Positions 1 through 64,000 of a stretch of DNA of 64,000 bases are shown here, piece by piece. The DNA comes from Sipunculus nudus (taxonomy: Eukaryota; Annelida; Sipuncula; Golfingiida; Sipunculidae): the NCBI GenBank assembly GCA_026874595.1, contig CM049311.1, forward strand, positions 17,879,676-17,943,675. Reading direction: 5' to 3'. Below the pieces are notes generated by a model. It saw only the letters and a list, made by a program, of their open reading frames with translations. It was not told the DNA's origin and did not search any database. Each line of letters begins with the position of its first letter. The first letter of the stretch is position 1. The position numbers were made by a program, and so were the translations under genes.

Positions 1-777
1 AATTACACACGCAATTTTAATCCAACCCCTTATAACTGCTTGTGATAAAGGCATACTTCATGCACAAGGAAGTACAAGAGGGCGAGACCTAAACAGTGAC
101 AAAACATGCAATTACATGTTAACAGTTTGTCATGATGACGATAGACTACCTATCATCAATGGATATTAAATTAGTCTGAACGAGGTAGGCCTACAAGTAT
201 AAATGTACTCATTATTGATTAAATATGTACTTGTACTGTAACAGAATTCAGACTTTGTGCATATCTTGCAATTGTACAATAATATAAGAAGAAATACAAT
301 AGAATATGGGTCATCATAACATGATTTCAGGTGATGGAGATTTGCCCAATTTCCAAAATTTCAAAGTTAGAAAGTTCCAAACATATTTGTTTTGCTTATC
401 TGAATTTCAATGCTAAAACCATGTACTTTCTTAGAGTTCACAGAACATTAGTCATAGTGTCCAAACTTCAGGATTCAAAGGAGACCTCCCTAGATATTGA
501 GTATGAATGGCCTAATGGTTAAATATATGCCCTGTCAGTCTTTCAGGCTGCTCAAAATTATGTTTTCGGCCCGTATCTCACAGAATAAAGTTCACTATGT
601 CCTACAGTTTTTGACAAATTGCTATCGAATTTTCATATTATAATAGTTTTAATCTTTGCATTTTGTACATACAAAATGTCAACAGTGCTGACAGGAAAGC
701 AAATGTGCAATGGTCAAGGTTGGACAAAATTTAAAGGTCTGATTTTACCTTTATGACAATATCTTAAAAAGATTATA
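1..777. other. Gene-free AT-rich stretch
   Basis: AT-rich sequence with short open frames only. I see no splice-bounded coding exon, RNA gene or clear repeat here. An open frame of about 63 codons on the plus strand (331-522) has no recognisable protein features and is probably chance. Confidence 0.5.
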
Positions 778-935
778 AAAATCTGTTATATGCTAGAAAA
801 AAATATATAAATCTGTTATATGCTTGAACAAAATTTAAAAAAAAAATCTGTTATATGCTTGAAAATTTTTTTTATAAAAAAATCTGTTATGTTTGAATTT
901 TTTTTTTATAAAAAAATCTGTTATACGCTTGAAAA
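778..935. repeat. Tandem repeat, ~30-40 bp unit, 5 copies
   Basis: The core ATCTGTTATATGCTTGAA recurs five times (near 781, 811, 846, 881 and 915), separated by A-rich or T-rich spacers of variable length. Copies differ by small substitutions, so this is a short degenerate minisatellite. Confidence 0.8.
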
Positions 936-1084
936 TGACTTATCTTCAACATCTATCATGTAAAAGTAAGTCGATATCTTTCCTGATGTTTTTACAAGAT
1001 ACATTTTACTTGGGTAAATAACTGCTACAAATTGTGCAATTTTGACCCAATTTTTGACACTAAAGTGCAACAATTGGCTTTAAC

Positions 1085-1290
1085 TGAAAAATGGAGGTTT
1101 CTCCTTAATTTCTCATAAAAAATGTAGTCACAGTGACCAATATTCAGGTTTGTTAGAAAATAAGGACATCTACCTGGATGTCAAATTTTGGATTCACTGG
1201 TCCAGTGGTTTTGAAACGTGGCATGTAAACGGAGATCGAGCTGGATAACCAGACCGATAATGGACAAATGACCATAGCTATATCTGACAT
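1085..1290 (+). repeat. Dispersed repeat family A, copy 1
   Basis: About 200 bp that aligns end to end with 4245-4450. Shared blocks include CCTTAATTTCTC, GTCACAGTGACC, GGTTTG-TAG, GGACATCTA, AAATTTTGGATTCA and a GGACAATGxxCATAGCT tail. The spacing matches throughout, so both are copies of one interspersed element. No coding capacity and no obvious terminal inverted repeats. Confidence 0.8.
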
Positions 1291-1441
1291 AATGTATATA
1301 CAGGTAGTCATCTGACGTAAAAATGGTGCTACATAAATATTCCCTTTAACACAATATCGATTATTCTCAATTGAATGATAGCTCTTATTTCTAGAATTGT
1401 AAGAAATCTAAAAGCCTAAATCAGTATATACCTTCTGAACA

Positions 1442-4400
1442 TCAATAAATGCTGCCTTTGCTTCTGCTATGGTGGGCTTGGCATTTCTTCTTCTGTGCTG
1501 GAATCAGTTTTTGCAGTAAACGAAGCATCATAGCACTAATGGCACCTGAAAGAAACCAGGAATATAACAGAATGTCAACTTGTAGGACAATAACAGATTT
1601 ACTACGAAAAATTTAGTTTCTTGACCAATAAATAAAAATTCATGGAATGTCCACAGGCATTATGAAAATCATGATCCTGCTGATCATGCAGTGGTCAAGA
1701 TTTTGAAGCAAACTGGTTTGATAACCTTCCTTGTAGATATATATACCATAACACATGAGTGATCATATGGAGTGATTGATAAAGGGACTATTTAAAAGTT
1801 AAATGTGTCCATTAGTCATTTTTCTCCATGAAATGCATTTAAAACTGTTTAAAATGTTAATGATGAGTCAGAAACAGGTTTAAAAGAGACCATTACATCA
1901 GCTTTATTATTCATATATAAAGATGTAAGAGGGCAGATTTATAAAAAGTCACATACATGTCACTCTCAAAATCCATCTGGAACCTCTGTATAAACAACAA
2001 GGGATCCATCGGTCACAGTGCTCAGCTGAAGTTGACCTTGAGGTAAAAATCTGAAAATGGAGGTAATGTCTGATAAGAAGAGGTAATATAGACCATGGCT
2101 GGATGATATGATTGGTTTGTATTGATGAGTAAGAAATTGTTGCAAATAATATTTTGTGACCTGACCATGTGTTTTCTAATGTTAAAATTAAAGCATGTGA
2201 GCAGTTTGTGAACATAAGATGTATATTATTACCATAATCATTGGTTGGCTTTTTGATAAATTGATGACAGTACAGTAGTTTACACATTTTTTCGATTGGG
2301 TCTATTTTTTTATTAATATTTTTTATATTATTAAATATATGTATTTTTTATTTTATAAAATGTATACAGTTGAAATATAACTTATGTTCCCAGTCCACAG
2401 GTGTAAGGACTTGGTGGTGGTGTGGGGGTGGTATGACCGGAGTTACAACATCTCTGTATTATCAAAGTGTATATACATAGGATTTTCACTTAATTCAACA
2501 AAGCCTACAGAATAAAAAAGTTCATTCACAATTACTTATATTTTAAACAAGGACAGACAGACTGGTAGACAAACAAAGCTGATAATATTTGTTTAAATTA
2601 TTTCTTAATTTTTTTATTATATCAATTTTTTTAAAGTTTAACATCTGAAATATTACACAACTGAGTACATAAGTTTTCAAATTTCAGACTTTAATAGCTT
2701 ATACACATACAGCATATGAAAGTTATTTCAACAGTGCTTATAGGAAAAATATCATAATAAATATATATTTAATGATAACAGAGAGATGATGGACAGACAG
2801 AGCTGATCACTTTATGTTCCATTCTCCTGAAGCAAGAATGTGTTTCAATTAGATCTTAATTTTTTCTAATCCAATTGTTTTTTAAATGAAATAAATTTTA
2901 CACACTTGCACAGGTGCAAAGGAATCAATGGTAGCAGGGGGGGGGGAGGGGATTAACAACACTTCTGCATATACTTACAGGGCAAACAAAGCCTGATCTT
3001 CTGCTGAGGCAGGAAAATAATGAACAAATGTTTGTATTAGATCCTCATTTTTTTATCACATCAATTTTTTTTAATTTTAAGTATATATTTCTATACATTC
3101 CCAATATAACATATATATCTGAATATAAAAGTTAATTCATAATTCTAAATTGCATCATCATTTATCTCAATCTTGTCAGATAACCCCACATCATGCATAC
3201 AAATGCATATTTATTTTTTTACCACACAAATATATCTTTAAAATTTGCAAAACAATAAATATCTAAAAATAATACTTGAATCAGATTTCACAATTTTTAA
3301 TTGTGCCTTTATTTATCTGTAATTTGCTTCATATTTTATAAATTTATGCATACTGATAGGTTTAATTTTAATATTTTAAAATCATTTAAAAGGATACTGA
3401 TTTCTTTAAAAAGGCTACATTAACCCAAATGGCTTCTTCTGGATTACTCAATGAATTACTCATTCAAGGAAAGTTTTGTATATTGGAGTGGAAACAGCAT
3501 TACAGTTGAGGAAATACAGGGCAAACAATAACAATTACTGCATAACACTTGGTGGGTAGGGTTGGTGGGGGGGGGGGGAGGAGGGTGGAGTTGATATGAG
3601 AATAACTGTACACCTGTCACAGCAGGGGATCTCCCCCAGTGACCTGTAACAAATCAGGAACCCTGGCATAGCTAACTTAACTTCCAGTGACCAGGAGTGG
3701 ACTGCCTGCATCTGGACAAAGCACGTGACTATAATAAGAGCCTGAACAAAAAAATTCAATTATTAGCCTAATTTTTTAGCTTTTTTTTTCTAATTTCAGG
3801 TTTAAACAAATTAAATACTTAAGTTTACATGCTGTGAAAATTTAATCAACAGTACTCACAGGAAAAAAAAAAACGTGCCATGGTCAAAATTGAAGGTACT
3901 GATTTTATTTTTATGCTAATAATTTAAAAAAATTTAATATTTCAGATCTAATCTTGGGTATACAATTGAACCTTAATTTAAACAAAGTTATATACTTGAA
4001 CGAAAGGTCTCTAGCTTCCAAAATTTTCATGTTAGGTGAGTAAATTTCCTGAATTTGTAATTTACAAAGTCCATTATATTCGGGCGCACAACTTGAAGAA
4101 ATTACACTTAACAGACTTAATTTCCAGCATGTATATGGAAAATATATAGGAGAATACCAGTACTTCTGGTAAATAATAAGAAAGAAAAACAGACAGATCA
4201 GTGGTTTTGATATAAGGCAGTCCCGAAGTGTGATAATAGGTTTTTAATGGAAACCTGAGGTTTTTCCTTAATTTCTCGAAGGAATGAAGTCACAGTGACC
4301 CAGTTTCCGGTTTGGTAGGAGATTTTGGGGACATCTAACAGTATGCCAAATTTTGGATTCATAGGTCTAATGATTTCAAAACGTGCCAATCTAACGGACG

Positions 4401-5314
4401 GACAGACGACGGACAATGGACAATGACTATAGCTCAGATAACGTATAGTCAGCTGAGCTAAAAAAAATTTAGGCAGCTTCTGTAGTCTAACAGGTAGAAC
4501 ACATGATTTATACCTGGGAGGTGGAAAGTTAAAATCATAGCCTAGAAGTAGTGTGCTTGTCTTGGACGGCCCATGAAAGCCATGATTGTTACAGAAGATG
4601 GACAAGATACTGAAACTTGTACCACCATACTCAACTGATTAGCAGACAGATTAAAATCATGTACAATATTTAAAAAAGAACTATACAGCTACTTATAAGG
4701 TGGTCCAAGATTACCTGCTGATGGCTCAGATGAATTCAAACCAGCTAACATCTTCATGCTGCTTGGGTATTTCACTGCCACCTGGTTCTTATCCTTCAGG
4801 ATGGCTGCCATGTCATCTCATTTAGCCATCAACTTTATCATGCCTTCTCATCCAGATATATTCCAAAGAAGTCTCCCTCTACCTATGAATGTCAAGTTAG
4901 CCAAATCAAGAATCAGTTTGCTTGGAATAGTTTACTGATAGAACAGGTATTATATAAAACCTTGAATTCACCTACACAAAGTAAAATAATAAAATCATTT
5001 ACATGATGAAAAAGATTAGGTGCCTCTGGCTTCTCATATTATTATTGTAGGAGACTTGTTATTCTCAGGTTGAAGAATCTGTACATTGTAAACAGGATCA
5101 TGCATGCAACACGTCACTAGTAACTTGTTTACCTTTAGCCTAAAGATCCATTGGGATTATAGTATCATCTGAAAGAGTATTTTCACTGGTAGGACTAGTG
5201 ATTGTAATATAGATTTTTTAATAGAAAATCAGGAAGTAATTACCCATATACAGGGGCGGATCCAGGATTTTGAAAATGTGTCAAACAGACCCTTATGTGT
5301 GTGTCTGTGACTCC

Positions 5315-5351
<37 letters not shown>

Positions 5352-5980
5352 AGTCCTGGAACTTAAAGATAAATTGACGCCACTGGCTGTCAGGATTAGC
5401 AAACCTTAGATATCTCATTTACTTTATATCCAAACATGGGCCTTCTTCTCCACAAATCCAGGGTAACCTCGACACCCTGTCTCTGCCATGTACTCGTGCA
5501 TCCTCTCTCTCAGTTCCTGATATTAATGCTGGAGCCACTTGGTCTCGAGCTTGATGGAGGCAGTGTCTGGATCTGTAACATAAAATTACCGGTACTCAGA
5601 AATAATATATATACCGTATGAATCTGTATTAAGCAGGCCCCAGGCAAAGCTGATTCATTGGGATTCAATTTGCATTTTTTTGCAGGAAAACAAGTCATAA
5701 TAGAATAACTACTTATTAAAACTACTTCTACTAAAATAATAGTTTCCACTTTACCAGTGAAATGTTCTGTTTTAATACTTACTACCAAGAGTTATTCTAT
5801 TTTTCAAGAAATGGAACATTTTTTCTTTAAAGAGGAAAACAATTTTGTACTGTTTAATAGAAGAAGGGGAACCTTTCATTTTTGAACACATTGTGCACAC
5901 ATGGAAAACAACTTGGCTTCATGTCATATTGCACCAACTTGTAATTTAAGTGATTATATATATATAATTATATATATATA

Positions 5981-6046
<66 letters not shown>

Positions 6047-6848
6047 ATACACATGCACACACACATATATATTAAATACACATACCGGTATATTTTTTTA
6101 ATACCGTTGTAAGTTTCCTTATTTGAATTGCCCTACCTATGTTTGATAATTTATGAAAAAAACATGACGGTGCATGCATGTCCAGCACTTCAGCCCCTGC
6201 TCAGTTATGCGTGACATGCTCTCTCAGACCAAACATGTACGCTCGCACTTGGTATTCTCTGCACCAAAGGTGTGTTGGCCCATGTTACTATTTAACTGGT
6301 CTTATGCCACTGCAATGATGTTCAAGTTCCACTGATAAAGATTGAAAGGAATAAATTGTATGGCACTGAGAAGCTGACAAGTTGGTATTCTCACTGGAAT
6401 TGGATTAAATCCTGTTGGGTCTCCAATAAAATATAGGCAAAACCTGCCTCCTCTTACCTTGATCATGTTCTAGGTAAGTAAATCATTATTCTTGTAAGTC
6501 GTTTGAGTCAGGTTTACATTTGCACTGAAAAAGACATGATTTGGATTTTATCCGACACATGACTTCTTGGCCTTGACCCTTTTATTCCAAGCGGCCAGGG
6601 TCTTACTGCACACAGAACACAGGGTGACCCGAAAGAAATGAACATGCTGTGTAAAATGATGAAACTTAAATTGGACCACACCAACAATTAATAAGAAAGC
6701 CTGTGAAAAGACAATATGTATGACAATATAAACATATATAAACACACATATCAATATTATATATACACTATAATATATATATATGTAAGTATATATATAT
6801 ATACACATATATATATATATATACTTATTTAGTATATACTTATAAAGC

Positions 6849-6879
<31 letters not shown>

Positions 6880-7187
6880 AATATATATTCATTTAAAATA
6901 TCTTTTGAAGATGTTACTATTTTAATGATATTTTATAAAGGAATATATATTTTTCTTTATATTCCTGTGACGTCACACAAACATGTTTTTTAATATTTCA
7001 TTTTATTTGTACTTGATTTCTATTCATATTAAACATTTAAATATTTATTGGAAGGGGCATATGACATATTAAAGGCATTGGAACCGAAGCCCCCCCCCTC
7101 CCCCCCCCACACACACACAGACACACACCACACAAAAATTGAAAGTTGGGGTGGGGGCAATTTAATGGAATAGTTTAGCCAATATGC

Positions 7188-7227
<40 letters not shown>

Positions 7228-7937
7228 AAATTTTAATTGTGTAAAATTACCTGAAATCTCTATATTTTTTCTTAAACATTTTTTTATGGGCCAACTTGGC
7301 CCAAGGTTAGTGTCCTTCTGTAAAGATTTCCTATAGGATTTTTGTCACCAATATATATTATATATAATATATATATATATTATTTATATATTTTTCAAAG
7401 AAATGATGTTCCCACGGGCCACGCCTATGTTTCTTCTAACATCTAGCTGTCAAACAAATAAATTTAGTCTGCGCATGCGCACTATTTGACAGTATGCATG
7501 GTTTCCCTTCGTATCGTGCTCCCTGTGGCAGAACAGTCAGCCATTAATTTTTATTAACACCAAAACACTGCTTCATATTCATAAGAAAAATTAAGAAGGG
7601 TACAAAAAAATAAAAGAACATTTTCTCTTTGGAATATGAACATTTTTAGAATCGGATGACTTAGAATATGCAAGATGTTATTGGATTCTAATGAAGTGAT
7701 CTAATGTTTTTTACATCATCAATCGATCATGACGGCAATGAATTTAGCGTGTCGGTTTTAAACTAAATACACTGGTTAAAGTCAGTTCTAAAAATACTTT
7801 ACAGCCAAATTAAATACCAAAGCCAGTAAAATCTAACCAGAAAAATAAGCCTTACCCTTTATATGGCCTGTGAAAAACACCCAGGTCCCTTGCTCCTGCT
7901 TCAACTTTTCAAGCATCTTCTTCACCAATTTGTCCAT
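1442..7937 (-). CDS. Doubtful small two-exon gene, product unknown
   Basis: At 7937-7856 an ATG opens 27 codons (start MDKLVKKMLEKLKQ, end FFTGHIK) and ends in a strong donor, G|GTAAGG, leaving one base. About 6.3 kb downstream a good acceptor (TTTCTTTCAG) at 1545 opens an exon in the complementary phase, which continues AISAMMLRLLQKLIPAQ and stops at 1444-1442. Joined, this gives 61 aa. The second half of that exon (1432-1503) is also open in another frame and reads like protein up to a donor at 1431, which suggests a frameshift in a formerly longer exon. Exon-like blocks between the two (see 1955-2060, 4715-4882, 5434-5572) carry stops. I do not recognise the family. It may be a small gene, a longer gene I failed to assemble, or a decaying copy. 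The first exon is the best supported part. Confidence 0.3.
1955..2060 (-). pseudogene. Exon-like block, possibly eroded
   Basis: Minus-strand block between an acceptor-like TTTTCAG and a donor-like GACAT|GTATGT. One frame is open for about 27 codons (contains VTDGSLVVYTEVPDGF) and stops just before the donor. Another frame reads PMDPLLFIQRFQMDFESDM up to the donor but has two TGA codons upstream. I cannot tell which frame was used, or whether the block is a real exon. Family unknown. Confidence 0.2.
4245..4450 (+). repeat. Dispersed repeat family A, copy 2
   Basis: Second copy of the repeat at 1085-1290. It carries an ACGGACGGACAGACGACGGA tract before the shared tail. The following bases (about 4470-4545) contain a degenerate tRNA-like A-box/B-box pair (TAGTCTAACAGGTAGAAC, then AAAGTTAAAATC), so a SINE may adjoin or form part of the unit. 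Confidence 0.75.
4715..4882 (-). pseudogene. Exon-like block with frameshift and stop
   Basis: The block is bounded by an acceptor (ATTCATAG) and a donor (GCAG|GTAATC) on the minus strand. It starts in one frame (EGDFFGIYLDEK), then continues in another (GMIKLMAK, a TGA, then DMAAILKDKNQVAVKYPSSM). Both halves have protein-like composition, and together they fill the space between the splice sites. That is what a pseudogene exon with one frameshift and one stop would look like. Family not recognised. Confidence 0.3.
5253..5392. repeat. Short element with GGCGGATCCAG and GACGCCACTG ends
   Basis: It starts with AGGGGCGGATCCAGGATTTT, contains an uninterrupted C run of about 32 bases (5319-5350), and ends in AAATTGACGCCACTGG. 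Both ends recur elsewhere in the window (21.1, 34.8, 53.5 and 57.6 kb), so this is a copy of a nonautonomous repeat expanded by a poly-C tract. Confidence 0.65.
5434..5572 (-). pseudogene. Exon-like block with internal stop
   Basis: After an acceptor (TTATGTTACAG) the minus strand reads DTASIKLETKWLQH, a TAA codon, then YQELRERMHEYMAETGC and GYPGFVEKKAHVW in the same frame. The same frame being protein-like on both sides of a single stop suggests a disrupted exon. No other frame is open across the block with sensible content. Family not recognised; it may belong to the same eroded gene as 4715-4882. Confidence 0.3.
5953..6050. repeat. (TA)n microsatellite
   Basis: Nearly pure TA dinucleotides, followed by a short CA stretch to about 6070. 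Confidence 0.95.
6725..6892. repeat. Imperfect (TA)n/(CA)n microsatellite
   Basis: TA-rich dinucleotide sequence interrupted by CA, AAA and GTA. The long open frame through it is low-complexity Tyr/Ile and is not a gene. Confidence 0.85.
7190..7222. repeat. (TA)n microsatellite
   Basis: Pure TA tract of about 32 bases. A second AT palindromic tract follows at 7355-7390. Confidence 0.9.
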
Positions 7938-9288
7938 GTTGAACTAGAAGACGCTACAAAACACGTGGACAAACACGCAGCTCCTATGCAGCATCCAATG
8001 AGGAAAGGCGATCGCGCACGTGCCCCCGTGTCAGAAACAAATCTAAATGTTACTTTGTATCAGATTATCAGTTTGTGGGCAACCAATTGGCCGCGGTCGT
8101 TGTCAACCAATATTTTGGGCTCTACTCAAACAATATTTGGTTGATTTTAACCAATATCTGCTTCAACCAATTAAATTGGTAGCTGTTTCAACCAATCCGT
8201 TTTTAGAGTGTATGTCCAGCTGCTTGTATCTTAATTTTGCCATTTACTTTTAAATTACATGAATCCAAAACATCATACCGTCCGTCCGTATAAACTCATA
8301 ACCTGGTGGAGACAGTGCGTGAGTGATCCTGCAGTCGCTCCAATATTTTTAACATTTATTTTGTGGGGCAGTCCTCGTGGCAAGAAATTTATACCCCGGT
8401 ATGTTTACCTTGAAGACCTGGTCAGTGATGGTGTTGACTGGAACCGGAACTGGAACTGAGACGCGGGGGCATTCAGGTTTTCGATGATATTTGACTGGAT
8501 TCTATCGGTGGACATATAAAGATTATGTTGATGTGAGGAACACATGAAAGATTTATTAAATGTACGTTGCAAGGAAACTGTTTTTGAAGAAAGAAACAAA
8601 CCATGCAGAGTGTCCGTATTCATTTTCAACGGACGCAATCTTTTTTCATCGTATCATACAAATTTTGAGGCCTGAAACCCCAGACACCACTCCACCCCAC
8701 CCCACCCCACCCCATCCCACGCCTGTTCGTGAAATTTGGACCTTGAATTAGGTTTTGTCATTATACCTCCTGGGTTGAACTCTCCATTTCATAAAGCGAG
8801 AAACATGTGTTTTTCTCTTTTACTGACCACGCACGTGGGTGGGAGCCTCGTTCAAATGAAACGCCCGACAGGCTCAAATCCCTCACTGAAAGCAAGCGTT
8901 ATTCATATGAACAATAGTATAGTAATGATTGAGGTTGAAAGACCACGATGCATGCGTTGCGGTCATTGTCGAAGGCAGTTCGGCTGTGCTCGGTCTAACC
9001 TCTGTGCAAGTCAGTAAAAACCTTGGTCACGAACTTTGACTCGGACCTTTCATTACAAAGACATCTGAACTAAAATTAATTTTATGCTTGTCATCAATCT
9101 GCAAGTGAACGTGTCAGTTCCCAGTATTATACATGTACCTGGAGTACAATATACCATGCACATTATACATTATACATATTAGACACGCAGGCACTCTTAC
9201 TCGGGTAGCTGTAGATTCATTTTACAAGTATATACGTGGCTCCAACCCAAATACACAAAAGAAACCCTGCTCGGTTACCGTATAGGAA
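7938..9288. other. Intergenic stretch
   Basis: No splice-bounded coding exon seen. 8080-8205 contains several CAACCAAT/ATTGGTTG motifs in both orientations. 8690-8715 is a short CCACCCCAC-type run. The 5' flank of the putative exon at 7937 is moderately GC-rich with CpG, which fits a promoter but proves nothing. Confidence 0.4.
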
Positions 9289-9294
9289 TTTATT
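9289..9294 (-). promoter_or_regulatory. Candidate polyadenylation signal of the SLC22-like gene
   Basis: TTTATT on the plus strand is AATAAA on the minus strand, about 195 bases past the stop codon at 9489. A second match at 9466-9471 lies only 18 bases past the stop and seems too close. The choice is an inference. Confidence 0.35.
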
Positions 9295-9488
9295 GCTGTA
9301 TTACAACAACAATAAGACATTCATAGGTGAACATGCAGTAAATTCTATATACCGCTTCCAAAGTTACACACCATTCTTTTAAATTCGTCGAATATATTAT
9401 ATATAATATGATAAATAAAACGCCTTATACGTTAGGCTTACGCATGGCGATTTCGTATTTGGAAGTTTATTGACAATGTATGCGATGA

Positions 9489-12400
9489 TTAAACCTTTTC
9501 TTCATCTTCTGCGAAACCTAGGTTGACCGTTCCTTTGCCTGATTCTGCCGAAGTTGGGTCATTTAATTGTATAGCCCTTTTCCTAGAAACAGATGGTATA
9601 ATTTATTAATTTGGGATAACAGAACTTAATTACTGGTTTTAATTTGCATGTTTATATATAATCCCTATAATGCCCTAATAATAGGACATTCTGAACTAGG
9701 ACACTCCGGACTAGGACATTCAGGACTAGGACACTCCGGACGAGGACATTCAGGACTAGGACACTCCGGACTAGGACGTTTCGGACAGGCCTTTTTGCTA
9801 GTGAGAACGTTTCGGACAGATCAATATAATTACCATAAACTAAATTTATCAAAATGTTATATTGATTGTATCTGCAGTTGCTAAAAAATGGGGATTTTAT
9901 TATATGAGTATTATTTGCCACCTCAGAATGGCTTCATGGTGTCACCCATAACTTGAGACATGGTCAGCCTAACATAATATTTTGACAGGTGTGAATAACG
10001 ATTACTACTTACGTGAATAGTACTGCAAATTAAATTGATGAACTTTGAGAAATTGTTAAAACAAATATCTATAAACAACACCATCACAGAATTTATGAAC
10101 TTTGATGGAGATTTTGAAGAGAATGGGCTACAGGATTTATGCATCATTATTATAATTTTATGTAGTTTTCAAAGTGCTATTAAACAAAATGTTCTCTTAA
10201 TTATCACTGGTCCTCTCTTTTCGCAGTTTTCTTTCTAACAAAAACTTCCCTGAAACACCTGTATCTTTTTGCTTAAAAATATCAAGAAATGAATTACTAA
10301 TAATATTATATTGAAACATTTTAGTCCGGAATGTCCTAGTCCGAAACGTCCGTGTCCGAAACGTCCAACATTCATACATAACATATGTTCTCCATCACAT
10401 TAACATACAGTCGCAAAAAATTTACTCACGTGCCGAACACCTCTCCTTCCTGTATGGTTTGAGGTAGATTGTGGCCTTTAGTTTCTGGGAGGGTTAATGC
10501 TAGGACACCTGCCAGGACGGAGGACGCCCCAAACGTAATGAGCGGGATCACCTCGCCGAACTCACTCTGTCGAGACAAAAAGAAAACACTGATAAAAGCC
10601 CAAGAACAACAGAGTGAAAAGTTCCTTTCGAATATTATCAGAAAATGTTCATAGCTACCAGACTGGTTATTTAAACTAGAAATCTGCAATCCAATAAATG
10701 AAAGCCTCCGCCATTTATTTATTCGGCCCATATTCCAAGGTGCAATGGTGACTTTACATTTGTAAATATTCCTTGATGTCAGTCCTGGATCCGGATCATG
10801 CACATCCCGGATCCACACCAAAATCGTATCGTTTCTTCATTGGCCCATTCTCGAAATGCCCTGAACATGCAGTCTCTGTTTGTTGGGATATTTTATATAC
10901 TGTGCATTCCTGAAACTTGATACTGTCCATTGAACCATAATATTAATATAAATCAACAATTCAAACAAACCATCTGTCTATTTTTGCCTTGCCCCGCCTT
11001 CCTTAGGCCTAAATAGACTATCCCAAAATAAACAACCTTATATGCTCTAGCCGATCAGACAGGTACAGTTTGAAACGTCAGACATAAACAGTTTATTATA
11101 TGTAGCTTCAGTTTATTATATGTATCAGATGTACTGTATTCTTTATTGCGTTTAAGTGAGAGTTTTTCTAGCAATAGATTATAAAACATACCAGGAGAGC
11201 CATGTATGGAGCTACAATTCCTCCAACACGCGCAAAGACAGATCCGGTACTGACTCCGACCTGTCTCACTACGGTGGGGTAGATCTCGGCCGTGAACACG
11301 TAGATAATGGCAAAGGACGCAGCGATACAGAACTTGCCGACCATAGCGAGGGTGATCACAACCCAATTCAGTTCAGGACCTGTTAACATTGAGTGGACTT
11401 TTTTTTTATTGAAGTTATTGTCTATTATAAAGTAACGACAGTGCAATATTCAAAATAATCGTTAGAAAGGTTGATGATTTATTCCCTTCTAAAATGAAAG
11501 CATTTTTTCTTTAATTTTAATGGATTGGATCAATCATATTTAAAAAAAGTAACTTTTTAAAAAGTAACCTTTCGGTACTGCCAAGGTAGCCAGCAGAGAA
11601 GCGCCTCCTATTATCATCGAGACACTAAGCGGCCACCGTCGTCCTAGATACCGTAACGTCAGCTGTGACGCAATGTACGCCGGGATTTCCACGGCACCGG
11701 AGATACAGAAGTTCATATAGGGATTTCCTCCCAAGTTGGAAGAGTTGAGAGAGAGGCCGTAGTAAACCAGACTGTTCACAAACCTGGGAATATACAAAGC
11801 AATGGCAGATAAGCATATCAGGCATTTTGGGCTGGTAAGGTATTCGTTCTCGTGCGGTGAAAAGCCAATATCTTTTTCGTTTTCCAAGTGTTGGAGTTTA
11901 TTGTGACTAAACAAGCAAATATGATTTTCAGTTGAAAAAAAATATATAGTAATCTTCGATAGCGATATTTGGGCGCTAATTTTCCTTCAAGAAGGCGTTT
12001 GGTTTTCAAGAACCTTTTTCATATATGCTTGTTTAATGACTGGTTTATTATAATTAACAGGTTCACTTCAAATAAAACGGCAAATCGATGTCGCTGGTCA
12101 AATCAAGACAAAAGCCGCAAAGGAAAATGAAGAATTTCTTTTAGTTTGCATGGTTTATCAATGTTAATTTAAAATAAATCGACAAATCATTTGAATTTTG
12201 CTTCATAGGGTCCAGAAGTTGTTCCCGGCAAAACAGGGTCTTATGACCAAAAGACAATTTGTCGATTTTCAAAAATTATAGATGCGAAACAACTAGACTA
12301 AACTGTTTTATTTTATGTCAGAATGTGAATAAGCCTGTGATAAAGGTCTGCGGACTTATAGAAACATGTTCATTGTTCATGGGGGATCGCCAATGTGAAA

Positions 12401-15395
12401 AAGGAACTGTGCTTTTGAACGGACATGTTTCGGCGAGAGAACCTGGGACTCTCTTTACTCCAGTTGTTCTATATAAATTGGAGTATATTGGGAATTTTCT
12501 ATTAAAATATGGTTATAAAACAACTGTACAGGATGGGCATGTCAAGAGCCAATTGTAAGTTTTCTTCTTTATTTTTTAATATAATTGTTTTTATTTATAA
12601 CTCAGTCTCTCTGATTTCTGTGTGCTGGCATGAGTTGATATTTTCTTTGTGCGTCTCAAGACTACACAAAAAATGACCTGGAGGTTCACACGAAAAAAAG
12701 GTGTCATATACATACCAGATTACCGACCCCCATGGATACAAGGGGTTCGGTCATATAAAAATACTTGCGGATTAGTGTATGAAATGCGCTCGATACTCAA
12801 CAATTACTCCTTATTCCACTCACCAATTGAAGCACAAATTCATGGTTCTACATCGAAGCCTAGGGGTCCTGAATAAATCTAGAATACTAGCGTTGTGGTT
12901 GTCTTTCTGTAAAATAACAATAACAGTAATCATCTGGGTATAAAGAGGTACATTGTACTAGATTCAAGTGTTTTATGTGGTCATTCACTGTAGCCATTGT
13001 ATTGGTTTGTTCTTTATTTCGCATCATGTTTGAAGGTTCGTATTCAGTATTATATTAAGGAGTATACAATATATTCCATATATATTTATAATTATATGGT
13101 ACCTGAATAGGTCCCTTTAATTATTTGTCTGCTCATTGATACAGTATAAAGTATTTCATTCTGCAATACACATAATCTGTCTCACAATCCATTTTATTCT
13201 CACCCTGACTACTATATCCAATTTTTCTGGTAGCTGTACTTTGTTCCGCTTTGCCATATGTCTTATGACGGCGTCCGCCTCTTCATCGCGTCCTTTGGCG
13301 TACAACCATCTTGCTGACTCCGGTACAAGCCTGGAATATCAAATCTTTATTGAAATTCCAATAATCCGAGTGAGAAAAACATGATTTCAATTCAGATAAG
13401 GGCTTATTATGATATCTGATGTCAATTAAGTAAAAGTAATCCCTTGAACCTTATTTAAAAATAGTCCAGAAAACGCCTATCCCACACCACATTGCCTCTT
13501 TGATTTGTGAATATCCACGTGTTTATAACATGTAGGGGCCCGTCAAAATAATCCAAACACAATCTACAAGGACATCTAGCCCAACCTGGGCTCTGGTATT
13601 TCGTTTTTATGAAATGCACCGATAGACGTAACTCAGTGCAAGCTTCTATTGCTAAATAGTCGGCAGTACCTGTTCTAAGAGTTGCGACACAGCGAGAATA
13701 GGTTTGCTGGGTCTGTCAGCGGGAGAAATTAAATTTTAACCATTCTTCAGCTGGTAACTTTTCAGCCTCCATAGAACTGCAACCAACCACCATAGGTAAC
13801 ATGGTTTTCCTGTTTGTCAATACTAGTGCATGTACCATGTTTATTAACAACGTGTACGTAGATATACAAGGCCACACATCCATATCAGAGGCGTACGAAG
13901 AACTCATTTTAACATGAATTACCTACAGCGTATTTATATATTCACAGAATAAGCAAGAAAAAAAGCACGTCAATTTTTCAGAAAAGAAAGCCGATAAAGC
14001 TGGCTTTGAAATTACATTTCTGGATCATCGCAACAAAATCGCAGCCAAATCAATAAAAGGGAGAGAATATAAGGAGCAATATTATGCCGTTACTTTTTTA
14101 CTATCATAGCATTTTTGCTTTATACAAACGTTTCCTAGTAAAACCATCCGAGCCCACAGTCTCAGTTCCTCTTATTTGTTCGCCTAATTTAGTCATTATG
14201 GCGCGTGACCGGAGATCCGATTTTGAGCCGCATATATTTTAGCAAGAGGAAACATATGTATTACATTTTTTGGGCCAATCAGTCACGGCACCTCAGTCAA
14301 TCATGTTGTGGCCCGGGCGATGCACGCGATGTGTTTATGTTGACACCTGTGATCGCGCCCGGTCTACTGTTTTTAACACTTGTTTACAGGGGTAAGCAAA
14401 CGGTTTCAGGGCATTTTTTTCGGCAAGTACAAATTTATTTTAAAGGGAAGAAGCTATTTTTCTTATTAATTCAACATGCTTTATAGGTGATTAGGCCCCT
14501 TTAATATTCTGAATACAACAGTCTGGGTCTTACATTCGACTTACACTCAGATGAATATTTTTTGTTGAAGCAAGAGGTTTCTATATACACTAAATAAGTC
14601 TCAAACAAAATTGGTTTTGATATGTTGATTTTTTAAAGCCCTAAACCTAATTTAAATGAAAACAAAGTTCAGCAGGTAGACTGGTCCAGTCGATGGAATG
14701 GCTAGGATTTAATTCCTACCGCTGACAGATCCATCGAACTAATTTGCGCTGGCTGTGTCGCGACGCTTCGCGGCAATTTATCTAACTACTTCACTGGCAC
14801 TGATTCACGTCTATCGGTACATGGAATCACGTTTTATTTTACACATTTTAGCAGCAAACATGAATACTAAATAAAGCCTTGTAGGGGCTTTTCAGCAGCA
14901 TATATTCAGTTCAGTCCCATCCCTGGACACCTGTTGGACAAAGCTGGCCCTAATACCGATGAATAACTCTAATTTGTTGAAAGGGCCATATGTAACAATG
15001 AGATTAAACCGTTATATTTAATGAAAACATACAATATAAGGGAGATTCAGATTACCTCCAAATTTTAATGGATTGTTCCTAAGAATCCACAAAAAAAATC
15101 ATCAAATATGTTTAGAAGTTATTTCTGCGTAAATTTATTGACAGACAAACTAAGAGTCAAGGATTTTACCTCTGACAACACGGATGAGTTATCATAAATG
15201 CACAGCCATTCACAAACACTCACCAGAAATACACGAGGAGTCCGGCTAAGGGACAGCCAAGGACCAGGTGGAGGGTGAACCAGTCCCTGATCAGGAAAGC
15301 TGCTCCGGCGATCAGGAGGTAACCGAACGCCCAGAAATATTCTATACCAATCCCGACGTCCACCCGGTATGACGGACCAACTACCTCCATCACTG

Positions 15396-15448
<53 letters not shown>

Positions 15449-18400
15449 GAGTCGACTATATTTAACATATTTTACACGTTTAACTGAAAAAAAAATCTGG
15501 ATCATTATCGCTAAGGACCAATATTACAGATTATATAACTAATTCTTGCACTTATTTTATTTAAAGAGACCTGTTCCGTTTTATTAGATGTATTAAATAA
15601 AGATATTTCTAGAATATTTTTAAAGAATAAGTAAACAATAATGGATTTATTGGTGCACCGGTTTTTTTTAATATATATAGGTTGATAACATGCGGGGACC
15701 GCAACAATGCCCGCCGAACGTTACCTAAACACGTCCAACAATTACATTGAATCTCAAATTAAACGAACCAGTGTTTTAAAATGACAAATGATTGTCACGC
15801 TTCAAATGCTCTCATCAGTAAATATTGGTGACCAGCTGGTAACCTATCAACTTATCGATTGGTGACCTTTCAATAGACCACCTCCCAGTTGCATGGTATG
15901 GCAAGATTCTCTGGGCAGGAACACCAGGGTGCGCACAGGGCTCAAAATTGTAATCAGATCATGATAACATCCGTTCTGGCATAGGACCAAGAATCAGACA
16001 AATGAGAGCTTGGTTCCCGGTGTAATCAAACCAACGAGAGCGGGTATTGAATGTTTAAAAATTTTGGTGAATGCACAATGCATGTAAACACACTTTCAAT
16101 GGTCTGATTACAATTCTGTGCTCTGTGCGTACCCTGGTGTTCCTGCCCGAAGAAACTTGCCATACTATGCAGCAGTTACACAAAAAGATGTCTGGGGCGA
16201 CTGCATGCAGTGTATGACCACTGCGTCAGAAGCGTACATACTAGAACTTTTCTTCGTGGGAATTACCTGAAGTTTATTTGTATGCACTCACAGTAATCTA
16301 GAAATCACAAATCGTATACGACGCGGCCTGTCTAAAAACTATATAAACTTACGCATCACAAAACCGGTGGTGAAACCCCCGATCTGGGATGCAGCCAGAA
16401 AGAACCGGATGATGACGAAAACGAGGTAGTTCGGCGACCAGGAACTCCCGATGAAGGTTCCGACCACGATAACCGTGCAAAGCAGCAGAGACTTCCGTCT
16501 ACCCAGCCTGGACGAGAGTGTTATGTGGTATATTCTTCATTTCAGGTTATATTTCAACGTGCAGTAGACCTTTATTTGTGATTTATAAATAGTAAATGTG
16601 AAGCTGTATTGTGGATTAGTACAGTTTTAAAGATTTATGATTATAGCCTGTCACAGATTGAGGAACACCTCTCTATGAGTAAATAATTGAATTTTGTCGA
16701 TCACTCCTATCAGTACTTCATAACATGTAACTGACTTTGGTATAGGTTTGTAAATATTATATTTGCCTCCGCCTGGAAAGTATAAGTTCATTCCCGCTAG
16801 TGTTTGTGTGTGTTTTTTACAACATAATTCAGCATTCATCATCGAAATCTCATGAAATTTTCAGGGGATTTCGTGAATGGGCTAATGAGTATTTGCATGT
16901 AACGCGGATCTAGCATATTGTCCGGATAAAGGAACGCCATCAAAGAATAGTCAGAAATCTACGGTCACTTACGCGAGAATGAACCTTGGGAATATGGGCC
17001 GAATAAGTGAATGTCGGCGGCTTGCATTTAGTAGTTTTTTTAGTTTATATTTGTAAATTAATATACTTTCATTCATAATTCATTCAGTAAATGTATGTTA
17101 TGTAATTTAACCTATATTAAACAACTGGTAATGGTTTATTCTTAAACTCGGACGACCCTGCTCCTTTGGCCTGCAACTGCTATATATATGGGCCATGAAG
17201 GCTGCATTTTATGCTGACATGCATGGAACTCTTGATTACGATTTTTATGTAGTCCTAATTTTTTTTAAAAACATACCCTGCTTCATTCATTTATCTTTCA
17301 CCTTTGATAAATATTCAGATTTAGATTTAGCTGAGACGGCAACATGCTCATGAACTCATGTAGTATTCGATTTTACCTGTATATTTCCGTGCAGGTCAAA
17401 GGGCCAAATTAACCCTCTCCGGTATAGCCAATAATTTGTCTGTTGTTAAGACCAACTGCACATGGGGCCAAAATGGTAGTTGGAATAAATTTATACGTCG
17501 GGTATAAATTCAGAAGTAAAATAGTTCATATGGATCAAATGTGTTGGTAGATTGAGGGTCAATAATGAAATCGAAGCAGTGACTGATTTGATACAAAATG
17601 GATGTGAGATTTTGACTTGTTATTATAGGAAACGTGAAAAAAAAAATACTTATCCTCATTCCTTGTCATTGAATAAATAGAAAAGACCTTTCCAGTATTC
17701 AGAAGCAGATTCGAGGGGGTGGGGTTGGGGGGTGTTCAGGGGATCCGGATCGCCATTTTTCAGCCGCCTCAACCTTTCTAAGGGGTTCATTTTTTTGCGG
17801 TAAGGACCCTATTGTCCCCATTGTTTGGTTTTGTCATTAGTTCTCCTCGGTTGGACCCCATTTTCTTTAATCCTTGATCCGCCTTTTGGTATTCCATATT
17901 TAGTTAAGTTATGAAAAATAAGGCCATATTTCAGGTTTTTATAAAGGAATTAGTCTTATAAATGTATTACATGATAAGTCTCCGAAAAAAACGCATATTG
18001 ACAAACTGCGGTAAGAGAATGAAAGCAACTGAAAGCTATCATTTTATTCCTCAATAATCATTCAAGTACTTCATCTAAATCTGTTCACTATGAGGCTTCT
18101 AAGAGAGAAAAGTGAACATGTGGTTCGAACATGCAGTTTCCAGTTTCTTTTTCTATTTCACGGGTGGTATATAAATGATATATAAAGAAGCTAAGTTGAC
18201 AACTTTGCAACTAATCATGTTACCATTTTAACTGCTGATTAAATATTCACCTTCAAGGATGTATACATTAGATATGTTTCAATTTTGTATTATTTGATAC
18301 TACTTCCACACGGAAACGATATACCTACATATCTGACAGCGTTCCAAAGAAGAGGACGCCGAACATGACGCCGGCAAAGTACACCGACGACGCAGTTGCC

Positions 18401-18463
18401 TGTAGCCATGACCTGTCACAGACGAGCCCAAACTGCAAGAAATAATTGGTAAGTACTTTCTTC

Positions 18464-18516
<53 letters not shown>

Positions 18517-18528
18517 TATATATATCAT

Positions 18529-18578
<50 letters not shown>

Positions 18579-18797
18579 ACCGTGTATATTCATGTCGTTC
18601 ATATATACCAATTGTTCCATGGAATCAAATGTGGCTATAAAATATTGCCCAGGAAGTCTTTTACTTTTTGTATTGTGCAAGTTTTCGGAGTCACGGTTTG
18701 AAATTTTACAGCAAATAAATGATATCTAGAAAATTTCCTAAAAACCTTTAGATTTGCATCATGATATCATATTCTCTGTAATATTCTCAGCTCCTCT

Positions 18798-18859
<62 letters not shown>

Positions 18860-19821
18860 GTATTATGGATACAAAGAGAGATAAATCAACTTTCTATGAG
18901 ATGGCTTATCCCTCTTTTTACACAAGTATAGGAAATCCCAGGTTAAGGATTTTTGCAGTTTCGTGGAATAAAGTATATACATTTGGCATATGAGCATATA
19001 TAATAGGGTTTGATTTCTGGTTCTTAATATCAGCTTAAGTTGAATTCATCCTTTATCTCCGCCATAATATTTTTAGTATGTTTATATTATATTGAAACGG
19101 TTCATCATAGCACTGGTACATCCAATATATTTTCCCATTTATTTATCAAATACCATTATAGATTTATTTAATGGATATCTAGGAGGGATAATAATTCATT
19201 ACTGACGGGCAATAAAGAAAAAGTACGCTAGCCTATCCCCCAAACCCCACCGATGTCTAAAATAAGAAAATTTGCGCGCATGTTTAAATAATATTAGTTC
19301 TATATTATAGATTGTTCATGAGCTTTTATAAAAAAAAAATATGTTAAATCTGAATTAAATTATATTGGCTTGTTGAAAATACCTTTGACCAAGTCCATTT
19401 TATTTTATAAACATACCTCAGAGACTATGGTGGAAGTATACAGGGACTTGTCATACGTCCAGCCTTGAGAACACGGTACACTTCTCATACCGACGTACGA
19501 ACTGTTGTCCGCTGCTATTTGGCGCAGAACATCTTCCCTTTTAACTGCAGAATAGTTTCTGTCATAGACTTTACAGGAACTGTAGACAGTCTGTCCATTC
19601 TTAGCCTCCTGTGGGATGCTGAAACTCAGCTTCTGTTCCCGAGTCAGGTTCAGAGCGTCCAGCTCAGGAACAGAGCACCAATGATCAGGAACGCCGGCAA
19701 TGAACACTATTGCCATACTTGTGAAAACCCCTACTATGCCAGTTAAGGACAACAAGAAAAACAGCCATTTTTGATATCTTCCAAACTCTCCAAGTTTCTT
19801 CATCAAATCATCAAATTCCAT
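9489..19821 (-). CDS. SLC22 family organic cation/carnitine transporter-like protein
   Basis: Major-facilitator membrane transporter of the SLC22 type; it probably moves organic cations, anions or carnitine across the plasma membrane. Ten coding exons with GT-AG borders and consistent phases: 19417-19821, 18329-18432, 16353-16507, 15224-15392, 13204-13330, 12824-12906, 11569-11783, 11192-11379, 10430-10566, 9489-9582. They total 1677 bases, 558 aa, the usual family length. Residues 1-135 hold the N-terminus (MEFDDLMKKLGEFGRYQ), TM1 and the large Cys-rich extracellular loop with Asn-X-Ser/Thr sites. The MFS motif SDMLGRRK is near 168-175, VPESARWL near 280-287, FRTPRLRCRTM in exon 6, AEIYPTVVR at 450-458 and LPETKG in exon 9. 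The start is the ATG at 19821; an upstream TTG in frame is not needed. The tail is hydrophilic and acidic (AEDEEKV). Introns hold several mobile repeats. The substrate cannot be deduced. Confidence 0.95.
9683..10368. mobile_element. Foldback-like element with 15-bp minisatellite ends, in SLC22 intron 9
   Basis: 9683-9786 is a tandem array of a 15-bp unit, GGACTAGGACACTCC alternating with GGACTAGGACATTCA, ending in a GGACGTTTCGGACA variant. About 530 bases away, 10323-10368 carries the same units on the opposite strand (AGTCCGGAATGTCCT, AGTCCGAAACGTCCG). The interior is AT-rich and non-coding. Inverted minisatellite arms around a short core fit a foldback-type DNA element. Alternatively, they are two independent array insertions. 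The whole structure lies within intron 9 of the transporter gene. Confidence 0.6.
15397..15445. repeat. (TA)n microsatellite beside exon 4
   Basis: Pure TA tract immediately upstream of the exon 4 acceptor (minus strand). It occupies the place where the polypyrimidine tract would normally lie, ending about five bases from the AG. Confidence 0.9.
15891..16170. mobile_element. MITE with ~70-bp terminal inverted repeats, SLC22 intron 3
   Basis: 15891-15960 and the reverse complement of 16101-16170 agree at about 61 of 70 positions by eye; the shared core includes GGGCAGGAACACCAGGGT. The 140-base interior has no coding capacity. This is a short nonautonomous DNA element. Part of the interior and right arm (ATGCACAATG, GGTCTGATTACAATTC, TGACTGCAGTGTAT-like) recurs at 23760-24010, so the family is present at least twice. 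Confidence 0.8.
17700..17890. repeat. Degenerate GGATCCG-type repeat, SLC22 intron 2
   Basis: G-rich start (GAGGGGGTGGGGTTGGGGGG), then CAGCCGCCTCAACCTTTCTA, then TTGATCCGCC. The CAGCCG-CTCAACCTTT core also occurs in the element at 21112-21326, so this looks like a diverged copy. Confidence 0.5.
18468..18575. repeat. (TA)n with (CA)n interruption
   Basis: Two TA tracts separated by ACACACACAC, in SLC22 intron 1 just outside exon 2. Confidence 0.9.
18798..18860. repeat. Compound (TC)n(TA)n microsatellite
   Basis: About 20 TC units pass directly into about 10 TA units. Located in SLC22 intron 1. Confidence 0.95.
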
Positions 19822-22800
19822 CTTGGTACTCAATGCTTAAATCCGGTAAAGTTTCTGAGTTCTTTGGCACTTATATATCTTGAGGCTGGCGCCAATATTA
19901 TGCGTTGTTCGTTAATAACATTCTCATAAGTACCATTTATCATGAATGTACCTAACAATTGTTTGTAAATTGAGGCAGGTTTACTACAATGGACTTTGGT
20001 GTTGGACTTTTCGCAAGGCATCAGTATTGAAAATCAAATCCGCGACTAACCGGTGTCCAACATACAATAGCTCATCCCCGTCGTAATTTGATATAAAGGT
20101 AAGTGTTTTGTGTTATGTCCTGTCATTTATCGCCGAGCTAATGTGTAATCTTATCTTCATTTTATAAATTGCGTTCGCCAACCCTCGCAGTGTCCATATC
20201 TCATGTTATTCGGCAGTACTGACTTAATGAAGCAGTCCCCAGACCACTTGGGATCCAAATAAGAGTGGATTTAACTGGGCATGAATCGGTTCTGGAAAAG
20301 CTGATGGGAGATATGTGATATACGTTATTATAACGCGTCTTCGACATGCGCGGATAAAAGGTTTTAGAAAAAGGGGTTGGACTCAACACCTAAGCCCAGG
20401 TGCTGAAGTGTGCTGGGAAGGTTTTAAACATGTTACATCGGACGTGAAATTCCGTATAGTTTACTGTTAGATACGTTTTATGAGGTCTGAAGTGAAGAGT
20501 ACGTAACTTTGGGCCAATAGAATTCGAACTTAACCAACCCTGATCTAAAATAAAGCTTGAACAATGAACGGCGATTTTTTTCTAGCAAACAAATGAAAGT
20601 ATGTATAAATAGTCTAAATAAAGTATATTTAGTGGAGAATATTTAGGGGACTGATTTACCTCGGGGTATTCCCGGACACAGCTTAAAGTCTGATCGATCT
20701 ATATTGACCGCCAAAAGAAGGCGCCATGATAGAAGGAGTTTCAAAGATGATGTCCGCCATGCTAATTCGTTAGTATAACAAGCTTCACTTGCCTATATAT
20801 ATATATATATATATATTGCTAAAATGGATACACTTTGTGGGTAACTTTTAATTTTCTTGGGTTTCTTTCGTCGCATACTGACTATTGAAATTGAGAAATA
20901 TTAGATGGGATACGCAATCTTCATGGATTTTGTGTATTACCAACAAACAGGTTGGAAAAATTTCATTTGGTCCCAGCTTTTATTTTTTTTTTTTACTAAA
21001 ATGTTTTTCTTTCTTAATAAGTATACACGTCTGTCTAAATAAAACTTAAGTAGGCCTGCTTCATTGGTAATAGCCACAGCTAGACTTTTTGAGAGCTAAT
21101 TTGATAATGTTCAGTAGCGGATCCAGGGGGGGGGGGGGGGCAGGAGGGGTTTGGGTATGCATCTCGTTCCCTTTTCAACCGTCTCAACCTTTTAAGGATA
21201 TTCAAACCAATTTTTTAAGTCCTTGAGCTTCCACTCCAGAGCTGAGATGATTTTGAGTTGATGATGATCAAGTTTTTTATTAGTATTCTTAGGTCCCCCC
21301 CCCCACCCCTTCTGGATCCGCCCCTGATACTTTACAAACATTCTGTGTAAAAGGCATATTTGTATTTTACCCTTTTAGGTGTATTTGGATTTCCATTTGG
21401 GGTCGCATAAAATATGAAACTATAGCCTTTTAGACACTTGCATGTAAAAACTGCAACATTTAATGAAATAATAAGTTAATCCTTATGGAACAGTAAGGAT
21501 AGTGTCCCGGTAAATGATGAAAGCCAATTACATTTTAATATTTTCAAACTCGGTATAGCCAAGCGGCCGTAGTTTTTAGCGTGCACGTATATATGAAAGT
21601 GATTCCGGGAAACAAATATGTATACATTTTGCTGTGAGATATGTAATGCTGCTGCTTACTGCAAATGCATGGTTCAATGGGTATTCTTTTGAAATATCAA
21701 CAGCGAGAAATAATTTTAATGGTTATATTTCTTCTCATCATTGACAAAGGAATGAGGGTAACACAAAAATTTAATGTTGGTGCAGCTGTGATGTCCATGC
21801 CATATATCAAGTGCTTCTAAACTGTGTCAGCTACAATATCTACTTTTTACCGTTAACACCATGCACTAGCTGTCATCTATTAAACTGCAGTATAGACGTA
21901 AAAGAATTAATTATAAGGTTCTAATTAAACTCGACAGCTCTTTGCGAATCTGTTTAATATTACTTATAGTTTATATATACGAACGATCATGTCACATTAA
22001 ATTTCTTCTTGCGCGTCAGTTAAAAATCGACCGAACTTATGATTTCAGCAACATTATGTGTGCGCTTTAAATCACCTGTCCTCGCCCTATCATAAATGTT
22101 TATTCCTTTGATATTGGTAGAAATTTACACCATGGACTTTCCTTTCGATAAAATAAATAAATAACGATTTATATTTAAATTAAAATGATTATAAAAAAAA
22201 TAGACAAAATAAATAATTTATTATAACTATTCTGTTGTCATCATTTTGTCTTCTTGTCTGTTTAATGGAAATTTTTATCAAAAACCTATAATGAAAAAGG
22301 ATATAAAGAGTCACCTGCCTCACTGATTTATAAAATATATGCCTAAGAATCCATTTTACCTTTTTTTTGTCTGATAAATATAGTAAAAATAACTGTAATT
22401 TCACTCGTATCATGATATATGATAAATTTCTCGTTTAATCACAAGCCCTGTTAATAAACCTACCATTTTTCATATGTTCACTTTATATAGTTTCCTGTAT
22501 TTGATGCAGGCCTAAATATTTACCAACGTAATCGATAACCAGTGTATAATTATAGACAAAAGAACTCAGTATATGCATGGATGCCCTTGTGGTCAGAGAT
22601 GATAGCTTCACATACATGTTGTATCTTTGAAATTCACATCACATCAAATTAAAACAATTTCCCTTTGATTCGTTGTTTAGGTTATTTAGTCAATTAAATT
22701 ATAATAACAGTGGCATAATTATCATTTCAACCGAGTCTAAAATACGAGGACCAGTCTAAGGTGCCACTAGGCTAATTTCCTGCTCTCTTCTTTATACCAG

Positions 22801-23013
22801 TTTCCGACACGATAACCAGTCTAATGGCGCCAGAGCTCAATTCACCAATCAAAAGCTTTGGGACATGATGGGTCCTTACAGCCAATGATATCGCATGTAC
22901 CGCATCACCAAGGCACACAACTGTCAACAGGAGAACATCGTGAGAAATTGGAGAACAATTTGTTATTATTTTGTCTGCTTCCACATCAACTGAGCTTCAC
23001 TTAGCGTCGTACG
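19822..23013. other. Intergenic region between two divergent genes
   Basis: The transporter gene reads leftward from 19821 and the AP-4 beta gene rightward from 23014, so this 3.2 kb holds both 5' flanks. I see no further coding exon. It contains a small (TA)n at about 20794-20816 and the TIR element at 21112-21326. No convincing TATA box or CpG island stands out by eye. Confidence 0.5.
21112..21326. mobile_element. Short TIR element (GGATCCAG / CTGGATCC ends)
   Basis: The left end reads CAGTAGCGGATCCAGGGG and the right end CTTCTGGATCCGCCCCTG, inverted copies of each other with adjacent poly-G and poly-C runs. The interior contains CTCAACCTTTTAAGG and is non-coding. At about 215 bp it fits a MITE. 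Related ends are at 5253 and 34803. Confidence 0.7.
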
Positions 23014-26000
23014 ATGGCGTATTACGGAGACCAGGGCCACCTACACTACCTGGCCAGTCAGCTGTCAAAGATCAGTCTGGATTCCGACGTTCAGCACACC
23101 AGGAAATTAATGCAGATGGTAAGATCTTCAGTTGTATCCCCACTGGCACAAACAGCATGTACAACACAGTGACAAAAGGGGGCGTGGCTTTGTTAACTAA
23201 TGTAAACAGAGATATACTGACACACTGTCATTCCATTAGAATCATGATTATTCAAATAAAGTCTTCCAAGTTAAAACCTGACTGCCAGAATAGTAGCCAC
23301 CTAGGGCTTGGGTGACTGAAAAGCCTGAAAAATGAAATGCATTACAGTGATAAATTTATATATTTGAGACTATATTTTAACCACCACCACAGATGATTTT
23401 TTTTCTTGGGATTTTAAGCTCTGGTATGAGCTGTGTCTGTTAAAAGGGAGAAGACCAGTCAGGATCTCAGTTTTAATATAAAGACAAAGGTTTGTTATGG
23501 AAAGCTTATTGCATTATAAATTCCCAGTTTAAATGTCTATATCGCTTATTTATAAAAAAGGAATTGAACATAAAGCTATGTCATTCTTTCTGTCTTGCCA
23601 GTTATGAGCAGTCTCCTAAATTCAAAATGCACAATAACCGAAGTAAAATGCACTTCCAGTTGTCAATGTGTTGCAGTTGTATTCAAAATAAGATACTTAT
23701 GCCATGTTGAAGAATTTCTCTCTCTGTGAAACTGATAATCCAGCTGCCTTTTCCAGAAAATATCATGTTCAAACACCACTGAGGGGTTTTGAAAAATGTG
23801 ACACCAGTTCTCATTGGTCTGATTTTACAGGTTCTGGCACAAGGGCGAGAATTGGACTAATGAGAGCAAGTGTTTTGATATAATCAGGCCACTTAGAGTG
23901 GTTGTTTCATGTTTAAAATTTGGAGCTGGATGCACAATGTGATACTAGCTCTCATAGGTCTGATTACAATTCCTTACAAAAGAGACCGAGATGACTGCAG
24001 TGTATAACAGCTGCATGAGGAGCTTAGGTGCCTGAGATATCGACCATTTCATTTGTTTTGGTTAAATGGCATATTTTGATTGAAAAACAGTACTTCCAAT
24101 TTTTAATTAATCCTGTATTTTCGTGAAATGTTTGCATTGGTCTATTGCATAAGACTGATATCAGGCCAAAAAAATTATGTTTCTAAGGCACCCCTTGCGT
24201 ATCTTGAACCCCCCCCCCCCTTCCTGCATCAAATGTTTTATTGCAGAAATGTGTCACGTGGTAATCTGGTTACATGCTTTATCACCACTTAAAAAAAATC
24301 TCTGACACCCACAATGGTCATTTTCCCTCCTAATGATACCAGGGCCTTTTTTTACCAACATATATACTTCAATATATTGACAGAAGTGCAAGAAATTCAG
24401 ATTCAGAATTAACAATGATGAACTCAATGTGAACTCAACATCTCAGTATTACAAAACGCACCCTTGGACATCTCAGGAACACATCACAAATGCCATACCA
24501 AGTTAGACATGTATATTTGGTGTACTGATGTTTCTTTCATGGTCAGTTTGATACAGGTTGGCTACACAGTATACTGTGATTGACTTTTTGTTTGCAAGGG
24601 TTTCAAATTACAATGTTTGTGAAAGGGAATTTATTGTGAAAATAAAACCTTATGCATAAGAGGCCCCCTCTTCGAAGAAAATTTAAGATTGATATTACAA
24701 ATAATAAATAATCCTATACATGTTACCACTAACCTAAGATAGGTATCATTAATAATCATCTTTAAATTATCTACCAACAATAAACAGTGACTTCTTCTCA
24801 TTCGATATTCAGTTGGGTCCCTGTGCAATTTTTTTTTCTATTTTGAGAACATATTACTTCATACAATTAATTCATAAAATGATGGATATACTCTGTGAGA
24901 ATATTATATGGTACGATCGCAAAAATTGAATCCTCATGAAACTGTGAAAAGGTTAAAATGGTGAAATTTCAACCATGCGAATATCAAGCCAACTACAGTA
25001 TATTGCGAGCAAACAGAAGATAGAGTGCACAGTCAGGTTTGTGCTTTTACTGCATTGTTAAGCAGTTAATCTCAAGTTAAAACTTTAGAATATTTTCACA
25101 GAATCCAAATTCTGCTACCTGTTTCATTCCTGCTATATAATCCTTTTGTAAAATGTTTATTATACATTATAAAAGAACATTCACAAAATTTTGTGCTTTT
25201 TTTTCTTTTCCTGAATGAATTGAATGATTAAAGTACTTGTACTTATGTACAGACTCTTTGTACTTGTACTCAAATACACCTAAAAATTCTGTACTTGTAC
25301 TTGTACTCAGTACCTGTACTGAAGAACAGTTCCACTGTACTTGACCAAATTCTGATGATAATTCCTCTCAAACTTTGACCAATTAGACCTTTACATCATT
25401 TTATATGATTATCATCCCATATTTCGGTATTTGTAAACTATTTTCTTAAGCAGCCAATACATGGCGCCATTATTCATAGCTAATGATGTGTTAATACGCT
25501 CGGTTTCTGTAGAAACCCATACTAATTTTTTTATTAACAGTTGGTCTTATTTTGTGTGATAGAATTCAGATATAAAAATTCATCCCACAAACAGGAATTA
25601 TTTGCGCATTTTCACTATTTTCCTTTATAAACATGGCTGCGATTGTGTCCCATTGGCAGAGATCATTTTTTAAATGAACTTCCATTTTAGTTCTTTTGCA
25701 GGTATAAATTATATAAGAAATACCAACAATTATTATGTATCTCAAGAAATTTCTATAGTATTTCTGTAGTAAACAATCTCTGATCTTGTTTTAACAATGC
25801 CTTAACACGGTGCATTTGGCTCGGGAATCCCCATGTGTCAGCCGTCAGAGGGGACCACATGTACCAGGTTCACAGTGAGATTTTGACAACAGCGGTCCTA
25901 TATAATCTGCTTTGTATGCTCATATTACACATAAAAGAAAGAAAAAAGTCACATATTTCTAGGATCCTTTCAAACATTTGACTAATTAACCTATACATCT

Positions 26001-28291
26001 TTATAATCTCACATTTCAAACTTTGGTTGTAATTTCTATGCCAGTGCATAAGATATAATAATATCTTAAGCTTTTTTCACAGTTAAGAAAAAGAAAAAGC
26101 CGCCTGCATCAAAAAGTGTCTGAGAAAGATATAATTTTTTTTTTTGGCCTTATTATTTATAGTTTTCTGTTTTTTTCTTTGTGGAATGTATATTTGAACT
26201 TTTACAAAGAGCAGTCAAAACCTTTTCTAAGTCATTACTAATTTATCTAATCAGACATTTTAATCAGATGTTGTTCTTCAGCTGAGCCCTTACATTCATG
26301 GGTCACTGATGACTAAATAGTTTGGAGATATTTCCAGTTTTTGCTGATAGGGGGCGCATCAGGCAGTCCTCTGAAGAAGCTTAAGACCACATGAATTAAT
26401 GTTCCTGTTTCTTATTTATTTCTGAATATTTTATTTCAAAGCTGAATACTTAAACAGACCATAACATTACTTTTTAGGACATGAGACCACATGAGATGCA
26501 ATATATTTTAAGTATAATTAATCATTAATGTCATTTGTGGGTTTATTGGGCTGAAATACTATATATCATGCATTTATGATATCTTCGTGGAACCAATTGA
26601 TTGAATTGAAATTGTTTAGGTCTGCATATATTTGAGGATTAAACAGCAAGTTTTGACATCAGACCTATGAAAACATTTAAACTTGTTTTAATTTGACCAA
26701 ATGAATATAATTATAAAAATATTTATGAACACTTCATAATATGATTATTTATGTGAATTATATATTATTGCAGGTTACAAGACTATGTGGGAAGGGAGCA
26801 GACACAAGTCTACTCTTTGCTCAGGTGTCAAAGCTACTGGCCAGCAATGATATGCTGGTGAAGAAAATGGTGTGCTGGTACATACAGCAGTATGCAGCCA
26901 ACCAGGAGCTTCAGCTCCTGACAGTCAATCAGCTCCTCAAAGATTGCAGAGACGCTAACCCCGTCATCAGAGCCCTGGGACTGCGGACACTAGCTTCTCT
27001 CCAAGCAGATCACATGGTAGAACACTGCACCCAAGCTGTTACAATGGGACTTAAAGACCAAAGTGCTTATGTGCGGAGAGCAGCTGTATGCGCATGTGCC
27101 AAATTAGGATCATGGAAAAGGGAATGTGTCATCACAAGTGGATTAGTGGATCAGTTATATCGAATGATCCGGGACACTGATCCGATAGTGGTCACGAACA
27201 GTCTGTCAGCATTGGAAGAGATTCTAGCGGAGGAAGGAGGCACAGTGTTGAATAAGAACATGGTGCATTTTATCCTCAATAAACTCCACACGTTCACTGA
27301 TATGGGGCTGTTTGTGATATTTCAGCTACTGTTAAGATATAAACCCAATTCAGACCAGGAAACTATTGATATTATGAATGTGATAGATGATTATTTGAAG
27401 CACAATAATTGTTGCATAGTGACCAGCGTGATCCAGTTCTTATTGAAGTTAACCCAGCACATGCCTCAGCTTCACAGTGAGGTCTTCAGAAGAGCCCATG
27501 TGTATCTATTTAAATGCCTTACAGTTTCTAATCATGAAATGTCTTCGCAACTTCTCGATTTCCTCGAGGGTCTGATGGATGATCACAAAGCAGAATTTGA
27601 AGCAAATCTGAAAGTGTTTTATTGCAAGCATAGTGAACCAGTTCATCTCAAACTCAAAAAGATGCGACTCTTACCACGTCTTGTGTGTGAAGAAAATGCT
27701 AAAGAAATTGTAGATGAGCTCTTCATCTCTTGCAAAGACTCAGAAAAGTTAGTTTCCTCAGAAGCAATTGTGCTTTTAGGTAAGATTGCCTTGAAAGCTG
27801 AAGCTATTTTAGATGCCTGCACAGAGAAATTTATAGAACTGCTAAATTTAAAGATAGGGTATATAACTTCATCCGTTTTAAAAGTGTTATTAAACATTAA
27901 TTTGACTGGCACAGAGCACTTGGAACATTTTGTGAAGCTGCTGCCATCTTGCATGCACCTAGTTAATGACACTGGTGGACAGATGGCGCTAGTGAGCTTG
28001 ACTGCTCAATATGGGGAACATATTCCTGATGCTCCTTATATCATGGAAGAATTTGTGGAAGGGCTAGGAGAAGCTGGTCCTAGTGACAGTGAATTGTTAT
28101 TAGCCATGCTGAGTGCAGCCACACGATTGTTTCTACAGCGACCAGCTGAGTGTCAGGACATACTAGCCACATTGTACAACCTGTGCACCCAATGTGAGGA
28201 TGTTCATGTGCATGATCATTTATTATTTTACTATGATTTGTTAAGAGGTAATGCTACAGAGGCATGCAAAGTTTTAAACCTAATCCCATGA
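23014..28291 (+). CDS. AP4B1: AP-4 adaptor complex subunit beta
   Basis: Large beta-type adaptin of the AP-4 coat, which sorts cargo at the trans-Golgi network. Exon 1 is 23014-23118 (35 aa, ATG in GTACGATGG) ending ATG|GTAAGA. Exon 2 starts after TTGCAG at 26774 and runs to TGA at 28291 (505 aa); phase 0 on both sides gives 540 aa. Adaptin N-terminal alpha-solenoid features align along the chain with vertebrate AP4B1: RDANPVIRALGLRTLASL, DQSAYVRRAAVCACAKL, RDTDPIVVTNSLSALEEIL, a YCKHSEP segment and FLQRPAECQDIL. Vertebrate AP4B1 is about 740 aa with a hinge and ear. Here the frame ends soon after the trunk (CKVLNLIP). An alternative donor at 28247 (AGAG|GTAATG) joins in phase to an acceptor at 28727, giving a different 44-residue tail stopping at 28861. 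Neither form shows an ear. The trunk is intronless, unlike most animal orthologues. Family assignment is firm; the 3' end is not. Confidence 0.9.
23760..24010. repeat. Dispersed repeat related to the MITE at 15.9 kb
   Basis: It shares GGATGCACAATG, CTCATAGGTCTGATTACAAT and GATGACTGCAGTGTATAAC with the interior and right arm of 15891-16220, in the same order. It lies in the single large intron of AP4B1. The inverted termini are less clear here, so the copy is diverged or partial. Confidence 0.6.
24905..24990. repeat. Dispersed repeat family B, copy 1
   Basis: ATCGCAAAAATTGAATCCTCATGAAAC and the following GAAAAGGTTAAAATGG-TGAAA and ATGCGAATATCAAGCC resemble 42836-42925 (ATCGCGAAAATAAAATCCTC). 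Short AT-rich element with GCGAA/TTCGC-type motifs, in AP4B1 intron 1. Confidence 0.45.
25228..25335. repeat. GTACTTGTACT-rich repeat
   Basis: The hexamer GTACTT/AGTACC and its complement recur about ten times in 100 bases (for example GTACTTGTACTTGTACTC). Low-complexity or subterminal-repeat block in AP4B1 intron 1. Confidence 0.6.
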
Positions 28292-28861
28292 TTATGTAAT
28301 TGCAGAATCCAGGTATCTTGTACCGTACTATGTATTGGTCATTTATACAAAAGTCAAAGTCAAGGTCTCACTAGGTCAAGGTCACAGATATATATAGTTT
28401 CGGAACAATAATATTGTTTTTTAAAAGGTCAAGCAGGGTCACTGTTTAGAGCTTAGACAGGCCACATAATGCAGGATATTCAGAAATGACCATGGGATGG
28501 GTTTGGCACTTTTAAGTAAATACGAAAATTCTGACCTGTTCAGTCCTAAGCACGAAACCAAATCTGCTTAATTTGAACCTATATATGAGATACCTGTTAA
28601 CTGTTTAACTCCTCAACTGCAAAAAGTACATGTTTGAAACAAAAGTCAAGGTCATACAATTATACATATCCTTGGGGGTTTCTCAAGCAATTATCTTTTT
28701 TGAAAGTTTATCTTAATTCTTCTCCAGCGGTGGGCAGCATTATCCTGGATCTTGGCAAAAGCAGCTGTCAAGCTTTCAATCATGTAATGTCACCCAGAGT
28801 ACGCTCTTCCCATGGACCTTCATTTTGGATGGACTCAGATTCTGTTTTTGAAGTACTATGA

Positions 28862-30278
28862 TCATGTGGCTTTTGAGTTATTTAGAGAAATAAGCAAATA
28901 ATTAAGCTTATTTGCAATTAAAGTGTTTTATAAAAATGACTTTTTTTGTTGTATATTTTGAAGGGCAGATCATCCATATACCATTTCTTCCCATACCTAT
29001 ATCGTCACTATACACATACCAATCTGGTGTACAATATTTAATAGAAGAGCATGCAGTTATCATAAATACGCTCAACAGTGTCAAATGCTCTTCTCTTATT
29101 CCCCTTGTAAATTTTTATGGCGGGGTAAACTTTGAAAAATAATTATTCTGTCTCCTATGAAATCAATAATTCATAAGGGGACACAGTACAGCATCCTATT
29201 TCAATTAGAGGCGCCCATAAGGATTCCTTTACGCCGTGTCTGTGTTCTCCCGTTTATTTATCTAAAATTACTTTTTATAAACCCTGGCTGATATAGGATT
29301 AGGCCTACGTTTAGAGTATTTTATCTTAAAATGACCAAAATCGTCCCTACAACAGTTTTCCTTCGTTTTATATTAATGCACCAAACTTATATATGCATAG
29401 GAATTGGCAAAATGCTTTATCAGACTTTACATTATTTTAGGGATAACCTCGGCGGATTGGTCTATCGCAGAAATATGACAAAAATAGGGAAGTTTTAATC
29501 ATATGGATCGTACGAATAAGCCTATATGCCGGTGGGATTCGTGTGGGCATTTCTGCATAAATAAAGAATTTTGGAAAAGGTACACTGATATTCCACACAA
29601 GAACAGCTACTTTTTGTCGACATATGAACAGTTGTACCCACATCACCTCTGCCTTCAGAGCCAATGTTTCTTTATGTATACCGGTAGTTATAAAAAAACT
29701 TGGGTGAAAAGAAAAGCCAAGCCTTCTTAATGCTAAATGCTGAAGCATTTCTGCCAAACATCACTTGTATGCCTGTTGGATGCATGCCGTTTCGCTGTGA
29801 CATCTGTCGCGTTATTCAACTGACGACGTTCAGGGAGTAAAAAAGTGTTTTGTCTGCGACACTAACACCCTGTTTTTAGGGGATGTAGTAACGTCATGTG
29901 TCAAAAAGGTCGCCAGTGTTCTCAGCTTTCATTATCGTCAAGACAGCTTTCCAAAACAAGCTGTACCTCCAGCCCATCACACAAAATATTTGTGCATTCT
30001 AGGTCGGGGTGGGGTGGCGGCAACGAGAAATGTCAACTTATTGGTAAAGCCAGTCTCCTGTGACTTAATATTTTGGTATTTTTTGAGCGAAAGATGGTTA
30101 GTTTTTGCTCTCAGTTGTTATTGTTCTTACATACTTAACATTTAACATGAATATTTATAATGTGGATCAAATATGATGAAATGTGTTGGCGGAGTCTTCT
30201 GGCAAAAGGTTTAACCATTTCGATTTTTGTTTCAGACAGTGATATACGATTTGATTTATAAACGTAACATATAAGAGT
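28862..30278. other. Stretch downstream of AP4B1 with no recognised gene
   Basis: I searched the plus strand for an AP-4 beta ear domain and found none. An open frame at 28912-29142 has no recognisable motif. AATAAA matches are sparse (near 29559). The last 13 bases (30266-30278) are the left target-site duplication of the LINE that follows. Confidence 0.4.
30266..30278. repeat. Left target-site duplication of the LINE
   Basis: AACATATAAGAGT, identical to 32121-32133 directly after the poly(A) tail. One or two of the leading A bases could belong to the tail, so the true length is 12-13 bp. Confidence 0.85.
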
Positions 30279-32120
30279 TTTAACATTAACAGGTGGGCCT
30301 TTGTCAGTGCAAGAAACCTTATTAGTATTCTCAGATTTTGAACAAATATCGGGACTCAAAGTAAATATAGAAAAAACAATAATAATGCCAATAACTGCTA
30401 ACACACATGATCACGATACATTAAAATCCCTAGGCTTACAATGGTGCACCAATCCTGTAAAAATTTTAGGAATATCCATTCATCCAGAATGGAAAAAAAT
30501 GATAGGGATCAATTATAAAGAAATCCTGAGTAAGATTAAAGTTATTATTAATACCTGGAGTAACAGAATAATGTCTCTTGCAGGCAGGATAACAATTATA
30601 AAAACCTGCATAATTTCACAGCTAACTTATTTATTCTTAGTACTACCAAGTCCACCAAACAATTATATCAAAGAAATTGAAAAATTAATATTTAAATTTA
30701 TTTGGAATAACCAACCAGATAAAGTTAAAAGATCTACAATGATTGCACCAAAAAATAAAGGAGGGCTGAATATGATTCATCTTCCATCTAAGATACAATC
30801 TTTTAAAATTTCATGGGTTAAACGGTTCCTCAATGGACCTGCAGAAGATGGTTGGAGACAGATTATTAATGTACAATTTAAAAACCTGGGTTCATATATT
30901 TTTAAATGCAATTTAAAGAACATGATATACACAATTTCAGTGACTCATGCGACCCGTTCTGGAAAGATGTGTTACACCATTGGTGCAAATACAATTTTAA
31001 TAAGACTGTTAAAACACATGAAATTCAATTACAAACCTTATGGTATAATTCTCATATAAAGGTTAAAGGTACAGTAGTTTTTTATAAGAAATTGTATATG
31101 GCAGGCATAAAAACGCTTTCTGACATAACCAAAAAATCAGGAAACCATCTATCATTTTTGCCATTTAAAGAATTCACTAACAAATACAAGGTTAATATAA
31201 GTTTTATAAAATATGTAGGTTTAGTGGATGCAATCCCAACTTGTTGGAAAAGAGAGTTAAAGAATAATCCTTGTTTAGAAGTACAAGGTGGACAAAATAA
31301 TAAATATGAAAAATACAACTCAGTTTGTATACTTAAATATTATTAATTCTGTCTCTTCGAAACCAGAAAAGCAAATAGAGAAATGGATTGGTGAACTAAG
31401 GCTACAAAATAAAGGAAAAATATTTAAAGCATTCAAGAATATTGATAAAATTACTATTTCAGAGAAATTAAGAATTTTCCAATTCAAATTATTACATAGA
31501 ATTTTACCACTTAATCCACTTTTATATAAAATGAAGAAAAACGAAACTGAACTCTGTTCATTCTGTAAAAAACAAAAGGAAACTTATCTACATATATTTT
31601 ACCACTGTGAAGTAACCAATAAATTGTTAATAGCTTTTGAAAATTGGTCAAAAGACCTGGAACAATCTTTAAACTTAGGCAATGTTACAGGAACAGTATT
31701 AATATTAAACATCTCAGGTGACAGCCTACTTGATACCTTATTACTATTATTAAAACATTATATATATATCTGAAAACGAGAGAGAAATTACCAACATTCT
31801 CTATGTATAAAAGTTATGTCACACAGATTTATAAAATGGAAAAACAAATTGCGAATGCGAAGGGTAAAATAGAGAAACATAAACAAAAGTGGAAGAACTA
31901 TCAAAACATACATATTGAAAACGAATAAAACAACATAAAGATAAAAACTCATTTAACCCACATTTTGAATTAGAACAACAGTTTTATCTCTGTTATGTAC
32001 CTATGTTATTTGTATCTGTTTTGTATGTATGACTTTCAATTGTCTTTGTCTACATTTTGTCTTTATGTACAATGTACCTTATTGTTTGTACTATTTGTTT
32101 GGAATAAAAAAAAAAAAAAA
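30279..32120 (+). mobile_element. 5'-truncated non-LTR retrotransposon (LINE), L1/Tx1-like
   Basis: The 1.84 kb insertion is bounded by a 12-13 bp direct repeat and ends in GGAATAAA followed by about 17 A. Only the C-terminal part of ORF2 remains, so reverse transcription was incomplete, the usual outcome for LINE insertion. The 3' non-coding tail (about 31929-32120) is T-rich. The exact target duplication and intact poly(A) indicate a fairly recent insertion, although the reading frame is broken (see the pseudogene entry). Confidence 0.9.
30280..31928 (+). pseudogene. Broken LINE ORF2 (reverse transcriptase C-terminal half)
   Basis: Frame 1 to about 31059 carries the end of the RT domain (SGLKVNIEKT, VKILGIS) and the connected region typical of L1/Tx1-like elements (WSNRIMSLAGRITIIKT, LIFKFIWNN, NKGGLNMIHLPS, FKISWVKRF). 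The protein then continues in a second frame from about 30910 to 31300 and a third from about 31290 to 31770. The third frame contains a CSFCKKQKETYLHIFYHC motif, the usual C-terminal Cys/His knuckle. The last ~50 residues (31770-31928, ending ENE-stop) are in yet another frame, after an AT run. At least three frameshifts, so no functional enzyme. The clade is inferred from motif style only. Confidence 0.85.
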
Positions 32121-32133
32121 AACATATAAGAGT
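32121..32133. repeat. Right target-site duplication of the LINE
   Basis: AACATATAAGAGT, the second copy of 30266-30278, directly following the poly(A) tail. Confidence 0.85.
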
Positions 32134-32512
32134 ATCACAGAGGTTCATATATGGAACTAAAGTATTACTCTATTTGAATTTATTGAAAATGATGCAAGTA
32201 CATGCAAGTCTGCATTGTGGTAGCGGGCACGTTGTATGACACTTGGGCATTAATGGCCGCACGTCTGTCTTCATGCTCCTTGAGTCGGTCATAGAATAGC
32301 TGGAAGCAGCAGCTAAGTCGCATCTGATTCAATTGAGCAAGGCAGTACAGGCAGCGCCACCTACCTTCATTCGCTGAAGTTAAGATTTTCTCGGACAATT
32401 GTATCTAGGTCTTTTCCATGTCAATATTTTGTTGTATTATCAACATGTCAAAGTTTACATCATGTCACCATGACACAATGGAAAATACAAAAGTAGAATG
32501 GAATAATGATAT

Positions 32513-32518
32513 TTTATT
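32513..32518 (-). promoter_or_regulatory. Candidate polyadenylation signal of the FG-GAP gene
   Basis: TTTATT on the plus strand is AATAAA on the minus strand, 50 bases past the stop codon at 32568. The position is plausible for a compact 3' UTR. Confidence 0.5.
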
Positions 32519-32567
32519 AATCATTTTACTAGACATGAAATATACATCTTTTGTTGTAAATACTTCA

Positions 32568-35500
32568 TTAACTGGCCACGCAAGAGACCACGAACCCAGC
32601 TTCGTCGACGTCACAGTTGTAGTTGCTTGGGCCCGGAAGACCCAGACTTGGATCTACGTGGACACTGTCCACGAAACCATCGCTGGTCCTGGACAAAGTT
32701 GCCCCGTACGTCTTAATAAAACCTTTGCTGTCAATGGTAACCAGTGGAAAATGCAGACCGCCCTTTGTGTAATAATCTGCTATTAAGAAGAACCAATCCA
32801 TACATGCTGGGTATCCGGCCTGGGTCCTTTCAAGAGCGAAGTCTAACATGAGTTTGGTGTCACTAAAGTAGAGGTTTGCCAACGTTGCGAAGGCTTCTTG
32901 TGGACTCTTGATGAAGAAGTCGATCCCTATTGGACGGAGTACGTTCTTGTCTAGTTCCTGCCCCGGCCCTGTGTCAAAGTGATCCCGAAAGGTGGCGTCC
33001 CAGTCGGCAACGCCATCCCACCAGTCGTTCTGTTTGAAAAGAGCTTGTGTAGCCTTCCAATCGAAACCATGGTGGACTGGAGTTTTCCAAACCACGTGAC
33101 CCTCACTCCCTCGACGCAGGATCTCAAATTTCCTCTTGAAGAGGGTGAAGTTATAATTGTCTGCCAAAGACTGGTCGAGCTCGTTATGAGCTACCTCATG
33201 GGCAAGAGCTACAACAAATATCATAACGAACGGATCTCTGCCATCTTCCTTGCATACCTGACAGTCAGCAGGGAAACTGTTCTCTCCCCAGCTGTAATAG
33301 CTGCTGAAGATATTTGCGGCACTTTCTCTTATGTGACCGTATTTCATGCTTTTCCCTGTCAGATGGCTCCGCTGTGAGAGCAAGCCCAGAGAATACAACT
33401 CTGGGTCCTTCATCATCATAAAATCATATATAAGTTTGAGTTTTCCCTCGTCTTCAGCGTCATTGTTTAACAACAAGAGTCCTCTGTCCACGAGGAGACG
33501 GGCAGCGTAACCGGAATGTAGAGTAACATCACTAAGTAACTGGCGATAGTCTGGCGTATTTGGTCTGCTTTCTATCACAACCATCCAGACGTATGCGGCA
33601 TGCTGGGCGGCACCGGGGGTGTCCCAAGACTGCCGGGCATAATACTGCGGATACATGGTAATTATATTAATATACCAGTCATATATACCTTGTTTAACAT
33701 GATCTGGGAAAATTGGGTTATTTACATATTCTTGCAACACTCGATGCTTGTCGTAGACGGCGTCATAAATTTCTGGGTCCTCGTTCATTGCTTTGTTTAA
33801 ATTATCAGGGAAGTCCAAGAGTAAGGATTCCAGACCCAGCTGTGCGTCTGTGACGGCGTCAATACCTTTGAAGAACAAGATGTCTCCAGTTCCGGTTTTA
33901 TCCCCTGACACCACAACATCCATAACGCCATCGCCGTCCACGTCACCTAGAGTCGGACACTGATGCTCACCGTAGCTGCGAATGTTGACGTCAGTTCCAT
34001 CTTCATATTTGAGACGATAAACCTTATACGTGCCATCAGGATTTCTGAAACCTATAGTTATGAAACCCCAGTTAATAGTGTAGAGCACCTCATCAGATCC
34101 GTCACCATTAAAGTCAAACAGGCGGGGCCAGGGGGTGTATGCGCCGGGAGTCCAATTAGGATACAGCGCTCCATCGGCAAGGACAGGGTTAGTGTTGGTA
34201 CCAGTGTTGAGATAGTACATCAGCCCGCCATAGAAATTCCCCGTGACGACGTCAAGTAATCCATCACCGTTCCAGTCTCTGACGTCAAAACGGTTCGAGT
34301 CCAACCTGCGGAGAGGGATTTTGTGATCGAACGTGGGAATGCCGTCACTTTCACCTGATTGTGGATAGTAGTTCAGCTGAAGATTTTCAGTGAGAAGCAG
34401 GTCTGCATCGCCATCGCCATCGATATCAGCAAACGCAATGCTGGTCTTCCTCACACCTTTGACCCCCGTGTCGATAGGGCCGGTTATGTCCTGTAGGGGG
34501 CGCTGCGGGGCGTACGTGCTGTCCTCGTTTTGGAGGTGAACGTAGACGCAGCCTTCGGTTGCTACCACGAGGTCCAATTTCCCGTCTTCGTTCAGGTCGT
34601 GCAGGCTGACAGTAGCACTTTGTGGGTAAGTAAGGTTACTCCCGTCAGCGTAATGTAGAGGTTGTGCAGGTCCGTATATCAATGTCGGCTTCTTGTCTGC
34701 CAAAGACACATAAAAATGCCAGTGTGTAATATGGCAGCTACAAGTGTTTACATTATTCAGAAATGGCACATAAGGATTGAATAGCTGTGCTAGTTTATTA
34801 TTATCAGGGGCGGATCCAAGAAAAGAGGACTAATGACAAAACTTTTAAAAAAGGACATTAGGTCTGGAAAGGGGGGATTGAGGCCAAATTAAATGGTCTA
34901 AAAACCATAAAAAAAGGTGTTGGTGAAAAGGTGTGTGTTGGGGGGGGGGGGGGGTGGGGGATGTGCGGACCACTCTTGGTATGCATATTCCCGTTTCATT
35001 CTTTAAGAACAGCTGAGATATACATTTAATTCATCTTTTATATCTTTCTTACATCAAACCAACTTAAAAAAAATAATAATAGATGTAACCAAACAAAGAT
35101 TTTTTGAAAATTTGAATACTCCAGGACATCCAGCTCTTGTCGTGATTTAAGTTTAGTTACTCAATAGAGAAAGCGAATGATGGGAGGGGGACGGAAAAAA
35201 ATACGTGAAGAGAATGTACATGAAAATTAACTCTAATATACATGGGGGTTTGTTAGTCAAAGTTGATTACATCTTTAGATATCATATAAGCCTTCAGTGC
35301 CACCAGAAGGAAAATATCTATTTAGGAAAATGTCAGCTGCAATGGCAACCCACACATGCATCCTAGGTGGTTATTGGGACATTTTGTTCTGACGGGACAG
35401 ACGACAAGGGGCAGGTGTACCCAGAAAAACCCAATCTCCAGCAACAGATCTCCTGAACAAGAGAGCCTCGTGTCCTTAGCTGTAATACAGTATAAATATT

Positions 35501-35778
35501 TACTATATCGCAGAGGGCAGACCGTACTCGTGCGTTTTTGTGAGAGTGGCATGCACCGTGGGTTGGCGGGTGGTACAAGTGTCACTATCACATAAGACTG
35601 TCTTTTTTATGTACACTAAAAGTCTAATTTTGAGTGTTTTTTTTTTGTCACAGACATATGTAACGTGCGGCCTTATTTGCTTCCGTTAATAAGTGTATTT
35701 GTTTTATTTTATTTTCTGCTTTCTTGATGAATGAAACATTGAGAATAATTATATTCCCAATTACGTGGCACCGTGCGT

Positions 35779-35844
<66 letters not shown>

Positions 35845-36128
35845 AACGGCGTATAAATATTGGGTCATGATGAAAACGAGACTTTAGGACTCATATACAT
35901 ATATAAGGTAAGTACATAATAGATTGATGCATGTAAGCCTACCTGTGCAGGTCTCTATCCATAATTCTGATAGAAATATTGTGAATATTCATATAAATGC
36001 ATGCAGAACTCGCCCTTTGACCAACCGCCAGGATGGCGCAATCATTACCTATTGTTCTATTATAATGGACGGATTCCGCAAAGAAATATTTAAACGTGAA
36101 AGATCATGAATAAAAGTTAAAATAGCTT

Positions 36129-36194
<66 letters not shown>

Positions 36195-37137
36195 CGCGAG
36201 TGGATAGTCGCATAAAGTGAATATATAAACTAACTAAAATGACAATTAGACTAACGGGTGAGGTGCTCCATTTCTCATGTAGTTGTGTAATTATACGAAG
36301 CTATGCGCTTCACTTTATTGCATATACCATTTATATCATGTTGGTCATGTAGGACTAGTATGCTAGGGATTACATTATACGTGAATGTACAGAGGATAGC
36401 CATGCTGGTACATTGTATAGATAAATGGAACAGGAATAAACAGAAAAGCCGAATGGGAATTGAACTCATGATCTTCCAGTTGCTTGTCGTATGCTCTACC
36501 AGTGAGCTACCAATGCAAAGTCGCTGTGTCGGCACATGCAAGGTAATATACTCTGGCGTCACTTCTGTGACGTTACTTGTGACGTCACGTACTGTGACGA
36601 TTCCTATAAACGTGTGCTTATTCACAGAGGGGTTGGTGATCTGTAGTATATAGTATGTGACCCGCATTCGGAGAGTCATAAGTTCGATTCCGATTCGCAG
36701 TAAAATATCTTTTCTGTGTATTTATGTTCCATTTCATTTTCCTATATTTGTGTATAAAATGTGTGAACGAAGTAGCTGATAAAATGTATCCAGGTTATTT
36801 CAAGAGGAGGTAAAAGAAACTTTTATCTTAAAAGCTAGTCATTATAAAATATAACAGGGGACGATGGGATCACGTTACTAAGATTGTTTATGCTGACAGT
36901 GGCATCTCTCGTCGCCTCGAGTATATGACCCCAGCTGTATATACAGAACATAGTGTATTAAGACACCCAGGCATCTTGTCTGCACTGAATGACCCTGTAT
37001 GTCATGGGCTGATCGTCAGAATAAGGCCAGGCTTATTAACTCGAAAGAGACATTTCTGAGGTTATCTATAGGATTCCCTGTCGGTCTTATTCAAATGGAT
37101 ATTCTCATAAATCTTTATTTTACATATTTAAAGAAAC

Positions 37138-37183
<46 letters not shown>

Positions 37184-39769
37184 ATAACGAAAAGGCCTAA
37201 AATAGGGTTCATGCTTTGCATATATAGTGTATACATCTTCGATTGTTTGTGTGTTTGCCTTATAAAAAAATCATGTGTGTTGTTTGTTCCACGGTATTTT
37301 GATAGTTGCAAAAAGGAAAAACTGAACAAATGTTTGAAATGTCCAGTTTTCCAAGTGCGGGAAAATATTATTTTATCCTTGCTGTTTGTCTGTGTACATA
37401 AAAATAAGAATGAACAATCACTGAGCCTGACATCCGGTAGATAAATTAGATTTAGTCCCTGTCAAGTGTCACGCAGATACATAGAGATGTTGGGTGGGGG
37501 GGTATATATCCTCCCACTTTTTAACGGGGGGGGGGGGGGTTAATGTAATCATTCTTCAGCCCCGATATTCATGAGAATAATATTTACATATACGAATTGA
37601 AATATATTAATAATTAGAATTAAAGATTTTAGTTCCATTTCTGAGTTAACTATGAACTTTTATATCTAAAACTGGTTTAGAATTAACATACAGTATACTA
37701 TAAACATAATAACTTATTTCTTAACACCTTGTACTTAATTGTAATGTATTTTAAATGTGTCACAGAGGGAAAAAGTTGTCCCAACTTTGATTACCCTCCC
37801 ACGCCTCCGAGTCATCCCCCCACCTTTGATGATCAATTGACGCCACTGTGCAGATGAAAATAACAGTAAAATCAAGAAAATGTTTCACATGATCCGTATT
37901 TTTCTTTTGACTTAATTGCACTTTTGTGAAGGATATCTCTTACTGTGATCATTTTTATGCAGTCTTTGAACTTCAACACAGAAGCTCTTTCAAACGGGGC
38001 TAACATAACGTCCTATGAATTCAAGAGATTTCTACTTAACTTTTCTGATTAATGACATATAAAGACACACCTTTATACATTTACACACTATATACAGATA
38101 AGACTATATGAAAAAAAAATATCATTAAAGGTACCTATTCACCTGCTTTTGGAGAAGAATTTATGTTATTTCCCCTTTAAACACGGGAGCCTCTACACAC
38201 CGAACAATTCAGTAAATGTAAATTGTGCAGTATTATCAAGATCATTTCTGTTTAATTGTAAACGTTTTCATTCATTTTTGTACAGAAAGTCGCCATTTTC
38301 TTCCGTGTGTCTTTCTTTCTCCGCCTGATCATCTTTATAAAGCTAGAATTTCACATACCAGACTCTAAAAGTTGAGGTTATTGATATAGTTAACGCTATT
38401 TTGATAAAAAAAAAATAGGCTGGTATAAGCGACAAAAATTGACTGGATAACTCGTATACATATGGCTGGGTTAAACTAGGCGCACACTAAATCATTTTTC
38501 ACAAAAGCTATATTGACAACAGAAATGCAGATGCAAGTTCTGGGTGAGAAAATACGCTCCCAGTTTTACCTAAATCACTGTATCGGCCGGTCTTACAATA
38601 ATCACGCAACTAAGAAGTCCGATGTATATGCAATGAAGTCGTTTTTTTATTAAATGTTTTATTATGCAATTATGTTAAACTGAGACATATTAATAGAGTA
38701 TTCTTGGTTTTTACTCCGTTCTTACTTTAGGAATCAAAATGAATTTGGCCATGTAAAATTACACTGGTTTCACAACATAGACCCCTGCTTAACTTAGTCA
38801 CATGCGGGACACAACAGTTCAACATGCCTGCAGGCTTGTTGTCGCAACCACAACAAACTAACATATATTCTAACATAAAGAATGCGTGAGGCCAACCAGA
38901 CATCTGCATGTAACAATTACAACCATAATGTGTATTATTATCTGAAATATCGGGAACGATTTTTAAGGTTTCTGTACACAACATGTGAGTAGCAGTTATG
39001 GGAAGGTACCAACTGTTCCCGGGATTTGGTACTTGGTTCAATATTATGAAGATTGTGGGAACGCTTCGTCTGGTATTTTAATTCATTGATAATTTCATAC
39101 AGATGTTCATAAAATTGCAAAATTACTATTTAATCTAAACTTGACTATAATTTCTGCTGCGGCATAAGCCCATATATTAACGTTAATGGTGACATGATGG
39201 ATGCACAATTCTGTGACATAGGGAACCACGCTGGACAGTGTGTTTGGAAAAGGAAAGTCATAAGTTTTCACTGATGAAAACAGGCATTTTTGGAGTGAGT
39301 GGCCGAATAAGCAACAAAGGAAACTTATTCCTAAGTATTAATTCTAGTATGTATTTAGTTGGTAAGAAATATGATTGTTATATTTAAATGTTAAAAACAT
39401 GCTTAAGCATGAAGTTAAAAAAAAAAGAAAACTGCAAATACCGAATGAGACAGACTGAAATATCTGAACTGACTAAAATATAATATAATTTAGGCAGTCA
39501 GTGAAGCTGATGAAGACCCTAAAGAAATTTTTGGTAACAAGATCCTTAATAAAGTAAATGGTAAATCTATGAAATCTGGTATCAGTTGTTCCGAAATATG
39601 TAAGGATTCACGTTAAATTGGGATACAACTATGTGGAACTTTTAAAGATGTTAAACGAGCCCAGCCTCCCTGTGGTGCTGGAACGTCACTTACCGGCGAC
39701 AGCAGCTGCTGTGATGGACAGACAGACCAGGAGATACCCGGTCAGCAACAGCAGTCGTCGCATCCCCAT
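32568..39769 (-). CDS. Secreted FG-GAP/VCBS-repeat protein with HEVAH zinc-peptidase-like motif
   Basis: Two coding exons. 39694-39769 gives 25 residues, a clear signal peptide (Arg-Arg, Leu-rich core, Ala-rich end), then donor G|GTAAGT. 32568-34696 opens after TTTGGCAG. Phases match (1 + 2 bases), giving 734 aa with no internal stop. Residues ~30-310 hold five DxNxDG- or DxDGDG-type calcium loops (59-67, 116-124, 166-174, 220-228, 277-285) spaced 50-58 residues apart, as in FG-GAP/VCBS beta-propeller blades. Residues ~310-520 look helical. HEVAH at 525-529 sits in a hydrophobic helix (FVVALAHEVAHNELDQ) and could bind zinc. Glu626 in SPQEAFATLANLYF is a possible third ligand, unproven. No membrane anchor follows. 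The architecture suggests an extracellular calcium-stabilised binding propeller joined to a peptidase-like domain. I do not recognise a named family. An in-frame ATG at 34769 would skip the signal peptide and is less likely. Confidence 0.88.
34803..34990. repeat. GGGGCGGATCCA-type repeat in FG-GAP gene intron
   Basis: It starts TCAGGGGCGGATCCAAGAAA, as at 5253 and 21112. It contains two GGACTAATGACA/GGACATTAGG-type motifs and ends in a poly-G run near 34940-34955. Partial copy of the family; the right terminus is unclear. Confidence 0.55.
35778..35841. repeat. Compound (TG)n(AG)n microsatellite
   Basis: About 11 TG units followed by about 20 AG units, in the intron of the FG-GAP gene. Confidence 0.95.
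36131..36192. repeat. (TA)n microsatellite
   Basis: About 30 uninterrupted TA units in the intron of the FG-GAP gene. Confidence 0.95.
36446..36520 (-). repeat. tRNA-like SINE head (minus)
   Basis: On the minus strand an A-box, TAGCTCACTGGTAGAGC (36509-36493), is followed 25 bases later by a B-box, GAGTTCAATTCCC (36467-36455), with tRNA-like spacing. The 5' and 3' ends do not pair into an acceptor stem, so this is a tRNA-derived sequence, probably a SINE head, not a working tRNA gene. Confidence 0.6.
36625..36705 (+). repeat. tRNA-like SINE head (plus)
   Basis: A plus-strand B-box-like AAGTTCGATTCCGA (36680-36693) is preceded by a weaker A-box-like TGGTGATCTGTAGTATATAG. It lies on the opposite strand from the tRNA-like unit at 36446-36520, with TGACGTCA-type repeats between them (36556-36600). 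Confidence 0.45.
37141..37181. repeat. (TA)n microsatellite
   Basis: Uninterrupted TA tract of about 40 bases. Confidence 0.95.
37470..37850. mobile_element. GGCGTCAATTT-end nonautonomous element, copy 1
   Basis: The right end, CAATTGACGCCACTGTG, matches the ends at 53.5 and 57.6 kb. The interior, with GGGG runs, TAATGTAATCATT, GAAATATATTAA and TTAGTTCCATTTC, aligns with the copy at 57.2-57.7 kb in order. The left terminus is worn. Non-coding. Confidence 0.65.
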
Positions 39770-39797
39770 CCCCGGTGTTGAGAAGATTACGCAATCC
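39694..39797 (-). other. Exon with 5' UTR and signal-peptide start
   Basis: The acceptor GATTGCTGTTTCTTCTGATGCAG ends at 39798; 28 noncoding bases precede the ATG at 39769. The strong acceptor upstream of the start codon implies at least one further noncoding exon upstream, probably at 43491. Confidence 0.6.
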
Positions 39798-41392
39798 CTG
39801 CATCAGAAGAAACAGCAATCAGAGAAAGTCCTGCAGTTCTTGTATACCGGATACAGATGTAATGCATGGTAGACACCGTAAATACAATATACCCATGTCT
39901 AGAGAGCCAAGACATAACTAAATATACCGTACAGTACATCCACCCGGGCAGTATTACCATTAAATGGAGTACGGTTAAACTCTAACTTAAGGAGGGCCGG
40001 GGGTCTGGTAGAAGATACGAGGAAAAGGGCAAGAAATGGTGCTTTATAACCCTTCTCCATCACTACCATGGCGGTGATAATTGAGCCGGAGTTAGCGTTT
40101 CCTGGGAGGCCGGGGTAGCTCTTATCGGAAGGAAATATGGGTTTGGTACCGCAGGTATAGGTACATAAGAAGTGGCTCTGCCGCCCAGCAAGGTAATGCA
40201 ACAGTGATACAAGAAAAGTTACAAGCCGGAGGGTCGAAAAAGTACAATCTTTTAGCAAGCCGCGTCCAGTGGTAGTTCTATCTACAACTTTGTCAGCGAG
40301 CACTCAAGCTGCAACGTCCTATCAACGACTCTTTCTTTCTTTTCAGCAGAAAGGATGCATATAAACTAAAGGAATGCACTGAATATTTAGATGAGCGGAC
40401 CGGCGTGCTAAATGGACTTGCACGGAGTAACAGCATCTTTCAGCGAACGCTTCGGACTGAAAAACCGCGATGTCATCGTGTTTTTGCTAAAACAGGATGT
40501 CTCCAAGGAGGGCTTGTACGAATGACACGACTTGCAATAAAGTCTCATAAAACGCTCAATTTGATGGTTTTAGTTGGGTGGGAAGTGGGAAATGTGCAAA
40601 TGATGTTAAAACTGGAAATTATGGCATTAACGCCCATCAGTACAAAAAAATAGAAAACAAATATTCGGGATACCTAACTCGCTCATATTTTTAAGATGCT
40701 AATACATGTCCAGCTGAATTTTTTTTCCTGTGTTTTAAAGGATCATAAATAATCATGTATGTGATCATATAGTTGTATTTTTGTACTGAAATTTGTTTTC
40801 AATATAATCATGGATGCTTCTGTTCATCTTTAGGTGCCTTTAATTAGCTGATCTGTACCTCAAAATAAAATAAATTTGCTTGGTGCATTTTGTTTTCAGG
40901 TCCAGAAAACTGAGCCATTGCTTTACATATTCTAATGGTATTTAAATATACGCTCATTTTTTTCTGTTTGTACCTTTTTCGACGTATAATATGTACATAG
41001 AGCGTATACACGAACTCACATATTAACATCATATTAAATTAAGCACAGAGTGAAGCTGTCAGACATGACAGAAGCACAATGTTCGAAAAATGACAATTCA
41101 GCTGCAATTATAGCGATGGATAAATAAACCAAACTGGTACAAGTTGTCGAATTTCATCAGAGAAAGAAAAATAAAATGTTTGATTTATTGCTGATGTTTT
41201 CAAAATGAAAGCAGTAGTCAGTCAAATTGTTCATTAACACCCCTTATTAGACCGGCCAGACGTTGGTGATAGGAATTTTTACCAAAATATTTAATATAAA
41301 TCATTCCTGCATCGATGGACGTAACTAAATCCGGTTCACATGCTAACAAAGCCGAACAAGCATGGCATTACGAGAATTAGTTATATGATTTT

Positions 41393-41406
41393 CCGCCAGA
41401 TGGCAG
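41393..41406 (+). promoter_or_regulatory. CTCF-consensus-like site
   Basis: CCGCCAGATGGCAG fits the core CCNCNAGRKGGCRS at every position. A single match by eye in 64 kb is weak evidence of binding. Confidence 0.25.
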
Positions 41407-42782
41407 CACCTCTCCTAAGTTTTGCCATACAGCCACACTAAAAGCTTTTCGACAGGGCCAGTTTAAATTTCAATAAATACTCGTCAGGTGACACACATGC
41501 GAAGTAATACAGACACACTTATCAAAATCACCAATACATCTGTTTCTCCTTACTAAACTAAGTTTCCTCGGAGGTCCGGAGCGCCAGTGATTGTCCCAGG
41601 AAATGCCAACGTGCCTGGGATTCAAATAAAATTGAGGGCTCAGAGAGGAAGCGGTTTTTGTACTTGAGAACATGCTTCTCTATTCATCATGAATGTGTGC
41701 AAAGGAACAAACTGTCTCCACTGATATAAGTATTCACGTTTACCCGTTTGTTGTAAAAAGGGATATATAGTAATAATACCAGCTTGGGTCATAACGTATT
41801 GTCGGTCATATATATTATTATTCTCTAAAGGGATACTGAGGTATTATACCATAATACGCCTTTGGCCGAAGTGTTTATGACCTTTGCCGTATATTAACAA
41901 TAAGTGACATAATCTTTCAAAAACATTTGCGTTGAAAATACGTATAAGTTCAAACTATATTTAAATTTGGAAATGGAACATTAAGACCAGTTTTTGTGAT
42001 GCTTGTAAACCACTTGGTAAACTTTACTGGTTTACTGGTTAAGGTTAATAAAGGGATTTTAAAATATGATTTATTATAAAATTCATGTCTGTCTGTCGCC
42101 TTGCCTGCCTCTCTCATATCATACACTTTGAACTATCGACACCCGTAAAGATGTGCAAGTGCTGATAGGTATGACCTCTTGTATTAAGGAAAAACCGCAT
42201 GATGCCTCTTTCATATACGAATATTTTGAGTACTATAGATACACTATCATCATTTGTCCCATTTTTCATTTCTTTTGTTACCGGGTATGTCCCGCGTCTT
42301 AGGTATATGTGAAGACACGAAGAGAGTTCACAAGTCCCTCATCACATAAACTCCCGACAAGCGTCTCCTGTCAAGCGGGGATGTCAACAAGGCTCAGTAA
42401 AGGCCCCCGTGTGACATATGATATTGCTGTCGCCTGTCCCTGCACACTTTTTTTATACACGGTGCAGGGGGGAAATCAAGCTCAGCTCGTTTTTACTGAG
42501 CCACCCTACTTGTGCCCCAATATCCCACGGATAGTGTATGAATATCAGGCCACACTGTTAACTATATATGCGGCTCATCTTAACAATAATAAGGCCAGTA
42601 GCTGGCAGACTATAGTATACAGCATAGCTTAAACGTCTTAAACCTTTTTGGGTCACATATGTCTCTCATGTGTCTGCCATGTGGTGTATCTATTGTAAAA
42701 AAAAAATAATTAGGACATGCTAAAAGTCTAGTTTTATGGTGTTTCATCTCATCTATATAAAAAAATATCCGCATACGATAAA

Positions 42783-42822
<40 letters not shown>
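42783..42822. repeat. (TC)n(TA)n microsatellite
   Basis: CTCTCTCTCTC directly followed by TA repeats. Confidence 0.9.
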
Positions 42823-42835
42823 CAGCTTATTCCCG

Positions 42836-42925
42836 AGGGTTTCATATTGGCGAATTCATCCCATTCGCTAATATCGCGAAAATAAAATCCTCACGAACAA
42901 AAAGGCAACCACAGTATTTATTTTC
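42836..42925. repeat. Dispersed repeat family B, copy 2
   Basis: CATATTGGCGAATTCATCCC, CGCTAATATCGCGAAAATAA and ATCCTCACGAACAAAA resemble 24905-24990. Short interspersed element with CGCGAA motifs. Confidence 0.45.
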
Positions 42926-43490
42926 CAACCCCGGAATCTCAGGCTTCAGTTAAATATAAACATCTAATACGGTTCCATAATTTTAGATGAGTTGAATTAC
43001 TTTATCATTAAGATAATTAAGAGCCTGTCAACAGCAAATTAAAATATAACCTTTCTTTATCACACGGCTTTACATTTTTACATATATGTACTTTACTATT
43101 CATGATGTTTATGAGACTAATATGGGAAAATGTAGAAAAAAAAAATTTGCTAAATATATACACAATCAGGTAATTTGCAAAAGTGTCTTTGGCGCCAAAA
43201 CTAACGTAACGTGATTTGCAGTTTTTAATTCAAGACACGCGAGCACTAGCAATAGATAAAGCAGGCGAGAACCAGAGAACATCGTAAGACATTCCCAGAT
43301 GTCGCGGTTTCTTGTTTTCGACGTAATAGGTTTTTCTTACCTAAAACGTCCTCAGTGACACTAATTAATCTTGTGGCGAGTGTTGACAGCAAAGTCTGCT
43401 GGAGCACACCTTTCATCTGCATTGCACCTCATTTTTCTTGGTCTATAGAGTATCAGAAAGAAAACAAACAGAGACAAATAACAGACTCAC

Positions 43491-43545
43491 CTGCAAAAAG
43501 CGGCTAAACGAAGAAACAGATCAGTTCTTCTGAAAGCTTGGCAGC
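43491..43545 (-). other. Probable noncoding first exon of the FG-GAP gene
   Basis: The minus strand has a textbook donor GCAG|GTGAGT at 43490/43491, and a TATA-like element about 30 bases upstream of the assumed start. No ATG-initiated frame leads into a coding exon. Joining to the acceptor at 39798 would give a spliced 5' UTR. The exact transcription start is inferred from the TATA position. Confidence 0.4.
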
Positions 43546-43570
43546 GCTGTCCTGTCAGTTTTCCGTCCTG

Positions 43571-43580
43571 TTATATACAA
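43571..43580 (-). promoter_or_regulatory. Candidate TATA box
   Basis: TTGTATATAA on the minus strand. It lies about 80 bases upstream of the GTGAGT donor at 43490, so transcription would start near 43545. It would serve the FG-GAP gene. Confidence 0.35.
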
Positions 43581-46479
43581 CCGTCTCGGCATCCCGCATT
43601 CTTTCATATTAAATTATCCAATCTCGATAAACCTTGGTGATAATCCATTAAATGACGTCCACTCACTTAATTAAAAACAATTCCACATCCCCGTGAGATT
43701 CGGCCATGCCGCGGCCCCGATCTCAGCTGCCACGCTATGGCCACACATATGACACTAGCTTGATAACACAACGTAATGAACGCCTGGTCCGCAGGGGTAC
43801 CCGTAGTCCCGGTAACATCTGGACAAAATATGAAGCCTTATTTTGATTGAAAGTAGATCACTGCATTTTCTAAAACAGAGCCCCGGCGCTGTACAGGGGA
43901 TAAATGGCCAATACATGTACCGTAGCGGTAACATATGGTTTTATTTAGGCTGCATGTTCCACGCAGCCAAGTTTAGGATTTCACTCAAAGCTCCCCATTG
44001 CTGGAGATCCTCCCAGTGTAGCAGCAGCCAGCACTGCCTGCATTCTAAAGTTTGGAGAAGTTATTTGCTCTGCTTCCAGCGTATAAAAATTAAAGAAATC
44101 ACGATTGGGGTTACCATAACCCCTTTATGTAAGCAAATATGATGGACACCTACGTTTGACAGTGCTGTTCTATGTGCTGCTCGATCTGGCTTCATCAGCA
44201 ACAAGTGTGTCTTTATATTAAAGATCATCAAAGCACACCTCACATAGGCCACTCAAAGTATTACGCTCTTTTAGTTATATGCGCACTGTCATGAAAAATA
44301 TACACCGAATCGCAGTATAATGTGAAATTATTTTTAAAGGTATATTTTAGATAATCGATTCAAGATTTCGTTGAGACGAACAAACATAAATTATATAACA
44401 TCATGGTCATCATTTATTTATTTTGTCATCATGAACATCATTTATTTTCAATGCTATAAGTAAATGTTTATAATCTCTCAAATATACAAATGTACGCACA
44501 CAAACACACGCACACACAGAAACATATCTTATTGCATTTCGCACCTCTTTGTAAAAATGTATGTATAATGAGTATTGTAGGTGTAATGTGACTTATGATA
44601 TTATAAAACAAAACTGTATAAGAAACTAAATAACAATATTTGAAAAAAAAAAGAATCTGAGAAACACTGTGAGTGCATTCCGTCCCAAATTTTTATTTTC
44701 CTACAGGTATATCCTTGTGACGTGTTAACAACAGATCGGATACTCGTTTTCGGTTATAATATATGACATATGATCATGTGACGCAATGTGTTATTATTAT
44801 GCTTATTCTTCTTCTTCTTCTTCTTCTTATTATTATTATTATATAAAGTCTCATCTCTGACATATATGGTTTCTTTAACGAGGGGTTATTTCCCTCTAAA
44901 TATGAACAGACAACAATCCTTTTTCTTTTATAAATTATGCAAACAATCTGCGACGTTTATTTTATTCTGCTTATACAAAAAAATAAACTTAAAATTAAAC
45001 ATAACACTTTTTTATACTTATAACTTGTTTGTTTACAAGATAGGAGAAAGATTTATAATTTGGTTTCAGCTTCAAGGACATATCTATATATCATTGGTCG
45101 TTTTTTACTGGAGGGTAATTCGACGAAGGCTTGACATTACTTCATCTGAAAGCTAGTTTTCATTCGTTTGGTTCATTTTCCTCTTTCGGTAAGTAAAGTG
45201 CGAAGAGCCGATTAAGCTTCAAGTAAAAAAAAAAAAAAAAAAAGGGGGGGGGGGGGGGAAGGAGCGCAATCTGATCCAAAGCTGAGGCTGCTTAAATAAC
45301 TGTGTTATAAAAATATATAACGACTCTCATAGTGTTTGCCTTGATCTTTGGCCTATGACCTTTGGAAATCGCCCGAATGGATAATAGCCGTGGGTGTGCA
45401 TCCTTGCAGGGCACACTTTTATTTTCTTAGGATTTCCGTCGTCTGGGCGAGCAAGCACAATGGGGGCCGTGTTTGGAGCGTTTTTGGTCTGTTTCGTCTG
45501 TGGGCACCGTCGCACAACTTTTCGGTCACACCACAAAGGGCAAAGGACTCACGCAGTTATTGCGCCGGTTGAAACCGGAGAATGAAGCAATTTTCTTTGC
45601 GGCAAATGGCGGTAACACAACGTGCTATATATTTACAGCTGAGCATCTATATCTGTCTGTCGTGGTTTAATGTCCTCCCAGGCCAGTGACACGCCTCTGC
45701 TTTTCTAGCCGACATCTATTATGGGCACTCGATTGTTTTAAAACGACAAAGGGTCACAGCGTTATGTTATGACATCTGAGATGCAGGAACAGATGGTTTG
45801 AACACGCTAACCGGCCGTGGGGGTGGGAATCCGTGCTTGGAACACCGGGTACAAGCTTGTCATTTACTTGCTTCACGATTCCTAAGTTCATTCTTCAGGA
45901 TGGTTTACATTTCTTTCTAAAACACGTTTATTCAAATTTTAAACATATTTATGTAAATCCGATTGGTTTAAGATGTTGGGTTTGGGGCTTAAAGCTGTTA
46001 TCTATAATGCAAATATTATCTGAAGCAGCGATTCATTCATTCATTCATTCATTCATTCTCTCATTTGTTCGTATATTCATGAATTCAATCATTCGCTCTC
46101 TCATGGATACATACGCATACAAAAGATTGCCGACTATGATGTCCTTTTAGTATTCTAGATGGTCTATATATATATATATAAGCTTTTGTTTGATAAACTA
46201 CTTTTCCATTATATTTAATAAAATGTGTAATTGTACAGCCATGCTTACACTGTTTCATGTTTACGTACAAAAGTATTTTCTTATAAACACGGGTTAAAAT
46301 ACACAATGCAGCATCTGCCAGTCAGATGTAAACCATGTGTCCAACATTACCTTATTGCCCATGTAATAACACATGTATGTAAATTGTTATAACGTTTCCT
46401 TGATCGTGTCCCCGCGATGTCCGTACCTTCCGCGTCGGCTTCAGATCCATAAATAAGTGAAAATATTAATGTGTTGTAC

Positions 46480-46483
<4 letters not shown>

Positions 46484-46525
<42 letters not shown>
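46484..46525. repeat. (AG)n microsatellite
   Basis: About 21 AG units. Confidence 0.95.
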
Positions 46526-46527
<2 letters not shown>

Positions 46528-49500
46528 TGTAGAGCTCGGTAGAAAATATTCTCCCCACCAATGGTATGTTTATTTAGAAAAAAAAACAGTATTCAAACAA
46601 TACTAGCATTCCACAACAATGAGGTTATATGCATTTCACCAATGTTCTGATGAACACACACACACACTCCCTGATCTTTATAGGTCAAGCAAACGTATTC
46701 CAAATCTCATTATATTATCATATAACATAATTGCCTATGAAAAAAATATTAATATAGATTTTCCATAAAATAAGCCCAATTCCTGGAGGAAACACATTTT
46801 TTCTGTCTATTTTTCCACTAAAAACATGAGGTTGTGTGATTTGTTCAAAAACTATTGGCACATCTATGAGCACTGTCAACTCGGCAGTGACGTCACACAC
46901 TGGGAAATCAATCCCCTGTTACTAAAAATTCTAGATCTCAGTAAAAGCACAGTATTTCTGCCTCTGTCAGTCCTAAATTTTCAGCAGAGAATAAAACCCA
47001 CATGCATTACTATCTCTGAGCTGTTGATAAAATTCATTCCATGATGTCACATGTGTACCAGCCAATCAATTCAGGACAAATTTAGTCTGGGATCTGGATG
47101 AAATCCTCCCTACACACACCAAACGCACATGGAATAGGTTTACTTAACCTATACAAACACTGTTCACTTAATTCAATAGAATACTTCACACTGTCCTTTA
47201 TTGTTTGGTATGTAGGAAATGAGCGTAGAAATTATAATTTAAAAATATCTAATTACAGATGAACAGCAAAAAATATGTAGACTGTGTGATACATGAGTGT
47301 CTGTGAGGTTGCATGTCCTTCTCAAGCAAACTTCGTCCCTTTCTGTCTCTTCCTGACAGGCTGTGTGTGCGTTCCATCTACCTACACTGTTGCCTATATT
47401 TATATTCTTAGATGACGTGGCCCGAATGTTCGGGACCTCTCAACCCGAATTTTTTTTCCATCGGTGGCGATTTCATTCACTTTGTTTGTAAACCATTCAT
47501 CACGTTCGTGTCCGTGCACAACAAACATTGTCATCTATCGACTTAACAAGCAGTGCTTGTTTTCAAACCACATACCATTCAATTTGAGCATGACACCCGC
47601 ACACTAAGATTTATATTGTTTTATAAGATTAAGATTAATCTGCTTGAAATTTGTTGTTTGTTATATTATTAAAGCGAAACAAGCCATTGTACAATAAATT
47701 TTCACAGTATGTCATACATGTGTTTCAGCTCAGTTATTTCAAGCTTTTTGTAAAGGAATAACATAGCTTTCTCGCAAAGGCAGTTCAATCTGTATTTGAC
47801 AGAGCGGGACATTTTTTTTTAGATAGGCCGCGTGCCCAGACAGGGTTAATGGTTGTTGCATGGAGAAGAACCGAATATACATATAGCTGTATATAACATT
47901 CACGAACAGAGTTGTTTTAACAATTATGCGGATTTTATTTTTAGAAACTTGTCCAAACTTTTAGTCATATAAATTATTTGGACTATTAAAGGAAAATATA
48001 TATTTTTTACCTTCTTGCTTACCATGGTAAAGGAACAATCCTGGAATGAGGATCACATATCTATTTAGATATTCTAGATTATACCTTCCTAGACAAGAGT
48101 CCATAAATGAAAGTGTATCGGACATAATTCTTACACAAGCTGTGAAATATACTGTAGTATATCGGATATACAATTAGATAAATTCAAGCAGATCTTAGAC
48201 TGAAATTATAATGCTGTACGAACATTATTAACAAGCTATCGTACGGGATTCGCGAAGGAAATATTCGGTTTTGCAAAGTTAGATCGGTTACGCAACGCAG
48301 ATTCTGCGTTACTCAAACTGGTTACGTGACAACGTGGTTAAAACTAGTGATAACGGGTTAATTTATTACGTGTTACTTTTAAACTGGTGATGGCAATATG
48401 GAGCATTTTCTTGGTGGTCACGAAATATTTAGGGAATTGTCATGGAGATTTGCCTAGATAAAATGGGACCCTTATAATAAACTTCTTTATTTATACGCAT
48501 GTCTGTATGCAAATACAATAACGTCTGATCTACAGTTGCTGTCATTGTACCAATAATAAGAGAAAGTCTCCCGTGGTTACATGTATATGTCAGACATTCC
48601 TGTGTAAATCAGTAAACGAAATGTACTCCGGGAGCATTTAATCTACTGAACCCAGGATTACGTATATGAATTAGCCTATTAGTAACTGCCGGATATGTTT
48701 AGACCGGGCTGGATGTCTTGCTGAAGAAGAACGCGTGGCTGATTGACGGGCTGCAGGGCTTCACGAGACAGACACAATGCAGTCCAGATGACAACCCTGC
48801 AGCACTGCTGACCTGGAGCAGCCTCTGTCCTGGCTGTGATCTAATACTGTAATACAAAGACAGACATTTATAAAATAAATACATACCTACACCCACGCTC
48901 AGATCTAGACAAAATATATGATGTTACGTTTTATTCGTTTGTTTACTCTTTGGCGGTCTCATGTAAGGCTGACACGAATATATTTGTATATCTGATCATA
49001 ATATACACATACATACAATCCAACGTTTGTATGCTTATTATATACGAGGAATCACATTTAGTTTGTTCAGCATTTTTATTTCTTATAAGAATGGTTTTAG
49101 ATGGAAGGATATAAAATTATATTCCTGTTAAGCAATGAATGCTTCGATAAATGTAGGCCCGAATATGTCTTATTTTCGGGTACATTTCAACTCGATACAA
49201 TTGATATGAAGGAGGCAGACTTTCTGCTTTCACAAGCATTGGCATATCAAGTCAGAGGGAAAAGCCTGGATAGTTTTTATTTGTAGAATATAAGAAACAC
49301 GGCATCGTTAAGAACGCGTGCACTTTAAAGTCTGGGAAAGTTGGTCAACAACCACATGTGTATTAAACTCACCGCCGTAACATAAAATATTATAAACAGG
49401 CACGTAACCACAACAGGAGCCTGGACCACAAAACTTATACTTTATGATAAACGCTTTAGCAAATCTGTCAGCTGTTATTCCACATCATTTCCCCATTTCC

Positions 49501-51618
49501 TCGTACCCCACCCACCATTAAACAACAAGCCAACTTGGTACGACTAAGATTATATTATTTGAAAGGACCTGGCCTTCACAGCGCGCAAACATCTTCGGCA
49601 GCTGCGCATGATTTAGAACAAAGATTTGAGCCGAGGACAGTAGGAAACATTAGTTATTATAAAGACACGTTCTTTGGATGAAGTTTGTTTATGTCTAGGG
49701 ACGTCGTCATCATGCTCAGAGTCGGACCACCTCGCTTCCCACTGACTCAGCCCCGGTTATATTGTTTAAGGCCTTGTAAAGACTGACTTTGATCCGAATA
49801 TTTTATAACTCTAGTGCTATATATAGCTGACGATAAATTCTTTGTCATTTCTTTGTCCCATTTCATGCAAACTTCCATCTCTGAGAAAAGCTGATGCGAA
49901 ACACGTCCACTCACACCAAATAAAGCAGACAGACAAATATTCAAACGATAACAGACAAAAACTATGGTATGCTTTCATGAATATTTCGTGATATCCTAAA
50001 CTGTGGTGAAAAAAAGACTTTTGGCCTCGTTACAAACGCTGTCCGATTTCATTATCAAGTCTCCGTAAGTCCGTAAGCCATGCATTTCTGTTAACACCAA
50101 ATATTACCTAAATTGGTTTTATTAAGAATACATAAAACGTTATCACTACAATTATAAATAATACTCATTTTTTTCTATAGGTACAAATACAGGCATATTG
50201 TTGATAATTTTCTGTAAGTGCTATAAACGTAAATGTGACACACTGCATATATACATTGTATTCTCAGAAACAATAATATAAAAATAACACACACACACAT
50301 ATATATATATAATTATATACTATTACCATACAGATTTCAGATTTTAATAAAGGCCTACTGTTATATCGTAGGGTTCCCATTGACGTCAGAGGACGTCCTT
50401 TAATACCCTGGCAACAGTCGCGCTGAGCCATGGTGGAGGGCCAGCTAGGCTGGAGGGCTGGTCACTGAGCTGTCCGCCAGCATGTAACATGGACAGATCT
50501 GTTTCTGCTCTCTGCAACCTGTTTATCTAGCTATTATCAAGATCTTGGAAAAGAAGCAAATGGGAAATATTTTGAGAAGATAGAGACCATTAAAAACACC
50601 AATTCTTACAGAGTTCCAAATGGTCAAAAATGTGATCAGGTCGATCTGTTATTAGGAGTTGTCGACATTTAAAACAACAACCCCAGTGAAAATGCCAGGG
50701 GTAAAAATGTCAGATTTACTATGTTGTCTATTTCTATAGACCATGCTTTTAATGAATCATTTATTGTGTACAGTGATTAAAATAATTTGAAATAAAACAT
50801 ACAATAATGCTGTTTAGCAAAAAGTGCCAAAGGTGATGAAGGCTAATTAGTACCATTTGGGCTTTGATCTCAACTTATTTATTGACAGTAAGGTATTGCA
50901 TCCCATTCGCATTCAGATTAATCTTGTAATTATTGGGTTCACTTTTAATTCTGTAAAATAAGATGTTCTTTAATGCCTATATGAAATGCTAAACGTTTCA
51001 TATTCCTCTAGGTGCTTCAAATGCTGTACATTTGTACATACATACATTTTTTTCACTGTTGTTTGTCCTCTTTTTTTACCATATACAATTTTAGTAAGAG
51101 TACCGTATTAAACGTAATAAGCGCCCTTCCGTTATAAGCGCGCCCACCGGATTTGGGAGGAGTTCAACTTAAGAAAACTAAGGGATGAGCCATCCTGTTA
51201 TCTCATTTTTCTCCCTAGCCAATATAACGTGGCACAACGTAATGCTTTCATTTCTCCCCGCCAAACTTTATTGTTACCGCCAGCTTTTATTCTATTTCCG
51301 TCAGGCTTGATCATCTAATATAATAATAATATTAGTTGCACACAACAGAGTCAGTAGTCGATTATGTCATATAATTATCATTGACTGACTATGTCCGTGA
51401 AGGCCGACCCTGCAGTTGGCCATGCTGATCGGGTGACCTGCATTCCGGTTCGTATGTGGTGTTCAATAAAATATACATGTATGTATTTACTTGGTGTTTG
51501 TTATTTCTCATATTTTATCTATTCTCTTTGAAATAATATCAATAAAACAATAGAGACATATTTTGTCCATATGCCGGATTTGAATGACTGACCGCCACCG
51601 CTGCGTCGTGCAAGGTCT

Positions 51619-51665
51619 GTCCCCTGACGATGATTATCCTCGTCCCCTGACGATGATAATCCTCG
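51619..51665. repeat. 23-bp direct duplication
   Basis: GTCCCCTGACGATGATTATCC is followed at once by the same sequence with one T-to-A change. Just to its left the minus strand has a weak tRNA B-box-like stretch (CATTCAAATCCGG), so it may be part of a SINE. Confidence 0.6.
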
Positions 51666-52010
51666 TGGAATTCAGGTACGTAATTCACTCTTTTAAATAG
51701 TAAGAAACAGTGAAGACGTCTTTCAAACTCTATGCCGCGTTTGTCAATATACATGCTGTGAAACTAATTACAGCTGAACTTTTACTTTATCGTGGCAGTT
51801 TAATATGACAGTGTATAATATACTGGTATATATGACATAAAAATGCAAATTATCCCGCCGGCACAGACTGCTATCGCTGTAAGAACCGTTCACCGGGAAT
51901 TCTGACACTTATATCGTACTGCCGCGCTTTATGCGAATGATTCATTAACGGGTAATTATATGTTTCTCCTTACATGTTGTTCACTGTCATTCAAAACGAC
52001 TGGAAACAAA

Positions 52011-52245
52011 GTACCTTTCTTGTTTCGGGAGCGGTAAATACGATGGCTAACGGTGGCTCGTATAGGACATACACAAAATTATTTTTTATGTCGTTCCCAC
52101 GCGATAGTATCTCGTGGCCACGCGATAATTATCTCGTTCCCACGCGTTAGTATCTCGTGGGAACGAGATAAAAATAATTTTGTGCATGTCCTATACGAGC
52201 CACCGTTAGCCATCGTATTTACCGCTCCCGAAACAAGAAAGGTAC
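52011..52245. mobile_element. Foldback/MITE with ~77-bp near-perfect inverted repeats
   Basis: 52011-52087 and the reverse complement of 52169-52245 differ at one position (ACACAAAATT versus GCACAAAATT). The outermost bases are GTACCTTTCT and AGAAAGGTAC. The ~80-base centre contains ATCTCGTGGCCACGCGATAA and ATCTCGTGGGAACGAGAT, themselves partly palindromic. No coding capacity. TA or GTAC at the outer ends could be the target duplication; the sequence alone does not decide. Confidence 0.9.
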
Positions 52246-53477
52246 GGCTTTTTTGTATTCAGTTTTAACTAGGACCTGAATTTGAAATGAAAAACCAACA
52301 TGGAGCAAAGGATCCATGCAGACACGATATATTTTTCTATAAGGATACACAAATCGTATGGGGTACGTTATATCAAATGGTTGGCGCGAGTTCTCGCGAC
52401 AAATAACTTGCGTGTACTCGTGATACAATAGCGTCATACATCGGCGTGTGCATGTCGGCAGTAATGTTGATTGTAATAAAATGAAAGTCCATGCTGGTGG
52501 TGTAGTTAATATAATACGCTTGAGTCTAAGGGCCAGCATTTCAGCTTTTTTTTATAACTGATGCATGCATGTAATATCATGCACAATGTAGGACAAAAAG
52601 GACAATTATTGGCGATGCCATTCCATGTCATATATAATGGCTCAGGGGCTGTCTAGGTATTTGCGCAAGGTGACTCGCATAATCGGGGTACCGACGTCCA
52701 ATACCATACTGTTTTACATATCTTTATATGAATATTTTATACATTCTACTACCTTATTAGGCGGTGACTTTTATTAAAGAGATAATTTATTACAAGCCTT
52801 ATTAACCCTCTTCACCTGCAAAGGAAATCTCGAACTGCGGTCATTCATACAATTCTTGCACTCGCATACAACAAAAAATAAAATCGTCTGCGAATCAGTA
52901 TCATTTGGATAAGTTATTATTTTTCACAACTTCACACAACCACCGATAGATATCGCTCAATCTTTTTCTGAATTGTCGTGGATGTTCAGTGGTGTCAAAC
53001 ACGTGTACACAAGCCGCAGTTATAGAGGATCGCAACGCATTTTGGAAGTTGGCAGATGTTGGTGGTGGTGGGGGGGGGGGGGGGGTGGCCTTTTTAGAGG
53101 ATAAAGAATATTTGGAAATATATAAATTTTGAGAGCGCCCGGGGTCAAATACACACATACACACACGCACACGCACATATATATATGTATATATATATAT
53201 ATTTAGTACAATTATATATGTTCATACAGATTTCTACATGGGTGATTTGAAATTTTTGTTCCAAATACAAGTGATGCGATATCAATGATAAATTCTTATT
53301 TATATATCATTGCAAATTGTATTGTCAATAAATATACTTTCATTTTCTTATCTTGAATTAAATCATTAATGAGTTTCTTCTATCTATGAACAACTGAAGG
53401 CCATACAGTACACTGGGGTAAGATAAACAAAATCATAAGCAGGTGTATAGATCATCAAAGGGACTAAGCATGCATGC
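52246..53477. other. Gene-free stretch
   Basis: No supported gene. A G run at 53069-53086 and a CA/TA mixed microsatellite at 53152-53203 are the only structures I see. Confidence 0.4.
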
Positions 53478-53834
53478 AGTGGCGTCAATTTTGAGACGGA
53501 GGGTAATCAAAGTGGAATATATATATATATATTACAGTTAATAAAAGGTAAAGGTATAAAAAGGTATAAAAATAATGTTTTATGTTGCCGGTATATACGT
53601 TACTTCTAAACGTTAAACCAGGTTTCAAAATACATTGTATAATATTTCAGAATGTTGTACATTGTATATCCAAACCAGGTTCTAATTATCAGTATAACTC
53701 ATTTATATATAATATATAAATATAATTCTCTGAATAACAGGAAGAATGAATACATGGACCATCCCCCGCCCCCTTGCTAAAACGTGCATGGGGTATATAA
53801 ATACCCCCATTTCCCCTGTACTGACGTCCCTGCT
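53478..53834. mobile_element. GGCGTCAATTT-end nonautonomous element, copy 2
   Basis: Left end AGTGGCGTCAATTTTGAG, right end ACTGACGTCCCTGCT (inverted, diverged), about 357 bp. The interior is AT-rich with TATAAT tracts and a CCCCCGCCCCC stretch near the right end. Same family as 37470-37850 and 57199-57667. Confidence 0.7.
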
Positions 53835-54239
53835 AAGTAGCTGTGCTCATCTATGGCCAATTAATGCACAACAAATAGAGCTATGTCATTGTGCGAGTCC
53901 ATAAAAATTGTATAAAATGTCTTATATTAATTTGCTATAACCATTAATTACACTATTCAAATGATACAACTGAATCTGAACGTCTATAAAGCACTCATCA
54001 TGCCATTTTGTGGTCAGCTCCTTTAATTCTTATAATATTTTTTTGTTTACCTAAGTGGTTAATTACTGCAGACAGCATGTAAAAGGACTTCTTGCCCTTG
54101 CATGCCCTATTGCTGCATCCATACCCAGCAACAAATGAATCATATATATAATGTGTAATAATTTAATAATTTAACGAATATTATACTGTTATTGCATGCT
54201 TCGTACACAAAGGCTGCATGTACACTAGAAAGCACATGT

Positions 54240-54830
54240 GCCTGGGTCTTGATAATTACTGAAAAGTATACCGAAAAGTACTGAAATATGAACTGAAAAG
54301 TACTCAAAAATATATTTGGGACACTTTCTGTTATACTTTTAATTAATATTCAGAAAATTTTTGTAATTTTTTTGATAATCCTGTATTTTTCAGTATATTT
54401 TTCTGAATAATTCAATACGACATCAAAAGTTTAATTGAAAAGTACCTAAAAGTACTGAAATGTGTATCGAAAATACTTAAAATCACATTTGGGACACTTA
54501 CTGGTATGTATACTTTTAAGTAATTTTCAGTACATTTCTGTATTTTTTGGGTATACTTTTCTGTATTTTTCAGTATATTTTCTGAAAAATTCAATAGGAC
54601 ATTAAAAGTTTATAGAGTACCAAAAAAATACTGAAATGGTTACAGAAAAGTATCCAAAATAACATTTTGGACACTTTCTGGTATACTTTTTAGTAATTTT
54701 CAGTATACATTTGTGTATTCTATTTATATATTTTTCTTTATTTTCTGTATATTTTTCTGAATAATTCAATATATAGCTATAAATATAGAGGACATTAAAA
54801 GTTTGTAAACTAAAGTTTTTTTTGTATACG
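54240..54830. repeat. Tandem array of a ~175-bp unit, about three copies
   Basis: The landmark TTTGGGACACTT(TCTG) occurs near 54316, 54489 and 54666 (periods about 173 and 177). Each unit carries AAAAGTACTGAAA-type and TTTTCAGTATATTTTCTG-type stretches, which are partly inverted to each other, and CATTAAAAGTTTA. Copies are clearly diverged. It looks like a small satellite array with internal hairpin potential; the frames through it are low-complexity. Confidence 0.85.
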
Positions 54831-54889
54831 CAGAATACAGAAAAGTACACAAAAAAATACTGCTGCGCCCTCATTTTTGATTAACCTCT

Positions 54890-56190
54890 GACCTTTCCTC
54901 TTTGCACAGCGTCCATCTGTTTTCACACATTAACCCACATATCCTCGGACTCCTTTGACCGATCGGGCTCTTGGATCGTAGCTCTTGGATAGCTTCATAT
55001 CATACAATAAATGGTAGCGCAACCTGCAACCATTTTTGCACAGCGTCCTTCTGTTCCTCTGCCTTGGGTTATAATCACTCATATCTCTGCAGTGGTTGGA
55101 CTTATCCATCTGAAATGTTACATGCGGAAACACATCCTGAATAGCTTTCGTAATTTTATGACAGATGGCGCCACCTACATTTACGCTCACGCTGCAGACA
55201 TTCATGCTAATCTCTCAGGACTGGTTGGACGTGTCTTCCTGAAATTTCGCATGTCTATAGATCTCACATTGCTCCTTATTATACGCAAAACTTGTGGCGC
55301 CACCTGCAACAATTTTTGCACAGCGTCCCTCTGTTTGTCAGCCGTGGGATAAAATCACTCATATCTCGGTATAGCCGTGACAAACACGACTCAGTTAGGA
55401 CCCCCTACTGAGTCGTGACACAAGCCAAATTGAGAACCGCCCTGCAAGTCCACGCCACGCTTTATAACCGTATCTCCGCATACAGTCAGCAGGTGACCGC
55501 AGGCAGAAATCTCCCATACCTGCAGAACAATATACAAATATATTGGGTGATAACGGAATATTTCACACACATGGTAGGTGTCGTTGGAGAGATAAGAAAC
55601 TTATTAAAAGGTCTAGTGGGTTTATTTGAAGTGACACAATACTTTTAAGCAATGAGGCGTTGTCATATATGACGAAAATATTTGCATCCTCATGTGGCCT
55701 TATAATGCGATCCTCAGAGTAAGATGTCCAGGCACTCTGGCAAGCCAGTGATTTGGCCATAATGTCAGAGGACCGATCTGGCGCTAATCTCGGTAATGGT
55801 ATGACTTATCTACCTAATGTTTTGCATTTGTATACATCTTGGATAGCTTTCTCGATTTTGTTGCAGGTGGCGCCACCTACGTTCACGTTTACGATGCAGA
55901 CATGCAAAATAATATCTCATGGCTGGTTTGACGCACAGGCCTGAAAATTTGCATGAATATAGGTCTAACATAGCTCTTCAGCTTATACAAATTTTGTAGC
56001 CCAACTAACAACCATTTTTGCATGGTGTCCATCTGTTCATCTGCCAAAGGTAAAATCACTCATACCTCAGCAGTGGTTTCACTTATCCACCTGACATTTT
56101 GCATAGGTATAAACCTTGGATAGCTTTCTCTTTCAAATAACAGGTGGCGCAACCTACAATCATGTTTACATGGCACACAACCATGCTAAT
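54890..56190. repeat. Array of diverged repeats (GGCGCCACCT family), forward
   Basis: Recurring blocks are CACAGCGTCCxTCTG (54908, 55039, 55319; diverged at 56027), AAATCACTCATATCTC-GCAG, GACTTATCCATCTGA, TTGGATAGCTTTC (about 54987, 55842, 56111) and GGTGGCGC(C/A)ACCTAC. Order and spacing are roughly conserved, so this is a degenerate tandem or nested array. The same family appears in inverted orientation at 60040-60500. Confidence 0.75.
55385..55420. other. Perfect-stem hairpin
   Basis: CACGACTCAGT and ACTGAGTCGTG form an 11-bp perfect stem, with AGG/CCT able to extend it inward, around a short loop. No T run follows, so it is not a terminator. It lies inside the repeat array. Confidence 0.6.
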
Positions 56191-57198
56191 ATGCAATACA
56201 TTTTCCCGTGCCACTCAATCCATGCCTCACTTCATCCGTCCCATCCTGATAACGGCGGATACACGTAGTCGTTTGTAGACTTCCCGTATTCTAGTTGTAG
56301 AATCAGATTGGTAGGACAGCTGCAAGTGTTCTGGTTATGGCTAGTGGGCAGTTATAATAGTCTCAAGGTGATTTAAAGTTATGGACATGATGTCAATCGG
56401 CAGCAACCGACATTCCTCGATACCGGGTAGCCATTGGGGCATATTTGGCCATGGCCATGGTATTAGTGGACCAGTCTAACGAAAGGTTGCTAGCCTTTTA
56501 ATGAGAATAAGATTAAAGTATAGTACAAGTTAAAAATACAGAAAGGCTGTTTGTTGGGATTAAACAGTTTGGATGTTGAGTAATTTAAATTTTCAATGTA
56601 TACAAAATGGTATACTGTATGTATAGAGTAAACCTCTCACCCCTACTTATAAGATGTGGAAAGTGACGCTTCTGGAGATGTCACTCTGCATGGCACCGCC
56701 TTTTTTTGGTGGCTTACCCACGCATCTAGAAAATATATAAGCAGTCAGTAAGTAAGGAAAGACAGTCTCTCCTCCACGCTCCATCCACGCACTACACAAT
56801 TCTTTGACTCGCACTTAGGTTTTCCTGGACCGCTCTCAGCCGGGAACCGAGGTCTGGTCATAGAGTTACAGTATGGTAGGGCCGTCGAGTCAACTGTAAA
56901 CGTTGTGAATTACAGAATGTCGTCTCAGGAGTGGAGTGAGAGAACGCATAAGGAGGGGGTGATGTGTGTCACAGGTTTTATATATCCCCAAACTGGTGTT
57001 AGTGTTCGGGATGCCGGGGTACCTCTCACAAGATATAGGTATATATAAGGTGCGACACATTCGTCTCTTCGATGGACACAATTTCAATGGATTCGGCCGA
57101 GCCCTTATTCAGATGTGACGTATCATAAATTAAATAATAACTACTACTTTGATAGGCCCCGACAGGGTATCACAGCCTTCATATTCAATGTGTCTGGC
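56191..57198. other. Gene-free stretch
   Basis: I see no coding exon, RNA gene or repeat that I can name here. Confidence 0.35.
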
Positions 57199-57487
57199 CA
57201 TAGGCGTCAATATAGAGGGGGGGGGGGGGGATGGCCAATGTAATCATCCCCCCCCCCCCCACTTTTCAGAAAATAATATTATAATATTGCAAATGAAATA
57301 TATTAAAAAATAGAATTCAAGACTTTAGATCCATTTACCAAAAAATGTTATATCAAAACCTTGCTTTGAATTACAAAATAACTTATTTTCTATTACAATA
57401 TTATAATAATTTGAAATATGATTATGTATATATATATAATCATATATAATATGTATAAATAGATATTTATATATATCATATATATAA

Positions 57488-57546
<59 letters not shown>

Positions 57547-57667
57547 TATCCTACTCAGAGACGCTGAAATAGGTATATATGTGTGTGCGTGTGTGTATTT
57601 AAATATACAAAGTCACCAGTCACCCCCCCCCCCCCCCCACCCTGGAAGAAAAATTGACGCCACTGTG
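57199..57667. mobile_element. GGCGTCAATTT-end nonautonomous element, copy 3
   Basis: Left end TAGGCGTCAATATAGAGGGG, right end GAAAAATTGACGCCACTG (inverted). Poly-G and poly-C runs lie at both ends, with a TA microsatellite (57494-57543) inside. The interior TGAAATATATTAA, AGAATTCAAGACTTTAG and TCCATTT aligns with 37470-37850. This is the most complete copy, about 469 bp. Confidence 0.8.
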
Positions 57668-57959
57668 TCCGGCTAATCATATAGACGCTTTTCATTCTTC
57701 GAGCGGCCCGGCAAAACGGCTAATTATTCACAAATAAATGTCTTTTATTTTTAAAAGAAGACATAAAAACTGTTAAGGACGAATATTGGTTATAGGAACA
57801 TGATCTTTCAACTTCAAGAACTTTCTACAAATCTGTTATAAATCTAAATGTAAATTCAACATTTCAATCCTAGAAGGCAAAAGGCAAATAGTGAAACTGG
57901 AGCGACTGAACATCAATTCTGAGAATATGGGCTCCAAATAATCGACACCGGACTTACAG

Positions 57960-58380
57960 GCCTCCCTGCAACCAAATTTTTCGGTGATGGCCACAACGAT
58001 GCTTCGTTATGGTTAGAACGCTTTAATTTACTCAGCCAAATTCCTGTTGGATGAATGCTGATGAGGTCCGGACTATTTTCCGCTAAACCTGTTGCACGGC
58101 CCTCCTGCAGAAACGTGGTACGCTACTCGTCCAACCACCACTAGGACTGATTTCTCGTCTTCAGCGACCGCATTTATTGATCAGTTCCAATTCGAAGACA
58201 GTTCCAGAATGGTGCGGTTAGCTGCAGTTATAAGAAGCAGTTTGCAGAAACCTGGATATACCTACATCGACGACGTACGCCGCCAGGACAAACAGTTACA
58301 GAAATGCGATAATGACATACTGATGAATGACATACCTCGCGTGATAGTATGTTTGCCTACAAAAAAAAACATCGTCAATG
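57960..58380 (+). pseudogene. Broken Ty3/gypsy-type Gag fragment
   Basis: One frame (about 57973-58050) reads KFFGDGHNDASLWLERFNLL, the start of a retrotransposon Gag/capsid domain. A second frame from about 58065 continues with PLNLLHGPPAETWY, TRTDFSSSATAFIDQFQF and IDDVRRQDKQLQKCDNDI, in the order expected for the family. Stops and at least one frameshift separate them, so it cannot be translated as one protein. No protease, reverse transcriptase, integrase or LTR was seen nearby; it is an isolated remnant. A C run and a TA microsatellite follow directly. Confidence 0.75.
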
Positions 58381-58427
58381 GACCCCGTGATATATCGCCA
58401 GCCCCCCCCCCCCCCACCTGGGTGCCG

Positions 58428-58433
<6 letters not shown>

Positions 58434-58482
<49 letters not shown>
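58434..58482. repeat. (TA)n microsatellite
   Basis: About 24 TA units, just after the Gag fragment. Confidence 0.95.
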
Positions 58483-58486
<4 letters not shown>

Positions 58487-58489
58487 TTA

Positions 58490-60030
58490 TTTGACAACCC
58501 TATATTTTCTCTATGGCTGGTTGGAGTCTCAGAATATATCACGATATATCGCCGGATTTTTATATATTCGATACACATGTACGTTTCTGTATGTGAAGTC
58601 ATTGTGGCTGTTTAATTTGAATAAACTGAATGATGCAGACTGAATGATGATGAGTTCTGGAAAATGTAAGCCAATTCGCCCATATATATATTCACTATAT
58701 AATGGGCATGAGTAAACGGACATGCTGGTACCACTGGGGTTAATACATTCAATACCAGCCAATTAAAAATAACAAGAAGTTATTAACTTTGATAAATATG
58801 ACATGAAAGATTCCATGATCCTTAAAATTTAGATAAACTCAAAGTTTTGTCTACGTAATTAGAGATATTCATGCAAATCATTCATGTCAGTGATGCCATT
58901 TATTACAGTTTATTCTGCCATTGACCTTGAATGTTCAATGGTCATTTGTGATCAGCAGAGAAATGGCAACATTCGTTTCTTTCCTAAAGGAACCCAAAAT
59001 AACACTTAAAATGGTTGCAGTCTCATAGTTTAATATTAGTACGCAATATATAATTAGGTATTACCACAACTCTTTTAACATGGCCTCACTAAATTTCACA
59101 CAATAGTCTTCTAATTCCCCTACATCTCATGCTTCATAAGCAGTATTAAATAACTGTGTGAGAACCGATCAGTCTGGGAATACATGGGCGTTAGTCTTGA
59201 TCGGCGGACTGTATAGTATTACCAGAGTGAAAACAGTGCGTGCTCTGTACTTGGCATGACACACGAAGCATCTGTGTGGTCCGCACGCAGCTCTGTTCAA
59301 TGCAGACCCCGCCCCCCGTATATACGTTCCATATGGGGATTGAATGACCAATTACTGCTCCCACGGGCGAATTAACCAAGGCATCAGTTAACAGTCAACG
59401 CAGCTAATAAGGTGATTATTCTACCTTTACTTCCCACGTCAGGAATGTCCTCTGTAAGTCATAGATATATTTCTGAATCTATAATTGCGATAACTAGCTT
59501 TAGCGGGAACTTGATTTTGTATGAATGTTTATTTGTTTTTAAACCTGCTCTTAACACGGCATGCATATGCAATTAAGACAATGATAATGAATGTATGGAT
59601 ACATTAGCATGGATACATTAGTATGGATACATAAGCATTACACGGCATTTATATTAGGCTGGTAAGTCTTACTCGAGTTGCGATAAAAACCGTAAGGAAG
59701 AAAGTACTCCAATGGTCATCCATCCTGTTGCTTTGATACTTTAGTATAAACAGCCGATAATCTTCACATTAGGATACGAGTGATACATTTAAACAATAGA
59801 ATACATGCGAACTCACAAACCGAACTGAAAATCCGTTTTTATGATAACAAGTCATTTCCTGTATCGTGTATAAGTTGGCTGTCGTCCAATAACCCATGCG
59901 AGCCATGCTTGTATTCATGCGGTCAGAAATTCAACAAATACGGAGAGAGATTTACCAATACGATGAGTTAAAACGCATTTTTTTTTCTCGCAAATGGGAG
60001 GGGTTGTTTGAATGTATATTACAAATTAGC
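58490..60030. other. Gene-free stretch
   Basis: No supported gene. 59595-59640 holds three tandem copies of a 14-bp unit, ATGGATACATTAGC with small changes. The rest is AT-rich without recognised structure. Confidence 0.4.
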
Positions 60031-60039
60031 GGTTGGTCC

Positions 60040-60500
60040 GGTTTGTGTAAAATTTATGTCAAATTTCAGACCAATACATTGAACCACTCCTGAGATATGA
60101 AAAATGTTCACCCAAAGCAAACGCACGGGTGGACTCCACGCAAAACCATTGCAGATGCCGCCACCAGTCTTTAGTACGAGATGGGGTTTCAAAAATCTAT
60201 GGACATGCACAATCCCCCCCCCCCCAGGAGGTGTGAGTGAGGCATTTTGTTTTGACTTTGCCGAACCGATTTTAAAAGGCCGAAGCGTAGTGAATGGAAA
60301 TAGAGGTTTCCAAGATCTATAAACGTGCATAATCAGCCCAATACATTGAACCAATCAATAAGACGAACAGTTAGCAAATGCATGGATGGACGCCACGCAA
60401 TGATTAGTGTAGGTGGCGCCTCCAGTCTCCAATGCGAAATGAAGTGATCCAAGTTCTATAGCCATGCAAAATTTCAGCTCAATACATTGAACCACTCTTG
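60040..60500. repeat. GGCGCCACCT-family repeats, inverted orientation
   Basis: CCAATACATTGAACCA(C/A)T occurs near 60071, 60337 and 60478; CTAT(A/G)(A/G)ACATGCA and GGTGGCGCC-TCCAGTCT also recur. The reverse complement matches the units at 54890-56190 (for example AGTGGTT-GACTTAT-CATCTGAAA). A poly-C run interrupts it at 60213-60225. Confidence 0.65.
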
Positions 60501-62159
60501 AGTTATGGGCTCCATAGCCAAACCAGGCTGGCTCCAAAGCCAAAGCAGGCTGTCTGTGCTGCCACCTCCCGAATAAGAACGTCACTGCGCATAGTAAGAC
60601 TGCAGTGCATGGATTGCAGATCCTAGACTGACTCTTCAAATATGTGTTAGTGTGTGTGGTGGTGGGGGGGGGGGGGGGTAAATTAGGTAATTTAGAATTG
60701 GTCTTATATCGTGACAATATAAATTTTATAGGAACCGATACCGTAGACACATATAAGAATATTTCTTTTCTTTACAGCGTATATACGTTGCCATTCACAT
60801 AGTCATATATGGAAACATATTCTATTGTTAAAGCATAGTATATCTTATCCTCAAAGGATCAGTTACGCTTCATTCAGGAGTTAACTAATATTAACTTCAA
60901 CAGTCAGAGGTGTCATCGGGATGTGGAGGCAACTGGCGATTGTTTGTTCCGTTGGTTAACAGGTGGCGCTTATGTCATCAGTTATCACATTGTCCAAACA
61001 ATAAATTGTTTTTTTAGAAAGCATATAAGAGTATTTTGTAATATAAAGAATGGAACAAATGTACTGAAAGAAAACGAAACATTTTCATGTTTTGGGAATG
61101 TTTATTGGCAAGTACATAGCACCATTGTATATATTTCTTTGATAAGCACGGCACAGTAAACTGTAATACATGTATACATGACTATGGCATTCAAACAGGG
61201 CTTTCAAAATCATGGACTGATGGTTATAGTATGCACAGAAAGATTCCCCTTTTATCGTATTTTACTGACTCCTGAATTTTGGCTTCAACTTTAGCCACAC
61301 ATTACCAGAAGACAACGAAACCATATCAATGTAAATTGCAAACAAATGGTTTAAACAATATTTATTGCAAAGCAAAGCTAAAAGGATGGTAAAAACAAGG
61401 CACAGCCCTATAACAATTCCTCTCCTTCATGAAAATGTTATTAAATAATCCTCAGTATGAAACACATTCACATTGTTAAATTATGCTGTTGATACAAGGA
61501 TTACGTAATATGGCATACAGCTGACATACAGATGTCAATCTATATATAAATGTATATGGGACATTTTACCTGAACAATACAAGCAGTGACTAAACAAAAT
61601 CAAAATAAATTATTTACAATTGAAGAACATATGTTAATTACCTTGGTAACCTTCCATATTTCCAAAATTCAAATTTACTTAAAACGTTTAGTTGCTACTA
61701 TGAACCGCTGTATAATATTAAACTTAAGAGCTGGTAAACTGAGAGAATGTCTCGTAGGATATTACTTCTCAATACTGTAATGCTGCGTCACTGACTGTAG
61801 CTATATATTGGTCTGCTGATTAAAGGACTGGCTAGTAAGTTCCTAACAATAGGGGTCTTCCTTCCTAATTACATCTTCGTGTTTTCCTTTATTGGTCTCT
61901 TTCTCTCTTGAAATAAACGCACACTAACACATATATGTATTAACACCATTACATATATATGTTTATGCACATTTTTATATATATATATACATATATATGT
62001 GTGTGGTTATGTGTATAAATATATATACAAGAGAACCTGTCTGAAAGACAACCTCTCTTATTAGACCACCTGTCTATTAAGACCATGCACCGAAAGCCTG
62101 AACATTGTTGTAACTGACCTGTCTGATAAGACCACCTTTGAATTAAAATTATTTTGACG

Positions 62160-62209
<50 letters not shown>

Positions 62210-63013
62210 GAGAGAGAGAGAGAGAGAGAGAGAGGCAGAGAGGGAGAGAAAGTTGTAAGAAACATTGGTATTAAATGTATTGTTTTCTTTTATCCAGATA
62301 ACTTACCGTTACAAATCAACTCATATATTCCCTCTTCAAAGAATCACATTGGGCAGCGCAGACCTTAGCTTTACCAGGAAGGTATTTTCCACACATGTAA
62401 TGCTGTATGGTTATATTTCATAAAATGCTACAAACAACCAAGAAAGTTGACACTAAACTGAGTCTTTCGTATCAGTGACGTCCGGGAGGAAAGGATATGT
62501 CGTGCTTTATACTGTTGACTTCAGGTATGAATTATTAACAGTTATAAATTCACTTCTCCACGGTACATCTCTATGGATAATCCTTACATACGCACCCTCT
62601 TTTACTAATACCAACATTTTACCTGTTCTTGCGTTAGGACATGACCACGGGATCTCGGGCGACTTTGTGTGAGGCGAGTTTGCCATGGGCCGAGTTGACA
62701 TGATCCTTGTTCACTGGCATGTGTATTTTCTGAGAGATGGCGCTGAGATAGACCCTTATTGGAAAATCTGGAAAAAAAATCCTTTCAAGACACACTTGGC
62801 ATCCTTCTCAACAAAACCAAAATTACAATATCCGAGGCAAAGCCAGAGGGGAGTTGCATGGCAAGTTTTGAGTGCCAAGATCTTCAATTATAAAATAAAT
62901 AATGTCTTGAAAGGTAGTCCCTGCAGCATACCTGCTGTACGGAGAGCGGGATTTTGGATTGATGCGCTGAAGCCAGATATGCCCTCGGGATTTGACGTGC
63001 CCCTATAGACTGG
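60501..63013. other. Gene-free stretch
   Basis: No supported coding exon. A poly-G run sits at 60663-60678. 62045-62150 contains repeated CCTGTCTxATAAGACCACCT motifs that look like an interspersed repeat end. 62162-62234 is a (TA)n(GA)n microsatellite. This lies downstream of the partial gene at 63014; I see no clear AATAAA for it. Confidence 0.4.
62162..62234. repeat. Compound (TA)n(GA)n microsatellite
   Basis: About 24 TA units followed by about 12 GA units. Confidence 0.95.
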
Positions 63014-64000
63014 TCACGATAAAGTTTTTGCTGGCGTTCTTGCTTGCTCAGCAGGAGTCATGGTAAAACAATCTTCTAAAGCTGTAAACGATCCACTGTC
63101 ATTCAACCGCGCGGAAAGCTTATTCACTGGATGGTTCAGCTCGTACATCATGTTAAGCAACAATGTGTCCGACACCGGAAGTTTAGGCGTTGAACCGTAT
63201 GTATTCATGCGCGCTGGTTTTACATGTAGTCCAGTCTTACTCGTCTTTGTTGTGCTTTTGTTAAAGTTCAGATAGCTCGCAATAGAATCGAAAACGTACC
63301 GGGATGACTCTGTGACGTCATTGCTTGTGCTGTCATACATTGGTCGAAAAGAAACTGCCCCCTCTGAGTATGAACTGCTCATTATACCCTTCGGTCCTTT
63401 GGTTTCTTCTTCAGGCACTGTTAAACCGTTCTTTTGTGTGTTAATCACAAGACACAGTTTGAGATCTCGCTTGTTCTCATCGATGGGCGACATAATCTCG
63501 CGAGATCGTGCTAACCATCGTTTTCGTTGTCTGAATTCAGTCAAATCAAATTTGTTTTCTGCGGCATTACGAACGGACTCTGTGCCAGGGTGATCTATAT
63601 AGGAGTCCAGAGACTCAGCTTTCACTTTGGACGTTTCGTAGTAGCTGGTAGGCTGCATGGAGCCAATATTTAGTGAGGGTAGTTTTAAACTGGTGGATCT
63701 TCCGCCATAATCACTGAGTGCACTTCGGCAGGTCTCGGGGTCTCGCCGATTTTGTGACATGGCGGTTTTCGTTCGTCTGTCAGACTGGCCACATGACTGC
63801 CCTCTGAAACTGATTTTCTGGACTTGACTGCTATTACAACCTGAACCTCCAGATACTTTAGTCCCTTTTAGCACGAAGGCATTGCGTTTCACTTGGTCAC
63901 ATTGAGAAAGTGACGTCATTGGCGGCATCTCATAGACCAACCGGCGGTTCGCTAAGTATTCCAGGCGGCGCCCAACAGGCGTAGCGGCCGACTCCTTTTT
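63014..64000 (-). CDS. 3'-terminal coding exon of an unrecognised protein (partial)
   Basis: The minus strand is open for 328 codons from the window edge (64000, reading KKESAATPVGRRLEYLANRR) to a stop at 63014. Such a length is very unlikely by chance in this AT-rich DNA. An ATG at 63928 is internal to the open frame, so the true start or upstream exon lies beyond the window. The product is hydrophilic, rich in Ser, Thr, Lys and Arg, has no membrane segment, and looks largely disordered. Recognisable stretches include KFDLTEFRQRKRWLARSREI, ESSRYVFDSIASYLNFN and a helix-like LLLNMMYELNHPVNKLSARL near the C-terminus. It could be the cytoplasmic tail of a receptor or channel, or a regulatory protein; I cannot assign a family. 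Confidence 0.7.
   Translation of the reverse strand, partial: KKESAATPVGRRLEYLANRRLVYEMPPMTSLSQCDQVKRNAFVLKGTKVSGGSGCNSSQVQKISFRGQSCGQSDRRTKTAMSQNRRDPETCRSALSDYGGRSTSLKLPSLNIGSMQPTSYYETSKVKAESLDSYIDHPGTESVRNAAENKFDLTEFRQRKRWLARSREIMSPIDENKRDLKLCLVINTQKNGLTVPEEETKGPKGIMSSSYSEGAVSFRPMYDSTSNDVTESSRYVFDSIASYLNFNKSTTKTSKTGLHVKPARMNTYGSTPKLPVSDTLLLNMMYELNHPVNKLSARLNDSGSFTALEDCFTMTPAEQARTPAKTLS

Follow-up and report, generated by a model that had tools for sequence, protein, structure and literature searches.

The window analysed here, a 64,000-nucleotide stretch of Sipunculus nudus DNA, carries on its reverse strand a gene whose predicted product joins an FG-GAP/VCBS propeller to a domain with an HExxH motif. 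The locus raises the question of what kind of protein this is and how an animal came to have it. Our preferred answer, which we consider probable, is a secreted zinc metalloendopeptidase with a docking propeller that was acquired from Planctomycetota-like bacteria and then expanded.

Gene structure and predicted protein

The genome is that of a metazoan, with 36 Wnt matches compared to none in 14 control genomes. The gene sits on an 88.9-Mb contig of the 1.43-Gb genome and is made up of the following features, given as positions in the window.

39694..39769 (-): exon 1, 76 bases, starting at 39769 and encoding a signal-peptide-like N-terminus, MGMRRLLLLTGYLLVCLSITAAAVA
39693 (-): phase-1 donor GTAAGT, the splice signal ending exon 1
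34697..39693 (-): intron of about 5 kb (GT...TTTGGCAG), read from splice signals only
32568..34696 (-): exon 2, residues 26/27-734 and stop, starting at 34696 after ...TTTGGCAG, with the stop at 32568
33864..34679 (-): FG-GAP/VCBS propeller, about residues 32-303 (Pfam FG-GAP_3, five DxDxDG loops, structure model)
32571..33866 (-): C-terminal region A1, 432 aa, with a helical part, the peptidase-like domain and a C-terminal beta part
32694..33533 (-): stretch within A1 residues 112-391 that aligns with MtfA and PPEP-3 in the structural alignment of the model
33186..33200 (-): HEVAH, residues 525-529, putative His ligands and general base, conserved in the alignment
32895..32897 (-): Glu626, candidate third zinc ligand (SPQEAFATLAN), conserved and aligned with E211 of E. 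coli MtfA
32513..32518 (-): AATAAA polyadenylation signal, about 50 bases beyond the stop

The spliced frame of 2205 bases, an exon-intron reading that rests on the splice signals, encodes 734 amino acids and a stop. The signal peptide, the five DxDxDG-type loops (at residues 59, 116, 166, 220 and 277) and HEVAH at 525-529 were all found as the original prediction had given them. Its single 734-residue frame in 32568-39769 stood in part: residues 27-734 do lie in one open exon, but an intron of about 5 kb falls in this interval and the frame is spliced. As far as sequence can tell, the N-terminus of the protein resembles a signal peptide and is followed by an FG-GAP/VCBS propeller, and the C-terminal domain contains a conserved HExxH and a distant, likewise conserved Glu. 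This pattern of gene and domains does not look like chance and is not, because the FG-GAP_3 match has an E value of 2.9e-24 and the HExxH and Glu are conserved in paralogues and in bacterial homologues.

While the large exon and the existence of bacterial homologues could be taken as signs of bacterial contamination, the splice signals, the 5-kb intron, the 89-Mb contig and the presence of an AP-4-beta-like adaptin gene some 4 kb away argue against it, as do the 17 loci on six chromosome-size contigs and the separate blade 1 stretch in three paralogues (L031, L033 and L034). Contamination of the assembly, or a chance HExxH, is thus exceedingly improbable.

Three other features of the window may be mentioned. 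The adaptin frame, at 26741-28291 (+), is open for 516 aa, matches Adaptin_N (E 4.4e-54), is AP-4 beta-like by reading and represents an ordinary animal gene. Frames at 30301-31773 (+) resemble a decayed LINE-type retroelement, with zf-RVT at E 4.4e-9 in 31288-31773, and a 308-aa open frame at 63014-63940 (-) had no Pfam match at E<=0.01.

The propeller half

The N-terminal half matches Pfam FG-GAP_3 (PF13517) with 85.9 bits against a cut-off of 26.9, and this score above the curated cut-off, together with the five repeated DxDxDG loops, is what marks VCBS/FG-GAP propellers such as PVL, AAL2, CRTAC1 and integrin alpha. The best Foldseek matches of the propeller included the PVL and AAL2 lectins and CRTAC1 (E 5e-7 to 8.5e-6). 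The VIA list for the full-length model was filled by propellers, and its best rows for this half were GH43/GH62 enzymes, which are five-bladed. In the predicted structure (m6f0af2b62d45), the secondary structure likewise reads as five sheets, in residues 4-277. By comparison, PVL lectins and integrin alpha propellers are seven-bladed, according to PMC8023676. The model, with its five predicted blades, speaks against an integrin-like seven-bladed propeller; the FG-GAP/VCBS kind with DxDxDG loops that had been proposed for this half still holds, but the parallel with integrin alpha does not extend to the predicted blade number. The window protein differs from PVL lectins and integrin alpha also in that a peptidase-like domain follows its propeller. 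Since related propellers act in lectins and in adhesion, the propeller may serve as a docking module.

The peptidase-like half in catalogue and fold searches

The C-terminal 432 residues of the window protein had no Pfam match at the cut-off (one fell far below it) and no match in NCBIfam, PADLOC or PHROGs. With 14 members, the best PHROGs E value was 0.053; a profile of these members had no match among PDB sequences, and BFVD gave no match at E<=0.001. The best Pfam matches of other members were SNRNP200_wHTH (E 0.0022, three members) and Peptidase_M78 (E 0.018, two members), both discounted as evidence. Peptidase_M90 (PF06167), likewise discounted, appeared at E 0.074 in one of 14 members and not in the window protein, which does not match the M90 profile at its cut-off. 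No description of a propeller combined with such a peptidase was found among the listings of open-licence PMC literature searched; HExxH families are treated in PMC3650047 and VCBS propellers in PMC8023676. The family and the combination are unnamed in the catalogues searched, in agreement with the original prediction that this is not a recognised named family, even though the zincin kind and the propeller kind are both known.

The model of A1 (pLDDT 89.4, pTM 0.87) places HEVAH at the end of a helix at A1 residues 216-226 (block pLDDT 90) and Glu626 at the start of another at A1 residues 323-335 (block pLDDT 92). Foldseek of this model against the PDB returned nothing at E<=0.001, and the catalytic half aligned weakly, over A1 residues 112-391, with two zincins of the MtfA/PPEP kind. 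Among the 50 VIA rows listed, the three that pass model residue 238 were MtfA (two entries) and PPEP-3. This selectivity, and the fact that the idea of an MtfA/lethal-factor relative predated any fold search, argue against a gluzincin unrelated to MtfA, PPEP and lethal factor whose zinc motif is alike by convergence, a reading that we regard as rather unlikely.

MtfA (peptidase family M90; E. coli mtfA; PDB 3dl1/3khi) differs from the window protein in several respects. Its 265 aa are too few for a propeller, compared to 734 aa in the window protein, its His-Glu spacing is 59 versus 97, and it has a Tyr seven residues before the Glu where the window protein has Phe. As for PPEP-3 (PDB 9g3t) and the M34 peptidases typified by anthrax lethal factor, the family profile found no PDB sequence match, and a propeller is not known in Pro-Pro endopeptidases or in the M34 type.

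The putative active site

Conservation was surveyed in 35 rows, 14 animal and 21 bacterial, some of them near-identical. The broken loci L044-L046, a fragment without the HExxH part (L065), fragments without a locus (e.g., the second in G984) and repeat fetches of the same genes were left out, and L043, which has a stop in the propeller, was kept for its open peptidase half. His525 was present in 34 of the 35 rows, and Glu526, His529 and Glu626 were present in every one; conservation of the two His and the Glu had been set beforehand as one of two tests of the prediction, and they passed it. Eight further residues (Asn437, Asn487, Asp503, Arg547, Arg613, Asn633, Arg649 and Arg695) were kept in 34 or 35 rows. 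The window protein thus has the sequence pattern of gluzincins, a conserved HExxH followed by a downstream invariant Glu. A metzincin was rejected, as originally predicted, since HEVAHNELDQS lacks the Gly-x-x-His of HExxHxxGxxH/D.

The unusually long distance between His529 and Glu626 (97 residues), which had been pointed out before, was confirmed and finds an explanation in the alignment. Of the 35 rows, 28 have a spacing of 94-101, and the remaining seven, all compact bacterial ones, have 46-51. Compared with these compact forms, the long form thus has about 50 residues inserted into an otherwise conserved frame. A DCxxC pair was found in all 14 animal rows and, by contrast, is absent from the 8 bacterial rows of alignment A3.

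In the M34/PPEP group, a Tyr precedes the Glu ligand. Seven positions before the Glu, 20 of our rows have Phe, 7 have Tyr, 5 have Trp and 3 have some other residue, and the window protein, with Phe619, departs from the M34/PPEP/M90 group in this respect. Since this Tyr is mostly replaced, members of the family must either have another means of stabilising the transition state or work slowly, if at all; that an invariant Arg or Asn takes over from the Tyr is a guess. A protein that binds zinc but has little or no proteolytic activity, in which the propeller does the work (as a lectin or by recognising patterns) and the peptidase-like domain serves as a scaffold, would fit with the non-Tyr residue in 28 of 35 rows, with the lectins among the structural neighbours of the propeller and with one paralogue, L039, that lacks the first His in an otherwise open frame. 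In zincins, however, the Glu of HExxH is needed for catalysis and not for zinc binding, and Glu526 is kept in all 35 rows, bacterial and animal alike, which makes this reading unlikely, slightly more so than convergence.

For an active peptidase, the following mechanism can be proposed. His525, His529 and Glu626 would hold one zinc, as the conserved pattern and gluzincins in general suggest, and Glu526 would activate water as the general base, like in the lethal-factor/MtfA/PPEP gluzincins. The calcium-stabilised, predicted five-bladed propeller could dock the enzyme on a glycan or glycoprotein, and docking would confine cleavage to the bound material. The conserved HExxH and Glu and the weak MtfA/PPEP alignment lend support to the secreted metallopeptidase with propeller delivery that had originally been put forward.

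Paralogues in the animal genome

The genome contains 17 loci of this family, a lower bound, which comprise 15 long matches and fragments of two more on six chromosome-size contigs, with groups at C1 27.3 Mb, C3 62.3 Mb, C5 16.7 Mb and C5 28.5 Mb. One divergent paralogue used as a query recovered the same loci and no other form in the genome. The large exon is open in 13 loci and L043-L046 are broken; L034 was counted as open, its single TAA being taken to fall in the intron before the exon, which the open frame spans. On the peptidase half, dN/dS was 0.10-0.31 in the ten pairs with pS <0.6, and 0.10-0.24 in the eight without L043. Phase-1 signal-peptide-like exons were also found upstream of L031 and L042, and a simple scan of the fetched upstream stretch gave none that was convincing for the other paralogues. 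L031, L033 and L034 have blade 1 apart from the rest of the propeller, in a stretch further upstream, and that of L032 was not found in the upstream scan.

L039 (C5 28.52 Mb), in which the first zinc His is a Tyr (YEVGH), is a candidate binding-only member.

Bacterial relatives and origin of the family

When 392 genomes from the phylum of the Planctomycetota genome G002 were searched with a profile of the 14 animal rows, six had matches, with E values down to 2.7e-77. A combined animal and bacterial profile matched 9/298, 10/154 and 1/3 genomes of three classes, sets that overlap with the 392 genomes, and 0/398 genomes in the phylum of a Pseudomonas genome, a set without a positive control. 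By tblastn, no relatives of the C-terminal region were found on plasmids or phages, and none of the 78, 62 and 10 stretches with pattern matches in genome and viral contigs was upheld. Pattern searches were evidently insensitive, because the whole-genome profile search then found bacterial homologues. Three frames reached with a loose HEVxHNELD DNA pattern were taken as unrelated (best profile E 0.047), and it was by chance that a true homologue was present at another site in one of these three genomes.

Several Planctomycetota proteins (L052/L061, L054/L072, L056/L063, L057/L071 and others) resemble the window protein in joining a propeller to the same C-terminal domain, with an HExxH and a His-Glu spacing of 94-101. 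Pfam detected FG-GAP_3 in 6/6 long-form bacterial proteins scanned and in 0/3 compact ones. As differences from the window protein, cadherin-like and bacterial Ig-like domains occur in two of the six long forms scanned, with laminin-G domains in addition in one of the two, and the 8 bacterial rows of A3 lack the cysteine pair.

The compact relatives (L066-L070, L080 and L081) have spacings of 46-51; the three scanned whole had no FG-GAP match, and the compact-form domain had no convincing Pfam match in seven members (best E 0.032). The planctomycete genome G290 (L057-L059, L062 and L071) has three copies in very long frames, and the copy scanned contains cadherin-like, bacterial Ig-like and laminin-G domains.

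The same two-part protein in some planctomycete bacteria suggests a bacterial source for the animal gene, with multiplication of the copies after its arrival, and bacterial acquisition is the simplest account from the one eukaryote genome searched. The tree, which is rooted at its midpoint, unites all animal rows in a single group (support 100/100); the fork at which this group meets the two long-form bacterial groups is open. Branches are long for four bacterial rows, and seven rows (one animal) are of unlike composition. The open fork, the midpoint root, the long or compositionally unlike bacterial rows and the search of a single eukaryote genome leave some room for a family that is old in animals or eukaryotes and was passed to bacteria, or was inherited vertically. 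On the other side, the more divergent forms, compact ones included, came from bacteria, the animal rows cluster together and a divergent animal query met no other form in this genome, which makes this history a fairly improbable one. Under bacterial acquisition, the family most likely entered the animal lineage from Planctomycetota-like bacteria, some of which have the two-part protein; the gene would have gained its separate signal-peptide exon after transfer, and copies kept under purifying selection would have come to occupy no fewer than 17 loci, of which 13 have an open large exon.

A fuller reading, to which we give about even chances, is that of an uncatalogued peptidase family that combines a five-bladed VCBS propeller with a lethal-factor/MtfA-type gluzincin carrying the insertion of about 50 residues between its ligands, came from planctomycete-like bacteria, received its signal peptide on an exon joined by splicing and grew, at 17 loci or more, into a set of secreted proteases that are targeted to glycans and serve in digestion or against microbes, with at least one copy lacking a zinc ligand. 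If so, lethal-factor-like gluzincins would gain a peptidase family whose ligand spacing is its own and which lacks the usual catalytic tyrosine, and the locus would be a case in which an animal has apparently domesticated a bacterial two-domain enzyme and increased its copy number. Taken together, the bacterial compact and long forms would indicate that the active site tolerates a large insertion between metal ligands, and activity can be tested on one ordinary secreted protein.

FG-GAP_3 also occurs elsewhere in the assembly. L047 (C5:1375200-1377700), the one other FG-GAP_3 locus on a large contig among the matches listed, is CRTAC1-like by reading, has an ASPIC/UnbV domain and appears ordinary. 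Two other contigs, numbered far down the assembly (C134 and C135), have FG-GAP_3 matches at about 42-51 kb, where the longest frame reaches 805 aa, and are possibly bacterial.
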